From positions 20,447 to 84,446 of the forward strand of contig PNAI01000044.1 of assembly GCA_003169835.1 (NCBI GenBank): DNA of 64,000 nucleotides, written 5' to 3'. Shown here in pieces: positions 1-64,000 of this stretch (its first letter is position 1; each line of letters begins with the position of its first letter). The stretch comes from Hyphomicrobiales bacterium. GTDB lineage: Bacteria; Pseudomonadota; Alphaproteobacteria; Rhizobiales; Xanthobacteraceae. Under the pieces are notes generated by a model. The model did no database searches. It was given only the letters and a program-made list of their open reading frames with translations, and was not told the DNA's origin. A program made the translations under genes and the position numbers.

Positions 1-1002
1 ACCGACTTCATCTTCATGGTCAAAGACACAAGCTACATGTTCGTCACCGGCCCGGACGTGGTGAAGACCGTGACGAACGAAGTGGTCACGGCCGAGCAAC
101 TCGGCGGCGCGAGCGTGCACACGACTAAATCCGCGGTAGCCGACGGCGCCTACGAGAACGATACGGAGTGTCTGCTGCAGATGCGCCGGCTGATCGACTT
201 TCTGCCGGCGAATTTTTCTGCCGGCGTGCCGGAATGGCCGAGCCAGGACAATCCCGAACGCGAGGAGAAATCGCTCGACACGCTGATCCCGGACAGTCCC
301 AACAAACCCTACGACATCAAGGAACTCATTCTCAAAACGGTGGACGAGGGCGACTTCTTCGAAATCTCCGAAGCGTTCGCCAAGAACATCGTTGTGGGTT
401 TTGGCCGGATGGCCGGGCGCACGTTGGGTTTCGTCGCCAACCAGCCGATGGTGCTTGCGGGCGTGCTCGATTCCGACGCCAGCCGCAAGGCGGCGCGCTT
501 CGTGCGCTTTTGCGACGCGTTCGAAATTCCGATTGTTACATTTGTCGATGTGCCGGGCTTTCTGCCGGGCACCGCGCAGGAGCAGGGCGGGCTGATCAAG
601 CACGGCGCGAAGCTGCTGTTCGCCTACAGCCAGTGCACCGTGCCGCTGGTCACCGTGATCACGCGCAAGGCGTTCGGCGGCGCGTATGACGTGATGGCGA
701 GCAAGCACGTGGGGGGCGATCTCAACTACGCGTGGCCGACGGCGCAGATCGCGGTGATGGGGGCGAGGGGCGCGGTGGAGATCATCTTCCGCGCCGACAT
801 TGGCGACGCGAAAAAAATCGTCGCGCGCACGAAGGAATACGAGGAGCGGTTTTTGTCGCCGTTCGCTGCGGCTGAGCGCGGCTACATCGACGACGTGATC
901 ATGCCGCATGCGACACGGCGGCGTATTTGCCGCGCGCTCGCGATGCTGCGGGGGAAGAAGGTCGAGATGCCGGCGCGGAAACATGATAATTTGCCAGTGT
1001 GA
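1..1002 (+). CDS. pccB: Propionyl-CoA carboxylase beta chain, 3' part only
   Basis: This is the C-terminal two-thirds of the carboxyltransferase subunit that moves CO2 from carboxybiotin to propionyl-CoA, giving methylmalonyl-CoA in the cytoplasm. The frame is open from base 1, so the real start lies upstream of the window; the internal ATG at 16 is not the start. Family-typical stretches include FVTGPDVVKTVT, the FVDVPGFLPGTAQE segment and the ITRKAFGGAYDVM segment, ending in a basic tail. The partner pccA lies at 8.3 kb on the same strand, separated by unrelated small genes. Acetyl-CoA specificity is possible, but the sequence and the nearby mce gene favour propionyl-CoA. Confidence 0.93.
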   Translation, partial: TDFIFMVKDTSYMFVTGPDVVKTVTNEVVTAEQLGGASVHTTKSAVADGAYENDTECLLQMRRLIDFLPANFSAGVPEWPSQDNPEREEKSLDTLIPDSPNKPYDIKELILKTVDEGDFFEISEAFAKNIVVGFGRMAGRTLGFVANQPMVLAGVLDSDASRKAARFVRFCDAFEIPIVTFVDVPGFLPGTAQEQGGLIKHGAKLLFAYSQCTVPLVTVITRKAFGGAYDVMASKHVGGDLNYAWPTAQIAVMGARGAVEIIFRADIGDAKKIVARTKEYEERFLSPFAAAERGYIDDVIMPHATRRRICRALAMLRGKKVEMPARKHDNLPV

Positions 1003-1004
1003 AT

Positions 1005-1947
1005 ATGGTGAAAGAGAAACGGCTCAAGGTTAGTGCCAACGTAAAGGTGGAAGCTTCTGAGAAGGCGACCTATCAGAGAAAAAGAATAACTACCGAAATA
1101 ATTTCACCAGATGTCAGTCGTGCAAAGGCTGGAGCGTGGCTGCACCTCATATCTCCGCTCACAGAATGGGCGGGATTGAAGGGGGATGAAATAAGATACC
1201 GGCGACAACAGTTGCGCATTCAACGAGAGGATGTTCTCAGCAAAATCATACAGGACGCCCGAAATCGACTTCAATTTTCTGAAAGAAAGAATACGCCTAT
1301 TCCGAATAAGTTTCTTGTGCCGTTTCTTGAGAAGGCCTCATTGGAGGATGAGGACAGTGAAATTATGAAAATGTGGTCCGAACTTCTAGTGTCTGCCGTA
1401 TCAAGCTATGACCCAGTCTATCTTCGGATCATTGAAATTTTATCTCAAATTGGGTCGGGGGAGGCTCAATATCTGAAAAAATTGCTATTGGGTTCAAGAT
1501 CGGACTTTGAGTTGCACTTCGTCAGCGAAGTTCCTTTCTTTTTTTGCTTCACAGTTCCTTCGCAGGGAAGCGGAGTCTTGCTTCAGGGGTCATAAGGGGC
1601 AGCCGGATGAACTTAATCGTCGTCTCATTGCTGAGATTGAGAAGCCGGGCGGCCTACTTAGCTTTATCTACTTGCTGGGATTTGATGAAGAAAACTATGA
1701 ATGCGAATACTTTCATCCAGACTACGTTTCGGAAGACAAGCCCGTTCCGAGCACCCTAGAAAACCTCGGACTTATTTTGATTAACCGGAACCTACATTTC
1801 GAGAGTGGGCGCCTTGGCTACACAGGTGAGAGGCAGATGATGCTTCGGACCGTTTCGCTGACTTCATTTGGTCTATTATTCCTAAGGTCATGTGACAAAC
1901 AGCTAAAGAGTGCCCTCGATGATGCAGAGCGTCGCGAAGTGATTTAA
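1005..1947 (+). pseudogene. Abi-alpha (DUF4393) protein, split by a one-base frameshift
   Basis: Two reading frames join into one protein of about 314 residues. The first (ending 1595) contains a DUF4393/Abi-alpha-like core: a region reading GLKGDEIRYRRQQL, then the PIPNKFLVPFLEKASLEDED segment and a MW-ELL helix. The second (from about 1546) supplies the rest. Dropping one T from the seven-T run at 1539-1545 restores a single frame. The stretch is visibly AT-richer than its neighbours, which suggests transfer. DUF4393 proteins are linked to abortive infection, but the mechanism here is unknown. The start could be GTG 999, overlapping the pccB stop, or ATG 1005. It may be a true pseudogene, a phase-variable gene or a sequencing error. 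Confidence 0.7.
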
Positions 1948-2033
1948 TTTCCGTATTCGGGTGGTGTAGTTTTTTGCGCGTTTCTTTATTGCACTTTGGT
2001 GCCCTTGCGATGCTGAAGAACAAGCAAGCGTAT

Positions 2034-2059
2034 CCCGGATGAGCGTAGCGACATCCGGG
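2034..2059. repeat. Extragenic palindrome (REP-like)
   Basis: CCCGGATG and CATCCGGG form perfect 8-bp arms around a 10-base AGCGTAGCGA loop. It lies between the Abi-alpha gene and the cysteine-rich gene. Short palindromes of this kind are common between genes in Bradyrhizobium-like genomes; it may also act as a bidirectional terminator. Confidence 0.6.
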
Positions 2060-2095
2060 GCTAACCTTGCCGCATCCTACCCGCTCACGCTGGCC

Positions 2096-2407
2096 TTATT
2101 GGCAACATCCGTCCGAGCAGCAATGGGCGACATCCTGGCAGCAGCCGTACTTATCGAGCTGATTAAAATGACAACAGTATTCACCGGCAGCGCAGGCCGG
2201 TGCGCCTGTTTGTGAGCAAACGGCCTGGGCATATACCGGAGTTTTCTTTGCGCGCTGCGATGCCGCCATGAGCCTGTCACCAAGCGGGGCATGGTCCTGA
2301 TTGTAAGCGATCGGTGTGAAGTTGCGTTCCGCCGATGATGCGGGACCCGTACTCAGAGAAATAAAAGCCAGAGCGGCCATCGATGCTGCGAAAATCAATT
2401 TTTTCAT
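2096..2407 (-). CDS. Small secreted cysteine-rich protein, granulin-like
   Basis: The product is 103 residues. It begins with a clear signal peptide (MKKLIFAASMAALAFISLS, cleavage probably near SSA-E) and ends in a 40-residue domain with ten cysteines. The cysteines are spaced C-x7-C-x5-CC-x9-CC-x5-CC-x3-CC, and the segment CCQDVAHCCSDG matches the CC-x-D-x-x-H-CC core of eukaryotic granulin modules. I infer a disulfide-stapled periplasmic or extracellular domain; no enzyme function can be read. A strong GGGGAGG ribosome site precedes the ATG. The gene is on the opposite strand to its left neighbour, and a structured 507-base gap lies upstream. Confidence 0.72.
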   Translation of the reverse strand: MKKLIFAASMAALAFISLSTGPASSAERNFTPIAYNQDHAPLGDRLMAASQRAKKTPVYAQAVCSQTGAPACAAGEYCCHFNQLDKYGCCQDVAHCCSDGCCQ

Positions 2408-2914
2408 TGTTTGCCTCCCCTAATAAACCGATACCGATGGCTCATTATATAAAAGGCCTTCGAGCGCACAAATGTGATTATGTAGGCACGCGTGACTAAA
2501 ATTTTTGCAGAGGCTGGTGGCGGCCAAAGTGCTCTGTGTGTTTGAAGCGCGTAAGATGGGTTGAACGAAGCGAAATCTATGGCGATGCCGGCTCTGATGG
2601 CGGGAATGCCTTAACGGGGCCGATATTGGGCAAGCCCGACATCGGTCTTTTGGGCCGATACCGGGTAGACCCGGCATCGGGATGCGGCGCCTGCGCGCTG
2701 AGGCTCGTAACCTCGCGTCGGGGACGCCTCGGGCAGCGCAAACAAGTGTATGCAGTTTGCGCAAGCGCAACTGCTATGCTGGCCCTACTACGAGGGTCTG
2801 CCTTCAATGGCTGGACGCGGGCCGGACGAACGGCGGCGAAAGCTGCCGGGATCAAGGGGCCAACGGCTCCTGTCCGGCCCCGGGCTGCAAAGCGGACTTG
2901 TGGCATTCAGTCGA
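2408..2914. other. 507-base intergenic region with strong palindromes
   Basis: Several ORFs in the track cross this stretch on both strands, but they overlap each other, have arginine/proline-rich shadow-like composition and lack good start sites. The clear content is the pair of 26-base palindromes at 2620-2680. Otherwise I see nothing I can name. A structured non-coding RNA is possible. Confidence 0.4.
2620..2680. repeat. Tandem pair of 26-base palindromes
   Basis: Bases 2620-2645 and 2655-2680 each begin CCGATA and end CATCGG, with internal self-complementary cores (GGGC-AA-GCCC and CCGGGT-AG-ACCCGG). The two copies share one pattern and are 9 bases apart. The internal changes keep the pairing, which points to selection on the hairpin. 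This could be a repeated RNA hairpin, a double protein-binding site or a mobile palindrome. Confidence 0.6.
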
Positions 2915-3037
2915 TCACGACTTAAAACCAGTCCCGCCGCACCTCTGACACTTCACTTTCTTGTCGCCCTTTTTGACAAGACCTTTGCCTTCGCAATTGC
3001 TGCATTTCTGTTTCGGTTTGCCTGCGTTTTTCTGCAT
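2915..3037 (-). CDS. 40-residue DnaJ-type zinc-ribbon protein
   Basis: This frame is too short for the ORF track. It encodes 40 residues with two cysteine pairs, CSNCEGKG and CQRCGGTG. These are the CxxCxGxG knuckles of the DnaJ zinc-finger domain, here free-standing and separated by a lysine-rich linker. GGAGA lies about seven bases before the ATG. I infer that it folds round one zinc ion and may bind nucleic acid or unfolded peptide. It has no J domain. The gene runs in the same direction as the cysteine-rich gene downstream, about 500 bases away. Confidence 0.68.
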   Translation of the reverse strand: MQKNAGKPKQKCSNCEGKGLVKKGDKKVKCQRCGGTGFKS

Positions 3038-3316
3038 GTGGTCTCCAATTCAAGAATCCATGCTTACTACCAAGCCATGGAGAATGCCATCACGCAAATA
3101 ACGTGTGGTTGGCACAAGACGCCACAAGCTCTGCGCGTCGCCGCTTTTGTTGGTTTTGCATTCTGAACATTTGTTTTGTTTTCGTTGTCTGAACGTCGCT
3201 TCATTGTTGTGGCTAGAATGCGCCGCATCTGTCCAAACTTTAATTTGTTCGGGATTGTGCCGACGCAATTGGCACTTACGTTTTTAACCATCAACCAACG
3301 CCAATGGAGGCACACA

Positions 3317-3814
3317 ATGTTGAAAGCTCTCTTCGCCGGAACAACCGCGCTGACACTGATCGGCGGGTCCATGGTTTATGCTCAGCAGACAGCGCCGGCG
3401 CAGCCCGGTAGCGAGATCACGCAACAGCGCGTGCGGGTGACGCCTGAGGAAATCATCTCACGTACCAACGCGCGCATCACTGAACTGAAGACGGAACTGA
3501 AGCTCACGCCACAGCAAGAGAAAAACTGGTCGCTGTTTGAGGTGACGGTGCGCGAAAGCGCCAAGCAGCGCGCCGAGCATTTCGAGCAGGTGCGCAAGAT
3601 GCGTGAGCAGGCCGGCGGGCAGCCACAGGGCGATCGCGCGGCAACAACGCCTGAGGACGCCGCCACTCAGAAGCGCCTCGCCGCTGCGCTCGATCCGCTC
3701 TACAAGAGCCTCGACGAGCGCCAGAAGCAGAAGTTCGCAACGCTGTTCCGCGTGGACGGCGAGGGGCGTCATTTCTGGTTCCGCGGCCGCGGCGATCGAG
3801 GCCAACGGTCGTAA
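3317..3814 (+). CDS. Periplasmic Spy/CpxP-like LTXXQ-motif protein
   Basis: The 165-residue product has a signal peptide (MLKALFAGTTALTLIGGSMVYAQ) followed by a helical, charged region with LKLTPQQEKNWSLFE and a later LDERQKQKFATLF, the paired LTxxQ-type motifs of Spy/CpxP chaperone-like proteins. These act in the periplasm, often under envelope stress. ATG 3317 was chosen over the longer ORF because GGAGG sits seven bases upstream and the signal peptide begins there. It is monocistronic, with a strong terminator just downstream. Confidence 0.8.
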   Translation: MLKALFAGTTALTLIGGSMVYAQQTAPAQPGSEITQQRVRVTPEEIISRTNARITELKTELKLTPQQEKNWSLFEVTVRESAKQRAEHFEQVRKMREQAGGQPQGDRAATTPEDAATQKRLAAALDPLYKSLDERQKQKFATLFRVDGEGRHFWFRGRGDRGQRS

Positions 3815-3851
3815 CGCCTTCGATCCTTACACTCGTGCCTTACAAGCGCGG

Positions 3852-3887
3852 AAAGCCGCCGGGTTCGCCCGGCGGCTTTTCTTGTCA
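3852..3887 (+). terminator. Rho-independent terminator after the LTXXQ gene
   Basis: AAGCCGCCGGG-TTCG-CCCGGCGGCTT forms a perfect GC-rich hairpin with a stable TTCG tetraloop, followed by TTCTTGT. It lies about 40 bases after the LTXXQ-protein stop codon. Confidence 0.88.
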
Positions 3888-3938
3888 TGTCGCCAACCTC
3901 CGTTCGTCTCTGCGTAACGAGGTATCGAGACAGGCTAG

Positions 3939-3958
3939 ATTCCCACTTTCGCGGGAAT
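3939..3958. repeat. Short extragenic palindrome
   Basis: ATTCCCAC-TTTC-GCGGGAAT is an imperfect hairpin of a kind often scattered between genes in alphaproteobacteria. It lies between the terminator and the phosphatase gene. Confidence 0.45.
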
Positions 3959-4043
3959 GAGCGGAGGTGTAGTTGCTACGTTGGCCGGTCACTTCGCCGG
4001 GTAGTAGAATGGCGCGCGCCGACGGATCACACGGACGCTCAAA

Positions 4044-4646
4044 ATGGATTTATCGATCATTCGAACGCGAAGGACTGTTCTCGCTGCGTTGCTCGTTCTG
4101 CCGTGTTTTGCGGGCGCGTGTGCGGCGCAGACCAGCGCTGGCAACGCGCGGCCGGCAGAGTGGGCGCGACCCATCGCGGTTGCGGGCGTGCCAAATCTTC
4201 ATCGGGTGGCAAATAATTTCTATCGCAGCGCGCAGCCCGATGCGGAAGGATTCAAGGCGATGGCGACGCAATATGGCGTGCGCACGGTGGTCAGCCTACG
4301 GGCGTTCAATTCGGATGAAACGCTTTCGCGCGGACTCAACCTCAGCCTCGTGCGTTTCAAAACTCACACCTGGCATATCGAGCGCGAGGACGTGATCGGC
4401 GCGTTGCGCGCGTTGCGAAGCGCGACCAAAGTGGGGCCGGTGTTGCTGCATTGCCAGCACGGCGCCGATCGCACCGGGCTGATCACGGCACTTTATCGCA
4501 TTCTCTATGAAGGCTGGAGCAAGCAGGCCGCGAGCGAGGAAATGCTCCAGGGCAATTTCGGCTATCATGCGGTGTGGGGAAATATCCCGCGCTACATCCG
4601 CAATGTCGATGTCTCACGGCTCAAGCGGGAGATTGGGGTCGAGTGA
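4044..4646 (+). CDS. Exported tyrosine/dual-specificity phosphatase
   Basis: This is a 200-residue protein with an N-terminal export signal (hydrophobic ALLVLPCFAGACAAQ after RTRR) and a cysteine-phosphatase fold. The active-site loop HCQHGADRTG fits the HCx5R signature; the general acid probably lies in the region before RFKTHTWHIE. The segment NFYRSAQPDAEGF near residue 58 is typical of the bacterial SiwA/DSP-like family. It probably removes phosphate from tyrosine or phosphoinositide-like substrates in the periplasm; the substrate cannot be told. Its stop overlaps the next small ORF. Confidence 0.85.
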   Translation: MDLSIIRTRRTVLAALLVLPCFAGACAAQTSAGNARPAEWARPIAVAGVPNLHRVANNFYRSAQPDAEGFKAMATQYGVRTVVSLRAFNSDETLSRGLNLSLVRFKTHTWHIEREDVIGALRALRSATKVGPVLLHCQHGADRTGLITALYRILYEGWSKQAASEEMLQGNFGYHAVWGNIPRYIRNVDVSRLKREIGVE

Positions 4647-4861
4647 TGTTTCAGCTGCCCGCCGCGGCGACGTTCGATTACGCCGAGAACCTCCAAATCG
4701 GGCGGATTCTTGCGGCGGGTCCGTCTGTCGATTTAAGCGTGGTCGAAGCCGCGAGCCGGATGACGGTGCCCAAATCGCTGGCGTCCAGCGTGACCGAGAC
4801 ATGCCTGATCGCGCTTGCCGTCATTGCCGGATTGCGCTGGCGGCGCCGGCGTCGATCTTAG
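4646..4861 (+). CDS. Small protein with a C-terminal membrane anchor
   Basis: This 71-residue frame starts on the phosphatase stop codon (tgATG), so it is probably translationally coupled. Its end reads SSVTETCLIALAVIAGLRW followed by RRRRRS: one hydrophobic helix then a basic tail, similar in layout to C-terminal sorting signals such as PEP-CTERM. The front half has no recognisable domain. I do not recognise the family. The placement and the C-terminal helix argue that it is real, but the evidence is moderate. Confidence 0.42.
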   Translation: MFQLPAAATFDYAENLQIGRILAAGPSVDLSVVEAASRMTVPKSLASSVTETCLIALAVIAGLRWRRRRRS

Positions 4862-4899
4862 GTGTGTATGAATATGCTGTGCCATGAGGAGGTCATTCG

Positions 4900-5295
4900 A
4901 TGAGCACGCCCAAACCGGTTGAATACGCCACTGCTTCGAAAGCCGTGCGCGCGGTGTTCGACGACATCAAGAAGTCACGAAAAGTCGACGACGTGAACAA
5001 TTTCTGGAAATATCTCGCGCGCGATCCAGCGACGCTCAAGCGCACGTGGGAGAGCGTCAAGCAGATCATGGCGCCGGGCGCGCTCGATCCGCTGACCAAG
5101 GAGATGATCTATCTGGCCGTGAGCGTCACCAATGGCTGCGGCTACTGCATCGCGAGCCACACGCCGGCGGCGCGCAAAGCGGGCATGAGCGAAGCCATGT
5201 TCGGCGAGGTGATGGCGGTGGTCGGCATGGCCAATGAGACCAACCGCCTGGCCAACGGCTACCGCGTGCCGATCGATGCGGCGTTCGAGAAATGA
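4900..5295 (+). CDS. Carboxymuconolactone decarboxylase / AhpD-like protein
   Basis: The 131-residue protein carries the AhpD-type redox motif NGCGYCIASHT (CxxC followed by His three residues later), preceded by a conserved acidic region (LTKEMIYLAVSVTNG). Such proteins are alkylhydroperoxidase-like antioxidant enzymes or aromatic-acid decarboxylase relatives; the CxxC favours the former. A strong AGGAGG site precedes ATG 4900. It is a single gene facing a convergent secreted protein gene. Confidence 0.85.
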   Translation: MSTPKPVEYATASKAVRAVFDDIKKSRKVDDVNNFWKYLARDPATLKRTWESVKQIMAPGALDPLTKEMIYLAVSVTNGCGYCIASHTPAARKAGMSEAMFGEVMAVVGMANETNRLANGYRVPIDAAFEK

Positions 5296-5317
5296 GGGAA
5301 GCGGAGTTTGATCTCCG

Positions 5318-5842
5318 TCAGTTGTTTCCCAATTCCTCGAGGTTCACCAGGAATTCACTCAGGCACACACTCACATTGGCTGTGCCACGATTGGTTTCGA
5401 GGATCGTGAGGCGTATCCAGGCGTAGCGACCCTTTGTGATGATGAACTTTTGCGCCTCCGCCGTATCCTTGAGCGCAATCATTCCCTTATAGCCGCTGTC
5501 TGTTTCGATCATGGCCCGCTTGACGCGACCATTCTGGCGAAACGTTTTCTCCAACTTCGCATAGCCGTTGGTCATCGTCACTGTGCGCAAGGGCGCTTTC
5601 GGCTTTAGGTGCAGGGTGACGATCTGATTGCTTTCGGCGCCCGCGCACCAGGCGCCGTCACCGGTTGCCGCCAGATTCTCAGGCCCGAAATTCATGCCGC
5701 CTTGCGGCGCGCGAACCGACGTCACGCAATGACGCATGTTGGCAAACTGGCCCGACCGCTCGTAGCAGGTTTCATCAGACAGGGCGGGTACGGAAACGAG
5801 GCACGTGGCAAACAGTGCGGTTGCAAAAACGCGGGTACGCAT
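5318..5842 (-). CDS. Secreted discoidin-like (NADase-type glycan-binding) domain protein
   Basis: The 174-residue product starts MRTRVFATALFATCLVSVPALS, a signal peptide. The mature part resembles the F5/8C-like domain called NADase-type glycan-binding: an ATGDGAWCAGAESNQIVTLHL strand region, then repeated beta strands, a WIRLTIL strand and a final SEFLV. Cysteines at ETC, RHC, WC and VC could pair. I infer a periplasmic or surface binding protein; the ligand is unknown. ATG 5842 was chosen over the longer ORF because the signal peptide starts there. Confidence 0.6.
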   Translation of the reverse strand: MRTRVFATALFATCLVSVPALSDETCYERSGQFANMRHCVTSVRAPQGGMNFGPENLAATGDGAWCAGAESNQIVTLHLKPKAPLRTVTMTNGYAKLEKTFRQNGRVKRAMIETDSGYKGMIALKDTAEAQKFIITKGRYAWIRLTILETNRGTANVSVCLSEFLVNLEELGNN

Positions 5843-5940
5843 GGAATTCCTTTGAGACAGGGGCGGGTTATATCGGCAATGCAATGCTAACTGAAGGACG
5901 CGGGCTGTTCGAGAGCGGAAATTGGGCTACACAGGCGCCG

Positions 5941-6855
5941 ATGTCTAATAGTCCTGCTTCCGAGAATCCCACGTCGCCGCGCAACCTCGATCGGCTTGCC
6001 ATCTATGCCGCGCCCGGCGTGTTCCTGGTGCTGTGGGCCTCGGGCTTCATCGGCGCGAAGTTCGGCATGCCCTATGCCGAGCCGATGACGTTCCTGTTCG
6101 CGCGCATGGCGGCCGTGGTGGTGCTGATCGGAGCGATCGTGCTGCTGACGCGGCCACCATGGCCGGATCGTGCCGGCATCCGTCACAGCGCGGTGACGGG
6201 TTTGTTCGTGCACGGCTGCTATCTCGGCGGGGTCTTCGTCGCGCTCGATCATAAGCTGCCGGCGGGGCTGGTCGCGCTGGTGGTGAGTCTGCAGCCGGTG
6301 CTTGCTTCGACGTTGGCCAATCGGCTGCTGGGCGAGAAGGTGATGCCGCGCCAGTGGCTCGGCCTCGGGCTTGGCGTTGTCGGCGTCTATCTCGTGGTGC
6401 ATGGCCATACCGAGGGCGAGGCGACGCCAATCGCTTGGGCCGCCGCCACGTTCGCGCTGATCGGCATGACGCTTGGCACGCTCTATCAGAAACGCTTTGG
6501 CGGTAGCATCGATTGGCGCACCGGCTTTCTTGTGCAATATGCGGCCGCCGCCGCCCTGTTTGGAATTGCCGCGCTGTTGTTCGAAACGCGCATCGTGCAG
6601 TGGACGCCGCAGCTCGTGTTTGCGCTCGCGTGGCTGGTATTCGCGCTCTCGTTCGGGGCGATCTGGCTGTTGTATTTTTTGATCCGGCGGTCGGCGGCCA
6701 CGCGCGTGGTAAGCCTGTTCTATCTCACGCCGCCGATCACGGCGCTGATGGCTTGGGCAGCGTTTGATGAGCGGCTGACGGCGCTGTCGCTTGTCGGCAT
6801 GGCAATCTGTGTTGCCGGCGTTGCATTGGTGAACTGGCGGGTCAGCAACGCGTAA
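5941..6855 (+). CDS. EamA/DMT-family transporter
   Basis: This is a 304-residue integral membrane protein with about ten hydrophobic helices in two EamA halves, starting near LWASGFIGAKFGMPYAEPM and repeated near FGAIWLLYFLIRRSAATRV. It belongs to the drug/metabolite transporter superfamily, whose members usually export amino acids or small metabolites through the inner membrane. Substrate cannot be assigned. An upstream in-frame ATG at 5884 is possible; 5941 is preferred because the first 19 residues of the longer form look non-conserved. It is transcribed divergently from the discoidin-like gene. Confidence 0.85.
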   Translation: MSNSPASENPTSPRNLDRLAIYAAPGVFLVLWASGFIGAKFGMPYAEPMTFLFARMAAVVVLIGAIVLLTRPPWPDRAGIRHSAVTGLFVHGCYLGGVFVALDHKLPAGLVALVVSLQPVLASTLANRLLGEKVMPRQWLGLGLGVVGVYLVVHGHTEGEATPIAWAAATFALIGMTLGTLYQKRFGGSIDWRTGFLVQYAAAAALFGIAALLFETRIVQWTPQLVFALAWLVFALSFGAIWLLYFLIRRSAATRVVSLFYLTPPITALMAWAAFDERLTALSLVGMAICVAGVALVNWRVSNA

Positions 6856-6864
6856 GCTTAGCGC

Positions 6865-7293
6865 TCAGTCTTGCTTCTTCGTCATGACGATTTGAGTCTG
6901 CGTCACGATCGCAGCGAGCTTGCCGTCGTTGCGGGTAATTTTTGTTTGCCAGACCATGGTGGTGCGGCCGCGATGCAGCGGCGTGCAGTCCGCATGTGCG
7001 GTGTCGCCAAGTGGAATGCCGGCAAAGAAATTGGTCTTGCTCTCGATCGTGGCGGTGGAAGCGCCGTCCGATAGGTTTGCGATGGTCGCGGTGCCGCCGA
7101 GATTGTCGGCGAGCGCCATGATCGCGCCGCCATGCAAGACGCCATTGCGATTGCTGAGCTGCTCGGTCACCGCCATCTCGGCGGTCACGCGCTCGGGCGA
7201 GACATGCGTGATCTGCATGCCCATGAAGCCTGCGAACGGCGGCTGTTCGTCGGCGCGCATGTTGAAATTCCGCGGCTGGGATTGGTTGCTCAT
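6865..7293 (-). CDS. PaaI-family hotdog thioesterase
   Basis: The 142-residue product has the hotdog-fold signature NRNGVLHGGAIMALADNLGG, with the HGG loop and catalytic-type Asp, and ends with strands typical of PaaI/YbgC relatives. It hydrolyses acyl-CoA thioesters, often aryl or medium chain. ATG 7293 was chosen because the product then begins MSNQSQPRNF and GGGAAG lies upstream; a GTG 39 bases earlier would lengthen it. It is convergent with the EamA gene, with nine bases between the stop codons. Confidence 0.85.
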   Translation of the reverse strand: MSNQSQPRNFNMRADEQPPFAGFMGMQITHVSPERVTAEMAVTEQLSNRNGVLHGGAIMALADNLGGTATIANLSDGASTATIESKTNFFAGIPLGDTAHADCTPLHRGRTTMVWQTKITRNDGKLAAIVTQTQIVMTKKQD

Positions 7294-7401
7294 GGCTTTG
7301 CGCTTCCCGAATAGGCCGTGCAGCTTTAGCACTCGGCTAGCGTTAATGAAAAGGGCGCGGTATGCACCGCGCCTCTATCCGATACGTTGGTTGCGATTGG
7401 C

Positions 7402-8061
7402 TTACTGAGGCTGCGGCACGATGCGAATATAGGGCTTCGGCGATTTCCAGCCTTGCGGATAGGTCTTCTTGGCGTCGTCATCGGTCACGGAGCCGGCGAT
7501 GATGACGTCTTCGCCCTTCTTCCAGTTCACCGGGGTCGCGACCTTGTGCTTGGCGGTGAGCTGAAGCGAGTCGATCACGCGCAGCACCTCGTCGAAGTTG
7601 CGGCCGGTGGTCATGGGATAGACGAGGACAAGCTTGATCTTCTTGTCGGGGCCGATGACGAAGACGTTGCGGACGGTCTGGTTTTCGGCCGCGGTGCGCT
7701 TGGTGGGATCGCCGCTCGTGCTCGCCGGCAGCATGTCGTAGAGCTTCGAGACATTGAAGTCGATGTCGGCGATCATCGGATAGTTTGGCGCGAAACCTTG
7801 CGTCTCCTTGATGTCGGCGGCCCAACTCGCATGCCGGTCGACCGGGTCAACGGAGAGTCCGATGATCTTGACGCCGCGCTTGTCGAATTCGGGTTTGATT
7901 TTGGCCATGTAGCCAAGTTCGGTGGTGCAGACCGGTGTGAAATCTTTGGGGTGCGAAAACAGCACCGCCCATTTGTCGCCGATCCAGTCGTGAAAACGGA
8001 TTTTACCTTCGGTGGTTTGGGCTTCGAAATCCGGAGCCGTGTCGTTGATCTTTAGAGACAT
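7402..8061 (-). CDS. 1-Cys peroxiredoxin (Prx6 type)
   Basis: This is a 219-residue thiol peroxidase. The peroxidatic site reads HPKDFTPVCTTE, and the later DPVDRHASWAADI and long C-terminal domain with YPQGWKSPKPYIR are typical of the Prx6/AhpC-TSA 1-Cys class. No resolving cysteine is seen. It reduces hydrogen peroxide and organic peroxides in the cytoplasm. The start follows GGAGGGTATCAA closely, so ATG 8061 is preferred over the 226-residue version. Confidence 0.92.
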   Translation of the reverse strand: MSLKINDTAPDFEAQTTEGKIRFHDWIGDKWAVLFSHPKDFTPVCTTELGYMAKIKPEFDKRGVKIIGLSVDPVDRHASWAADIKETQGFAPNYPMIADIDFNVSKLYDMLPASTSGDPTKRTAAENQTVRNVFVIGPDKKIKLVLVYPMTTGRNFDEVLRVIDSLQLTAKHKVATPVNWKKGEDVIIAGSVTDDDAKKTYPQGWKSPKPYIRIVPQPQ

Positions 8062-8323
8062 TTGATACCCTCCTGACATCACTCATCGAGCCTGTGTGGC
8101 TGGCGCATATAGCACCGCGCTTGGCAGCCAATCAACCGATGGGAACGATATATGTCGCAGTCGGCGCGCTCGGCAGATGCTGGATTTTTCAATTAGTTGC
8201 AGGGATAGGGAAGGATATCTTCCGCGTGCCGCCGCGCGTAGCATGGCCGTCTGCGGCGGGTGGTGGCGGGCTTGATTGACAGGTCTGCGGTTGCGCCGCT
8301 AAGGCACGGCCCGGGAAGCAGGC

Positions 8324-10342
8324 ATGTTCAAGCGCATTCTGATTGCCAACCGCGGCGAAATCGCCTGCCGCATCATCAAAACCGCGCGACGGATGGGCAT
8401 CGCGACGGTTGCGATCTATTCCGAGGCCGACAAAGACGCGCTGCACGTGGAAATGGCGGACGATGCGGTACTGATCGGACCGCCGCCCGCAGCCGAGAGC
8501 TATCTCGTCATCGAAAAAATCATTGCCGCCTGCCGGCAGAGCAAAGCCGAGGCGGTGCATCCGGGCTACGGATTTCTGTCCGAACGGGCGGCATTCGTGC
8601 AGGCGCTGGACAAGGCCGGCATCGTCTTCATCGGCCCGAACGCCAAGGCGGTCGCCGCCATGGGCGACAAGATCGAGTCCAAGCTCGCGGCCGCCAAAGC
8701 CAAGGTCTCGACCGTGCCGGGCCATCTCGGCGTGATCGCGGACGAAAAACAAGCGCAGAAGATTGCGGATGACGTTGGCTATCCGGTGATGATCAAGGCC
8801 TCGGCCGGCGGCGGGGGCAAGGGTATGCGGATCGCGCATTCGCGCAGGGAAGTTGCAGAAGGATTTGCGCGCGCGCGTTCGGAGGCGAAGTCTTCGTTCG
8901 GCGACGATCGCGTGTTCATCGAGAAGTTCATCGAGAATCCGCGGCACGTCGAAATCCAGGTGTTTGGCGACAGACACGGCCATGTGATCCATCTCGGCGA
9001 ACGCGAATGCTCAATCCAGCGCCGCAACCAGAAAGTGGTCGAGGAGGCGCCGAGCCCGCTGCTCGATGCCGTCACGCGCGAGAAGATGGGCGCGCAGGCG
9101 GTCGCACTCGCCAAGGCGGTTGGCTACGACAGCGCGGGCACCGTCGAGTTTGTCGCCGGACAGGATCGGAAGTTTTTTTTCCTTGAGATGAATACGCGGC
9201 TGCAAGTCGAGCATCCGGTGACCGAGCTCGTGACCGGCATCGATCTGGTCGAGCAAATGATCCGCGTGGCAGCAGGCGAAAAGCTGAAGATCAAACAAGG
9301 CGACGTGAAGCTCAAAGGCTGGGCGGTGGAGAGCCGCGTCTATGCCGAGGATGCGTATCGCGGTTTCCTGCCTTCGACCGGGCGGCTGGTGAAATATCGT
9401 CCGCCGGAGGAGAAGACCGCGGACGACCTAACGGTACGCATCGATACGGGCGTGACCGAAGGCGCGGAAATCTCGCTCTACTACGATCCATTGATCGCCA
9501 AGCTCGTCACACATGGACCCACGCGCGCGGCCGCAATTGCGGCGCAGGCGGACGCGCTGGATGCGTTCGCGATCCAGGGCATCCGTCACAACATTCCGTT
9601 TCTGGCCGCACTCATGACGCATCCGCGCTGGCAGGCGGGCAAACTCTCGACCGGTTTCATTGCGGAAGAATATCCCAAGGGATTTCATGCGCGGGCGCCC
9701 GAGGGTGAAACTGCGCACATCATTGCGTCGGTCGCGAGCGCCATCGATCATGTGATGGGAGAACGCAAGCGGAGGATTTCAGGGCAGATGGCCGGCCGCG
9801 CGATCACGCGCGAGCGGCGCCGTGCCGTTCGCATTGGCGAGATCGCATATGCCGTGGACGTTGATCGTCGCGGAGAAACGATTCAAGTGACATTCTTTGC
9901 GGGCGGAAAGAAAAGATCTCATATGCATGTGTTGGAGTCAGGGTGGAAACCCGGCGAAGTGGTGTGGACCGGCCGGCTCGACGACAACGCCATATCGGTC
10001 CAGGTGCGGCCGATCGCAAACGGATTTTGGCTCGCGCACCGCGGCGCCGAGGCGGAGGTTTTCGTGTACACCGAACGGGAGGCTGCGGCCGCACGGCTGA
10101 TGCCGGCAAAGAAGAACGCCGACATGGGCAAGGCGCTGCGCGCGCCGATGCCGGGCCTCGTGGTGTCGATCCCGGTGGCGGTCGGGCAAGAGGTGAAGGT
10201 GGGCGAGCCGCTGGCCGTCGTCGAGGCCATGAAGATGGAAAACGTTTTGCGTGCCGAGCGCGACGGTGTTGTGAAAGCCATTCGCGTCAAACCCGGCGAC
10301 AATGTCGCAGTTGACGCCGTGATCATGGAATTCGTGCGGTGA
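8324..10342 (+). CDS. pccA: Propionyl-CoA carboxylase alpha chain (biotin carboxylase + BCCP)
   Basis: The 672-residue protein has an N-terminal biotin carboxylase (FKRILIANRGEIACRI; ATP-grasp with KASAGGGGKGMRI; EMNTRLQVEHPVTE near 290), a linker domain, and a C-terminal biotin carrier domain with EAMKMEN, the biotinylated lysine at about residue 637. It carboxylates biotin with bicarbonate and ATP, and PccB then transfers the CO2 to propionyl-CoA. BirA encoded at 38.7 kb could attach the biotin. The stop overlaps the next frame (GTGA), implying co-transcription. Confidence 0.95.
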   Translation: MFKRILIANRGEIACRIIKTARRMGIATVAIYSEADKDALHVEMADDAVLIGPPPAAESYLVIEKIIAACRQSKAEAVHPGYGFLSERAAFVQALDKAGIVFIGPNAKAVAAMGDKIESKLAAAKAKVSTVPGHLGVIADEKQAQKIADDVGYPVMIKASAGGGGKGMRIAHSRREVAEGFARARSEAKSSFGDDRVFIEKFIENPRHVEIQVFGDRHGHVIHLGERECSIQRRNQKVVEEAPSPLLDAVTREKMGAQAVALAKAVGYDSAGTVEFVAGQDRKFFFLEMNTRLQVEHPVTELVTGIDLVEQMIRVAAGEKLKIKQGDVKLKGWAVESRVYAEDAYRGFLPSTGRLVKYRPPEEKTADDLTVRIDTGVTEGAEISLYYDPLIAKLVTHGPTRAAAIAAQADALDAFAIQGIRHNIPFLAALMTHPRWQAGKLSTGFIAEEYPKGFHARAPEGETAHIIASVASAIDHVMGERKRRISGQMAGRAITRERRRAVRIGEIAYAVDVDRRGETIQVTFFAGGKKRSHMHVLESGWKPGEVVWTGRLDDNAISVQVRPIANGFWLAHRGAEAEVFVYTEREAAAARLMPAKKNADMGKALRAPMPGLVVSIPVAVGQEVKVGEPLAVVEAMKMENVLRAERDGVVKAIRVKPGDNVAVDAVIMEFVR

Positions 10343-10862
10343 GCCCCGTCGCGACCGCATTTTCCTTGTCGGGTCAGTTGCCGCGCGCACCATTCGCGGT
10401 GGCTGTCATTATTCTGTACGCGGTGGGGTTGGCGTCACAGGTCCTGCTGATTGCACCTGTTGTGGCGCGCGCCGGGATTTTGCCGTTTGTGCTGCTTCAT
10501 GCCGTGCTGTTGTGGATTTGGTACGCGCTGCACGCCAAGCCGTTGCGCGACGCGGGTCACGGCGTCGGGTCTGCCATCGGCATCGCGATCGTCAACGTAC
10601 TGTCCATCATCTTCCTGCTCATGGTGATTTCGTTCCTGGTCTCGCCAGTCGAGGGACAGCCGGGGGAAACGGCTGGCGGCGTGCTGGAACATGGGTCTTC
10701 ATCATTTTTCTCATTGAAATCTTTTCTGGTGCGCCGCATCTCGGCTGGCTCGGGCGCGTGCTCATGGTGATCGTGGGGATTGCGATGATTCCGGTGGTGC
10801 TTGCGCTGGGCTTTTCGATCTGGGTCGGCACGCGGCCCAGCGTGCAAGTGAGGCCATCATGA
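10339..10862 (+). pseudogene. DUF805-like small membrane protein, frameshifted
   Basis: Two overlapping frames together make a plausible membrane protein of about 174 residues. The first frame (from GTG 10339) holds FSLSGQLPRAPF and KPLRDAGHG, which resemble DUF805 proteins, with three hydrophobic helices. From about 10620-10690 the hydrophobic reading continues in another frame (VFIIFLIEIF, then VLMVIVGIAMIPVVLALGF) and ends at 10862. Adding one base, for example in the G run near 10660, would join them. The 3' frame runs up to the next gene's ATG. It may be a real pseudogene or a base-call error. Confidence 0.5.
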
Positions 10863-11323
10863 CGCTCTATTTTGCCTATGGCGCAAACATGAACCGCGCG
10901 TTGATGCGCCGGCATTGTCCGGGGGCGAAGGAACTGGGCACTGCGGCGATTTTCGGCTGCCGTTTCATCATCACGGCCGACGGCTATGCCTCGATCGTGC
11001 CGAAACCAGGCGGCAGGGTTCATGGCGTCTTGTGGCGGCTGACGGTGCGCGATCTCGCTGCCCTCAACGTTTATGAGAGCCTTGCGAGTGGGCTTTATTC
11101 CAGGCTGACGCTGCCGGTCCGCAAAAGCGGACGCCGCGTGGCCGCAACGGTCTATGTCGCGCGCTCACGAACTGCGGGGCGGCCGAAGTCCTGCTATCTT
11201 GACGTGATCCTCTCTGCTGCGCGCGAGCATCGTCTGACGGCTGCTTACGTGCGTTCGCTGCAACGGTGGTCGCCGACGCGTTGGCGCGGCGCGCCGGCGG
11301 CGGAGTGCGGAGAACTCGGATGA
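10859..11323 (+). CDS. Gamma-glutamylcyclotransferase-like (AIG2) protein
   Basis: The 154-residue product begins MTLYFAYGANMN, the YGxN substrate loop of the GGCT/AIG2 fold, and has a conserved acidic residue in LNVYES near residue 69. Such enzymes cyclise gamma-glutamyl amines to 5-oxoproline, although several members have unknown substrates. The ATG overlaps the end of the preceding membrane-protein frame, and its stop overlaps acyP, so it belongs to the pccA transcription unit. Confidence 0.83.
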   Translation: MTLYFAYGANMNRALMRRHCPGAKELGTAAIFGCRFIITADGYASIVPKPGGRVHGVLWRLTVRDLAALNVYESLASGLYSRLTLPVRKSGRRVAATVYVARSRTAGRPKSCYLDVILSAAREHRLTAAYVRSLQRWSPTRWRGAPAAECGELG

Positions 11324-11619
11324 GCGATGTGATCGCCCACGTGATCATTCGCGGCCGGGTGCAGGGCGTAGGCTACCGCGCCTTCGTTGAGGACGAAGCG
11401 GCCATCCGGGGACTTGAAGGCTGGGTGAGAAATCGGCGTGACGGGTCGGTCGAGGCTTTGTTCGCGGGCGACGCCGAAGAGGTCGCCATGATGATCGAGG
11501 CGTGTCAGCGAGGGCCATGGTCGGCGCAGGTCGATGGCGTCGATCAGAAGGAAGGCACGCGTGAGATGCTCGCCCAGCGCCGCACCGGGGCAAAATTCTC
11601 GGTGCTGGCGACGGTCTAG
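11320..11619 (+). CDS. acyP: Acylphosphatase
   Basis: The 99-residue protein contains the acylphosphatase signature GRVQGVGYRAFVEDEA and GLEGWVRNRRDGSVE, with the catalytic Arg and Asn in their usual places. It hydrolyses acyl phosphates such as carbamoyl and acetyl phosphate. ATG 11320 overlaps the preceding stop (ATGA). The upstream part of the longer ORF is a shadow of the GGCT gene. Confidence 0.92.
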   Translation: MSDVIAHVIIRGRVQGVGYRAFVEDEAAIRGLEGWVRNRRDGSVEALFAGDAEEVAMMIEACQRGPWSAQVDGVDQKEGTREMLAQRRTGAKFSVLATV

Positions 11620-11665
11620 TTTTTAGTGGAGACAAACAGCGACGCCGATCGCTTCTCCACAACAT

Positions 11666-12556
11666 CTAATTCGACGTGACGCCGCGAAAGGCTGCCGCCA
11701 TCACGCGTAAGGCTGCGCGGGTTCGTGCGTCCGAGGTACGTGCGTGCAACATCACCTTGGAGCGGCCGAGTGTTGGCAATGACAACATCGGGCCGACATC
11801 GGCCGCGCCGACTGGCGCAACACGGCGTGCCAATGGCGCGACCGCGAGACCGGCGGTAACCGCTGCCGCGATCGCGGTCACGCCGCCGCCGGTGAAGGCT
11901 TCGGTCCATGGGATCTTGGCGGTTTCGAGTTTGCGGATCGCATGCGCGCGGACGCCACAGGGGGTGCCGAGCATCGCAAGCCGCAGTTTCTCGCCTGGCC
12001 GATGGCGAAAGACAGGCGCGGCGAACCAGCCGAATTCATCCTCCAGCAGCAATTCGCCGCCGCGGCGCGTACCTTCGCGGCGTACGATGACCGCGTCGAA
12101 TTGGCCGTCGTCGAAACGGTCCAATAGCAGGCTTGAGAAATCGATCTCCACGACGAGAGCCAAGCTCGGATCGAACGCGTTCATTCGCGCCATCAGGTCG
12201 GGAAGGACGGGACCGGCCGCGTGATCGCTGATGCCAATGGATAGCCGCCGCGCTACCACTTGTGCACCGGTGAGCGCCCGGTCGTGCGCGGCCAGTAGCT
12301 CGCGGGCGCGATCGAGAAATGAAGCGCCTTCGGCGGTCAACCGCACGAGACGGGGCGTGCGCTCGACCAGGCGGGTCGCGAGCCGCGCTTCCAGACGTTT
12401 CAATTTCAAGCTGACTGCCGACTGCGTCGTGCCGGTGGCTTGCGCCGTGCGGGTAAAGCTTTGCAGGTCGGCGACCAGCACGAAGGCGCGCACGGCGTCG
12501 ATGTCGAGGGTCGGCGGCGGAGTATCATTTTGTTTCATCATCACTGATATCTGCAT
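11666..12556 (-). CDS. LysR-family transcriptional regulator
   Basis: The 296-residue protein has an N-terminal winged helix-turn-helix (LDIDAVRAFVLVADLQSFTRTAQATGTTQSAVSLKLKRLE, residues about 17-52) and a periplasmic-binding-like effector domain. It is divergent from the tautomerase gene 60 bases away, its most likely target. An inverted repeat and a near-consensus promoter lie at its 5' end. Start is uncertain: ATG 12556 lies inside the repeat, while ATG 12541 or 12538 would place the repeat in the leader. The effector is unknown. Confidence 0.9.
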   Translation of the reverse strand: MQISVMMKQNDTPPPTLDIDAVRAFVLVADLQSFTRTAQATGTTQSAVSLKLKRLEARLATRLVERTPRLVRLTAEGASFLDRARELLAAHDRALTGAQVVARRLSIGISDHAAGPVLPDLMARMNAFDPSLALVVEIDFSSLLLDRFDDGQFDAVIVRREGTRRGGELLLEDEFGWFAAPVFRHRPGEKLRLAMLGTPCGVRAHAIRKLETAKIPWTEAFTGGGVTAIAAAVTAGLAVAPLARRVAPVGAADVGPMLSLPTLGRSKVMLHARTSDARTRAALRVMAAAFRGVTSN

Positions 12557-12568
12557 TGATGAGATATC
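12546..12568. promoter_or_regulatory. GATATC-N11-GATATC inverted repeat, likely LysR site
   Basis: Two GATATC palindromes stand eleven bases apart, the spacing expected of a LysR-type T-N11-A operator. The repeat lies directly downstream of the -10 box of the regulator's own promoter and covers its first possible start codon, so autorepression is likely. This is inferred from layout. Confidence 0.55.
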
Positions 12569-12571
12569 GAA

Positions 12572-12600
12572 ATTATACAGGCAGGGCTATGTTTCGTCAA
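12572..12600 (-). promoter_or_regulatory. Near-consensus sigma-70-type promoter of the LysR gene
   Basis: On the minus strand TTGACG and TATAAT are separated by exactly 17 bases. Transcription should begin about seven bases past TATAAT, only some ten bases before ATG 12556, so the mRNA would be nearly leaderless from that start. The tautomerase ribosome site GGAGG lies just to the right. Confidence 0.72.
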
Positions 12601-12619
12601 TCAACAACGGAGGTTTGCC

Positions 12620-13045
12620 ATGCCCCTCATTACCGTAACATTTGCAAGCGCACACAAAGAGCTTGCCTCGAAGGCTGCGATCGCAGCCGAAGTCAATCGC
12701 CTGTCGGCCACCCTTCTGGACAATGATCCCAAGGTGACGGCGATCATCGTCCAGCGCGTTGAAACGGAAGACTGGTTCGCCCGAGGCCGCTCGCTTGCAG
12801 ACGCGGGACGCGCGAGCTTCTGGCTCGATATCCACGTGACGGAAGGCAACAAAACCAAAGATCAGAAGGCCAAGTTCATAGCTGCGGTCTTTTCGGCGAT
12901 GGGCAATCTGCTCGGGCCGCTGCACGAGGAGAGTTACGCGTACGTTCACGAAGCGCGCGGCGACGCCTATGGCTTTGGCGGTCTGACGCAGGAGCAGCGT
13001 TATATCGCGGGCAAGCTCGCCGTGTCGGTGGCAGCAGCCGCTTGA
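12620..13045 (+). CDS. Tautomerase-superfamily protein
   Basis: The 141-residue protein begins MPLITVTF, so proline would become the N-terminal catalytic residue of the 4-oxalocrotonate tautomerase fold. Two beta-alpha-beta halves are visible, and the length matches the longer bacterial family members. Substrate is unknown. GGAGG precedes the ATG. It is divergent from the LysR gene and overlaps the 3' end of lipB on the other strand by 46 bases. Confidence 0.82.
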
Positions 13046-13770
13046 GCGGCGGTCGAGCCAAACAGTGATTGAAACTCGGCGCGCAAGGCCATGTCGACTT
13101 CCGCCATGCTTACCGTGTGGCCGAGATCGGCGAGACTGGTGACGCCGTAGCGCTGATTGCTCACGCCGCACGGAACGATGCCGGAGAAGTGCGAAAGCTC
13201 GGGCGCAACGTTGAGGGCAATGCCGTGCAGGCTTACCCAACGGCGCACGCGAATCCCGATGGCGGCGATTTTATCTTCGCAGCCTTCGCCCTTTTCGGGA
13301 CGGCGCACCCATACGCCGATGCGGTCCGTGCGCCGCTCGCCGCGGACATTGAAGCGAGCCAGCGTGCGGATAAGCCATTCCTCGAGCGTCGTCACATACG
13401 CGCGCACGTCGGGTTTGCGGCGGTTGAGGTCGAGCATCACGTAGGCGACCCGCTGGCCGGGGCCGTGATAGGTGAACTGCCCGCCACGGCCGACCTTGTG
13501 TACGGGGAAGCGCGCGTCGATCAGTTCGTGATCTTGCGCGCTGGTGCCGGCGGTGTAGAGCGGAGGGTGTTCGAGCAACCAGGCGAGTTCCGGTGCTTGG
13601 CCGGTAATGATCGCACCAACGCGCAAGTCCATGACTGTGAGCGCCGTCTCGTAGGCGGTGAGATCGCCGCTCACGCGCCATTCGACCGGCGGCGAACTGA
13701 CCGGCGGCAAAAGATCGTTTAGCAGTGGGTTGCGTGCATCAGCCACGCCCCCAAGATAGCGAGCGTGCAA
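13000..13770 (-). CDS. lipB: Octanoyl-[acyl-carrier-protein]:protein N-octanoyltransferase
   Basis: LipB moves octanoate from acyl carrier protein to lipoyl domains, the first step of lipoate synthesis. The 256-residue product has [22 protein letters not shown], the lysine motif [10 protein letters not shown] and the catalytic cysteine in SGIVPCGV. The TTG start at 13770 is preceded by GGAAG with good spacing; GTG 13746 is an alternative. The last 46 bases overlap the convergent tautomerase gene. Confidence 0.93.
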
Positions 13771-13827
13771 ACGATCTTCCAGGCGTCAGGCCGAGGACTT
13801 GGTTAGATCAAAAAGGGCTTGGCTAGA

Positions 13828-14166
13828 TCAAAAGCCGTCCCTGATCGCGTTCATGTGCTTGCTGCAGATGTCGCCCTTCGCACCCGCGACGACGAAGTAG
13901 ACGATGTTCTTATCGGCCGCGCAGCGCACCAGCGACGTGTAATCGCCGCGCTCGCCGTAGATCGAAGAATTACCGAGCACTTCGAACCGGGTGTTGAAGC
14001 TGTTGTCACGTACGGCCTGGCTGCCGCGCTTGATGCATTCATCTTGGTCGATGGTGATCGCCAGCCAAGCGGAACTCATGCTTGGCCCTGCCATCACCGA
14101 TGGTACCGACGCGACAGCGCCGAGAAGAATAACGCCCACACCTACTGAGACCCATTTTATTTGCAT
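13828..14166 (-). CDS. Small secreted protein of unknown function
   Basis: The 112-residue product begins MQIKWVSVGVGVILLGAVASVPSVMA, a signal peptide, followed by a compact domain with three cysteines (DEC, RCAAD, DICS) and the segment YTSLVRCAADKNIVYFVVAG. I recognise it only as a conserved hypothetical periplasmic type. ATG 14166 follows GGGGTGG and begins the signal peptide; the 144-residue ORF is too long at the front. Confidence 0.65.
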   Translation of the reverse strand: MQIKWVSVGVGVILLGAVASVPSVMAGPSMSSAWLAITIDQDECIKRGSQAVRDNSFNTRFEVLGNSSIYGERGDYTSLVRCAADKNIVYFVVAGAKGDICSKHMNAIRDGF

Positions 14167-14361
14167 GATGCCACCCCAAATAGTCGGCCAGTCGACTGGC
14201 CTCGCATAGCCGCGGAATAAGTTATTACCGGCCGGTGCCGCCGACAATCGCCATTTGGCCAATTCACAATGCCCTGTTGATTTTTTGCAACCCTAATGCG
14301 TTAACCCCGCCGTAACCATGGCGTGATCCCCTCCCTGTCAACCGCAGGAAGGAACCGAATC

Positions 14362-14604
14362 GTGGCAACGCTCGACAAAGTCGCCCTCGACATCTCCGTG
14401 GTGCTTGGCACCACCGATATGCCGATCCACCAAGTACTAAGGTTGGGCCGCGGCGCTATCATCGAGCTCGACGCCGTCGAAAGCGACGCAGTCACAATTC
14501 TCGCCAACAATTTTCCCGTGGCAAAGGGCACCGTGGTGGTGAGCGGCAACCGCATCGCGGTCGAGGTCAAGGAATTGATGCCGCGCGCACCGGATGCGCG
14601 CTGA
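14362..14604 (+). CDS. fliN: FliN-like flagellar switch (SpoA) domain protein
   Basis: The 80-residue product is a single SpoA/FliN C-terminal domain: LDISVVLGTTDMPIHQVLRLGRGAIIELD and VAKGTVVVSGNRIAVEV. FliN forms the C ring of the flagellar motor with FliM and FliG. GTG 14362 is preceded by GGAAGGAA. No other flagellar gene lies in the window, so it is either a detached fliN or a stand-alone SpoA protein used elsewhere. Confidence 0.78.
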   Translation: MATLDKVALDISVVLGTTDMPIHQVLRLGRGAIIELDAVESDAVTILANNFPVAKGTVVVSGNRIAVEVKELMPRAPDAR

Positions 14605-14696
14605 GCCTACCCACCCTTGTACCGTCATAGCCTATTTGTTACATCGGGCGCCGTCGCTTCGACGTCCGACTTGTCCAGTCGGCGTTAGCCCCACCT

Positions 14697-14781
14697 GCGG
14701 TCGTGGCGGAATTGGTAGACGCACTAGCTTGAGGTGCTAGCGGGGCAACCCGTGGAGGTTCGAGTCCTCTCGACCGCACCA
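14697..14781 (+). tRNA. tRNA-Leu (anticodon GAG)
   Basis: The acceptor GCGGTCG pairs with CGACCGC and is followed by A-CCA, so CCA is encoded. The anticodon arm CTAGC-TTGAGGT-GCTAG gives GAG, the long variable arm of class II tRNAs is present, and the T loop reads TTCGAGT. It reads CUC and CUU codons. Confidence 0.96.
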
Positions 14782-14883
14782 GCGATTTAACCGGATCGGA
14801 ATTGGACGGTACGCCATGACAGGTGCGCCTCTGGCTGGGCGCACCGGCCTGCGAAGGCTGCCTTATTTCGAAAAAGGCTCGCC

Positions 14884-16059
14884 TTAGTTCGAAAGAACCA
14901 GTGGTGGAAGGTATGCCGGGCGCGATATCCGCAGCTTGATCTTGCTGCGCGGAATCGTGATCGACTGAGTTGCGGAGAGGGTATCCGGTGATGCCACGTT
15001 GGTGTGAGACTTGGTTTCGGATTTGGCCTCAGACCTAAATTCGGACTTGGCTTCAGACCTAACTTCGGATTTGGTTTCAGATTGGTCCACGCGCGTCGGT
15101 TCGGAAGCGGTTGTCTCAACCGCAGCCGGCGCAACCAATGCCGGTATAGCAGTCAGGGCCGGTCCAACATGCGGTGCAGGTCCAACAGCCGGCACGGTGG
15201 ACTTGGCAGCGGCGGTGACAACGGTCGGCCAGCTTTGCTTTCCTTGTCGCCGGTGGATCGGCATCCAATCCTGCGGCGCGGTCGCGGTTTTCACCCGGTC
15301 GGCGCCCGCCGGCACAATGTGCACGATGTGATAGCCGCGCGTCTTGAGTTCTCTCAGCAGCGTCGGCAAGGCCAGCACGGTTGCCGGCTGGATGTCATGC
15401 AGGAGCAGGATGCCGCGACCCTTGGCCTCGATGCGGCGAAGCGCGCGGTTGACGATTTCACTGGCTTGGATGTGCTTCCAGTCGTCGGCAGGGAAATCGG
15501 CGCTCCAGGTCATCAACCCGCGCTCGTGCAGGTAGGTCTCGACTGAGTTTGTGCGCGCAAGGCCCGGAATGCGGAAAAACGGTGCCACGGCCTTGGGATT
15601 GCCGAGTGCTGCTCCGACCGAGTTGATGCCGTTTTCGACCTCGTTTTGCACCCGTTCGGGCGACATCCGGTTGAAGACCAGCGGATGGTTCTGGCTATGG
15701 GTGCCGATGGTGTGGCCTTCGGCATAGATACGCCGGGCCACGTCGGGATAGGCGCGCGCCATGCTGCCGACCAGAAAATAGGTCGCCTTCACGCATTCAT
15801 GCGCCAGAATGTCCAGCGCGCGGGTGGAATACGGCGGCAGCGGGCCGTCGTCGAAGGTGATTACGACCTCCTTGTCGGCAAGCGGCAAGGTTTCTGAATA
15901 TTGCATGGTTCCAAGGCGCGTGTGCTCGGCCGGGTCGATGGCAATGACACGGCTGGTGCCCAGCGCATTTGGGTTGCCCGGACAGTCGGCCGCGTATCCT
16001 GCTGCGGTTCCGCAGAGAATACCGACGAAAGCCGCTGCAACTATCATCCGACGCGTCAT
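14884..16059 (-). CDS. Exported polysaccharide deacetylase (NodB fold)
   Basis: The 391-residue protein has a signal peptide (MTRRMIVAAAFVGILCGTAAGYA) and a carbohydrate esterase 4 domain: TFDDGP, the zinc histidines in THSQNHP, a WSADFPADDW segment and LLLHDIQ. It removes acetyl groups from an amino-sugar polymer in the periplasm or cell wall. The C-terminal quarter is a low-complexity Ala/Pro/Val linker, then imperfect tandem SEAKSE/SETKSE units and a basic tail, perhaps a spacer or wall-binding region. ATG 16059 was chosen for the signal peptide. Confidence 0.88.
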   Translation of the reverse strand: MTRRMIVAAAFVGILCGTAAGYAADCPGNPNALGTSRVIAIDPAEHTRLGTMQYSETLPLADKEVVITFDDGPLPPYSTRALDILAHECVKATYFLVGSMARAYPDVARRIYAEGHTIGTHSQNHPLVFNRMSPERVQNEVENGINSVGAALGNPKAVAPFFRIPGLARTNSVETYLHERGLMTWSADFPADDWKHIQASEIVNRALRRIEAKGRGILLLHDIQPATVLALPTLLRELKTRGYHIVHIVPAGADRVKTATAPQDWMPIHRRQGKQSWPTVVTAAAKSTVPAVGPAPHVGPALTAIPALVAPAAVETTASEPTRVDQSETKSEVRSEAKSEFRSEAKSETKSHTNVASPDTLSATQSITIPRSKIKLRISRPAYLPPLVLSN

Positions 16060-16454
16060 CGAAATGGACCTACTGTGAGTCGCGGGCCTTAAGCGAGTTC
16101 CGCACACTTACTCGGGAGTTCTGGCGCCAATGTCGGCACTGCTTTTCCAGTTTGGCATATTAGGGAAAGCCATATGAATGGTGGCTTAACGGTTTGATGG
16201 CCATCGCTCGAATCGCACGGTCATAGTTTTGTGTCGCTTACAATTTTCACCGCTTTTGCAGGCAACGTGGTTGGTTCGCGTTAACGTGCCCAAGGACTGC
16301 TCATGGTGCAACCTTAACGTGCGGCGTAAGCGCGCATCGGCAATCATTGCGATCTGCCTTGATTTGAGGCCGGTTCGCCGCACTTGATGACCTGGCGTTA
16401 ACCAGGCCGGGCCTAGTTTGCGCCAGGGTGGTTAGGGTCGACCGGACGGTAGGT
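16060..16454. other. Divergent intergenic region
   Basis: Nearly 400 bases separate the deacetylase from the GGDEF-EAL gene. CCTGG-CGTTAA-CCAGG near 16390 is a palindrome, and several TTAACG or TTAACC hexamers recur, one TTAACC resembling a CtrA half-site, though no full TTAA-N7-TTAA site is seen. No convincing gene is present. Confidence 0.35.
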
Positions 16455-18332
16455 ATGGTTGCCAGTACGAGTACGAGTACGAGTACGCGCGCGCGCAGGC
16501 TTGCCACGCCGCGGCTGATTGCAACGCTGGGTCTGTTCGCGCTGAGCGCGGCCTTTTTCTGCGTGATCATCGGCTATCTGCTGGTGCATCGAATCGATGA
16601 CCGCCAGGAAGCGGATAGGCGCGTGCAATTGGTCGAAGTGATCGGGGATATCCGAGCATCAGGTGCGGATGTCTCGGAGCTCGATCCGCAGTTTCTGGCC
16701 GGGCTGGAGCGCTCACTCGGGTTCAAAGACCTGCGATTTGAAGACGAGTTGGACCCAGGTCAGCGCGAGATCCAGCCGGCGCTCGATGGCGAGGGGCGTA
16801 TCCTCGGGTGGTTCACCTGGGAGCGCGACAGCACGATCAGCCAGGCATTGTCGAGGCTTTGGCCGTTGCTGCTGGCAAGCGCCATCGGCCTTGTCGGTTT
16901 TGCCGGGCTGGCGTTCTGGCAGGTTCGTCGCGCGATGCGCGAGCTGGCATTGAGCGAGCAATGGGCGTGGCAGCTTGCACACGAGGATCCGCTGACCGGC
17001 CTGCCCAATCACCGCAGGATGATCGATTTGATCGATGCCGCACTCGCCGCGCGCACGCCTGGCGAGGTAGTCAGTCTCGCCGTCATCGACATCGATGGTC
17101 TCAACGAAGTCAACGCCGTGCACGGCCGTCACATCGGCGACGCGCTGCTGGCGGATTTCGGCGAACGGCTCAAGCAGGCGGCGTCGGGGAGTGCGGGCCG
17201 GATCGGCGATGATGAATTCGCGCTTGTTCTGACCACGCCTGACGCGCAGGAAGCGTTGCACATATTCACCAACATCGCGAAGGCTTTGGCGCGGCCTTAT
17301 TGGCTCGCCGAGCAGGCCGTGCAAATCGAAACCACGATCGGAATAGCGCACGCCTTGCGCGATGGCGCCGGCCGCGACGATCTCATGCGGCGTGCAGATA
17401 TCACATTACGAGCGGCCAAGCGCAGGAATAGCTGTGGCCTGCTCGAATTCAATCCTGCACTGGACGCGGAATTTTCCGCGCGGCGCTTTATTGAACGCGA
17501 GCTTCGGCGCGCGCTGGACGACAAGACTCTCGATGTGCACTACCAGCCGATTGTGGCGGCGGATGGCGCAAGCATAATTGGCGTCGAGGCCTTGCTGCGC
17601 TGGAAGCATCCTGAGCGCGGCGATATCGAGCCCAACGTCTTCGTGCCGGTCGCGGAGCAGACTGGGCTGATTGGCAGACTCGGCGAATTCGTGTTGCGCC
17701 GCGCGCTCGCCGATGCCAAGCGCTGGCCCACGTTGTCGATTGCGGTCAATGTCTCGCCGGTGCAGATGCGCGATCCCGCCTTCGTCGGTTTGGTGTTGGC
17801 GGTGTTGGCGGAGACCCGGATCTCGCCGTCGCGCGTCGTACTCGAAATGACGGAAGGTGTGCTGATCGACAACCCCGAAGATGCCAAACGGCGTCTCGAC
17901 GCGCTGCATGCGATCGGCGTGCAATTGGCACTCGACGATTTCGGCACAGGTTATTCAAGCCTGACTTACTTGAGGCGCTACCGCTTCGACATGCTCAAGA
18001 TCGACCGGGGATTTGTGCAGGCACTTGGCCAATCGCACGAGGGCGAGGCGATCATCCGAGCTATTGTGGCGCTGGCCCGCGCGCTCGGCCTGAAAATTCA
18101 GGCTGAAGGCATCGAGACCGAGGAGCAGCGGGTGCTGCTGCGGCTCGCCGGCTGCGAAGAAATGCAGGGGTTCCTGTTCGCCAAGCCGGGTCCGCGTGAG
18201 ACGATCGACAAAATGCTGCCGTTGGCAAATGCGCCTGCCGCCGGTTTGCGGCGGGTCAAGCGCGAGAGTGTTGCGGATGCGCGCCCGCGTGCCGCTGACA
18301 GAACCAAGTCCGCTCGTCATAATGTTGCTTGA
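16455..18332 (+). CDS. Membrane GGDEF-EAL cyclic-di-GMP protein
   Basis: This is a 625-residue protein with a membrane helix near the start (ATLGLFALSAAFFCVIIGYLL), a periplasmic loop, a second helix (LLASAIGLVGFAGLAFW), a GGDEF domain and an EAL domain. The cyclase motif is degenerate (RIGDDEF), while the phosphodiesterase side looks intact: VEALLRW, NVSPVQM, DDFGTGYSSL, LKIDRGF and AEGIETEEQ. I infer a cyclic-di-GMP phosphodiesterase with a regulatory GGDEF domain. ATG 16455 follows GGTAGGT; GTG 16428 is an alternative start. Confidence 0.88.
   Translation: MVASTSTSTSTRARRLATPRLIATLGLFALSAAFFCVIIGYLLVHRIDDRQEADRRVQLVEVIGDIRASGADVSELDPQFLAGLERSLGFKDLRFEDELDPGQREIQPALDGEGRILGWFTWERDSTISQALSRLWPLLLASAIGLVGFAGLAFWQVRRAMRELALSEQWAWQLAHEDPLTGLPNHRRMIDLIDAALAARTPGEVVSLAVIDIDGLNEVNAVHGRHIGDALLADFGERLKQAASGSAGRIGDDEFALVLTTPDAQEALHIFTNIAKALARPYWLAEQAVQIETTIGIAHALRDGAGRDDLMRRADITLRAAKRRNSCGLLEFNPALDAEFSARRFIERELRRALDDKTLDVHYQPIVAADGASIIGVEALLRWKHPERGDIEPNVFVPVAEQTGLIGRLGEFVLRRALADAKRWPTLSIAVNVSPVQMRDPAFVGLVLAVLAETRISPSRVVLEMTEGVLIDNPEDAKRRLDALHAIGVQLALDDFGTGYSSLTYLRRYRFDMLKIDRGFVQALGQSHEGEAIIRAIVALARALGLKIQAEGIETEEQRVLLRLAGCEEMQGFLFAKPGPRETIDKMLPLANAPAAGLRRVKRESVADARPRAADRTKSARHNVA
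16464..16487. repeat. Four tandem AGTACG hexamers in the 5' coding end
   Basis: Four exact copies of a 6-bp unit encode a Ser-Thr run, followed at once by a CGCGCGCGC tract. Because the unit is six bases, slippage changes length by two residues without breaking the frame. Confidence 0.8.
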
Positions 18333-18368
18333 GAGCGGCCGCGGCGGCCGAACGATCGGAGGCCTGCG

Positions 18369-19541
18369 ATGATTCCGAATGTCTGGTCCGGATTCGACTT
18401 CGGCCTCGGCGCCGATGTGGATGCGTTGCGCGATAGCGTGCGTGGGTTCGCGCAAGACAAGATCGCACCGCGCGCCGACGAGATCGATCGCAGCAATACG
18501 TTTCCGCGCGATCTGTGGCCGCAGATGGGGGCGCTCGGTCTGCTCGGGATCACGGTCGAAGAAAAGTGGGGCGGGGCGGGCATGGGCTATCTCGCCCATT
18601 GCGTGGCGATGGAGGAAGTTTCGCGTGCCTCCGCCTCGATTGGACTTTCCTACGGTGCTCATTCGAACTTGTGCCTCAATCAGATCCGGCGCAACGGCAG
18701 CGAAGCGCAGAAGCGCCGCTATTTGCCGAAGCTGATATCGGGCGAACATGTCGGGGCGCTTGCGATGTCGGAGCCGGGCGCCGGTTCGGACGTGGTGTCG
18801 ATGCGCACGCGCGCCGACAAGAAGGGCGACCGCTACATTCTCAACGGCTCGAAAATGTGGATCACCAACGGGCCGATCGCCGAAACAATCGTGGTCTATG
18901 CCAAGACCGATCCGACGGCGGGCGCGCGCGGGATCACGGCGTTCCTGGTCGAGAACAAGTTTCCCGGCTTTTCCACGGCGCAGAAGCTCGACAAGCTCGG
19001 TATGCGCGGCTCCGACACCGGCGAGATCGTATTTCAAAATTGCGAGGTGCCGGAGGAGAACGTGCTGGGGGCGGTCGGCAACGGCGTCAACGTCCTGATG
19101 TCGGGGCTCGATTACGAGCGCGTGGTGCTTGCAGCCGGTCCGCTCGGTATCATGCAGGCCTGCATGGACGTGGCGGTGCCATATGTTCACGACCGCAAAC
19201 AGTTTGGCCAGCCGATCGGCCGCTTCCAGATGATGCAGGCCAAACTTGCTGACATGTACGTCACGATGAACGCGGCCAAGTCCTATGTGTATGCGGTGGC
19301 GCGCGCGTGCGATGCTGGCCGCACCACGCGCGAGGATGCGGCGGGAGCGATCCTCTACGCCAGTGAGCGCGCGACCTGGATGGCGCTGGAGGCGATCCAA
19401 TGCCTGGGCGGTAACGGCTATATCAACGACTATCCGACAGGGCGCTTGTTGCGCGATGCAAAGCTGTACGAGATCGGCGCGGGTACTTCAGAGATACGTA
19501 GGATGTTGATTGGACGAGAGATTTTTGAGAAGACGGGGTAA
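18369..19541 (+). CDS. ivd: Isovaleryl-CoA dehydrogenase
   Basis: This is a 390-residue FAD acyl-CoA dehydrogenase. Features matching the isovaleryl-CoA branch are [44 protein letters not shown] and LDYERVVLA, where the glutamate is the catalytic base of this subfamily. The end has [29 protein letters not shown]. It oxidises isovaleryl-CoA in leucine breakdown and passes electrons to ETF. The product enters pathways that meet the propionyl/methylmalonyl enzymes encoded in this window. Confidence 0.9.
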
Positions 19542-19626
19542 CTATCAAGCAGGGATATTTTGATAGTTATTGCATTATTTGATAGGTTGTTTAACGTTAA
19601 GTCCTGTGATCAACAGGAGACCTATC

Positions 19627-20100
19627 ATGGTTACGCCCTCGGAACTCAATCGTTCAATAGAAAGTCTGCCGACGAAGTCGGCCAAAATTCGCGCGTTGGC
19701 GGCGCGAGGCATGAAACGCGCCGACATCGCTCGCTTGCTTGGCGTCCGTTATCAGCATGTTCGCAACGTGCTTGAGCACGACAAGGTTCAAAATGACGAA
19801 AGCAACGTCGGTGACGTCGGGGGTTCGTCCAGTTTGTCTGGCCAAGCTCTACCAAGCAGTTCTGTGAAACTTCGGGTTGGACCTGACGGCCGCATTGTTG
19901 TCCCGGCTGCATTTCGCGAAGCTGTTGGCGTGAAGGAAGGTGACGTGTTTTTCGCGCGGCTGGAGAACGGCGAAATCCATTTGCTGACGCCAAGAGCCGC
20001 GAGCGTGCGTGCAAGCGCGATTATACGGCAATTCGTTCCGGAAGGCGTGAGCCTTGTCGACGAACTAATTGCAGAGCGGCGGCAAGTGACTAAGCGCTAG
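19627..20100 (+). CDS. AbrB/MazE-type antitoxin with an extra N-terminal HTH
   Basis: The 157-residue protein has a helix-turn-helix-like front (ALAARGMKRADIARLLGVRYQHVRNVL, about residues 24-50), a serine-rich linker, and a C-terminal swapped-hairpin domain (VGPDGRIVVPAAFREAVGVKEGDVF). It is seven bases upstream of a PIN-domain gene, the standard antitoxin-toxin order. AGGAGA precedes ATG 19627. The extra HTH module is less usual for VapB-type antitoxins and may widen DNA recognition. Confidence 0.85.
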   Translation: MVTPSELNRSIESLPTKSAKIRALAARGMKRADIARLLGVRYQHVRNVLEHDKVQNDESNVGDVGGSSSLSGQALPSSSVKLRVGPDGRIVVPAAFREAVGVKEGDVFFARLENGEIHLLTPRAASVRASAIIRQFVPEGVSLVDELIAERRQVTKR

Positions 20101-20107
20101 CTCGAAA

Positions 20108-20491
20108 ATGAGTAGATGCGTTCTCGACTCGTCGGCGCTGCTCGCTTTCATTCACAGAGAGCCCGGCGCGGAAGCCGTGGATGAAGTTATCGGGGACGCA
20201 CTAATTTCCTCGGTCAACTTCGCTGAAGTGATTACAAAGCTTGTCACGCGCGGAAGCTCATTTGAAAGCGCGCGAATAGCGCTCGGCGTTGCGGAACCCG
20301 ATGTCATCGATTTCACCCGCTCACTTGCCGATCAGGCAGGCGGCCTCGTTGTGCGGACGCGCTCAAAGGGACTCTCGCTCGGCGATCGGGCCTGTCTTGC
20401 TCTTGCGCAGCGAGAAGGAGTTCCCGCGTTCACCGCCGATCGCGCCTGGGCATCGCTCGATATCGGTATCGAGATTCGTCTCATCCGCTGA
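20108..20491 (+). CDS. vapC: VapC-like PIN-domain toxin
   Basis: The 127-residue PIN ribonuclease has acidic residues in the expected places: LDSSALLA, SSVNFAEV, SLGDRACLAL and FTADRAW. Such toxins cut tRNA or rRNA to stop translation, and are held in check by the antitoxin encoded just upstream. RNA target unknown. The pair follows ivd by fewer than 100 bases and looks like an insertion into a core stretch. Confidence 0.87.
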   Translation: MSRCVLDSSALLAFIHREPGAEAVDEVIGDALISSVNFAEVITKLVTRGSSFESARIALGVAEPDVIDFTRSLADQAGGLVVRTRSKGLSLGDRACLALAQREGVPAFTADRAWASLDIGIEIRLIR

Positions 20492-20562
20492 TCCGCCCGC
20501 TCGTTTACCCTTCATCAACCAAAGGCGCGCATCACTGGGCCTCTGAACCACAGGGGATCGCC

Positions 20563-20907
20563 ATGATGCGCGTGCGGCTGAAGGCGGATGGACGTTTGGT
20601 GGAAATCCTGGCCGATGGGAGCGAGCGAGCGCTTCCTCCGGCGGTCGCAACTTACAAACGGCAAGTCGCGGCTCCACCGATCGTGCCCGAGGCGCCGGGG
20701 AAGCGCGATCTTGCCGGCTATGCCCGCCAGATCCGGGCAAATGTGAAACTCACGCAGGCGGAATTCGCAAGCCGCATCGGCGTGCCGATCGAGACCGTGC
20801 GCAATTGGGAGCAGGGCAAGCGCCTGCCGCGCGGTCCGGCGAGGGCGTTGCTCAAGGTGATCGAGCAAGCACCGGATGTGGCGTTCAACGTGCTGCGGCC
20901 GCGTTAG
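20563..20907 (+). CDS. XRE/HigA-like helix-turn-helix protein
   Basis: The 114-residue protein has an N-terminal beta-rich 40 residues (VRLKADGRLVEILADGSER) and a C-terminal helix-turn-helix (IRANVKLTQAEFASRIGVPIETVRNWEQGKRLPRGPARALLKVI). This layout is common for orphan antitoxins and for antitoxins of the BrnA/HigA kind, but no toxin partner is adjacent. It is co-directional with the VapBC-like pair. Confidence 0.75.
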   Translation: MMRVRLKADGRLVEILADGSERALPPAVATYKRQVAAPPIVPEAPGKRDLAGYARQIRANVKLTQAEFASRIGVPIETVRNWEQGKRLPRGPARALLKVIEQAPDVAFNVLRPR

Positions 20908-20932
20908 CGGTCTGACATTCGCAAAAAAATGA

Positions 20933-21754
20933 TTACGCTGTCGCGCGTGCCGGATGGGCGGGCCGTGCAACGCGCGTGAGTGCTACCATCACCACGAGCG
21001 TCACCAAATAGACGATGAGCTGCAGCTCAGTCGGCCGATCAGTGTACCCGATCAAGGTGTGGAGCACGCGGCCGATCAGGCTGTTCTGGGACAAGAGCCA
21101 CGAAGTGTCCCAGAGCTGCTGGCTGAGGACGGTGACGATGCCGGCAGAGTAGAGATATTGCACCGCCTGTGCCGCCATGCCGGCCGCGAGCAATGCGATC
21201 AGGATGGCGGTCACGCTGAAAATGTGCCGCAGCGGTATCGCGAGCAGGCCATAGTAGGTTAGTGCGGAAAATGCGACACCGCCAAGGATGCCGAGCAGCC
21301 CTCCGGTGAGAACCGACGCCCCCGTGGTTCCCGAGGCGAGTACGCCGTAAAGAAACAGCACGACCTCCGAGCCTTCACGCAGAACGGCCAGGCCCACCAC
21401 AATGCCGAGTGCCGCGAGCGGCCGCTTGCCGGCGCTCACTGCCGCTCCGACATCCTGCATATGGGTAACGATTTCGCGGCTGTGACGCGCCATCCAGACG
21501 TTGTGCCAGGTCAACATCACGACAGCGGTACCGAGCACGCCGGCGTTGAAGAGTTCCTGACCGGCGCCGGCAAACGCATCCGAGATCGCGCCGGCGAAAA
21601 TTGCTACCACCATCGAGCCGGCGATTCCGGCCGCAACGCCGAGCGTAACGAAGCGCTTGTTGCCGGGAATTTCGCGCGATGCCGCGAGTACGATGCCGAT
21701 GATCAGGCCGGCTTCGATGACTTCGCGAAAGACAATGACAAGCGCTCCGAGCAT
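20933..21754 (-). CDS. FTR1-family iron permease
   Basis: This 273-residue membrane protein has about seven helices and two REXXE iron-binding motifs, FREVIEAG near residue 10 and LREGSEVVLFLYG near 125, the hallmark of Ftr1/EfeU. It moves iron across the inner membrane. It is the second gene of a two-gene unit with the cupredoxin gene, two bases apart, resembling a minimal EfeUO or FtrAB system without a visible ferroxidase. Confidence 0.88.
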   Translation of the reverse strand: MLGALVIVFREVIEAGLIIGIVLAASREIPGNKRFVTLGVAAGIAGSMVVAIFAGAISDAFAGAGQELFNAGVLGTAVVMLTWHNVWMARHSREIVTHMQDVGAAVSAGKRPLAALGIVVGLAVLREGSEVVLFLYGVLASGTTGASVLTGGLLGILGGVAFSALTYYGLLAIPLRHIFSVTAILIALLAAGMAAQAVQYLYSAGIVTVLSQQLWDTSWLLSQNSLIGRVLHTLIGYTDRPTELQLIVYLVTLVVMVALTRVARPAHPARATA

Positions 21755-21756
21755 GC

Positions 21757-22095
21757 CTACTCCGCAATCACGACGCCCTTGGCGGTCGCCTCATTGAACT
21801 CGCCGATGAACGGATAGCGACCGGGGGCGAGGGGGCCGATACGAATTGTTGCCTTCGATTTGCCCGGGATCACCTTCTCAACCTTCAATTGAGGGCTCTC
21901 GAATTCCTCGGGTGTCGGGTCGTCATTGAGCACGGTAATGGTCACCCGCTTGTTGGCCGGTACGCGGACCTCCGCCGGTTCGAACATATGGTTGCGGATG
22001 ACGATGGTGATCACCGGTTCCTGAGCGGCGGCGCGGTCTGACAAGCCTGCGGCGGTCACCAGGAGGAGTGCCATCGTCGAGAATAACACGCGCAT
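21757..22095 (-). CDS. Periplasmic cupredoxin-like partner of the iron permease
   Basis: The 112-residue product has a signal peptide (MRVLFSTMALLLVTAAGLSDRAAAQ) and a single cupredoxin fold (ITIVIRNHMFEPAEVRVPANKRVTITVLNDD). The type-1 copper cysteine is absent; a histidine and several acidic residues remain. It resembles the cupredoxin domain of EfeO or of P19/FtrA-associated proteins. I infer an iron or copper delivery role for the FTR1 permease encoded directly downstream. Confidence 0.8.
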   Translation of the reverse strand: MRVLFSTMALLLVTAAGLSDRAAAQEPVITIVIRNHMFEPAEVRVPANKRVTITVLNDDPTPEEFESPQLKVEKVIPGKSKATIRIGPLAPGRYPFIGEFNEATAKGVVIAE

Positions 22096-22431
22096 GCACA
22101 GATTCCGTTACCAAGCTGATCCCAAAAACAATCTGAAGCTATTGATATGGCAAAGCTTTCGCGATGCCAGTAGATTCTATTTTAAGTATGCGAACGTCCG
22201 AGTTAAATGGCTAAGCGGCATTCCCAGATCACAATACGTCTAATCTGGGCCAGCGTACTCATCAACGATTCCCATTTTCCTTGAATTGCGATTCAAGCTC
22301 CGCAGTCCGCTTACGAAATCCTTCCGTTGCCAAGACAAGATACGTCATAGCTTGCAATGCGGGCTTAAGGACGCGTCCTGCCGCATTCTTGACTTGGAAG
22401 GGTGCGAGCTTTAAGTCCGTCTATCGCCCGC
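22096..22431. other. Intergenic region before tRNA-Asp
   Basis: This 336-base stretch is AT-richer than its surroundings and holds no convincing ORF. It must contain promoters for the iron-uptake pair (leftward) and tRNA-Asp (rightward). I see no clear Fur, Irr or RirA box. Confidence 0.35.
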
Positions 22432-22508
22432 GGGGGCGTAGCTCAGTTGGTTAGAGCGCTGCCCTGTCACGGCAGAGGCCGAGGGTTCGAGTCCCTTCGC
22501 TCCCGCCA
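22432..22508 (+). tRNA. tRNA-Asp (anticodon GTC)
   Basis: The 77-base cloverleaf has acceptor GGGGGCG pairing with CGCTCCC, D arm GCTC/GAGC, anticodon arm CTGCC-CTGTCAC-GGCAG with GTC, T loop TTCGAGT and an encoded G-CCA end. Confidence 0.96.
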
Positions 22509-22552
22509 CTTCCACACTTTAAAGACCCCTGCCATCCTGCACGCGAGCCTCG

Positions 22553-23440
22553 TCAGGCGCGCCGCTCTGTGAGCCCGAGCATCTGGCGCGCTTCGGCTGG
22601 CGTTGCGATCTGATCGCCCAGGATCTCAATAATTTTCGCTGCCTTTTCCACCAGTGCTGCGTTACTGGGCGCGAGCTTGCCCTTTTCAAGATAAATGTTG
22701 TCTTCCATGCCGACGCGCGGGTGGCCGCCGAGCAGAACTGTTTGCGCGACCATCGGGAACTGATGGAGCGAAATGCCGAACGCGAACCACACGCAGCCCG
22801 CGGGCAAAAGATTGCGCATATAGGTCATGGCCTCGGGCGTTGCCGGCTGGCCCCAGGAGATGCCGAGGCATATCTGGAACAGGCCGGGCGACTTTGCGAA
22901 GCCATTTTCGAGAAACCGTTTGGCGAGCAGCAGATGTCCAGTCTCGAAGACCTCGAGCTCGGGCAGCACGCCTGCATCCCGGATTGCGATCGCCATGGTC
23001 TGGAGGTGGGCCGGAGTGTTGATGAAAACGCGATCGCCCATGTTCAAGCTGCCCATGTCGAGGCTGCAAATATCGGGTTTGAGTTCGACGACGTGGCGCA
23101 CGCGGTCTTCCGGGCTTCGAAGCGTGCTGTCCGCGCTGGGCTTCCGCGCGTCGTCGGGGTCGTGGTTGAAACGAGCACCGGGCCCGGTGGTCAGGTTGAT
23201 GATGACGTCGGTGCCGCTCGCCTTAATCCGCTCGACCACCTCGCGGTAGAGCGCGCCGTCCATGCTGGGTTTGGTGGTCTTGGGATCGCGCACATGGATA
23301 TGCACAATCGCGGCGCCGGCCTTAGCCGCATCCACTGCAGAGGCGGCAATTTGCGCGGGCGTGACGGGAACTGCCGGATTTCGGCCGGGCGTATCCGCGG
23401 AGCCTGTTACCGCACAGGAAATCATGACCTTACGTTGCAT
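22553..23440 (-). CDS. BKACE-family beta-keto acid cleavage enzyme (DUF849)
   Basis: The 295-residue TIM-barrel protein has the family's zinc-binding and catalytic segments: ISCAVTGSADTPGRNPAVPVTPAQIA, AAIVHIHVRDP (zinc histidines), LTTGPGARF and PELEVFETGH. BKACE enzymes condense a beta-keto acid with acetyl-CoA to release acetoacetate and a new CoA ester. Substrate cannot be told. GAGGGCGAGC precedes ATG 23440. It is a single gene, convergent with tRNA-Asp. Confidence 0.9.
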   Translation of the reverse strand: MQRKVMISCAVTGSADTPGRNPAVPVTPAQIAASAVDAAKAGAAIVHIHVRDPKTTKPSMDGALYREVVERIKASGTDVIINLTTGPGARFNHDPDDARKPSADSTLRSPEDRVRHVVELKPDICSLDMGSLNMGDRVFINTPAHLQTMAIAIRDAGVLPELEVFETGHLLLAKRFLENGFAKSPGLFQICLGISWGQPATPEAMTYMRNLLPAGCVWFAFGISLHQFPMVAQTVLLGGHPRVGMEDNIYLEKGKLAPSNAALVEKAAKIIEILGDQIATPAEARQMLGLTERRA

Positions 23441-23701
23441 GCTCGCCCTCAATATGCGGCAGTGGATAGGAGTTGCCGCCTAACGCCACTTGCTAGCGAA
23501 TCTCGGCTTTGTCTGCCATTGCGGCCGCCGCCAGCTTGCCACCTTTTGTGCGCTGCGCTAAGGGTCGCGTGATCTCGCCTGCCTTAGATTCCGCACCGAT
23601 TCCGGGGGTTACATGCGTGCGGCCCGGCGCCAAAAGCTCGCCGGTGGTGAGACGCTCGATTCAGGCCGGACACATCGAGGTCCAGCCGCCAAGGAGTGGC
23701 A

Positions 23702-24067
23702 ATGGACGTGCTGCTGATGGACTATCTTCCTCTGGTCGTGTTCATCGGCGTGGCGCTGGTGCTTGGACTTGCGCTGCTGGTGGCGCCGTTCATCGTCGCC
23801 TACAAGCAGCCGGATCCGGAAAAGCTATCGGCTTACGAATGCGGTTTTAATCCGTTCGACGATGCGCGCATGAAGTTCGATGTGCGTTTCTATCTCGTCG
23901 CAATCCTCTTCATCATCTTCGACCTTGAAGTTTCGTTCCTGTTTCCGTGGGCGATCGTGTTCGGCGAGATCGGGGCCTATGGCTTCTGGTCGATGATGGT
24001 GTTTCTTGCGGTGCTTACGATCGGGTTTATCTATGAGTGGAAGAAGGGAGCGCTCGAATGGGATTGA
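23702..24067 (+). CDS. nuoA: NADH-quinone oxidoreductase subunit A
   Basis: This is a 121-residue membrane subunit with three helices and the conserved loop [32 protein letters not shown]. It is part of the proton-pumping membrane arm at the quinone-site junction and the first gene of the complex I operon. ATG 23702 was chosen because AGGAG lies five bases upstream; the GTG at 23696 overlaps that site. Confidence 0.95.
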
Positions 24068-24633
24068 GCGAACCCAAGATCATCGCGCCAGCTACGACAG
24101 GCGTTCTTGATCCGCGCACCGGCAAGCCGGTCGGCGCGGACGATGCCTTCTTTACCGGTGTCAACGCCGAACTGGCCGACAAGGGATTCCTGGTTACGGC
24201 GAGCGAAGACCTGATCGTGTGGGCGCGCACCGGCTCGCTGATGTGGATGACGTTTGGTCTCGCATGTTGCGCGGTCGAGATGATGCAGATGTCGATGCCG
24301 CGCTACGATGCCGAGCGCTTCGGCTTTGCGCCGCGCGCCTCGCCCCGGCAATCCGATGTGATGATCGTCGCCGGAACGCTCACGAACAAAATGGCGCCCG
24401 CGCTGCGCAAGGTCTACGACCAGATGCCGGAGCCGCGCTACGTCATCTCCATGGGCTCATGCGCTAACGGCGGGGGCTACTACCACTATTCCTATGCCGT
24501 CGTTCGCGGATGCGACCGCATCGTGCCGGTCGACATCTATGTGCCCGGCTGCCCGCCGACCGCCGAAGCGCTGCTCTATGGCGTGCTGCTCCTGCAAAAG
24601 AAAATTCGCCGCACCGGAACGATCGAGCGCTGA
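24058..24633 (+). CDS. nuoB: NADH-quinone oxidoreductase subunit B
   Basis: The 191-residue subunit carries iron-sulfur cluster N2, the last carrier before quinone. Ligand motifs seen are [18 protein letters not shown] and VPGCPPT. The ATG overlaps the nuoA end by ten bases, so translation is coupled. It sits at the junction of the peripheral and membrane arms with NuoD. Confidence 0.96.
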
Positions 24634-24667
24634 AGCGACCCACCTAAACAGGCCACCGATAAGAGTC

Positions 24668-25285
24668 ATGGACGAGACGCTGGAGAAACTGGGGTCGGAC
24701 ATTGCCGGCGCGCTTGCGGGCTCGGTCGCGGGCTTTGCGGTCACGCATGGCGAGCTGACGGTTGCGGCGTCGGCGGGCGACATCGTCAAGGTCGTGACGT
24801 TTTTACGCGATGACGAGCGATGTCAGTTCTGGAATTTTATCGATATTACGGCGATCGATTGGCCGGCGCGCGAGAAGCGCTTCGACGTGGTCTATCATTT
24901 TCTCTCGCCCAAATTGAACCGCCGCATCCGGGTCAAGATCGAAGTCGGCGAGGATGTGCCCGTGCCGTCGATCACGGGGGTGTTTATCGGGGCTGACTGG
25001 TTCGAACGCGAGGCGTATGATCTTTATGGCGTGGTGTTCGTCGGTCATCCCGACATGCGGCGGCTGCTCACTGACTATGGTTTCGAAGGCCATCCGCTGC
25101 GCAAAGATTTCCCGCTCACCGGATTTGTCGAAGTGCGCTACGACGACGAACTCAAACGCGTGGTGTACGAGCCGGTACGGCTCAACCAGGAATTCCGCAC
25201 CTTCGATTTTCTCTCGCCCTGGGAAGGCCCCGACTACGTACTACCGGGCGATGAGAAGGCCAAAGAGAGCAAGCCGGGGTCGTGA
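24668..25285 (+). CDS. nuoC: NADH-quinone oxidoreductase subunit C
   Basis: The 205-residue hydrophilic subunit of the connecting module contains the family signature [51 protein letters not shown]. The true start is ATG 24668; the longer ORF runs back into nuoB in another frame. NuoC is separate from NuoD here, not fused as in enterobacteria. Confidence 0.95.
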
Positions 25286-25286
25286 G

Positions 25287-25391
25287 ATGAAAGCAACGCT
25301 CAAGCCCGGGCTTACGCACCGTTTCGCCTACAAGGTGCCGCGCGCCAAGGCGCGTGTCGCTGAAAAGGTGAGAGCGGCGGGAGTTGGCTAA
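25287..25391 (+). CDS. 34-residue ORF between nuoC and nuoD, possible thioesterase remnant
   Basis: The frame starts one base after the nuoC stop and ends with its TAA overlapping the nuoD ATG (taATG). Its first half, [18 protein letters not shown], resembles the start of fluoroacetyl-CoA-thioesterase-like (FlK-type) hotdog proteins, but the remainder is a basic tail ([14 protein letters not shown]) unlike that family. I read it as either the worn stub of a thioesterase gene with a retained coupling function, or a small peptide. Evidence is position plus a short similarity only. Confidence 0.4.
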
Positions 25392-26578
25392 TGGCCGAGC
25401 CGCTGCGCAATTTCACCATCAACTTCGGGCCGCAGCATCCGGCGGCGCACGGCGTGCTGCGCCTGGTGCTTGAACTCGATGGCGAAGTTGTCGAACGCGT
25501 CGATCCTCATATCGGCTTGCTCCATCGCGGCACCGAAAAGCTGATCGAGCAGAAGACTTATCTGCAGGCGATACCGTATTTCGACCGGCTCGACTACGTC
25601 GCGCCGATGAACCAGGAGCATGCATTTTGTCTCGCGGCGGAGAAGCTGCTCGGTGTGCAGGTTCCCAGGCGCGGGCAGCTCATCCGCGTGCTCTATTGCG
25701 AGATCGGAAGGATTTTATCGCATCTGCTCAATGTCACGACGCAGGCCATGGATGTAGGCGCACTCACGCCGCCGTTGTGGGGCTTTGAGGAGCGCGAAAA
25801 GCTGATGGTGTTTTACGAACGCGCGTCAGGCTCGCGCATGCATGCGGCGTTTTTTCGCGTGGGGGGTGTGCATTCGGACCTGCCGGAAAAACTGATCGAT
25901 GACATCGCCGCGTGGTGCGATCCGTTTCTCAAAGTCTGCGACGATCTTGAGCGACTGCTGACGGGGAACCGCATCTTCAAGCAGCGCAATGTCGATATCG
26001 GCGTAGTGAAGCTCAGCGATGCCTGGGCGTGGGGTTTTTCCGGCGTGATGGTGCGCGGTTCGGGCGCGGCCTGGGATTTGCGCAAGTCGCAGCCGTACGA
26101 ATGCTATGCGGAATTCGATTTCGACATTCCGATCGGCAAGAACGGTGACTGTTACGACCGCTACTGCATCCGGATGGAAGAGATGCGCCAATCCGTGTGC
26201 ATCATGAAGCAGTGCATCGCCAAGCTGCGCGAGCCCGAGGGGCGGGGGCCGGTGGTGGTCGATGACAACAAGATTACACCGCCGCGCCGCGCCGAGATGA
26301 AGCGCTCAATGGAAGCGCTAATCCATCATTTCAAGCTTTATACCGAGGGCTTCCATGTGCCGGCGGGCGAGGTCTATGCGGCGGTCGAAGCGCCCAAAGG
26401 CGAGTTCGGCGTGTATCTCGTCTCCGACGGCAGCAACAAGCCCTATAAATGCAAGATCCGGGCGCCTGGGTTTGCCCATCTGCAGGCGATGGATTTCCTC
26501 TGTCGCGGTCATATGTTAGCGGATGTTTCTGCGATATTGGGTTCGCTCGACATCGTGTTTGGCGAGGTGGATCGATGA
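25391..26578 (+). CDS. nuoD: NADH-quinone oxidoreductase subunit D
   Basis: The 395-residue 49-kDa-type subunit lines the quinone-binding pocket with NuoB. It has the expected N terminus [15 protein letters not shown], the [14 protein letters not shown] segment, and the end [20 protein letters not shown]. Its start overlaps the stop of the small ORF before it, and its stop overlaps the next secreted-protein gene (ATGA). Confidence 0.97.
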
Positions 26579-26922
26579 AAACCTCAGTCCAAATTGCCGC
26601 GACAGCGATCCTCATTGGCGTGGCGGTTCTCCTGAGCGGCAACGGCCACGCGCAACAGACTTCGGATGTGGCCGGGCCGATCTCGAAAGTGGTGGCGGAT
26701 GGTTATGCGTTTTCAGGTGGCACTAGCCTTGGCCCGGAGCAAGGCAAGTCCATCGTCGCGCCGAACAAGGTCAGCTACGAGGTCAAATATCGTGTTGGGT
26801 ACGCATATTTTGCTAAGGGCGCAGACTTTCTTGTCTGCCAGTACGAGATCGTCTTAGCGAATCCGATTCCCGATCAGTTTCGCCTCGGCAAACCCGAATC
26901 CAAGTGCTTCAGGATTAAATAA
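26575..26922 (+). CDS. Small exported protein encoded inside the nuo operon
   Basis: The 115-residue product starts [27 protein letters not shown], a signal peptide, and has a short mature domain with [18 protein letters not shown] and two cysteines (FLVCQYE and SKCFRIK) that could form a disulfide. Its ATG overlaps the nuoD stop by four bases, and its own TAA overlaps the nuoE ATG, so it is embedded in the operon. I do not recognise the family and it is not a known complex I subunit. Confidence 0.7.
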
Positions 26923-27536
26923 TGCCTGTCCGCCGTCTTGCACCGCAGAATGTTCAGCCGAAGGAATTCGCCTTCACGGCGGAGAATTTGGCTTGGGCAA
27001 AACAGCAGATGGCGAAATATCCCGAAGGCCGGCAGCAATCGGCTGTGATCCCGCTGTTGTGGCGCGCGCAAGAGCAAGCCGGCGGCTGGGTGCCGCAGAA
27101 GGCGATCGAGGCGGTTGCCGAAATTCTCGACATGGCGAAGATTCGTGTGCTTGAGATCGCGACCTTCTACACGATGTTCCAGCTCTCACCGGTCGGGCGA
27201 AAAGCGCACATCCAGCTTTGCGGCACGACACCATGCATGCTGCGCGGCGCGGAGGAGATCAGGAAAGTCTGCGAGCGACGCATCAATCATGAGGCGGGGC
27301 AGCTTTCCGCCGACGGGGATTTTTCTTGGGAGGAAGTCGAATGTCTCGGCGCGTGCGTGAATGCGCCGATGGTTCAGATTTTAAAGGACACCTATGAGGA
27401 TCTGACACCGGCAAGTTTCGAAACACTTCTTGATGGCTTCGCGAAGGGGACACCGCCAAAGCCCGGTTCGCAGGTTGAGCGGCAGATGGCGGCGCCGGTC
27501 GGCGGGCCGACGACGTTGAAATCGATGAAAGCTTGA
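26922..27536 (+). CDS. nuoE: NADH-quinone oxidoreductase subunit E
   Basis: The 204-residue subunit of the NADH-oxidising module binds one [2Fe-2S] cluster (N1a) through CGTTPC and ECLGAC. It has the helical front with [18 protein letters not shown]. The C terminus extends about 40 residues past the thioredoxin-like domain as a Pro/Gly-rich tail. It pairs with NuoF, whose gene follows immediately. Confidence 0.95.
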
Positions 27537-27538
27537 CG

Positions 27539-28840
<1,302 letters not shown>

Positions 28841-28845
28841 GCAGC

Positions 28846-29196
28846 ATGAAAATCGATAGTCAAAAGGATCGCCTGCACGTCACCAAAAGTGATCTGTCTG
28901 GTTCGGTGTTCGACGACGTAAACTTGTCGGGCTGCACCTATGAAAACGTCAATATGTCGGGCGGGACCTACCACAACATCAATTTGGCAGGTTGCTCGTT
29001 CAACGATTTGAATATGTCCGGTTGGCGCGTGAACGATGTCAATCTTTCTGGATTGCGCATTGATAAGGCGAATCTTGCAGGTGCCTCGATCGTCAATAGC
29101 CGGCTTGCAGGGATGACCATCGACGGGATCGAAGTCACCGATCTTCTCGCTGCTTGGAAGGAGCGCGAGGCGGGCCGAGAGGCTGGCAAGACATGA
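28846..29196 (+). CDS. Pentapeptide-repeat-like protein between nuoF and nuoG
   Basis: The 116-residue product is a regular series of about nine ten-residue units of the form N-L-S-G-x5-V (for example VNLSGCTYENVNMSGGTYHN), a pentapeptide-repeat-like pattern expected to form a right-handed beta helix, ending in a charged helix. It starts five bases after nuoF and its stop overlaps the nuoG ATG. Pentapeptide-repeat proteins are usually protein-binding scaffolds, sometimes DNA mimics. A role in complex I assembly is only a guess from location. Confidence 0.8.
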   Translation: MKIDSQKDRLHVTKSDLSGSVFDDVNLSGCTYENVNMSGGTYHNINLAGCSFNDLNMSGWRVNDVNLSGLRIDKANLAGASIVNSRLAGMTIDGIEVTDLLAAWKEREAGREAGKT

Positions 29197-31274
29197 CCAA
29201 AATCATCGTCGACGGCACAGAGATCGACGTTCCGCCGGAGTACACGCTGCTGCAGGCGTGCGAGGCCGCGGGCGCGGAGATTCCGCGTTTTTGCTTCCAC
29301 GAACGGCTTTCGATCGCCGGCAATTGCCGGATGTGTCTGATCGAAGTGCAGGGCATGCCGAAGCCGCAGGCCTCGTGCGCGATGGGCGTGCGGGACCTGC
29401 CGCCGAACAAGGACGGCACACCGAAGATTCTCCACACCCGCACGCCGATGGTGCGCAAAGCGCGCGAAGGGGTGATGGAATTTCTGCTGATCAATCATCC
29501 GCTCGATTGTCCGATCTGCGACCAAGGCGGTGAATGCGATCTGCAAGACCAGGCGATGGCCTACGGCGTCGACTCCAGCCGCTATGCGGAGAACAAACGC
29601 GCGGTCGAGGAGAAATATATCGGGCCGCTGGTGAAGACGATCATGACGCGCTGCATTCATTGCACGCGCTGTGTGCGCTTCGCAGCCGAAGTGGCGGGGG
29701 TGCCGGAGCTCGGCGCCATCGGCCGCGGCGAGGACATGGAGATCACGACTTATCTCGAACAGGCGATGAGTTCGGAGCTGCAGGGCAATGTCGTGGACCT
29801 CTGCCCGGTCGGCGCGCTCACCTCGAAGCCCTATGCGTTTTCGGCGCGGCCGTGGGAACTCAACAAGACGGAATCCATCGATATGATGGATGCCCTCGGT
29901 TCGGCGATCCGCGTCGACACGCGCGGGCGGGAAGTCATGCGCATCCTACCGCGGGTCAACGAGGACGTGAACGAGGAATGGATTTCCGACAAGACGCGGC
30001 ATGTCGTCGACGGATTACGCGCGCAGCGGCTCGATCAGCCGTATTTGCGCGAACACGGCCGCCTGCGGCCGGCGACTTGGAATGAAGCGTTTGGTGCCAT
30101 CGCTTCGAAGCTCAAGCTGACGCGGCCGGAACGGATCGGTGCAATCTCCGGCGATCTCGCCGCGGTCGAGGAGATGTTCGCGCTCAAGGATTTGGTGACG
30201 CGGCTTGGCAGCAAGAATCTTGATGTACGCCAGGATGGGTCAGTGCTCGATCCGGCATTAGGCCGTGCGACATATCTCTTCAATGCCACGCTCGCGGGCG
30301 TAGAGAAGACCGACGCGCTGCTGATCGTGGGCTCCAATCCGCGCAAGGAAGCCGCCGTGCTCAATGCGCGCATCCGCAAGCGCTGGCGAGCGGGAAAATT
30401 CCCGATCGGCGTGATCGGGGAGAAGGCCGATCTCACTTATCCCTATGAGTATCTCGGCGCGGGACCGGAGACACTGGCAGAAGTCGCGGCCGGGAAGCAC
30501 GGCTTCGCAAAAACATTGCAGCAGGCCGAGCGGCCGCTCGTTCTCATTGGTGCCGGCGCATTGGCGCGGGCTGATGGTGCGGGGGTGGCGTCGTTGGCGG
30601 CCAAAGCCGCCGTGGCGCTTGGCGCGGTCAAGGACGGCTGGAATGGATTTAGCGTGCTGCAAACGGCTGCGTCACGTGTGGGCGCGCTTGATCTCGGGTT
30701 TGTGCCGGGGCAGGGCGGGCTTGCCGCGGCCGCGATGGGCAAAGCCGGCGCGCTCGATGTGATCTTTCTGCTCGGTGCAGATGAGGTCGATGTCGCGCCG
30801 GGCGCGTTCGTGGTCTACATCGGGACGCATGGCGATGCTGGCGCACACCGCGCCGACGTCATTCTTCCGGGCGCGGCCTATACCGAAAAATCCGGCATCA
30901 CGGTGAACACCGAAGGGCGCGTGCAGATTTCGTCGCGTGCGGGATTTCCACCCGGGGACGCGCGCGAGGACTGGGCTATCTTGCGGGCGCTCTCAGATGT
31001 GCTGGGCCACAAATTGCCTTATGATACGCTCGGCGCTTTGCGCAAGGCATTGTTCGCCGCGTATCCGCATTTGCAGCGCATCGATCAGATTGCGGCGGGC
31101 GATCCTGCCGACATCAAGAAGCTCGCCGGCCTCGGCGGCGCACCAGACAAAGCGCCGTTCCACTCCGCCATCGAGGATTTCTATCTGACCAATCCGATCG
31201 CGCGTGCATCTGCGACTATGGCCGAGTGTTCGGCGCTGGCCGAGGACCGCACCTCGATGACGGCGGCGGAGTAG
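29193..31274 (+). CDS. nuoG: NADH-quinone oxidoreductase subunit G
   Basis: The 693-residue iron-sulfur subunit has an N-terminal [2Fe-2S] ferredoxin domain ([15 protein letters not shown]), the His-Cys ligated cluster region ([19 protein letters not shown]), a [4Fe-4S] ligand set ([12 protein letters not shown]) and a molybdopterin-oxidoreductase-like C-terminal domain without obvious cofactor function. The start overlaps the stop of the pentapeptide gene (ATGA); the longer ORF start is wrong. Confidence 0.96.
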
Positions 31275-31278
31275 GGTC

Positions 31279-32304
31279 ATGGTGGAATTCTGGTGGAGCT
31301 ACATCTGGCCGCTGATCGTGATGGTGGCGCAATCGCTGCTGCTCCTCGTCCTTCTGCTCATTACCATTGCCTACATACTCCTGGCCGATCGCAAAATATG
31401 GGCGGCGGTGCAGATGCGGCGCGGGCCCAATGTCGTAGGCCCTTGGGGCCTGCTGCAATCCTTTGCCGATCTGCTGAAATTCGTGCTCAAGGAGCCGACC
31501 ATTCCGGCCGGCGCCAACAAGGGTGTGTTCCTGCTCGCGCCGCTCGTGACCTGCACGCTTGCGCTTGCCGCGTGGGCGGTGATCCCAGTCAATGCCGGCT
31601 GGGTGATAGCCGACATTAACGTGGGCATTCTCTATGTCTTCGCGATCTCTTCGCTCGGTGTGTACGGCATCATCATGGCCGGCTGGGCGTCGAACTCGAA
31701 ATATCCGTTTCTTGCCGCGCTGCGCTCGGCGGCGCAGATGGTGTCGTACGAAGTCTCCATCGGCTTTGTGATCATCACCGTGCTGTTGTGCGCGGGTTCG
31801 CTCAAGCTTTCGGCCATTGTGGCCGCGCAAAACGGCGCTTACGGGATGTTCAGCTGGTATTGGCTGCCGCTGTTGCCGATGTTCGTGGTCTTTTTCGTGT
31901 CGGCGCTGGCGGAGACCAACCGGCCGCCGTTCGATCTCGTTGAAGCGGAGTCCGAGCTGGTCGCCGGCTTCATGGTTGAGTACGGCTCGACGCCCTACAT
32001 GCTTTTCATGCTCGGTGAGTACGTGGCCATCGGTACCATGTGTGCCATGGGTACGATCTTGTTCCTGGGAGGCTGGCTACCCCCATTTCAGGTGGCGCCA
32101 TTCACCTGGGTGCCGGGCGTGATCTGGTTCGTGCTCAAAGCCTTTTTCATGTTCTTCCTGTTCGCCATGGCCAAGGCCATCGTACCGCGCTACCGCTATG
32201 ACCAATTGATGCGATTGGGGTGGAAAGTATTTCTGCCGATTTCGCTCGCCATGGTGGTGATTGTTGCGGCCGTTCTTCAGTTTGGTGGCGCGGTGCTCAA
32301 GTAG
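31279..32304 (+). CDS. nuoH: NADH-quinone oxidoreductase subunit H
   Basis: The 341-residue membrane subunit has eight or nine helices and forms much of the quinone channel. Typical segments: [42 protein letters not shown] and [22 protein letters not shown]. It lies four bases after nuoG. Confidence 0.97.
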
Positions 32305-32313
32305 AGGTTGAAG

Positions 32314-32802
32314 ATGCGACTGGATCAAGCCGCGCGAGCGGTTTTTTTGAAGGAGTTTGTGTCGGGGTTCTTCCTCGCCATGCGCTATTTTTTCAAGCCC
32401 AAATCCACGCTCAATTATCCGTTCGAGAAGGGGCCGATCTCGCCACGCTTTCGCGGCGAGCACGTGCTGCGGCGCTATCCCAATGGCGAGGAGCGCTGCA
32501 TCGCGTGCAAGCTGTGCGAGGCGATCTGTCCGGCGCAGGCGATCACCATCGAAGCGGGCCCGCGGCGCAATGACGGGACGCGCCGCGCCACGCGCTACGA
32601 CATCGATATGGTGAAGTGCATCTATTGCGGCCTGTGCCAGGAGGCGTGCCCGGTCGACGCCATCGTCGAAGGGCCGAATTTCGAATTCGCGACCGAGACG
32701 CGCGAAGAGCTCTACTACGACAAAGAGAGGCTGCTCGCGAACGGCGATCGCTGGGAGCGAGAGATCGCCAAGAACCTTACGCTTGATGCACCGTACCGCT
32801 GA
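32314..32802 (+). CDS. nuoI: NADH-quinone oxidoreductase subunit I
   Basis: This is a 162-residue subunit with two [4Fe-4S] ferredoxin motifs, [15 protein letters not shown] and [15 protein letters not shown], carrying clusters N6a and N6b. ATG 32314 was chosen because AGAGG lies at proper distance; the TTG six bases earlier is adjacent to that site. It passes electrons from NuoG to NuoB. Confidence 0.96.
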
Positions 32803-32815
32803 GAGTCCATCCGCG

Positions 32816-33424
32816 ATGATCCTTTCTGCGCTCTTCTTCTATCTCTTTGCTAGCATCTGCGTGGCGTCCGCGTTCATGGTGATCGCGGCGAAGAACCCCG
32901 TGCATTCGGTGCTCTTCCTCATTCTCGCCTTCGTCAATGCAGCGGGGCTGTTCGTGCTGCTGGGTGCGGAATTTCTGGCGATGATTTTGGTCGTGGTCTA
33001 CGTCGGCGCGGTGGCGGTGCTGTTCCTGTTCGTGGTGATGATGCTGGACGTGGATTTTGCCGAACTACGCCAGGGATTCTTGCAATATTTGCCGGTTGGC
33101 GGACTGGTCGGCGTCATCTTTCTAGCGGAACTTTTGCTCGTCGTCGGTAGCTGGGCCATCGGGCCGGGTATTCCGACCACGATCACTGCGAAGATCCCGA
33201 CGGATATTCCCAATACGCAGGCGCTCGGCCTCGTGCTCTACACGCGCTACGTCTATTACTTCGAGGCGGCGGGCGTCGTGCTGCTGGTCGCCATGATCGG
33301 CGCGATCGTGCTCACGTTACGCCACAAGCCCAACGTCAAGCGCCAGAACACTTCCGACCAAGTGGCGCGCACGAAAGAAACCGCGATCGAAATCCGTCAC
33401 GTGCAGCCGGGGCAGGGGCTCTGA
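32816..33424 (+). CDS. nuoJ: NADH-quinone oxidoreductase subunit J
   Basis: The 202-residue membrane subunit has five helices and the family segments [30 protein letters not shown] and [20 protein letters not shown]. It is part of the proton-translocating membrane arm. ATG 32816 lies 13 bases after the nuoI stop; the longer ORF start falls within nuoI. Confidence 0.95.
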
Positions 33425-33425
33425 C

Positions 33426-33734
33426 ATGACCATCGGCCTCGGACACTATCTTTCAGTCGCTGCGGTGTTGTTCACGCTCGGCATCTTCGGCATCTTCCTC
33501 AATCGCAAGAACGTCATCGTCATTTTGATGTCGATCGAGCTGATCTTGCTGGCGGTGAACATCAATCTGGTGGCGTTCTCGAGCTATCTCGGCGACATCG
33601 TCGGACAGGTGTTCGCGCTCCTCGTGCTCACGGTCGCGGCAGCCGAGGCGGCCATCGGGCTCGCCATTCTGGTGGTCTACTATCGCAATCGCGGCTCGAT
33701 CGCGGTCGAAGACATCAATCTGATGAAGGGCTAG
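33426..33734 (+). CDS. nuoK: NADH-quinone oxidoreductase subunit K
   Basis: The 102-residue, three-helix subunit has [34 protein letters not shown], with the two membrane glutamates needed for proton transfer (one in MSIELIL, one in [11 protein letters not shown]). It lies between nuoJ and nuoL with one- or two-base gaps. Confidence 0.97.
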
Positions 33735-33736
33735 CG

Positions 33737-35782
33737 ATGTATCAGACGATTGTCTTCCTGCCATTGCTTGGCGCCATCATTGCCGGTGCGATCGCGCTAT
33801 ACGGTGCGCGGCTGCGCTTTGCGGGCGACGTGGCGGCGGCCGGACACGATCACGCGCATGCGGCGCCGCATGATGCAGATCACACGCATGATGCGCACGA
33901 CGCGCCGCAAGAGCCGGCGGCCCTGGGTTCGCGCGCGGCGGAAGTTATTACCACGTCGTTTTTGTTCATCGCCATGGTGCTGTCTTGGCTTGCGTTCGCG
34001 CGCGTTGGCTTTGGTCACTATGACGAGCGTGTCGCGCTGTTCGGCTGGATCGTGTCGGGGGACTTGAAGATCGATTGGGCGCTGCGCATCGACACGCTGA
34101 CCGCGGTGATGCTGGTGGTGGTGACGACCGTATCGGCGCTGGTTCACCTCTATTCCGTCGGCTACATGGCCGAGGAGCCTTACCGGCCGCGGTTCTTCTC
34201 GTATTTGTCGTTCTTCACCTTCGCCATGCTGGCGTTGGTGACGGCGGATAATCTCGCACAGCTGTTTTTCGGCTGGGAGGGCGTCGGGCTTGCGAGCTAT
34301 CTGCTGATCGGATTTTGGTACTACAAGCCGGAAGCGAATGCTGCCGCGATCAAGGCGTTTGTCGTCAACCGTATCGGCGATTTTGGTTTTGCGCTTGGCA
34401 TATTCGCCGTCTTCATGATGACGGGATCGATCGATCTCGACACCGTGTTCGCGCAGGCGCCCGCGCTCACCGGCAAGACGATTGATTTTTTTGGATGGCA
34501 TGCCGATGCGCTCACGCTCATTTGCCTGCTGCTGTTCATGGGCGCTATGGGCAAGTCGGCGCAGTTCCTGCTGCACACCTGGCTGCCCGATGCGATGGAA
34601 GGCCCGACGCCGGTGTCCGCGCTCATTCATGCGGCCACCATGGTGACCGCAGGTGTGTTCATGGTGGCGCGGCTTTCGCCCCTCTTTGAGCTGGCACCGA
34701 ACGCAGCGGCCTTTGTCACGCTGGTCGGCGCGACTACGGCGTTCTTCGCTGCCACGGTTGGGCTGGTGCAGAACGACATCAAACGGATCGTGGCGTATTC
34801 CACCTGCTCCCAACTCGGCTACATGTTCGTCGCCATGGGCGTGGGTGCCTATTCGGTCGGCATGTTCCATCTGTTCACGCATGCCTTCTTCAAGGCGCTT
34901 TTGTTCCTTGGTTCGGGCTCGGTGATCATGGCGATGCATCACGAGCAGGATATCCGCAAGATGGGTGGGTTGCGCGCGAAAATCCCATTCACGTATTGGA
35001 CGATGGTGATCGGTACGCTGGCGCTGACCGGCTTTCCGCTCACGGCCGGCTATTTCTCCAAGGATGCGATTATCGAGGCCGCATATTCCGGCAAGAATGC
35101 CTTTGCGTTCTATGCCTTCCTGATGACGGTTGCGGCGGCATGTCTGACCTCATTCTATTCCTGGCGTTTGATCTTCAAGACTTTCCATGGCGAGCCGCAT
35201 GACAAGGAGCACCACGAGGCGGCGCACGAGAGCCCGCCGGTGATCCTTATTCCGCTTGGCGCGCTGGCCACCGGATCGATTCTCGCCGGCCTGCCGTTCA
35301 AGGAATATTTCGCGGGCCACCACATCGAGGAATTTTTTCGCGAGTCGCTTAAGCAAAGCGGCGAGATCGTCGAGGCGATGCACCACGTGCCGATTGTTGT
35401 GGTGTGGCTGCCAACACTGATGATGTCGACTGGGTTTCTGATCGCATGGCATTTCTACATTCGTCGACCCGACATTCCCGTCGAGCTCGCGCGCCAGCAC
35501 GACGTGCTTTATCGCTTCCTGCTCAACAAATGGTACTTCGACGAGATCTATGACGTCCTGATCGTGCGGCCGTTGCTGTGGCTTGGGCGGCTGTTGTGGA
35601 AGGGCGGCGATGGCATTGTGATCGACGGTCTTGGACCGGACGGCGTGTCTGCGCGCGTCCTTGATGTCACGCGCAACGTCATGCGGCTACAGACGGGATA
35701 TCTCTATCACTACGCCTTCGCGATGCTGATCGGGGCGGCGCTGCTCATCACGTGGTTCATGTTCGCCGGAGGACCGCACTGA
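33737..35782 (+). CDS. nuoL: NADH-quinone oxidoreductase subunit L with a histidine-rich insert
   Basis: The 681-residue antiporter-like subunit sits at the far end of the membrane arm, with the long lateral helix near the C terminus. Standard motifs include [17 protein letters not shown] and [29 protein letters not shown]. Between the first and second helices, at about residues 36-55, is a run rich in His and Asp (seven histidines in about twenty residues) that ordinary NuoL lacks; it may bind metal. The stop overlaps nuoM. Confidence 0.96.
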
Positions 35783-37290
35783 TGGCGAGCTGGCCGATCT
35801 TATCGTTGACCACGTTTCTTCCGCTTGTCGGCGCGTTGTTCATTCTGGCGCTGCGCGGAGAGGACGAAACCATTAAACGCAATGCGCGTTGGGTGGCGCT
35901 GTGGGCGACCCTCGTCACATTCGCGGTATCGCTCATTCTGTGGTGGCGCTTCGATCCGGCGCTGCCGGAATTCCAATTCGTTGAAAAGCACGCTTGGCTC
36001 GGTGGCTACGGCACTTATCACATGGGGGTGGACGGGATTTCGCTGCCCTTCGTGATCTTGACCACGGCGCTCATGCCGCTTTGCATCGTCGCGAGCTGGC
36101 TCACCATCGAAAACCGCGTCAAGGAATACATGGTGGCGTTTCTTGTGCTCGAGACGCTCATGGTCGGCACGTTCTCGGCGCTCGATCTGGTGCTGTTCTA
36201 TCTGTTCTTCGAAGGCGGGTTGATCCCGATGTTTCTCATCATCGGCGTGTGGGGCGGGCCGCGCCGGGTCTATGCGAGCTTCAAGTTCTTTCTCTACACG
36301 CTGCTCGGCTCGGTGTTGATGCTGCTCGCGATCATGGCGATGTACTGGCAAGCCAAGACCACGGACATCACCGTGTTGCTGCATTACAGCTTTCCGCGCG
36401 ACATGCAGAGCTGGCTGTGGCTTGCGTTCCTGGCGTCCTTCGCCGTCAAGCTGCCGATGTGGCCGGTGCATACTTGGTTGCCCGATGCGCACGTGGAAGC
36501 GCCGACGGCGGGCTCGGTGATCCTGGCAGCAATCCTCTTGAAGATGGGCGGCTACGGATTTTTGCGGTTTTCATTACCCATGTTTCCGATCGCTTCGCAC
36601 GATTACGCGCCGATGATGTTTGCGCTCTCTGTCGTCGCCATCGTCTACACCTCGCTCGTGGCCCTCGTGCAGGAGGATATGAAGAAGCTCATCGCGTATT
36701 CCTCCGTGGCGCATATGGGCTTTGTGACCATGGGAATTTTCGCCGCGACCACGCAGGGCGTGGCGGGCGGCATATTCCAGATGGTGTCGCACGGTATCGT
36801 ATCGGGCGCGCTGTTCCTGTGCGTCGGTGTGGTCTACGACCGCATGCACACGCGCGAGATCGCGGCCTATGGCGGACTGGTCAATCGCATGCCGGCCTAT
36901 GCCGCGGTGTTCATGGTGTTCACGCTTGCAAATGTCGGACTGCCCGGGACGTCCGGCTTTGTTGGCGAATTCCTCACGCTGATCGGCACATTCAAGGTCA
37001 ACGCCGCGGTTGCGACGCTGGCGACGATCGGGGTGATCCTGTCGGCGTGTTATGCGCTGTGGCTCTATCGCAAGGTGATCTTCGGCAAGTTGGAAAAGCC
37101 GAACCTTGCCGGCATCACCGATCTTGGATATCGCGAAGTCGCGATCTTCGTGCCGCTGCTTGTGCTGACCATCCTGCTCGGCGTTTATCCGAAGCCGGTG
37201 CTGGATATTTCGGCGACGTCAGTCAGCGCGCTCATCGATGGTTATCAGCAGGCCATCGGTGCGGCCAAGTCCGCGGCGCTGGTGAAGTGA
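35782..37290 (+). CDS. nuoM: NADH-quinone oxidoreductase subunit M
   Basis: This is a 502-residue antiporter-like proton-pumping subunit with about fourteen helices. It has [35 protein letters not shown] (the key membrane glutamate) and [31 protein letters not shown]. The start overlaps the nuoL stop by one base (tgATG). Confidence 0.97.
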
Positions 37291-37299
37291 GGGGCAGCG

Positions 37300-38718
37300 A
37301 TGAAGGAACTCCTCGCATTCCTGCCGATCCTGCCTGAGATCGCGCTTGCCGTCGGCGCGATGGGGCTGCTCATGTTCGGTGCCTATGGCGGCGAGCGCGT
37401 GGTAACGACGATTCAGGGTCTGTCGGTCGTGCTGCTTATTTTTGCGGCCGTTCTGGCCGCCATGCTGCCGGATAGCCGCTTTGGCACGAGCTTCGTCGTC
37501 GACGAGTTCGCGCGGTTCCTGAAAGTGCTGGCATTTTTGGGTTCGGCCGTTGCCATCGTGATGTCGCTCGACTATCTCGCGGTCGAAAAACAACAGAAGT
37601 TCGAGTACCCCATCCTGATTTTGCTCTCGACCGTCGGCATGGGAATGCTGATCTCGGCCAACGATCTGATTGCGCTTTATCTCGGCCTTGAACTGATGAG
37701 TCTCGCGCTCTACGTCGTGGCGGCCTCGAACCGCGATTCCATTCGCTCGACGGAAGCCGGATTGAAGTATTTCGTGCTCGGCGCGCTTTCCTCCGGCATG
37801 CTGCTCTACGGCTGCTCGCTGATCTACGGATTCACCGGCACGGTTTCCTTCGAAGGCATTGCGGAAGGATCCAAGCACCCCGGTATCGGACTGATCTTCG
37901 GCTTGGTGTTTCTGTTTGCCGGCTTGTGCTTCAAGGTCTCTGCGGTGCCGTTTCACATGTGGACGCCGGATGTTTACGAGGGTGCGCCCACGCCGGTCAC
38001 AGCGTTCTTTGCCGCTGCGCCGAAGATCGCGGGCATCGCGATCTTCGTGCGCGTGGCGGTCGGGGCGTTTCACGAAATCGTTCCGCAATGGCAGCAGATC
38101 ATTGTGTTCGTCGCCATTGCGTCGATGGTGCTCGGGGCGTTCGCGGCGATCGGCCAGCGCAACATCAAGCGCCTGATGGCTTACTCCTCCATCGGCCACA
38201 TGGGTTTCGCGCTGGTCGGGCTTGCCTCCGGCACGGCCGTAGGTGTGCAGGGCGTTCTGATCTATATCGCGATCTACCTCGCCATGACGCTAGGCACCTT
38301 CGCGGTCATCCTTGCGATGCGCCGCAACGGGGAAATGGTGGAGGAGATCGGGGACCTCGCCGGATTGTCGCGGTCAAATCCGCCGCTGGCATTCCTCCTG
38401 GCGATCCTGCTGTTCTCGCTGGCCGGTATTCCGCCGCTCGCTGGCTTCTTCGCAAAATTTTACGTGTTCCTCGCTGCGATCGAAGCCGGGCTCTATACAC
38501 TTGCCGTCATCGGCGTGCTCGCGAGCGTGGTGGGCGCCTATTACTATCTGTTGATCGTGAAGATCATGTATTTCGACGAGCCGGTGCAGGCGTTCCAACC
38601 GATGCCAGGGGAACTCAAGGCGGTGCTCGGCGTCACCGGCCTGTTCAACCTGTTGTTCTTCGTCTATCCGGCGCCGCTGATCGAAGCCGCGAGCGCCGCA
38701 GCGAAATCGCTTTTCTGA
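37300..38718 (+). CDS. nuoN: NADH-quinone oxidoreductase subunit N
   Basis: This is a 472-residue antiporter-like subunit and the last complex I gene. It has LGLELMSLALYVVAASNRDSIRSTEAGLKYFVLGALSSGMLLYG and VPFHMWTPDVYEGAPTPVTAFFA. The stop overlaps the birA ATG, so BirA and probably RNase J are made from the same transcript. Confidence 0.97.
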   Translation: MKELLAFLPILPEIALAVGAMGLLMFGAYGGERVVTTIQGLSVVLLIFAAVLAAMLPDSRFGTSFVVDEFARFLKVLAFLGSAVAIVMSLDYLAVEKQQKFEYPILILLSTVGMGMLISANDLIALYLGLELMSLALYVVAASNRDSIRSTEAGLKYFVLGALSSGMLLYGCSLIYGFTGTVSFEGIAEGSKHPGIGLIFGLVFLFAGLCFKVSAVPFHMWTPDVYEGAPTPVTAFFAAAPKIAGIAIFVRVAVGAFHEIVPQWQQIIVFVAIASMVLGAFAAIGQRNIKRLMAYSSIGHMGFALVGLASGTAVGVQGVLIYIAIYLAMTLGTFAVILAMRRNGEMVEEIGDLAGLSRSNPPLAFLLAILLFSLAGIPPLAGFFAKFYVFLAAIEAGLYTLAVIGVLASVVGAYYYLLIVKIMYFDEPVQAFQPMPGELKAVLGVTGLFNLLFFVYPAPLIEAASAAAKSLF

Positions 38719-39497
38719 TGAAGCTCGATCCGGCAGCCGTGGCAGCCGGCGTGCGGCTGATCGAGCGTGAAACGGTCGGCTCGACCAATACGGAAGCCTT
38801 GGTGTTGGCGCGGGCGGGCGAGCGTGGCCCGCTGTGGATCACGGCGCGCCGTCAAAGCGCGGGCCGCGGCCGGCGCGGACGGGTGTGGGTGTCGGAGCCG
38901 GGCAATCTCTACGCCAGCCTGCTGCTCACCGATCCATCGCCGCCAGATCGTGCGGCGGAGCTGTCATTCGTGGCGGGGCTTGCAGTACATGATGCGGTTG
39001 TTGCGATTGCCCCTGCGGGCGCTGCGCGGTTTGCGCTGAAATGGCCCAACGATGTGCTCGTCGACGGGAAAAAAGTGTCCGGCATCCTGATCGAGGGCGA
39101 GGGTCCCGCGGTCGTGGTCGGGATCGGCGTCAATTGTGTGCAGCATCCCGATGAAACTTCATATCCCGCGGCCGATCTTGTGGCCGTGGGCGTCTGCGCG
39201 CCGCTCGAAGATCTTTTCGCGCGGTTGTCTGCGACGATGATGCGGCGGCTGGCGCAATGGGATCGCGGAACCGGCTTTGCGGCGATCCGTGCCGATTGGC
39301 TCGCGCGCGCGGCCGGTGTCGGCGGGCCGATATGCGTTGCGCTTGCAGACGGTGAACGTGCAGGCCGTTTTGAGACGGTCGATGCGCACGGCCGTCTGGT
39401 CTTGAAGCTGTCGAACGGTTCGAGCGAAACCATCACTGCGGGCGATGTGTTTGCGCTCGCCCCCGAGCGCGGCCGGCTCGCAATGGCGGGGCGCTGA
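38718..39497 (+). CDS. birA: Biotin-protein ligase (monofunctional)
   Basis: The 259-residue enzyme attaches biotin to carboxylase carrier domains such as the EAMKM lysine of PccA. The catalytic loop reads ARRQSAGRGRRGRVWVSEPGNLYASLLL and the substrate segment LKWPNDVLVDGKKVSGILIEG. It lacks the N-terminal winged-helix repressor domain of E. coli BirA, so it does not regulate biotin genes directly. Coupled to nuoN by an ATGA-type overlap. Confidence 0.95.
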   Translation: MKLDPAAVAAGVRLIERETVGSTNTEALVLARAGERGPLWITARRQSAGRGRRGRVWVSEPGNLYASLLLTDPSPPDRAAELSFVAGLAVHDAVVAIAPAGAARFALKWPNDVLVDGKKVSGILIEGEGPAVVVGIGVNCVQHPDETSYPAADLVAVGVCAPLEDLFARLSATMMRRLAQWDRGTGFAAIRADWLARAAGVGGPICVALADGERAGRFETVDAHGRLVLKLSNGSSETITAGDVFALAPERGRLAMAGR

Positions 39498-39499
39498 GC

Positions 39500-41170
39500 A
39501 TGGCAGGCGCGCCCGGTGAACTGGTGTTCGCGCCACTCGGCGGGGTCGGCGAGATCGGCATGAATCTGTCGATCTACGGGCTCGGCGATGAACGACGCCG
39601 GAGCTGGCTGATGGTCGATCTTGGCGTATCGTTTGCCTCGGAGGAGCAGCTTCCAGGTATCGATCTCGTGTTTCCAGATATCCGCTATCTCGTGTCGGAG
39701 CGAAGAAATATCGCGGGCCTTGTGCTTACGCACGCGCACGAGGACCATATTGGCGCGATCCTCGATTTGTGGCCGCAGCTGAAAGTGCCGATCTATGCGA
39801 CGCCCTTTACCGCGGCGTTGCTGGCTGCCAAGCGCTTCAACGAGCCGGGCGCGCCGGAAATTTCGATCAAGGAGGTGGCGCTCGGGTCGCGCTTTAAAGT
39901 CGGTCCGTTCGACATTGAGCTTGTTTCGGTCGCGCATTCGATCCCGGAATCGAACGCGCTGATTATCCGCACGCCACACGGCAATGTGCTGCACACCGGC
40001 GATTGGAAGCTTGACGCCACGCCGGTGATCGGTCCGCCGACAGACGAAACTAAGCTGCGCGCCCTCGGCAACGAGGGCTGTCTGGTGCTGGTCGGCGATT
40101 CAACGAACGCGGTGCGCGAGGGGCGCTCGCCGTCGGAACAAGATGTCGCGCGCACATTGGCCGAACTCATCAAATCGGCACGCGGGCGTGTTGCGGTGAC
40201 TACATTCGCCTCCAATGTCGCGCGCCTGCGCGCTGTCGCCGATGCTGCGCGCGCGTGTGGGCGCGAGGTGGTCGTGGTCGGGCGCGCAATGGAGCGCGTC
40301 GTGCAAGTCGCGCGCGAGACGGGATATCTCGATGGCGTGCAGGATTTCCGCGAAATGGAGGCTTATGGCTATCTGCCGCCCGACAAGGTTGTCGCGCTTT
40401 GCACCGGCAGCCAAGGCGAGCCGCGCGCGGCGCTCGCGCGTATCGCGGCGGACGAGCATCCAGAGGTGACGCTTTCCAAGGGCGACCGCGTGATCTTTTC
40501 GTCGCGCCCGATTCCCGGCAATGAAAAAGCGATCGGACGCATCATCAATGGGCTGATCGATCAAGGCGTTGAAGTGATCACCGATCGTACTCACCTCGTT
40601 CATGTCTCCGGGCATCCGCGCCGCGCGGAACTCGAAGACATGATTTCCTGGGTCAAACCGCAGACGGTGATCCCGGTGCATGGCGAAGCGCTGCATCTGC
40701 ACGAGCACGGGGAATTGGCGCGCCGCTGCGGCGTTAAGGTTTTACGCTGCCGCAACGGCGATCTCGTGCGGCTTGCGCCGGGCGCGCCCGACATCATCGA
40801 TGAGGTGCCGGTCGGCCGCGTTTACAAGGACGGCGTGCTGTTGGTCGCGGCGGAAGCGGTTACGACGGTGGACCGCAAGCGGCTCAGTTTTGCGGGCATC
40901 GTCACGGTCTCGCTCGCGCTGACCGACAAGGGACAGCTTGCAGCCGATCCCGCGCTCGATCTGATTGGAATCCCCGAGCGCACCGCCGATGGCCAGGTCA
41001 TGGCCGAGATTGCCTACAACGCGGTGGTTGCAACCTTCGATTCAATGCCCAAGCCACGGCGGCGCGATCCGGACGCCGTGGCGGAAGCCGTGCGGCGCGC
41101 GGTGCGCGCGGCGATTGCTGAGCACTGGCGAAAAAAACCAATGTGTCGCGTTCAGGTGCTTGAGGTGTAG
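39500..41170 (+). CDS. rnj: Ribonuclease J
   Basis: The 556-residue metallo-beta-lactamase/beta-CASP nuclease acts in RNA maturation and decay. The zinc site reads LTHAHEDHIGA, with later VSVAHSIPESNALII, LHTGDWKLD and VHVSGHPRRAELE. It begins three bases after birA. RNase J next to birA and nuo is a familiar order in Hyphomicrobiales. The last segment, EHWRKKPMCRVQVLEV, is the conserved C terminus. Confidence 0.95.
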   Translation: MAGAPGELVFAPLGGVGEIGMNLSIYGLGDERRRSWLMVDLGVSFASEEQLPGIDLVFPDIRYLVSERRNIAGLVLTHAHEDHIGAILDLWPQLKVPIYATPFTAALLAAKRFNEPGAPEISIKEVALGSRFKVGPFDIELVSVAHSIPESNALIIRTPHGNVLHTGDWKLDATPVIGPPTDETKLRALGNEGCLVLVGDSTNAVREGRSPSEQDVARTLAELIKSARGRVAVTTFASNVARLRAVADAARACGREVVVVGRAMERVVQVARETGYLDGVQDFREMEAYGYLPPDKVVALCTGSQGEPRAALARIAADEHPEVTLSKGDRVIFSSRPIPGNEKAIGRIINGLIDQGVEVITDRTHLVHVSGHPRRAELEDMISWVKPQTVIPVHGEALHLHEHGELARRCGVKVLRCRNGDLVRLAPGAPDIIDEVPVGRVYKDGVLLVAAEAVTTVDRKRLSFAGIVTVSLALTDKGQLAADPALDLIGIPERTADGQVMAEIAYNAVVATFDSMPKPRRRDPDAVAEAVRRAVRAAIAEHWRKKPMCRVQVLEV

Positions 41171-41194
41171 AATAGCGTCGAGAGGGAGTACGCC

Positions 41195-42163
41195 ATGACC
41201 CGGAGATCAATCTATTTCGCAGCCACACTTTGTGTTTGGACTTCCGGCGCGTTGGCGCAGGACTTTCCAAATCGGTTCGTTACGATCGTCGCACCATTTC
41301 AGGCCGGCGGCCCCTCCGATACGGTGGCGCGCCTCATTGCGGGGCCGATGTCGAAGGCCTTGGGTCAGCAGGTGGTGGTGGAAAACACCACCGGCGCAGG
41401 TGGCACCATCGGCTCGGCGCGCGTCGCCAAGGCCGCTCCCGATGGCTACACGCTGGGGATTTCGGGCTCCGGAACTCATGCCGCGGTTGAGCAGCTTTAT
41501 GCCAATCCGCCTTATCACGCGCTCGACTTCGCGGCCGTCGGGCTGATCAACACGGCTCCCGTGATCCTGGTCGCGAAGAAGGGGCTTGCGCCCAATACGC
41601 TGAAAGAGTTCGTAGCCTATCTGAAGGCGAATGAGAAAACGGTGACGGAAGCCGATGCCGGCATCGGTTCGGTTTCGCATCTTGGTTGCTCGGTGTTCAA
41701 ATCGCTTATTTCGGTCAAACCGACGGTCGCCTCGTATCGCGGCACACCGCAGGCGACGCAAGACCTGCTCGCCGGCAACGTCGACTTCGTTTGCAACCAG
41801 ATCGTCAATGTGGTCGGCCACGTGCAAAACGGCGCGCTCAAAGCCTACGCGGTGACGAGCGATAAACGTTCTCCCATGCTGCCGGATGTTCCGACGACGG
41901 CGGAGGCCGGAATGCCGGAATTCAAGATTACGGTGTGGTACGGCCTGTCGGCCCCGAAAGGCACGCCCGCGCCGATTATTGCAAAGCTCAACCAGGCGCT
42001 CTCGGCGGCGATGGACGATCCGACCGTGGTCAAGCGGTTCGCCGATCTCGGCTACGATGTCGTGCTGCCGCAGCAGCGCTCAGCGGCTTGGTTTGACGAT
42101 TTCATGCACAAGGAAATCGCGCTCTGGGCCAAGGTGCTCGGATCGATGAAGCCTGCCAACTGA
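41195..42163 (+). CDS. Bug/TctC-family periplasmic binding protein
   Basis: The 322-residue product has a signal peptide (MTRRSIYFAATLCVWTSGALAQ) and the Bug fold: VTIVAPFQAGGPSDTVARLIAGPMSKALGQQVVVENTTGAGGTIGSARVAKAAPDGYTL. These proteins capture carboxylic acids or other small ligands for tripartite tricarboxylate transporters, but no TctAB membrane genes are nearby. It lies between rnj and mce, where I expect no gene in related genomes, so it is probably an insertion. Confidence 0.9.
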   Translation: MTRRSIYFAATLCVWTSGALAQDFPNRFVTIVAPFQAGGPSDTVARLIAGPMSKALGQQVVVENTTGAGGTIGSARVAKAAPDGYTLGISGSGTHAAVEQLYANPPYHALDFAAVGLINTAPVILVAKKGLAPNTLKEFVAYLKANEKTVTEADAGIGSVSHLGCSVFKSLISVKPTVASYRGTPQATQDLLAGNVDFVCNQIVNVVGHVQNGALKAYAVTSDKRSPMLPDVPTTAEAGMPEFKITVWYGLSAPKGTPAPIIAKLNQALSAAMDDPTVVKRFADLGYDVVLPQQRSAAWFDDFMHKEIALWAKVLGSMKPAN

Positions 42164-43077
42164 TGGTGTGGCGGCCGGAACGCGAACTCGACATTATCGC
42201 TGGCACACCGCCGGGCGGCGGCCTTGATCGATCGGCGTGTGCGTTGGCGGCCGCCGTCGCGGCCAATAAGCTTGTTTCAGTGCCCATCAAGGTGGTCAAC
42301 GTCGGCGGCGACGGCGGGCGCAAGGCTTGGACCTATATGGCGGGCCGCGCTGGCGATCCGCATACAATAGGGATCAGTTCGCCGAACATGGCGGCGGATT
42401 ATCTCATGGGCGTAACCAAAACCGATCCAGAGCATTTCCCGCCGATTGCGATTCTCTATTCGGAATATATCGCGTTTGTCGTTCGCGCGGATTCGGCGCT
42501 CCGCAGCGGGAACGTTCTTATCCGGCGTCTGATGGACGATGCAGGCGCCGTGAAAATTGCGCTCTCGACGTCGCTGGGCAATTCCAACCACGTGGCGGTG
42601 GCCAAGGTGATCCGGCATGCGGGTGCGGATACCAAGGCTCCCAAGATCCGCGTTTTCGACACCGCGCTCGATGCCGTTGCGGATGTTGTCGATGGCAATG
42701 CGGATGTCGGCGCGATTACCGCGGCAAGTCCAGTGCCCGAGCTTGCGGCCGGACGATTGCGCACGATCGGTATCTCATCGAATGTGCGTGTGGGTGGGCT
42801 CTATGTCAGCACTCCGACATGGGTCGAGCAAGGCGTCGATTGCGTGATCGGATCGTGGCGCGGCGTCAGTGGTGCGCCGGGTATCCATCGCGAACAGATT
42901 GCGTTTTGGCAATCGGTGCTGGCGGCTGCGACCCAAACCAATGAATGGAAATCCGATCTGGCGCGGCATTTCTGGACCGAAATGTATCTCGATGGCGAGG
43001 TGTTGCGCGCGTATCTTCAGCGCGAGCGCGAGGAGATGCGCGCGGTGCTCGATGGGCTTGGCCTGTTGCACGGGTAG
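42163..43077 (+). CDS. Second Bug-like binding protein, no signal peptide
   Basis: The 304-residue product resembles the TctC/Bug fold (LDIIAGTPPGGGLDRSACALAAAVAANKLVSVPIKVVNVGGDGGRKAWTY; NADVGAITAASPVPELAAGRLRTIGIS) but begins MVWRPERELDIIAG with no export signal. Its ATG overlaps the stop of the first Bug gene (tgATG). It may be cytoplasmic, export-dependent on a partner, or a decaying paralogue. Confidence 0.75.
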   Translation: MVWRPERELDIIAGTPPGGGLDRSACALAAAVAANKLVSVPIKVVNVGGDGGRKAWTYMAGRAGDPHTIGISSPNMAADYLMGVTKTDPEHFPPIAILYSEYIAFVVRADSALRSGNVLIRRLMDDAGAVKIALSTSLGNSNHVAVAKVIRHAGADTKAPKIRVFDTALDAVADVVDGNADVGAITAASPVPELAAGRLRTIGISSNVRVGGLYVSTPTWVEQGVDCVIGSWRGVSGAPGIHREQIAFWQSVLAAATQTNEWKSDLARHFWTEMYLDGEVLRAYLQREREEMRAVLDGLGLLHG

Positions 43078-43126
43078 CTTGAAACACTCTGGCGTCGTAT
43101 AGGTTCGGCTGTCAGAAGGGATAAGC

Positions 43127-43531
43127 ATGATCGGCCGGCTCAATCACGTCGCCATCGCGGTGCGCGATCTGGAGAGCGCAACACGTGTCTATCGCGACAC
43201 ACTGGGCGCTAAGGTGTCCGCTCCCGTGCCGTTGCCCGAGCACGGCGTCACCACCGTCTTCATCACGTTGCCCAATACCAAGATCGAACTGATTGCGCCA
43301 CTTGGCGCAAATTCGCCAATCGAGAAATATCTTGAGCGCAATCCGGACGGCGGGATGCACCATGTCTGCTTTGAAGTGGCCGACATATTTGCGGCGCGAG
43401 AGCAACTTAAGGTTGCCGGCGCACGGGTGTTGGGCGATGGTGAGCCGAAAATCGGGGCGCACGGAAAACCCGTGCTTTTCCTGCATCCAAAGGACATTTC
43501 CGGCACCCTGATCGAGCTCGAACAGGCCTGA
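43127..43531 (+). CDS. mce: Methylmalonyl-CoA epimerase
   Basis: The 134-residue vicinal-oxygen-chelate enzyme interconverts the two methylmalonyl-CoA epimers, the step between propionyl-CoA carboxylase and the mutase. Family motifs: LNHVAIAVRDLESATRVYRDTLGA, IELIAPLG, GGMHHVCFEV and VLFLHPKDISGTLIELEQ, with metal-binding His/Glu. It ties functionally to pccA and pccB in this window. Confidence 0.93.
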   Translation: MIGRLNHVAIAVRDLESATRVYRDTLGAKVSAPVPLPEHGVTTVFITLPNTKIELIAPLGANSPIEKYLERNPDGGMHHVCFEVADIFAAREQLKVAGARVLGDGEPKIGAHGKPVLFLHPKDISGTLIELEQA

Positions 43532-43535
43532 TGCG

Positions 43536-43799
43536 ATGGCCATTTCAACCTCGATCGCAATCTATTTCCTGATTTGGTGGATCGTGCTGTTCGCCGTGCT
43601 GCCATGGGGCGTGCGTGCGCAAGGCGAGGGGGGGCCGCCGGGAACCGACCCTGGGGCGCCGGTCATGACGAATCTGAAAATGAAGCTCGTCTGGACGACG
43701 ATCATGACCACGGTGATCTTCGCGGGCTTCTTCTTGATCTACTCGCGCAAGCTGGTCAGCCTCGAAGATCTTGCCACGCTGTTTGGTTTGCTGCGGTGA
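43536..43799 (+). CDS. DUF1467 family membrane protein
   Basis: The 87-residue protein has two membrane helices (SIAIYFLIWWIVLFAVLPWG and TTIMTTVIFAGFFLIYSR) separated by a Gly/Pro-rich loop, typical of DUF1467. The gene lies four bases after mce and before proS, its usual neighbourhood in Hyphomicrobiales. Function unknown. Confidence 0.9.
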   Translation: MAISTSIAIYFLIWWIVLFAVLPWGVRAQGEGGPPGTDPGAPVMTNLKMKLVWTTIMTTVIFAGFFLIYSRKLVSLEDLATLFGLLR

Positions 43800-44138
43800 A
43801 ATATTTTCGCAGCAACCAAGGAGCCTAAAAAAGCGAAGCAGGGCGAGTGGCCCTGCTTCAATTTTTATTCTCAGTTTTGCCCCGACACGCGGTACGTATT
43901 CGAGGCGGCAGTTGTGATCGCGTACTGTGGAATGTTCCTACCTAGTGTTGCCGCACTCCTGGGACCGTCGAGATATAGAATCTCAGGGCGCGCGAAAACT
44001 AACCAATCCATTTTGCGATGTCATTAACCGGCCCAATGTTATCCCCTGCGGTATCGTGCGTGATTCCGCCTTGTTTTTTGCCACACGATGAGTTTTCACT
44101 GATATTGAGTATTGTCTTCAAATGTTCACGAGATCGTG
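43800..44138. other. Intergenic region between DUF1467 and proS
   Basis: The gap contains a strong terminator near its left end and presumably the proS promoter near its right end. No convincing ORF is seen. Confidence 0.4.
43835..43867 (+). terminator. Rho-independent terminator after the DUF1467 gene
   Basis: GAAGCAGGGC and GCCCTGCTTC form a perfect 10-bp stem around a GAGTG loop, followed by ATTTTTATT. It should end the transcript that includes mce and the DUF1467 gene. Confidence 0.93.
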
Positions 44139-45461
44139 ATGCGCTTGTCTCGCTATTTCCTCCCCATCCTGCGCGAAACGCCGAAAGAGGCGGACATCGT
44201 CTCGCATCGGCTGATGCTGCGCGCGGGCATGCTCCGGCAGGAGGCGGCCGGCATCTACGCCTTTCTGCCGCTCGGCCTGCGTGTGCTCAAGAAGATCTGC
44301 GACATCGTGCGGCAGGAGCAGGATCGCGCCGGTGCCATCGAACTCCTGATGCCGAACATCCAGTCGGCGGAGCTGTGGCGGGAAAGCGGCCGCTACGACG
44401 ACTACGGCAAGGAGATGCTGCGCATCAAGGATCGGCATGAACGCGATCTGTTGTTCGGGCCGACCAATGAGGAAATGATCACGGAAATTTTCCGCGCCTA
44501 TGTGCGCTCGTACAAAGATTTGCCGCTCAATCTCTACCACATCCAATGGAAATTCCGGGACGAGATCAGGCCGCGATTCGGGCTCATGCGCGGACGGGAA
44601 TTTCTAATGAAGGACGCCTATTCCTTCGATCTCGACTATGCTGGTTCAAAGCACGCCTACAACCGGATGTTCGTGGCCTATCTGCGCACCTTTGCCCGCC
44701 TGGGGCTTAAATCCATTCCCATGGTGGCCGAGAGCGGCCCGATCGGGGGCAGTTTGAGCCACGAATTCATTATCTTAGCCTCGACCGGAGAATCCGAGGT
44801 ATTTTGCCACCGAGATTACCTGGATTTCCCGGTTCCGGGTGAGGACGTAGATTTCAACGACGTGGCGGGCCTGCAGGCCATCGTCGATAAGTGGACCTCG
44901 CTCTACGCAGCCACGTCGGAAAAGCACGAAGCCGACAAATTCGCCAAGCTGCCCGCCGACAAGCAGATGTCCGCGCGCGGCATCGAGGTCGGGCACATCT
45001 TTCATTTCGGAACGAAATACTCCGAGCCGATGAAGGCGGTCGTCAACGGGCCGGACGGCGCCGAGCACGCGGTGCACATGGGCTCCTACGGCATTGGTCC
45101 GAGCCGGCTGGTCGCGGCCCTGATCGAGGCGTTTCACGACGATGCCGGCATCAAGTGGCCGGAGCCGGTGGCGCCTTTCAAAGTGGTCATCCTCAACCTC
45201 AAACAAGGTGACAGCGCGACGGATCAGGCGTCGGAAAATGTCTATGGAGAACTTTCGGCCAAGGGCGTTGAGGTGCTCTATCACGACCTCGATGAGCGGC
45301 CGGGCTCGAAGTTTGCGACCGCCGACCTGATTGGCGTGCCCTACCAGGTCCTGATCGGGCCCAAAGGCCTTGCCGCCGGTACGATCGAGGTCAAGCGCCG
45401 GATCGACGGCAGCCGGGAGAATTTGAGCCCGGCAGCGGCTGTCGATCTGCTGACGCGCTGA
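44139..45461 (+). CDS. proS: Prolyl-tRNA synthetase (short alphaproteobacterial type)
   Basis: The 440-residue class II synthetase charges tRNA-Pro. It begins [46 protein letters not shown]. The gene is short because the editing (INS) domain of E. coli ProS is missing, as is normal in this group; misacylation is presumably cleared by a free editing protein. Motif 2 is near [28 protein letters not shown] 44139 matches the family start. Confidence 0.95.
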
Positions 45462-45547
45462 GTTTGCACACGTTCTGCTTTGCCTATAGTCGATGTGTGG
45501 CTTGAAACCGCCTGAATCGGGTGAAATCGGTAAGGCACGAGCGATTG

Positions 45548-46816
45548 ATGAGCGACACCACCGGCACCGCCCCGTTCGCACCATTCGAATGGATGCTGTC
45601 GCTACGCTATTTGCGGGCGCGGCGGAAGGAAGGATTCATTTCGGTCATCGCCATCTTTTCCTTCCTCGGCATTATGCTGGGCGTTGCCACGCTGATCATT
45701 GTCATGGCGGTGATGAACGGTTTTCGCAAAGAACTGCTCGACAAAATTTTGGGACTCAACGGCCATCTGGTGGTGCAGCCGCAGGACACGCCGCTGACGG
45801 ACTATGCGGCTGTGGCCGAGCGCATTGCGAAGGTGCGAGGAGTGCTGCTCGCGGTGCCGTTGGTCGAGGGTATTGCGCTCGCGTCCTCGCCGAACAATGC
45901 CTTCGGCGTTGCCGTGCGCGGCATCCGTGGTGATGACCTTGCGAGCCTTCCTTCGATTGGCAACAATATCAAGCAAGGTACGCTGGAGGGTTTCGACCAG
46001 GGGCAGGGCATTGTCATCGGCCGGCGGCTTGCCGATCAATTGGCGATACACGCAGGCGATATGATGACGCTTGTGTCGCCGCGCGGTGCGGTGACGCCGA
46101 TGGGCCCAACGCCGCGGATCAAGGGCTACAAGATTGCCGCGGTGTTCGAGATCGGTATGTCGGAATACGACGCCTCAGTCGTGTTCATGCCGTTGACCGA
46201 AGCGCAGGCCTATTTCAGTCGTGCGGGCGATGTCACTTCGATTGAGATCTACACCGCCAATCCGGAAAAAGTAGCGGAGCTGCGTCCGCTGGTTACTGAG
46301 GCGGCGGGACGTCCGATCTTCATGATCGACTGGCGGCAGCGCAATTCCAGTTTCTTTAGTGCGCTGCAAGTCGAACGCAATGTCATGTTCATGATCTTGA
46401 CGCTAATTGTGCTGGTGGCGACGCTCAATATTGTGTCCGGCCTGATCATGCTGGTCAAGGATAAGAGTAGCGATGTTGCAATCCTGCGCACCATGGGCGC
46501 GACACGGTACGCCATGATGCGCGTATTCCTCATCACCGGCGCCTCGATCGGCGTGGTCGGGACGATCACTGGATTTTTCTTTGGCCTGGTGGTGTGTCTC
46601 AACATCGAGTCGCTCCGCCAGTTCATGTCGTGGCTGACCAACACCGAGATATTCCGTTCCGAAATCTATTTCCTGTCCCGGCTGCCGGCGGAAATGGATG
46701 CCGGCGAGACCACGGCGGTCGTGCTCATGGCGCTGGTGCTCTCGCTTGCGGCAACGCTCTATCCGTCGTGGCGTGCGGCGCGGCTCGATCCGGTCGAAGC
46801 ATTGCGCTACGGGTGA
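45548..46816 (+). CDS. lolC: Lipoprotein-releasing ABC permease LolC/LolE
   Basis: The 422-residue membrane protein has four helices and the large periplasmic domain of the FtsX/MacB-like LolCE family: PFEWMLSLRYLRARRKEGFISVIAIFSFLGIMLGVATLIIVMAVMNGFRKEL. With LolD it extracts lipoproteins from the inner membrane for transfer to LolA. A single LolC/E-type gene is present, so it may act as a homodimer (LolF-type). ATG 45548 fits the family start. Confidence 0.93.
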   Translation: MSDTTGTAPFAPFEWMLSLRYLRARRKEGFISVIAIFSFLGIMLGVATLIIVMAVMNGFRKELLDKILGLNGHLVVQPQDTPLTDYAAVAERIAKVRGVLLAVPLVEGIALASSPNNAFGVAVRGIRGDDLASLPSIGNNIKQGTLEGFDQGQGIVIGRRLADQLAIHAGDMMTLVSPRGAVTPMGPTPRIKGYKIAAVFEIGMSEYDASVVFMPLTEAQAYFSRAGDVTSIEIYTANPEKVAELRPLVTEAAGRPIFMIDWRQRNSSFFSALQVERNVMFMILTLIVLVATLNIVSGLIMLVKDKSSDVAILRTMGATRYAMMRVFLITGASIGVVGTITGFFFGLVVCLNIESLRQFMSWLTNTEIFRSEIYFLSRLPAEMDAGETTAVVLMALVLSLAATLYPSWRAARLDPVEALRYG

Positions 46817-46819
46817 GCG

Positions 46820-47512
46820 ATGGCGGAGCGTGAAGATCCGGTTTTATTCCTGCACAACGTCGCGCGCCACTATTGGCAGGGCGATGCGACGCTCGACATC
46901 CTCAAAGGCGCCGAGCTTGCGATCTGGCCTGGCCAATCGGTCGCGCTGGTAGCACCGTCGGGCGCGGGTAAATCGACGCTGCTGCACATCGCGGGCCTGC
47001 TTGAACATCCAGACTCGGGCGAAGTCTATATCCATGGCATGCCGACCGCGGCGTTGGGTGACGATGCGCGAACGCGGCTGAGGCGCACGCAGATCGGATT
47101 TGTCTATCAGGCGCATCATCTACTGCCGGAATTCTCGGCCATCGAAAACGTGATGATGCCACAGATGATCCGCGGGCTGCCGAAGCAACAGGCGGCGCGG
47201 CGTGCGGCGGAGCTTCTGGACTATTTGGGTCTGCGCGAGCGATTGAGCCATCGGCCGGCGGAGCTTTCCGGCGGCGAGCAGCAAAGGGTCGCGATCGCGC
47301 GGGCGGTGGCAAATGCGCCGCGCATCCTGCTGGCGGACGAGCCGACCGGCAATCTCGACCCGCACACGTCCGATCACGTGTTCGACGCGCTCTCCCAGCT
47401 CGTGCGCTCGGCTAAGCTCACCATGCTCATCGTCACCCACAATATGGAGATTGCCGCTCGCATGGACCGGCGGGTGACCATTCGCGATGGAATGGTGGCG
47501 GAGTTGGATTGA
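46820..47512 (+). CDS. lolD: Lipoprotein-releasing ABC ATPase LolD
   Basis: The 230-residue ATPase has Walker A GAGKSTLL, signature [14 protein letters not shown], Walker [12 protein letters not shown] and a switch histidine in TLMIVTHN-like LIVTHN. It powers the LolC/E permease encoded three bases upstream. In related genomes I would expect dnaE next; here the transposon array intervenes. Confidence 0.95.
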
Positions 47513-47605
47513 GGGCGAAGCCGCGACGGGGACCGCCGGCCGGTGCCGCAAAGGCGGACTCGATTGGGGGTGGAAGAAGGACGCGGCTCATGCCAAAGTT
47601 GCAGC

Positions 47606-47791
47606 ATGGCGACTACCCAATTTCATTGCCCGCATTGCGGGGCCTTGTACGAGAAGACGGACAGCAAAGTCGTTGCGCGCGACAATGACCGTGTCACGTG
47701 TGTGGTGTGCCGCAACTCTATGTACGAGGCGAAAGGCCAGAGCGTTCCCGCCTTCAAGCTGATCAAGCGTCCTGAGAACGATACGCAGTAA
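47606..47791 (+). CDS. Small zinc-ribbon protein
   Basis: The 61-residue product has two cysteine pairs, CPHCGA and CVVC, in FHCPHCGALYEKTDSKVVARDNDRVTCVVCRNSM, then VPAFKLIKRPE. A related protein is encoded within the array at 49532 (CDNCGA and CPHC). Function unknown; such proteins often bind nucleic acid. Its TAA lies at the worn left edge of the transposon array. Confidence 0.6.
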   Translation: MATTQFHCPHCGALYEKTDSKVVARDNDRVTCVVCRNSMYEAKGQSVPAFKLIKRPENDTQ

Positions 47792-47807
47792 GGCACTTGA
47801 TTGCCGC

Positions 47808-47844
47808 TTGTACGCTCCGGAATCGCGTGCATATTGGCGGGATG
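47808..47844 (+). promoter_or_regulatory. Array start module, copy A
   Basis: TTGTAC and ATATTG are 17 bases apart, and ATATTG ends six bases before the A of ATG 47842. The 26 bases from GGAATC to GGGATG recur with few changes at three other places in the array (49360, 49817, 51397). The spacing predicts a transcript beginning at or near the start codon. Confidence 0.65.
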
Positions 47845-48015
47845 GTGGACCCTAACGAAACACCCGTAATGATGCCCTATAAGGATCAGGCTGGTTCCGG
47901 CTGGCACGTGATCATCAGGTATCACGCTGGCCACGAGCGGCGCATTGAGGGTTTTGCGACCGAAGATGAGGCTATGGCGTGGATCGTCGAAAACGCCACG
48001 GAAGTCGATAAGTAG
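47842..48015 (+). CDS. Small passenger protein, similar to the transposase C-terminal domain
   Basis: The 57-residue product follows start module A. Its centre, GWHVIIRYHAGHERRIEGFATEDEAMAWI, has the same pattern as the extra C-terminal domain of the transposase in the complete copy (GYFVRVIPRYE, then GFKTREEAEHWV). It is therefore probably a free-standing version of that domain. Function unknown. Confidence 0.62.
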   Translation: MVDPNETPVMMPYKDQAGSGWHVIIRYHAGHERRIEGFATEDEAMAWIVENATEVDK

Positions 48016-48028
48016 CGACCCTTGCCCG

Positions 48029-49045
48029 ATCAGCACGTTATTTGCCGAGCGGCAAAATCTGACAATGCGGATGCACATGCGTCGCTTTTTGCGGTTGATT
48101 AATGCATTCCGCAGGAAAATTGAAAACCATACTGCCGCCGTCGCGCTGCATTCGATGTATTACAATTTCGTCCGCGTACATCAGACTTTGAAAGCCACCC
48201 CCGCAATGGCGGTCGGTGTGACAGACATCTACGCAAAACAGGAGCATCTTCGGAGAGCAAAATCTGCACCGCCAGAAGCGGGCGACGTTTGGACGTGGAC
48301 TGCGATTGATGCCGATACGAAACTCTTAGTCAGTTGGCTTGTTGGTAATCGCGACACGCAGTCTGCTCTCATTTTTATGAATGATCTAAAATCGCGCGTT
48401 GCAGGTCGAATGCAAATCACTTCAGACGGTCACCGGCCTTATTTGCAAGCTGTCGATACGATATTTGGGAACGACGTTGACTATGCAATGTTGCAAAAAG
48501 TTTACGGCGCTGATCCGATTGCAGAGAGACGCTATAGCCCGGCAATTTGTCTTGGCGCGTATAAAAGACCAGTGACAGGTAACCCCGATCTTAAACACGT
48601 CAGTACGTCATTCGCGGAGAGACAAAATCTTTCGATGCGAATGCATATGCGGAGGTTTACACGGCTGACAAACGGATTTAGTCGCCGCATTGAAAATCAC
48701 ACTGCGGCAGTCGCGCTATATTCGATGTATTACAATTTCGCCCGCGTGCATCAGACTTTGAAAGTTACCCCTGCGATGGCTGCTGGCGTGACAGACAAAC
48801 TCTGGGAGGTTAGCGACATCGTGCAGGTGCTTGAGGATTGGGAAGCAAAGACAAAAGCCGCACCGAAATTCGAGATTGAAGCGAACAAGATCGGGGAGGG
48901 GTATTTCGTGCGAGCAACTCTCCCGTCAGGCAAGTCGGAAACGATCTATGGCTTTGCATATAAAGCCTCTGCTGCAAAATGGATCAGGAACGAATCCGTT
49001 GTTTGGCTCCATGCCGTGCGGCAGACGATCAAGGTTCCGGCCTAA
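48029..49045 (+). pseudogene. Chimeric IS1-like transposase remnant
   Basis: One open frame joins two pieces of the transposase. Bases 48029-48226 encode the catalytic-glutamate region (ISTLFAERQNL to PAMAVGVTD), then from 48227 a second copy restarts at the segment following the first catalytic aspartate (YAKQEHLRRAKSAPPEAGDVWTW) and runs to the C terminus. The N-terminal helix-turn-helix and the VDEIW aspartate are missing, so it cannot be active. The frame's first 28 codons are unrelated sequence overlapping the small gene upstream. Confidence 0.8.
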
Positions 49046-49083
49046 TTAAGTATTGCTCAGTCACGCTACGTGCCCCTTAGAGG

Positions 49084-49216
49084 CCGTTTCGAAACCCGGT
49101 GGGGTCGGCCCTCCTCGGTTCTTCGGAACACGAAAATAGCGATATGTGGCTGCCAGACACCGCAAAACGGTGGCAATAGTCACCCTTGAAGCCGTCGGCA
49201 GTGGGTTTCGAAACGG
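49084..49216. mobile_element. 133-bp MITE-like element
   Basis: Perfect 14-bp inverted repeats, CCGTTTCGAAACCC at 49084 and GGGTTTCGAAACGG at 49203, bound a 133-bp noncoding segment. Arms extend outward four more bases with one mismatch. No ORF is supported. It looks like a miniature inverted-repeat transposable element lodged in the transposon remnant. Confidence 0.55.
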
Positions 49217-49301
49217 ACTCTTACGGTACGAGTGTATCTCAACCATTTGTTTGCCATACTTTGGACCTCGATGCAGCCTTATTTGAAAACCACCCACTAC
49301 C

Positions 49302-49309
49302 GCCTCTTG
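49302..49309. repeat. 8-bp junction repeat GCCTCTTG, copy 1
   Basis: It lies exactly between the right end of one copy (CCCACTACC) and the left end of the next (GGTAGTG). Copies 2 and 3 are identical. Eight bases is a normal target duplication length for IS1-like elements. Confidence 0.8.
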
Positions 49310-49359
49310 GGTAGTGTCAGTTTGAATAAGGCACGCCCGTTTGTTGCTAGCAGCATTAG

Positions 49360-49385
49360 GGAATCAGGCGCATATTGGCGGGATG
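49360..49385 (+). promoter_or_regulatory. Array start module, copy B
   Basis: It carries GGAATC, GCATATTG and GGGATG at the same spacing as copies A, C and D, with ATG at 49383. The upstream -35-like TTGCTA is too far (22 bases), so promoter strength is doubtful here. Confidence 0.55.
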
Positions 49386-49532
49386 GACGAGGATCAGGCC
49401 GCAAAGCAGCGTAGGTTGGCCGCAATCCTGGCCGGTTTGGCCGCGCGTGGCCTAATCATCCTCGGGACTAGCCCAGAAGAGATGGCAGAGAAGCTTTCCC
49501 CGGTTGTCGCCGAGATCGAGAAGCTTGTCTGA
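49383..49532 (+). CDS. Small helical passenger protein
   Basis: The 49-residue product after start module B is mostly helical and charged (DQAAKQRRLAAILAGLAARG, then SPEEMAEKLSPVVAEIEKLV). Its stop overlaps the next ATG (tgATG), so the two genes are coupled. No family recognised. Confidence 0.55.
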   Translation: MDEDQAAKQRRLAAILAGLAARGLIILGTSPEEMAEKLSPVVAEIEKLV

Positions 49533-49768
49533 TGCCCAATCCGAGTCTTGAGAAACGCTCAAATTATCAATGCGACAATTGTGGAGCTCTACTGCTCCTA
49601 AAGCGGCTAACCGCGCCGCCAAAACAAGGCGAACAAGCGTTTTGTCCTCATTGCATGGCGAACCTACCGCCGCGCCATGGGGGAGATGCGCTTCAGTACA
49701 CACTTGTTGAACCGTCACTCCCTAAGAAACGCCCGCGCGACGCTAACCAGCTAGGCAAGCTGAGGTAG
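49532..49768 (+). CDS. Zinc-ribbon protein fused to a truncated KRPRD-type tail
   Basis: The 78-residue product has cysteine pairs CDNCGA and CPHC, like the zinc-ribbon protein at 47606. Its last residues, KKRPRDANQLGKL, match the start of the basic protein encoded intact at 51661. The match ends exactly where the left end of the nested copy begins (49764), and a stop falls in that end. So this is the preserved front of the usual second passenger gene, cut by insertion and joined to a zinc ribbon. Confidence 0.6.
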   Translation: MPNPSLEKRSNYQCDNCGALLLLKRLTAPPKQGEQAFCPHCMANLPPRHGGDALQYTLVEPSLPKKRPRDANQLGKLR

Positions 49769-49778
49769 TGGGTCCGTT
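49764..49778 (+). repeat. Left terminal repeat of nested copy E-c
   Basis: GGTAGTGGGTCCGTT is identical to the left end at 51345. The eight bases before it (CAAGCTGA) do not match GCCTCTTG, which shows that this copy used a different target, inside a passenger gene. Confidence 0.75.
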
Positions 49779-49816
49779 CATTAAATTCTGGCCTTGACCG
49801 GCCCTTGGTGAGGCCG

Positions 49817-49842
49817 GGAATGGAGCGCATATTGGTGGGATG
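49817..49842 (+). promoter_or_regulatory. Array start module, copy C
   Basis: It is the same module (GGAATG, GCATATTG, GGGATG) with TTGGTG 18 bases upstream of ATATTG, and ATG at 49840. Confidence 0.62.
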
Positions 49843-49953
49843 AGGCAAGCATCTATCATCGTCATTGTGCTTATTCTGGCCATATCGGCTGGCGGCTGTA
49901 GCAAGTGCGGCGATTACCCGTGGAATCGTCCTGGCACGCAGACCTGCAGGTAA
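49840..49953 (+). CDS. 37-residue predicted lipoprotein
   Basis: This frame is too short for the ORF track. The product starts MRQASIIVIVLILAISAGGC, a short lipoprotein signal with lipobox SAGGC, then SKCGDYPWNRPGTQTCR with two further cysteines. It occupies the variable first-ORF slot after start module C. Function unknown; size and lipobox recall small lysis or entericidin-like lipoproteins, but the similarity is only general. Confidence 0.58.
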   Translation: MRQASIIVIVLILAISAGGCSKCGDYPWNRPGTQTCR

Positions 49954-49957
49954 AGCC

Positions 49958-50189
49958 GTGCCCAAGCATCCCAAGCGCCCACGCGACTCGGCCCAACTGG
50001 CCAAGCTCGTGGTCGATATTGCCACCGGGCAGGTCGTGGACCGCGAGCCCACGCCAGAGGAGCAGGGCAAGGACCCTGCGGCAGTCTCCATGGGGCGCAA
50101 AGGTGGAGCCGCCCGCGCGGCGGCTCTGGGGAAGCCGCAGGCGGAAGGAAATAGCCCGCAATGCAGCCGCCAAACGGTGGCGCGGGTAG
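49958..50189 (+). pseudogene. KRPRD-type small basic protein, frameshifted copy
   Basis: From GTG 49958 it encodes a near copy of the protein at 51661 (HPKRPRDSAQLAKLVVDIATG, REPTPEEQGKDPAAVSMGRKGG). A one-base insertion near 50145 shifts the frame. The normal ending, RRKEIARNAAAKRW, is still readable in the next frame and stops at 50189. Confidence 0.7.
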
Positions 50190-50197
50190 GGGGTGGT

Positions 50198-50915
50198 CTC
50201 TACGCTGGTTGGCGGTCGCAATACCGAATACGCGCTGCATTTTCTATCGGACCTCAAATCGCGTTTGAGCAATCGCGTGCAACTGACCAGCGATGGCCAT
50301 CGTCCGTATTTGCAGGCAGTCGATACCGTGTTCGGTGATGACGTTGATTACGCGATGCTGGTCAAGATTTATGGTTCGGACCCGGCAGGAGCGAAGCGAT
50401 ATAGCCCGGCCAAGTGTCTCGGTGCGCGCAAGTCGCCAGTGATCGGCGAGCCTGACAAGAAGCACATCAGCATGTCATTCGCCGAGAGACAAAATCTGAC
50501 AATGCGGATGCACATGCGCCGCTTTACCCGGCTCACCAATGCATTCTCAAAGAAGTTAGAGAACCACAGCTACAATGTTGCGCTTTACTCCATGTTTTAC
50601 AATTTTGTCCGCATCCATCAGACGCTGAAAGTCTCGCCTGCGATGGCCGCTGGCGTTACCGACAAGCTTTGGGAAATTGGCGACATCATTACGATGGTAG
50701 AAGCGTGGGAAGCCAAGTATGTGACCGCTGGAATTACATACCGCGTTGGCGAGAATGAAATCGGCGGCGGATATTTTGTCCGCGTGATCCCGCGCTACGA
50801 GCTTTTGCCCGATCCGGTCTATGGATTCAAGACTCGCGAGGAAGCAGAATTCTGGATCAAGCAGGATCGTACGTCACACAAGCCGGGCAGGCGACGGAAA
50901 TTAGCCGCCATCTGA
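50198..50915 (+). pseudogene. N-truncated IS1-like transposase
   Basis: The frame starts abruptly at STLVGGRNTEYALHF, which is residue 110 of the intact transposase, right after the KRPRD remnant. It keeps the second aspartate (TSDGHRPY), the glutamate (AERQNLTMRMHM) and the extra C-terminal domain, but lacks the helix-turn-helix and the first catalytic aspartate. Sequence is very close to the copy at 53158, so the deletion is probably recent. Confidence 0.85.
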
Positions 50916-50963
50916 GGAGGCGGCCTATTTACGCGCGTTGCGGTAATTATGGCGCAAAGAGCA

Positions 50964-51146
50964 CTAGCTTTTAAAGACGTTCAATAAAACGGACGTGGCT
51001 GAACCGTCAGCGCCAATATCGGAGTGCTTATTGAGCACTTTTTGTGCGTCTTCCTCATTTTCGGCCAATACAAAATCTGGCCGGTGCTTGAATGAAGGGT
51101 TGGAGTCTTCGTGATAAAATTTAAAGGCCGCCTGAAAGAAAGCCAT
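50964..51146 (-). CDS. Small passenger protein on the opposite strand
   Basis: The 60-residue product (MAFFQAAFKFYHEDSNPSF, then VLAENEEDAQKVLNKH) follows a GAGGAAAG ribosome site. It sits between the transposase and the right end, the same place and orientation as the membrane coiled-coil gene at 54250 in the complete copy. No family recognised. Confidence 0.5.
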   Translation of the reverse strand: MAFFQAAFKFYHEDSNPSFKHRPDFVLAENEEDAQKVLNKHSDIGADGSATSVLLNVFKS

Positions 51147-51336
51147 TTCTTTCCTCACTCTTGGTCTTTAATTCCCGGTTGTACCTACATATTATTACGC
51201 CGAATCCTGGATTGTGGCAAGTTGCCTTAATCTCGAGCTAAGTCCTCACAAAATTGCCCCATTCTGACCAGAGGTTCTTCCCTCTCCAGTTCTTGGCATT
51301 TATCAAGTTTTAAATAAATCAAACTGACCCACTACC

Positions 51337-51344
51337 GCCTCTTG
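51337..51344. repeat. 8-bp junction repeat GCCTCTTG, copy 2
   Basis: It separates the right end of E-b/E-c from the left end of the complete copy E-d. The flanking ends GACCCACTACC and GGTAGTGGGTC form an 11-bp inverted repeat around it, so the junction can also fold as a hairpin. Confidence 0.85.
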
Positions 51345-51385
51345 GGTAGTGGGTCCGTTCATTAAATCGCGGCCTTAATTGCCGC

Positions 51386-51422
51386 TTGCCCCGCCCGGAA
51401 TCGGGGGCATATTGACTGGATG
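51386..51422 (+). promoter_or_regulatory. Array start module, copy D
   Basis: TTGCCC-N17-ATATTG ends six bases before ATG 51420. Spacing is identical to module A, and the upstream TTGCCGCTTG-type sequence is shared too. Confidence 0.65.
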
Positions 51423-51668
51423 GCAAAGCTTCGGCCTGACGGAACAGCCACAATCGGATGGTTGGTCAGTGTTACTCCAACACTGAGCGATAAATCGTAT
51501 TCTGTGAGGCTTTTGGCCGCCGCGTTCGATAGTGGAGCCGCCGCCGAGTCAGCGGTCATGGCGAGCCGGGAGGGCAGCGGGTGCCACGTCACCGCGCTAC
51601 AGCGGTTTACAGCGGGGGAGATGAGCCTTCTCAGAATGAGGCCAGGGGACATCAAACCGTATGCCTAA
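51420..51668 (+). CDS. Passenger ORF 1 of the complete transposon
   Basis: The 82-residue product has a compact alpha/beta look (TIGWLVSVTPTLSDKSYSVR, then ALQRFTAGEMSLLRMRPGD). No family recognised. It follows start module D directly and its end overlaps the next gene by eight bases, so the two are coupled. It has no counterpart among first ORFs of the other copies. Confidence 0.55.
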   Translation: MAKLRPDGTATIGWLVSVTPTLSDKSYSVRLLAAAFDSGAAAESAVMASREGSGCHVTALQRFTAGEMSLLRMRPGDIKPYA

Positions 51669-51891
51669 GCACCCCAAGCGCCCGCGCGACCCTGCCCAAC
51701 TGGCCAAGCTGATAGTCGGCATTGCCACCGGGGAGGTCGAGGATCGGGAGCCTACGCCAGAGGAGCAGGGGAAAGATCCGGCAGCGGTCGCGATGGGCAA
51801 AAAGGGCGGGGCGGCGCGGGCCAGTAAGCTTAGTTCTGCTCGCAGAACGGCTATCGCTAGGAACGCCGCAAAAAGCAGATGGAAGCCCTAA
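51661..51891 (+). CDS. Small basic KRPRD-type protein (histone-H1/RNA-binding-like)
   Basis: The 76-residue product has a conserved front (KRPRDPAQLAKLIVGIATGEVEDREPTPEEQGKD), a Gly/Ala/Lys middle (MGKKGGAARA) and a basic tail (RRTAIARNAAKSRW). I recognise this as a widespread small bacterial protein type, loosely annotated as RNA-binding or histone-like; its role is not known to me. It is the intact member of three copies in the array. Confidence 0.72.
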   Translation: MPKHPKRPRDPAQLAKLIVGIATGEVEDREPTPEEQGKDPAAVAMGKKGGAARASKLSSARRTAIARNAAKSRWKP

Positions 51892-52175
51892 CGTTTTTTG
51901 CGCTTTGGTTCCTTGCCGTCCGCTGGATTGACGACAGCCGCGTCCACCACTAGCGAAGCTGGAGATTCCGCAACTGCCCTTGTGAGTCCGATGCTTGTGA
52001 CTGCCACGGCAGCTCCAGGAACCATCTCTGCGGGCGACGGTCCCATATTTGCGGCAGCCAATCCAAACGACACGATGAGTTGCCATTTACCTTCATGCAG
52101 CTCGGCTTTTTTAATGAGCGCTTCAATTACTTCGGAGTATTTGAACATATACTGATTGATCTCAGGCATCTGCAT
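51888..52175 (-). CDS. Conserved small protein, third gene of the HicAB-like unit
   Basis: The 95-residue product (YSEVIEALIKKAELHEGKWQLIV, then FGLAAANMG and VDAAVVNP) fits a conserved hypothetical type I have seen annotated without function. Its start lies inside the end of the HicB-like gene by 14 bases, so the three minus-strand genes form one unit. The stop overlaps the end of the KRPRD gene on the other strand by four bases. Confidence 0.6.
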   Translation of the reverse strand: MQMPEINQYMFKYSEVIEALIKKAELHEGKWQLIVSFGLAAANMGPSPAEMVPGAAVAVTSIGLTRAVAESPASLVVDAAVVNPADGKEPKRKKR

Positions 52176-52707
52176 TCACCCGCTGATTTTGAACCGGGAA
52201 GCGCACCAATTGTTGGGCTGACGATGTGGAAAATTGCTGTTGTGGGAAATTCCCAGAAGGGGCAACGCCAACCGGCGTGAAATTCACGCCGCCTAGACCG
52301 ATCTGAAGGCTCAAATTGATGTACCCTTGCGGATACACATTAATCATTGCGGGTCGAGCCTGCGCACCAACCTGTTCAGCAATGCTGCCGACAATAAACT
52401 GGTTTAGGCTAACGCCGTCCAGCGCAGCTATATGCGCCGCTTTCTTGTGGAGCGTTTTTGGCAACCTAACCATAAGTTTGCCACTAAACCTTCCACTTTC
52501 AACCGGATCGGGAACGCGCAAATTCCTAGCCAGAGTTGCCTCGATCCAGCTGGCAGCCACCTCTTCCAAATTTGCGTAAGCTTCGGCCCCTGAATCGCCA
52601 GTAGCGATGCAGCCCGGAAACTCGATAATTTCCGCACGAAAAGAGCCATCCGTTTCCGGCACCACAAATCTACCGTAAGGCCGTTTTAGATATTCAGACG
52701 GTTCCAT
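52162..52707 (-). CDS. hicB: HicB-like antitoxin with ribbon-helix-helix tail
   Basis: The 181-residue protein has a HicB-type front (YGRFVVPETDGSFRAEIIEFPGCIATGDSGAEAYANLEEVAASWIEA) and a DNA-binding ribbon-helix-helix (GKLMVRLPKTLHKKAAHIAALDGVSLNQFIVGSIAEQ), then a 60-residue Gln/Asn/Pro-rich tail. It should bind the toxin encoded upstream and repress the promoter. ATG 52707 follows GGAGAG and overlaps the toxin gene by 14 bases. Confidence 0.78.
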   Translation of the reverse strand: MEPSEYLKRPYGRFVVPETDGSFRAEIIEFPGCIATGDSGAEAYANLEEVAASWIEATLARNLRVPDPVESGRFSGKLMVRLPKTLHKKAAHIAALDGVSLNQFIVGSIAEQVGAQARPAMINVYPQGYINLSLQIGLGGVNFTPVGVAPSGNFPQQQFSTSSAQQLVRFPVQNQRVNADA

Positions 52708-53047
52708 TATTCTCTCCACTGCCACTGTCGTTTTCATTTTCTAGTTTTAGAAGTTCGTCCTGTTCTTCCTCTTTCGTGAGTCGTGCCTCCCAAGCCAGCA
52801 AGTCGTCTTCAAGTTGGTCGAGAATGCTGTTCTTCGTTCCTGGAGCGAGATCACGACCTCCATGATGCGGAACCGCTAACGGATACAACTCAGCAAACTC
52901 CTGACTTTCCCACGTGGGTTCTTTACCGCGCTTCACCCGCTTGCGCCCCAGCCGCTTCGCTACGTTCTCTAGCGCCCGAGCCTTCTGAGGCGATCGGCGC
53001 AGGGCGTCGATTTCACGACGAAGCTTGTTTAGCGACCTTCTTTTCAT
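52694..53047 (-). CDS. HicA-like toxin candidate
   Basis: The 117-residue product begins MKRRSLNKLRREIDALRRS and contains PLAVPHHGGRDLAPGTKNSILDQLEDDLLAW, which parallels the HicA core (P-x-H, then K/R-DL-x-x-GT-x-x-x-IL). The N-terminal part is longer than classic HicA and ends are highly charged. Together with the downstream HicB-like gene I infer an RNA-cleaving toxin. The assignment rests on that one motif and the gene order. Confidence 0.58.
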   Translation of the reverse strand: MKRRSLNKLRREIDALRRSPQKARALENVAKRLGRKRVKRGKEPTWESQEFAELYPLAVPHHGGRDLAPGTKNSILDQLEDDLLAWEARLTKEEEQDELLKLENENDSGSGENNGTV

Positions 53048-53066
53048 AGTACCATATGTGATACTA
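53047..53066. promoter_or_regulatory. Palindrome at the HicA-like gene start
   Basis: TAGTACCATATGTGATACTA is an imperfect palindrome (TAGTA and TACTA arms) directly upstream of the toxin ATG, and a likely operator for the HicB-like ribbon-helix-helix repressor. Confidence 0.45.
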
Positions 53067-53130
53067 GATGTGAATCGAAAAGTGGAGTCCCTTTTGTCCC
53101 AAAGCGGGAAAATAAATGGACCTTTTGTAC

Positions 53131-53159
53131 TTGACGATAAGCATAAAAGGTCATATCAT
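53131..53159 (+). promoter_or_regulatory. Transposase promoter overlapping the start codon
   Basis: TTGACG-N17-TATCAT; the -10 box includes the AT of ATG 53158. A transcript would start about base 53166, right at the second in-frame ATG (53167). This predicts a leaderless, probably weakly translated transposase mRNA. Confidence 0.5.
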
Positions 53160-54201
53160 GTCCCGCATGAACAAGCTCGACCAGAAAGCCCGCGCCCAAA
53201 TCCTACACCTCCTATGTGAGGGTAGCTCGATCCGCGCCATTACGCGGCTCACGGGCGTCAGCAAAAACACCGTGGCGCGGCTGCTGGTCGATACCGGCCG
53301 CGCCTGTGCTGAATATCAGGACAAAGTGCTTCGCAATCTCACCTGCAAACGGGTGCAGGTCGATGAAATCTGGTCGTTCGTTTACGCCAAAAACGACAAC
53401 GTTAAAGATGCCAAGTCCGCGCCGCAGGATGCTGGTGACGTTTGGACGTGGACTGCGATTGAGCCCGACACCAAGCTCTTAATTTCTACGCTGGTCGGTC
53501 GCCGCGATACGGAATATGCGCTGGATTTTATGTCAGACCTGAAATCGCGTTTGAGCAATCGCGTACAACTGACCAGCGACGGCCACCGTCCGTATTTGAC
53601 GGCGGTTGATACCGTGTTCGGCAAGGACGTTGATTACGCGATGCTGGTGAAAATCTACGGTTCTGACCCGGCAGGCGAGAAGCGCTATAGCCCGGCCAAG
53701 TGTCTCGGTGCGCGCAAGTCACCAGTGATCGGAGAGCCTGACAAGAAGCATATCAGCACGTCATACGCAGAACGTCAGAACCTGACAATGCGAATGCACA
53801 TGCGCCGCTTTACCCGGCTCACCAATGCATTCTCAAAGAAGTTAGAGAACCACGGCTACAATGTTGCGCTTTACTCCATGTTTTACAATTTTGTCCGCAT
53901 CCATCAGACGCTGAAAGTCTCGCCTGCGATGGCCGCTGGCGTTACCGACAAGCTTTGGGAAATCGACGACATCATTACCATGGTTGAAGCTTGGGAAGCT
54001 GAATACGCGACCGCAGGAATTACATACCGCGTTGGAGAGAATGAAATCGGCGGCGGTTATTTCGTGCGCGTGATTCCGCGCTACGAACCGCTGCCCGATC
54101 CGGTGTACGGGTTCAAAACTCGCGAGGAAGCGGAACATTGGGTTAAACAAGACCGCGCATCACATAAGCCGGGAAGGCGGAGGAAATTGGCCGTTAGCTG
54201 A
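53158..54201 (+). CDS. Intact IS1-like DDE transposase with an extra C-terminal domain
   Basis: The 347-residue protein has a helix-turn-helix (GSSIRAITRLTGVSKNTVARLL, about residues 22-43), and a DDE nuclease with aspartates at about 69 (QVDEIWSFVY) and 141 (TSDGHRPY) and glutamate at about 205 (YAERQNLTMRMHMRRFTRLTNAFSKK). Proteins like this are usually labelled IS1 family. Residues about 285-335 form an added domain (ENEIGGGYFVRVIPRYE; YGFKTREEAEHWVKQD), then a basic tail. ATG 53167 is an alternative start. Confidence 0.9.
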   Translation: MSRMNKLDQKARAQILHLLCEGSSIRAITRLTGVSKNTVARLLVDTGRACAEYQDKVLRNLTCKRVQVDEIWSFVYAKNDNVKDAKSAPQDAGDVWTWTAIEPDTKLLISTLVGRRDTEYALDFMSDLKSRLSNRVQLTSDGHRPYLTAVDTVFGKDVDYAMLVKIYGSDPAGEKRYSPAKCLGARKSPVIGEPDKKHISTSYAERQNLTMRMHMRRFTRLTNAFSKKLENHGYNVALYSMFYNFVRIHQTLKVSPAMAAGVTDKLWEIDDIITMVEAWEAEYATAGITYRVGENEIGGGYFVRVIPRYEPLPDPVYGFKTREEAEHWVKQDRASHKPGRRRKLAVS

Positions 54202-54249
54202 CACGATGCGCGCAAGCGCGGGTTATATGGATACACTCACGGAAGATGC

Positions 54250-54672
54250 TTACGTCGAACGCTTTATAGTGCTTATGGGCTCAACCATAACCCGGTATCT
54301 TCCTCCACTGATTGTTAGCGTGTGGCCAAGCTCACTCGTTGAGTTGACTAGGCTTGTAAGGGCACTTTGAATTTCAGTGTTGCTCCGCGCCAATTGCTCA
54401 AGGCGAGCGGGTGGAGACAATGAGCTTCTAAGATCGGCTATCGTGCTTTCTTGGGTAGCCACCTGTGCTTTCAAATCAGTAAGTTGTGATTGCACATTCT
54501 CAATTTGCTCCCGCGCTAATTTCACACGGTCCTCCGATGTTCGGATGCGCTCGTTTAAAATGTAACCGCGAAACCACCAGACAGCCCCGCCGAAAGCTAG
54601 AATAATTGCACCTATTGAATAGGGGTCATTCATAAAAATGCCCCACAGCGTTTTGAAAGTCGCACTGTCCAT
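54250..54672 (-). CDS. Membrane-anchored coiled-coil passenger protein
   Basis: The 140-residue product has one membrane helix (YSIGAIILAFGGAVWWFRGYIL, about residues 18-39), then a coiled coil of about 60 residues (RIRTSEDRVKLAREQIENVQSQLTDLKAQVATQESTIADLRS). It is the last gene of the complete transposon. ATG 54672 follows GGGGG. No family assigned; form recalls phage or plasmid small membrane proteins. Confidence 0.6.
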   Translation of the reverse strand: MDSATFKTLWGIFMNDPYSIGAIILAFGGAVWWFRGYILNERIRTSEDRVKLAREQIENVQSQLTDLKAQVATQESTIADLRSSLSPPARLEQLARSNTEIQSALTSLVNSTSELGHTLTISGGRYRVMVEPISTIKRST

Positions 54673-54824
54673 GGCAGCCCCCATTGGGGGCCATGCTAGG
54701 CAGACTCGTTTGCGGCCGCCAGAAAACAGATTTAGGCCCAGACTTACGTGGACAGCTATCGAAGGCCACAGACTAACTCCTTCCAATTAGTCAAGTTTTT
54801 GCCAAATCAAACTGACCCACTACC

Positions 54825-54832
54825 GCCTCTTG
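54825..54832. repeat. 8-bp repeat GCCTCTTG, copy 3, at the array's right edge
   Basis: It directly follows the right end of the complete transposon and runs into ACAAGAGAAC, so it marks the chromosomal target. The surrounding CTCTTG-A-CAAGAG is a 13-base palindrome. Confidence 0.85.
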
Positions 54833-54859
54833 ACAAGAGAACAAACGATGAACTATGTT
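54830..54859 (+). promoter_or_regulatory. Near-consensus promoter of the SOS microprotein
   Basis: TTGACA and TATGTT are separated by 18 bases. The first LexA box fills the spacer and the second overlaps the -10 box, so repressor binding would block polymerase. The TTG of the -35 box belongs to the 8-bp repeat beside the transposon. Confidence 0.8.
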
Positions 54860-54871
54860 CTTTGTTTGTTC
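54839..54871. promoter_or_regulatory. Two back-to-back LexA (SOS) boxes
   Basis: GAAC-N7-GAAC (54839-54853) and GTTC-N7-GTTC (54857-54871) are two complete copies of the alphaproteobacterial direct-repeat LexA site in opposite orientation, three bases apart, which together form a near-perfect palindrome. This is strong evidence for LexA control. Confidence 0.85.
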
Positions 54872-54884
54872 TCAGGAGGAAGCC

Positions 54885-54983
54885 ATGTTCCGTGCTGTTG
54901 TTGAAGAAGCCGCCGCTCTGACTTCGATTGCGTTGTTTCTCGGGATGATCGCCATCTGGGCCAAGGTGATTGCGGTCATGTGA
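54885..54983 (+). CDS. SOS-controlled 32-residue membrane microprotein
   Basis: This frame is too short for the ORF track. It encodes a 32-residue peptide, a short amphipathic front (MFRAVVEEAAALTS) and one membrane helix (IALFLGMIAIWAKVIAVM). AGGAGGA stands about five bases before the ATG. Two LexA boxes overlap its promoter. Size, topology and control recall Caulobacter SidA (SOS-induced division inhibitor) and E. coli TisB (SOS-induced pore peptide); sequence similarity was not established. dnaE1 follows after a 485-base gap. Confidence 0.78.
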   Translation: MFRAVVEEAAALTSIALFLGMIAIWAKVIAVM

Positions 54984-55004
54984 GCCGCAGGCCTGTCAGC
55001 GGCC

Positions 55005-55036
55005 GATCATGGCGCCGTCAGATCATAGCGCCGTCA
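55005..55036. repeat. Tandem 16-bp repeat
   Basis: GATCATGGCGCCGTCA is followed at once by GATCATAGCGCCGTCA, with one mismatch. No function evident. Confidence 0.7.
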
Positions 55037-55179
55037 TATAAGGTCGGTAGTGTTCGCGTCCACAAGTCGCCGTGCGTGCTCAGTCTCTGTGCGTAGTCGT
55101 GTTTTTGCGTGCCATCTTCTTTGCTTTCTGCCATCGCCGCGGGCTGCCCTCGCTGCGTATCTGCGTGTCTCCGCTCGTC

Positions 55180-55200
55180 ATGCCCGCCAGTCGCGGGCAT
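55180..55200. repeat. Extragenic palindrome ATGCCCGC-N5-GCGGGCAT
   Basis: Perfect 8-bp arms, flanked by CGTC and CTACGTC, a form common between genes in Bradyrhizobium-like genomes. Confidence 0.65.
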
Positions 55201-55241
55201 CTACGTCTCTTGCCTTCCCCTCACCCCCATGAAGGCGTGGA

Positions 55242-55280
55242 TGGCATTCGGAATTCGGGCTTGCCCGGGCTCCGATGCCA
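55242..55280. repeat. Larger extragenic palindrome
   Basis: TGGCAT and ATGCCA arms enclose TCGGA/TCCGA and CGGGC-TT-GCCCG, a nested, interrupted hairpin of 39 bases. It is probably the same family of genomic palindromes as the one at 55180, in opposite orientation. Confidence 0.55.
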
Positions 55281-55468
55281 TGACGGCGTGAGGCGCGGCG
55301 CACAGCGTCGTTGCGCGCGCGTTGGGGAAAACCAATGTTAGGGGGCAAAGCGCGACGTTCGTGGTGGACAGGGACGGCGCGGTTCGCAACCATCGGCGAG
55401 ACTCGCAAAGAAGAATCGCAAAGACGAGAATCGTGATTACGAGAATTGTCTCGATATGAATCGTTGAG

Positions 55469-58400
55469 GTGGCCGTGGCCGTTGGCTTTGTGCATCTGCA
55501 CGTACATTCCTCCTATTCGCTGCTTGAAGGCGCGCTTCCTATTGCGCGGCTCGCCGAGCTTGCGAAAGCCGACCGGCAGCCCGCGCTCGCGCTCGCCGAT
55601 ACCAACAACATGTTCGGTGCGCTGGAATTCTCCGAGAAGATGGCGTCGAGCGGCATTCAACCGATCGTCGGATGTTCGCTCGCCATCGATTTCGGCGATG
55701 AGAAAAGCGATCCGCGCACGCAGACGCGCATGCGCGTGCCGCCACGCATCGTGCTGCTCGCCGCGCGTGCGGAGGGCTATGCCAATCTGATGCGGCTGTC
55801 CTCGCGCGCGTTTCTCGAGACGCCGTCGCACGAGGTGCCGCATCTCAAGCTTAACTGGCTCGAGGGGGCGACCGAGGGGCTGATTGCGCTCAGCGGCGGG
55901 CCGTCGGGGCCGCTTGATGCGGCGCTCGCCGCGGGCCAAGGGGAGCTTGCCGCGATGCGCGGCGCGGCCTTATTGGCGCTGTTTGGCGAGCGACTCTATG
56001 TCGAGCTGCAGCGCCATGGCCACGCGACCGAGCGTGCGAACGAGCCGGCGTTGATCGATTTCGCCTATAGCAAGGGCGTTGCGCTGGCCGCGAGCAACGA
56101 GCCATTTTTTGCGACGCGTGAAGACTATGAAGCGCATGACGCGCTTATTTGCATTGCGGAAGGCCGGCTGCTGCGCGAGCCCGATCGGCGCCAGCTTACG
56201 GCGGAACATTATTTTAAATCCCGGACCGAAATGACGGCGCTGTTCGCCGACATTCCGGAGGCGCTTTCCTCGACTGTCGAGATCGCGGAGCGCTGCGCAT
56301 TCCGCCCGCGCACGCATGAGCCGATTCTGCCGCGCTTCTCGGTCAGCGAACGCAAGGGCGCGGTGGATGAGACGGACGAGTTGCGCCGCCGTGCCGAGGC
56401 CGGACTAAAACGACGGATCGCTGCGCATGGGCTCGCGCCCGGGCGCAATGTCGAGGAATACAACGTGCGGTTGGCGTTTGAGCTGCTCGTGATCGCGGAC
56501 ATGAAATATCCGGGCTACTTCCTCATCGTCTCCGATTTCATCCAGTGGGCGAAGGAGCAAGGAATTCCGGTGGGGCCGGGGCGCGGTTCTGGCGCGGGCT
56601 CGCTGGTGTCCTATGCGCTCACGATCACCGATCTCGATCCCATTCGTTTCGGATTGCTGTTCGAGCGATTCCTGAACCCCGAACGCGTGTCGATGCCGGA
56701 CTTCGACGTCGATTTCTGCCAGGACCGGCGCGACGAGGTGATCCGCTACGTGCAGTCGCGCTACGGCCGCGATCAGGTGGCGCAGATCATCACATTCGGC
56801 ACGCTGCAGGCGCGCGGCGTTCTGCGCGATGTCGGCCGTGTGCTGGAGATGCCCTACGGACAGGTCGACAAGCTGTGCAAGCTGGTGCCGCAGAATCCGA
56901 CCAATCCGGTGACGCTCGCGCGTGCGATTGAAAGCGAGCCGCAGCTACAGGCCGCGCGCAACAGCGAGCCGATCGTCAAGCGCGTATTCGACATTGCGCA
57001 AAAGCTCGAAGGCCTCAACCGCCACGCCTCGACTCATGCCGCCGGCATCGTGATCGGCGATCGGCCGCTGATCGAGCTTGTGCCGCTCTACCGCGATCCG
57101 AAATCCGACATGCCGGTCACGCAATTCAACATGAAATGGGTGGAGCAGGCGGGCCTGGTGAAGTTCGACTTTCTTGGCCTCAAGACGCTCACGGTGCTGG
57201 AGACCGCGGTGCGGCTTTTGCGCCTGCGCGACGTCGAACTCGATTTGACCGCCATTCCGCTCGACGACGCAAAAACCTATGCGCTGCTTTCGCGCGCCGA
57301 GGCGGTGGGCGTGTTCCAGCTGGAAAGCGCGGGCATGCGGCGTGCGCTGCTCGACATGCGACCCGATCGCTTCGAGGACATCATCGCGCTGGTGGCGCTC
57401 TATCGTCCCGGCCCGATGGCGAACATCCCAACCTATTGCGCGCGCAAGCATCGCGTGGAGGAGCCGGATTATATTCACACGGAAATCGAACCAATCCTGC
57501 GCGAGACGTTCGGCGTCATCATCTACCAGGAACAGGTGATGCAGATCGCGCAGGTGCTCGCGGGTTATTCGCTCGGCGAGGCCGATCTTCTGCGCCGCGC
57601 CATGGGCAAGAAAATCCGCAAAGAAATGGAGGCGCAGCGCGAGCGCTTCGTCTCCGGCGCGATCGAGCGCGGCGTGGAGCGCGCGCAGGCGATCAATATC
57701 TACGAGCTGCTCGCGCGTTTTGCCGATTACGGCTTCAACAAGAGCCACGCGGCGGCGTACGCGCTGGTCGCCTACCAGACCGCGTACATGAAGGCGAATT
57801 ATCCGGTCGAATTCATGGCCGCGTCGATGACACTCGAGACCGGCAATACCGACAAGCTCTCCGAATTCCGCGCCGAAGCGGTGCGGCTTGGCATCAAGGT
57901 CGATCCGCCATCAATCAACCGCTCGGGCGTGGCGTTCGCGGTCGAGGGCAACACCATCCATTATGCGCTTGCGGCGCTCAAAGGCGTGGGCGCGCAGGCG
58001 GTCGAAGCGATTGTCGCGGCGCGCGGCGACAAGCCGTTCGCGGATATTTCCGACTTCGCGCGGCGGATTAATCCACGTGCCGTCAACAAACGTGTCTTGG
58101 AAAGTCTTGCCGCCGCCGGCGCTTTTGAGGCGCTCGAACCCAACCGCGCGCGCGCGTTCGCTGCCGTCGATGTGATGCTCGCCGCCGCGCAGCGTGCACA
58201 CGAGTCGACGACGCTTGGCCAGAACGAATTGTTCGGCGGACCGTCCAACCGCGAGAAGCTGGCTATGCCGGCGGTGGAGGCATGGTTGCCGGCAGATCGC
58301 CTGCAGCGCGAATACGATGCAGTGGGTTTTTTTCTATCCGGCCATCCACTCGACGACTATGCCGCGCTGCTTAAAGGTTTGAAGGTGCAATCGTGGACGG

Positions 58401-58912
58401 AATTTTCGCGCGCGGTGAAGGCGGGTGCGACGGCCGGCCGGGTGGCCGCCACGGTCGTGGAACGCACCGAGCGGCGCACCAAGACCGGCAACAAAATGGG
58501 CATCCTCGGACTCTCTGATCCCACCGGCCATTACGAGGCGGTGATCTTCGCCGAAGGGCTGCAGCAGTACCGCGAAATGCTCGAGCCAGGCTCGCAGGTT
58601 CTGCTGTTCCTCACGGCGGAGGCGCAAGGGGACGACATACGTGCGCGCATCCAGTCGGTGGAGCCGCTCGATCAAGCGGCCGCCAAATTGCAGAAGGGCT
58701 TGCGGGTATTTCTGCGCGACGAAAAGACGATCGAGCCGGTGGCCAAGCGGCTCGAAGGCAAGGGCAACGGGGAAGTGACCATGGTCACTTTGCTTGCCGA
58801 TGGAACCGAGGTCGATATCAAGCTGCCGGGCCGCTTCAAGGTTTCCCCGCAGATTGCCGGCGCGATCAAGGCCGTGGCGGGGGTTGTGGATGTGCAGGTG
58901 CAAGCCGCGTAG
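55469..58912 (+). CDS. dnaE: DNA polymerase III alpha subunit
   Basis: This 1147-residue replicative polymerase begins with a PHP domain (FVHLHVHSSYSLLEGALPIARL), then the polymerase core with catalytic aspartates in PDFDVDFCQDRRDEV, GPGRGSGAGSLVSYAL and ADYGFNKSHAAAYALVAYQTAYMKANYPVEF, a helix-hairpin-helix region and a C-terminal OB domain. Length and N terminus fit DnaE1, not the error-prone DnaE2. GTG 55469 is the likely start; GTG 55475 is possible. Confidence 0.95.
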   Translation: MAVAVGFVHLHVHSSYSLLEGALPIARLAELAKADRQPALALADTNNMFGALEFSEKMASSGIQPIVGCSLAIDFGDEKSDPRTQTRMRVPPRIVLLAARAEGYANLMRLSSRAFLETPSHEVPHLKLNWLEGATEGLIALSGGPSGPLDAALAAGQGELAAMRGAALLALFGERLYVELQRHGHATERANEPALIDFAYSKGVALAASNEPFFATREDYEAHDALICIAEGRLLREPDRRQLTAEHYFKSRTEMTALFADIPEALSSTVEIAERCAFRPRTHEPILPRFSVSERKGAVDETDELRRRAEAGLKRRIAAHGLAPGRNVEEYNVRLAFELLVIADMKYPGYFLIVSDFIQWAKEQGIPVGPGRGSGAGSLVSYALTITDLDPIRFGLLFERFLNPERVSMPDFDVDFCQDRRDEVIRYVQSRYGRDQVAQIITFGTLQARGVLRDVGRVLEMPYGQVDKLCKLVPQNPTNPVTLARAIESEPQLQAARNSEPIVKRVFDIAQKLEGLNRHASTHAAGIVIGDRPLIELVPLYRDPKSDMPVTQFNMKWVEQAGLVKFDFLGLKTLTVLETAVRLLRLRDVELDLTAIPLDDAKTYALLSRAEAVGVFQLESAGMRRALLDMRPDRFEDIIALVALYRPGPMANIPTYCARKHRVEEPDYIHTEIEPILRETFGVIIYQEQVMQIAQVLAGYSLGEADLLRRAMGKKIRKEMEAQRERFVSGAIERGVERAQAINIYELLARFADYGFNKSHAAAYALVAYQTAYMKANYPVEFMAASMTLETGNTDKLSEFRAEAVRLGIKVDPPSINRSGVAFAVEGNTIHYALAALKGVGAQAVEAIVAARGDKPFADISDFARRINPRAVNKRVLESLAAAGAFEALEPNRARAFAAVDVMLAAAQRAHESTTLGQNELFGGPSNREKLAMPAVEAWLPADRLQREYDAVGFFLSGHPLDDYAALLKGLKVQSWTEFSRAVKAGATAGRVAATVVERTERRTKTGNKMGILGLSDPTGHYEAVIFAEGLQQYREMLEPGSQVLLFLTAEAQGDDIRARIQSVEPLDQAAAKLQKGLRVFLRDEKTIEPVAKRLEGKGNGEVTMVTLLADGTEVDIKLPGRFKVSPQIAGAIKAVAGVVDVQVQAA

Positions 58913-58937
58913 GTAGCGCTTTGCTTGCATACCTTCC

Positions 58938-58966
58938 TTGCATCCTGCCCCCCGCACCTCTATAAC
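58938..58966 (+). promoter_or_regulatory. rpsB promoter
   Basis: TTGCAT-N17-TATAAC stands about 130 bases before the rpsB start, after the dnaE stop. The leader contains GC-rich self-complementary stretches (GCCTT...AAGGC), so autoregulation by ribosomal protein S2 is possible. Confidence 0.65.
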
Positions 58967-59097
58967 CCGCCCATCTCACACGCGGACTTTGGCCTTTTGC
59001 CGATAGGTAAGGGGCCTTCCGGTGGCAACGGCCGCAAGGCGCTCAGGCGCGTACGTCCAAAGCCCACACGTTCGCGGAGGAATAACCGGAGAATATC

Positions 59098-60093
59098 ATG
59101 TCGCTGCCCGACTATAGCATGCGTCAGCTATTGGAAGCTGGTGTCCATTTCGGCCATCAGTCCCATCGCTGGAACCCGAAGATGGGTCAATACATCTTCG
59201 GCACCCGCAACAACATTCACATCATCGATCTCGCCCAGAGCGTGCCGATGCTGCATCGCGCGCTGACCGCGGTGAGCGACACGGTGGCGAAGGGTGGGCG
59301 CATCCTCTTCGTTGGCACCAAGCGCCAGGCGCAGGACGCGGTTGCCGAAGCCGCTAAGCGCTGCGCGCAGTATTACGTCAATTCGCGCTGGCTTGGCGGT
59401 ACGCTGACCAACTGGAAGACGATCTCGGCATCGATCTCGCGCCTGCGCAAACTCGACGAGATGCTCACGTCCAACGAAGCGCAGGGTTACACCAAGAAGG
59501 AACGCCTTACGCTGACGCGGGAGCGCGACAAGCTTGAGCGCGCGCTCGGCGGCATCAAGGACATGGGCGGCCTGCCGGACCTGTTGTTCGTGATCGACAC
59601 CAACAAAGAAGACATCGCGATCAAGGAAGCGCGTCGCTTGGGGCTGCCGGTCGCGGCGATCGTCGACACCAATTGCGATCCGAATGGGATCACATTTGTC
59701 GTGCCCGGCAATGACGATGCGAGCCGCGCGATCACGCTCTATTGCGATCTCATCGCCAAGGCAGCGCTCGATGGAATTTCGCGCGCGCAAGGGCAGTCGG
59801 GTATGGACATCGGCGCCGCGCCTGAGCCAATCGCCGAGCCGTTGCCGTCGGCGGATAGCAGCGGGCTTGGGTTTGAGCCTTTGCCGGGTCCGCGCGGGGT
59901 TGCCGACGATCTCAAGAAGCTGACCGGTATCTCGCCGCCGATCGAGAAAATGCTCAACGATCTTGGAATTTTCCATTTCACGCAGATTGCCGCGCTCAGC
60001 CCGACGGCTGCGCACAATATTGGTGAAGAAGTGGGGCTGCCCGGCCGCGTTGACGGCTGGGTCGCCAAGGCGAAAGAGTTGACCGCCGAGTAA
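59098..60093 (+). CDS. rpsB: 30S ribosomal protein S2 with C-terminal extension
   Basis: The 331-residue protein begins with the S2 signature [28 protein letters not shown]. After the usual end near residue 230 it has a linker and a helical domain ([50 protein letters not shown]), a helix-hairpin-helix-like extension seen in alphaproteobacterial S2. GGAGAAT precedes the ATG. It is co-transcribed with tsf. Confidence 0.96.
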
Positions 60094-60134
60094 CTCGCGC
60101 GAACGGCATTCTGCGCCGCATCGGAACAGGAACA

Positions 60135-61058
60135 ATGGCAAACATCACGGCCCAAATGGTCAAGGAGCTTCGCGAGCGTACGGACGCGGGCATGATGGAC
60201 TGCAAGGCTGCGCTCACCGAAACTAATGGTGACATGGAAGCTGCGGTCGATTTGCTCCGCAAGAAAGGTCAAGCGAAAGCCGCCAAGAAGTCCGGCCGTC
60301 TCGCCGCCGAAGGTCTGATCGGGGTCACGGTCAAGGGTACCAAAGGCGTGCTGGTCGAGGTCAATTCGGAGACAGATTTCGTTGCGCGCAATGATCTGTT
60401 TCAGGGCCTCGTCAAGATGATCGCCAATGTGGCGTTCGACGTCGGGCCGCATGTCGAGAAGATCAACGCCGCGAAAGCCGGCAGCTTGACCATCGCCGAC
60501 TCGATTTCGGAAACCATTGCCAAGATCGGTGAGAACATGACGCTGCGCCGCGCAAACACGCTCTCCGTGGGTAAGGGTGTTATCGCGAACTACATGCACA
60601 ATTCGGTGGCGGAAGGTCTCGGTAAGATCGGCGTGCTCGTTGCGATGGAATCGGGCGGCAAGAGCGACGAGCTTGCCAAGATTGGCCGCATGGTTGCCAT
60701 GCATATTGCGGCTTCGAACCCGCAGGCGGTCGAGTCCGCGGGGCTCGATCCGAAGCTGGTCGCGCGCGAAAAAGAAGTCATGGCGGAAAAATACAAAGCG
60801 CAGGGCAAGCCCGCGAATATGATCGACAAGATCGTCGAGTCCGGATTGAAGACGTTCTACAAAGAGGTTTGCCTGGTCGATCAGGTCTATATTCACGACC
60901 CGGCGAAAAATGTGGCGCAGGCATTGAAGGACGCCGAAGGTAATGTCGGCGCGCCGATTAAAGTCACTGGCTTTGTGCGCTATGCGCTCGGAGAAGGCAT
61001 CGATCGACCGGAAACCGATTTTGCGGCCGAAGTCGCGGCGGCCGCCGGACAGCATTGA
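60135..61058 (+). CDS. tsf: Elongation factor Ts
   Basis: The 307-residue guanine-nucleotide exchange factor for EF-Tu. Signatures seen are [35 protein letters not shown] and [13 protein letters not shown]. It is in the conserved rpsB-tsf-pyrH-frr cluster. Confidence 0.97.
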
Positions 61059-61090
61059 TCGTAAATGTCAAGTGTGGGAGATCATGAGCG

Positions 61091-61807
61091 ATGGCCAAGG
61101 CCGCCTACCGCCGCGTGATCGTGAAGGTTTCCGGTGAAGCGCTGACCGGTCCCGCCGGCTTTGGCATCCATCAGCCGACCATCGATCGTATTGCCCGCGA
61201 CCTGGTGGCCGCGCACAAACGCGGGGTTACTCTCGGTGTCGTGGTGGGCGGCGGCAATATCCTGCGCGGCGTACAGATTTCGGGAAAAAATCTGGCGCGG
61301 CCGACCGCCGATGCCATGGGCATGCTGGCAACCGTGATGAATGCGCTGATGCTGGAAGCGGCAATCGAACGCGCGGGATCGCCTGCGCGGACCATGTCGG
61401 CGCTCGCCATGCCGCAAGTGTGCGAGACGTACGAGCGCGCGCGCGCGCTGCGGCATCTTGAGGAAGGGCGGGTCATCGTTTTTGCGGGCGGTACGGGAAA
61501 TCCGTTTTTCACAACCGACACCACGGCCGTTCTGCGCGGAGCCGAAATGGGTTGCGACGCGGTGCTCAAGGCTACCGACGTCGATGGGGTCTACAGCGCC
61601 GATCCCAAAAAAGACCCCAAAGCCAAACGCTATTCCCAGCTCACCCATCAGGAAGCGCTTGATCGCAATCTAAAGGTCATGGACGCCACCGCCTTCGCGC
61701 TTGCCCGCGAGAATCGTATGCCTATCATTGTGTTCTCGATCCGGGTGCCGGGAGCCATCGAGGCGGTCTTGCGAGGCAAGGGCCGTGCCACGCTGGTCGG
61801 CGGTTGA
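61091..61807 (+). CDS. pyrH: UMP kinase
   Basis: The 238-residue amino-acid-kinase-fold enzyme phosphorylates UMP to UDP. Motifs: [45 protein letters not shown] and [14 protein letters not shown]. It lies 32 bases after tsf. Confidence 0.96.
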
Positions 61808-61890
61808 GCAAGGCGTCCGCGGTAAGCGGACCAGTCATTTGCGCGTAGAGCTGCGAGCGCAAGATCCGCTCGCCTTTACTGGGAGGGGCC

Positions 61891-62454
61891 ATGAACGTCG
61901 CAACTTACGACATCAATGAATTGAAACGCCGCATGTCGGGTGCGCAAGCGGTGCTAAAACAAGAGCTCAGCGGACTGCGGACCGGGCGCGCGTCGGCGCA
62001 TTTGCTCGACTCGGTTCACGTGGACGCCTATGGCCAGAACATGCCGCTCAATCAGCTTGCGACGGTGAGCGTGCCGCAGCCGCGCATGATCAGTGTGCAG
62101 GTCTGGGACCGTTCCATGGTGCACGCGGTTGAGAAAGGTATTCTTGCCGCCAACCTGGGACTGAACCCGAGCACTGAGGGGCAGGTGATTCATCTGCGCA
62201 TCCCTGAACTCAACGAGGAGCGGCGCCGGGAATTGGTTAAGATCGCGCATAAATATGCCGAGACTGCGAAGGTTGCAGTGCGCCATGTCCGGCGAGACGG
62301 CATGGAAGCCCTCAAAAAGCTCGAAAAGGATCACAAGATCAGTGAGGACGAGCACAAACGCATGGACACCGAAGTGCAAAAGGCAACCGATCAGGCGATC
62401 ACCGACATCGATCACGCACTTGCCACCAAAGAAAAGGAAATTATGACGGTGTAA
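61891..62454 (+). CDS. frr: Ribosome recycling factor
   Basis: The 187-residue protein separates ribosome subunits after termination, with EF-G. It has the family start [25 protein letters not shown] and [18 protein letters not shown], and the RRxxVK-type helix near [17 protein letters not shown] 61891 follows GGGAGG. Confidence 0.96.
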
Positions 62455-62480
62455 GGGAAGGGGCGTAAGCTCCGCGGCCA

Positions 62481-63233
62481 ATGTCCGAAGCATCTCTGGC
62501 AATTGCTGTTCCGCCGTTCGACGTGCCGCGGCACGTTGCCATCATCATGGATGGTAACGGACGCTGGGCGGCCGCGCGTGGCTTGCCACGCGTCGAGGGT
62601 CACCGCCGCGGTGTCGAGGCGTTGCGGCGCACGGTGCGTGCGGCGTCGGATATCGGAATCTCCGTTCTCACCATCTTTTCGTTCAGCTCCGAGAACTGGT
62701 CGCGACCGCCGGCCGAAGTGCGTGAGCTTATGAGCTTGTTGCGCCGATTCATCCGGCATGATTTGGCCGATCTTCACCGCAGCCATGTGCGGGTGCGCGT
62801 CATCGGCGAACGCGAAGGCCTCGACCCGGATATTGCCGCGCTGCTTCTGGAGGCCGAGGAACTGACCCGCGAGAACGAGCGGCTCACGCTGGTGGTTGCC
62901 TTCAATTACGGTGCGCGCCAGGAAATCGCGCGCGCGGCGCAACGCGTCGCGGCCGAAGTCGCGGCTGGCAGGCTGACCGCCCAGGGCGTGACGGCCGAAG
63001 TGCTCGGCCGTTATCTTGATGCTAGCGATCTGCCGGATCCAGATCTCATCATCCGCACCAGCGGAGAACAGCGATTGTCTAATTTTCTGCTCTGGCAGGC
63101 GGCTTACAGCGAGCTGGTATTTCTTCCGATCTACTGGCCGGAGTTCGACCGGGCGGCGCTCGAAGGCGCCATCGTCGAATACCGCCGGCGCGAGCGCCGG
63201 TTCGGCGGTCTTGCCGCGAAGACGGGGTCCTGA
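62481..63233 (+). CDS. uppS: Isoprenyl (undecaprenyl) diphosphate synthase
   Basis: The 250-residue cis-prenyltransferase makes the lipid carrier for cell-wall building. Motifs: [26 protein letters not shown] (catalytic Asp), FSSENWSRP and [24 protein letters not shown]. It lies 26 bases after frr. Confidence 0.96.
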
Positions 63234-63235
63234 TC

Positions 63236-64000
63236 GTGGCGGGCGCCGATCCGGTCAACCCACGCAATACAGTGCTATCGGCGGCTGTTCGCGGCAACAA
63301 TCTATTGCTGCGCGTGGTCTCTGCGCTTGTGATGGTGCCGCTGGCGCTTGCCGCGGCCCATTACGGTGGTCTCATATTCCTCGCGTTCTGGACCATCACG
63401 GCGCTCATTGTGTTGTGGGAATGGGATGCGATGGTCTGCGCGCATGACAAGAACCCGGTTTTCACGATCAGTTCGATCGCCATTGTTGGAACCAGTTTGC
63501 TTTGGGCCATCGAGCGCCCGGTTCCGGCACTTATGTTGATCTCGCTTGGGGCGCTCGGCGTGGCGACGCTTGCCTCGAAGATTCGCCGTCCGTGGTGCGT
63601 TGCTGGGTTGGTCTATTGCGGAGGTCTGTTGCTCGCACCGATCGTGCTGCGCGCGGATCCTGTGTTCGGATTTTTCGCAATCCTCTTTCTCTTCGCCGTA
63701 GTCTGGTCGACGGATATCGGCGCCTATATTGCCGGTCGCGCGCTCGGCGGGCCGAAACTGATGCCGCGCATCAGCCCGAACAAGACATGGAGCGGGGCAA
63801 CCGGCGGGCTCGTCGCAGGTGTTGGCAGTGGCATCTCGGTCGCGATGTTTGCCGGCATCGAGAACCTGGCGGCGATCGGGCTTACAGCCTTTGTGCTTTC
63901 GATCGCGTCACAGGTTGGCGATCTGCTGGAATCCGCGATCAAGAGGCAGTTCAACGTCAAGGATGCGAGCTGGATCATCCCGGGTCATGGTGGTCTCATG
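63236..64000 (+). CDS. cdsA: Phosphatidate cytidylyltransferase, 5' part
   Basis: The frame starts at GTG 63236, two bases after the uppS stop, and is open to the window end (255 codons). It is a multi-helix membrane enzyme that makes CDP-diacylglycerol for phospholipids. The signature region SQVGDLLESAIKRQFNVKD is present near the cut, with WSTDIGAYIAGRALGGPKLMPRISPNKTW before it. The ORF track misses it because no stop lies in the window. Confidence 0.94.
   Translation, partial: MAGADPVNPRNTVLSAAVRGNNLLLRVVSALVMVPLALAAAHYGGLIFLAFWTITALIVLWEWDAMVCAHDKNPVFTISSIAIVGTSLLWAIERPVPALMLISLGALGVATLASKIRRPWCVAGLVYCGGLLLAPIVLRADPVFGFFAILFLFAVVWSTDIGAYIAGRALGGPKLMPRISPNKTWSGATGGLVAGVGSGISVAMFAGIENLAAIGLTAFVLSIASQVGDLLESAIKRQFNVKDASWIIPGHGGLM

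Follow-up and report, generated by a model that had tools for sequence, protein, structure and literature searches.

A 64,000-nucleotide stretch of alphaproteobacterial DNA (here called the window) holds, at positions 51345–54824, a transposon of 3480 bp in which an IS1-like transposase gene is found together with a HicAB-like unit and several other genes. This raises two questions, namely whether such additional genes are a regular part of elements of this kind, and why the transposon lies where it does, in the gap between lolD and dnaE.

The element and its gene content

The transposon is complete, as judged from its terminal inverted repeats and its 8-bp target site duplication (TSD). The left repeat, GGTAGTGGGTCCGTT, occupies 51345–51359 on the plus strand, and the right one, GGTAGTGGGTCAGTT when read inward, 54810–54824 on the minus strand. 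A previous sequence-only reading had matched the two at 14 of 15 positions, and this agreement was borne out, as were the identical 8-bp flanks at 51337–51344 and 54825–54832 (plus strand), both of which read GCCTCTTG. With up to three mismatches allowed, the end pattern had five matches in the window, compared to a mean of 1.03 over 100 shuffles, none of which reached as many.

The 348-aa transposase (53155–54201, plus strand) is encoded in an open frame, and D70, D142 and E206 are shared by all 40 relatives that were aligned, which upholds the earlier description of an intact DDE enzyme. Its predicted fold (pLDDT 86) was matched by Foldseek to the ISCth4 transposase, TnsB and retroviral integrases, and at its C-terminus is a beta-beta-beta-alpha extension, as is usual in its clade. 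An IS1-type DDE domain is present according to Pfam (DDE_Tnp_IS1, PF03400; 26.8 bits, cut-off 24.1), and the IS1 equivalog NF033558 of NCBIfam is matched at 5.7e-18 but with a score of 65.6, below the cut-off of 100.

Six further ORFs, two on the plus strand and four on the minus strand, accompany the transposase, in accordance with the six cargo genes previously counted on both strands. The former are an 82-aa ORF without a Pfam match (51420–51668) and a gene for a KGG-like basic protein of 76 aa (51661–51891). Three of the latter make up an antisense cargo operon, with a HicA-like gene (117 aa, 52694–53047), a HicB-like gene (52162–52737) and a third gene of 95 aa (51888–52175) that had no match in Pfam or PADLOC. 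The fourth, a 178-aa coiled-coil-type ORF (54250–54786) taken from the ORF list and the Pfam run, fills a right-hand cargo slot. Searches of the surroundings of the element gave no RNA family, and no tRNA gene adjoins it. Nor was any near-identical second copy found in the host genome, which thus offers no sign of recent activity.

The HicAB-like unit proposed from the letters stood in one half only. By its domains, HicB (PF05534; 45.1 bits, cut-off 21) and a UPF0150-like domain (30.1 bits, also above cut-off), the predicted antitoxin is securely identified, whereas its 117-aa partner matches HicA_toxin (PF07927) weakly, with E=9e-4 and 19.7 bits, below the cut-off of 27. The gene of the partner overlaps the hicB-like gene, as hicA would. 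A sequence search among solved structures (PDB) gave no homologue of its product, and a single-sequence structure model was of low confidence (pLDDT 68). The product is accordingly a weak candidate for a HicA toxin. No HicA-like gene of this kind was found in 297 other genomes of the order or in a plasmid collection.

A family with constant genes and exchangeable cargo

A scan of a genome collection gave 80 loci, to which order- and family-wide searches added further places, 72 of which were fetched. Elements were included when matches to the ends were present on both sides of the transposase together with an identical 8-bp duplication. This resulted in 113 distinct elements from Alphaproteobacteria, that of the window included, with lengths of 1.9–4.7 kb, terminal inverted repeats and perfect 8-bp TSDs; most of the hosts are draft or metagenome assemblies. 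The ends are conserved and the cargo differs, as looked for in the comparison that the sequence-only reading had proposed, and the outcome that would have spoken against that reading, homologous elements devoid of cargo, did not come up.

No bare insertion sequence was found among the 113 elements, each of which holds more than a transposase. The KGG-like small ORF, which together with the transposase gene makes up the constant chassis, has a homologue in all of them (hmmsearch, E<=1e-5), mostly near the left end and in 112 on the same strand as the transposase. Between these two genes lies a cargo slot, the contents of which are often antisense. Its most common occupant is a PD-lambda-2-like cassette (HigB / HigA-IrrE / c10), present in 33 of the 113 elements. 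The second gene of this cassette matches PADLOC PD-Lambda-2_B at 4.4e-37, 19 of the 33 carriers gave a detectable HigB, and neither HigB nor the third gene (c10) had a PADLOC match. Less common cargo types were RmrA-like genes (12 elements), Ntn-hydrolase-like ORFs (nine, labeled from the appearance of their sequences and with no Pfam match), a c18 / XRE / DUF6941 cassette (six, with a weak DUF6941 match) and Fic (two). HicAB was found in the window element only, and 50 elements had other or unidentified cargo. These labels rest on profile matches rather than on function.

Along the transposase tree, cargo type switched 22 times among 63 typed elements, compared to a mean of 28 when shuffled. 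In the PD-lambda-2-type carriers, the distance correlation was 0.55 between transposase and KGG and 0.13 between transposase and HigA cargo. Since transposase distance follows that of KGG and hardly that of HigA, the former two appear as a chassis and the latter as exchanged cargo.

A plain IS1-like insertion sequence that by chance acquired HicAB once, with the cargo being incidental, would account for HicAB being confined to a single element. None of the relatives found is free of cargo, on the other hand, and their slot is filled with further cassettes of the toxin-antitoxin or defence kind, many of them antisense; we find this explanation hardly credible. What the comparison describes is instead a family of small transposons, widespread in bacteria, in which additional genes are always present and frequently form predicted toxin-antitoxin or phage-defence modules. 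The cargo would presumably act as such, and for the most common type a role in phage defence seems at least as likely as the stabilization of the element that had been suggested.

Insertion beside predicted SOS promoters

Directly to the right of the element, just beyond its last nucleotide, is a predicted LexA-regulated (SOS) promoter. An intact -35-like hexamer, TTGACA, is located at 54830–54835 on the plus strand, and the TTG of the right TSD is part of it. It is followed by a LexA/SOS box, GAACAAACGATGAAC (54839–54853, plus strand), a second box that faces the other way, GTTCTTTGTTTGTTC (54857–54871, given on the plus strand), and an ORF for a 32-aa protein with a single transmembrane segment (54885–54983, plus strand), which is conserved at this site in relatives. 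The exact GAACN7GAAC found here is the complement of GTTC-N7-GTTC, the LexA motif reported for Alphaproteobacteria (PMC3323433). It is a guess that this box also controls the antisense gene at the right end of the element, whose start is about 50 nt away.

To the left, the element adjoins older relatives. The word GCCTCTTG occurs exactly three times on the plus strand of the window, at 49302, 51337 and 54825; the second and third copies are the TSDs of the element, which by virtue of the first (49302–49309) is part of a tandem array. Between the end of lolD at 47512 and this first copy lie the oldest, degenerate remnants (47513–49301, plus strand), recognized by tblastn pieces of transposase, with a zinc-ribbon-like ORF (~47608–47793), scrambled transposase pieces (~48040–49045) and a right end with three mismatches to the end pattern (49287–49301). 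The second member (49310–51336, plus strand) is a recombinant of two elements, with the left end of one (element B) at 49310 and a right end at 51322–51336. The left end of another element (element C) interrupts element B at 49763/49764 and, at 49764, cuts the KGG-like gene after ...QLGKLR; in element C, a KGG-like ORF is fused to an N-terminally deleted transposase (50193–50915). This may have arisen through the insertion of one element inside another, followed by a deletion. Decay in the array grows leftward, and the intact element is its innermost and newest member. Neither the array nor the adjoining SOS promoter figured in the sequence-only reading.

For the family as a whole, empty sites were rebuilt by joining the flanks of each element. 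In 19 out of 110 sites, an exact GAACN7GAAC starts 4–7 nt past the duplication, compared to a mean of 0.012, and never more than two, in 1000 shuffles of the box test; the background was 42 LexA boxes in 1.15 Mb of neighboring DNA. The rule is not universal, as more than half of the targets (70 out of 113, labeled "other") show no SOS box and no TTGAC at the fixed distance. With the rule already formulated, a search was made of 272 genomes from a single genus, and 14 new places were fetched. One of these (L274) was the same as an element already included (L023), and 11 new elements had both ends. Five of the 11 (L275, L276, L279, L280 and L281) had the exact box at +4 to +7. Another (L278), with a long-type transposase as in the clade of the window, had no SOS box, and L273, for which no left end was found, had one at +1.

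On the transposase tree, the window element belongs to a clade of 13 (support 82, and 99 for the surrounding set of 16 rows), all 13 of which sit in the lolD–dnaE gap. In 12 of these, the duplication, with the pattern NNNNCTTG, ends in CTTG and is followed by AC, i.e. TTGAC is rebuilt in the same register, and the LexA box lies 6–7 nt further on (with one mismatch in L020). Where inspected, a second, opposite box follows, and the downstream ORF is small with a single transmembrane segment, like that of the window. The thirteenth (L019) occupies the same gap in reversed orientation, by the more distant copy of the repeat, and its duplication, AGTGCTTG, recurs at the SOS promoter in that genome.

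As the clade hosts are related (same family) and the neighboring genes orthologous, the shared site could reflect descent from one ancient, vertically inherited insertion rather than targeting. The TSDs, however, are perfect (8/8) within each element and mostly different between elements, which argues for separate insertions; cargo also differs, and relatives have uninserted sites, with the SOS promoter at most 100 nt after lolD (e.g. L128, L129 and L144). Elements are furthermore stacked on one repeat at eight loci (the window, L175, L178, L180, L023, L020, L276 and L176). Two elements that branch far away on the tree (L236 and L244) use the same lolD–dnaE promoter, 10 bp further out, and further clades are found at other SOS promoters. 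Vertical inheritance of a single insertion was therefore rejected as very unlikely. Among these other clades, one (L190, L193, L194 and L195) is located at recA promoters, as is separately L181, with one mismatch in its box, and another (L198, L201 and L205) lies upstream of a small 81-aa ORF, an SOS-box gene. With several branches of the tree at SOS promoters, targeting of these arose or was kept repeatedly. The C-terminal extension was also considered as a targeting module and turned out not to be necessary, given that recA-type elements, whose short transposases reach SOS boxes as well, and L037 are without it.

It could also be that insertion into promoter regions is near-random and that an apparent SOS preference results from selection, by which the harmless insertions are kept. 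The promoter is left intact at the sites, which fits this, and so does the finding of TTGAC exactly 7 nt past the duplication in 21 sites (0.17 expected), most of them without an SOS box. Selection for harmlessness would nevertheless explain neither an insertion point that agrees to 1 bp across a dozen independent events nor its repeated use inside one array, and it is improbable as the cause. The 21 TTGAC sites had no clear -10 box and are consequently referred to as a motif and not as proven promoters; generic promoter targeting was dropped as an explanation for the same reason.

Proposed mechanism and relation to known systems

We thus consider it very probable that the window element is an IS1-like unit transposon with constant transposase and KGG genes and exchangeable cargo, whose insertion at SOS promoters regenerates the target and leads to arrays. 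Ends, duplications, constant genes, variable cargo, a fixed distance to the LexA box, arrays and empty sites can all be read from the DNA itself, and the positions of the insertions establish targeting at that level. The site would be picked by a transposase complex, to which KGG, LexA or RNA polymerase may or may not contribute; candidate selectors are the transposase, through reading of operator DNA, bound LexA, through tethering, or KGG. In the window clade, insertion takes place at the predicted SOS promoter of the 32-aa membrane ORF, where duplication of NNNNCTTG rebuilds the -35-like TTGAC and leaves the LexA box untouched 6–7 nt away. Little damage is to be expected from an insertion after which the -35-like box is whole again, and the site may serve as a "safe harbor". 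With the target renewed next to the SOS box, subsequent elements could land there and displace older ones, which would place the oldest and most decayed copies of an array farthest from the box, as in the window. More tentatively, these transposons may read the LexA regulon, via bound LexA or operator DNA, and thereby park toxin-antitoxin or defence cassettes by intact SOS promoters (of the 32-aa ORF/dnaE, recA and others); transposition or the right-end cargo might then be tied to DNA damage, possibly with KGG as selector.

Typical IS1 elements have a two-frame InsA/InsB' organization and a size under 1 kb. The present family shares with them the DDE_Tnp_IS1 match above the Pfam cut-off, inverted ends and 8-bp duplications (8–9 bp in IS1), and differs by its cargo, its size of 1.9–4.7 kb and a transposase of ~295–350 aa in one open frame; owing to the single frame and the size, we call it IS1-like and not a typical IS1. 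The earlier suggestion of a transporter IS (tIS; Siguier, Gagnevin and Chandler 2009, as cited in PMC3129680 and PMC7986276), i.e. IS-like ends and a transposase with passengers unrelated to transposition, is supported by ends, transposase and the cargo of relatives. What sets the family apart from tIS is a constant second core gene, KGG, a fixed slot and one branch that targets a promoter class.

Tn3-family transposons differ in transposase, ends and target behavior. They have in common with our elements that toxin-antitoxin genes are regular passengers (PMC9330008). The PD-lambda-2 defence system (PMC9519451) has the same HigB-like, HigA-peptidase and third gene as the cargo of relatives, although it is not the cargo of the window element itself.

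Our literature search on IS1 with passengers, ISMhu11 and SOS-box target specificity, with ISfinder outside its scope, gave no prior report. To our knowledge, a one-enzyme IS1-like transposon homing to the operators of a global regulator has not been described. Sister clades home in on different SOS promoters to within 1–3 bp, which makes promoter choice by small DDE transposases testable, and the lolD–dnaE gap and recA promoters are places in which to seek unknown toxin-antitoxin and phage-defence genes.

Lastly, Tn7-like transposons employ several Tns proteins and produce a 5-bp duplication. In the elements studied here, no Tns-type genes were found beside the single transposase, the duplication is 8 bp, the size about 3 kb and the target an SOS promoter. 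Common to both are defence or toxin-antitoxin cargo and conserved safe sites that are kept intact (PMC8649781). The family would hence add a small and simple counterpart to Tn7, with conserved chromosomal sites, an intact target and arrays of defence-type cargo.

The KGG-like protein

All 113 alphaproteobacterial elements with matching ends and a perfect 8-bp target-site duplication carry a counterpart of the KGG-like gene at 51661-51891, which encodes a small basic protein with the pattern KRPRDPNQLAKL...KGG.AR..aL....R.eIA..AA..RW and without a Pfam match. The protein co-varies with the transposase across elements, and is likely to be a transposition accessory.

Exchangeable cargo and remnants

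The slot between this gene and the transposase, where relatives hold PD-lambda-2-like cassettes, is occupied in L018, L022, L023, L175 and L179 by antisense cassettes of three genes, i.e. a toxin-like gene, an XRE gene and a third matching DUF6941 (weakly) or DUF3467. These are candidate toxin-antitoxin or defence systems. Cargo in some elements (L019, L020 and L178) includes an ORF (MTVCIA...SDRM) similar to Ntn-hydrolase/proteasome-type proteins, without a Pfam match. The genome from which the window comes has two further traces at other places, L008 (C45) and L004 (C58): an isolated right end, and a decayed relative of 1.3 kb that lacks a matching duplication.

The target promoter

The segment 54839-54983, between lolD and dnaE, contains two SOS boxes in opposite orientations, followed by a single-TM ORF of 32 aa that is conserved; it has DNA matches in 27 of the 61 family genomes. 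The ORF product is possibly an SOS-induced cell-division inhibitor. This promoter is shared by two target registers, that of the window clade versus that of the distantly related L236 and L244, with TTGAC at -3 or +7 relative to the duplication, a spacing of exactly 10 bp or about one helical turn.
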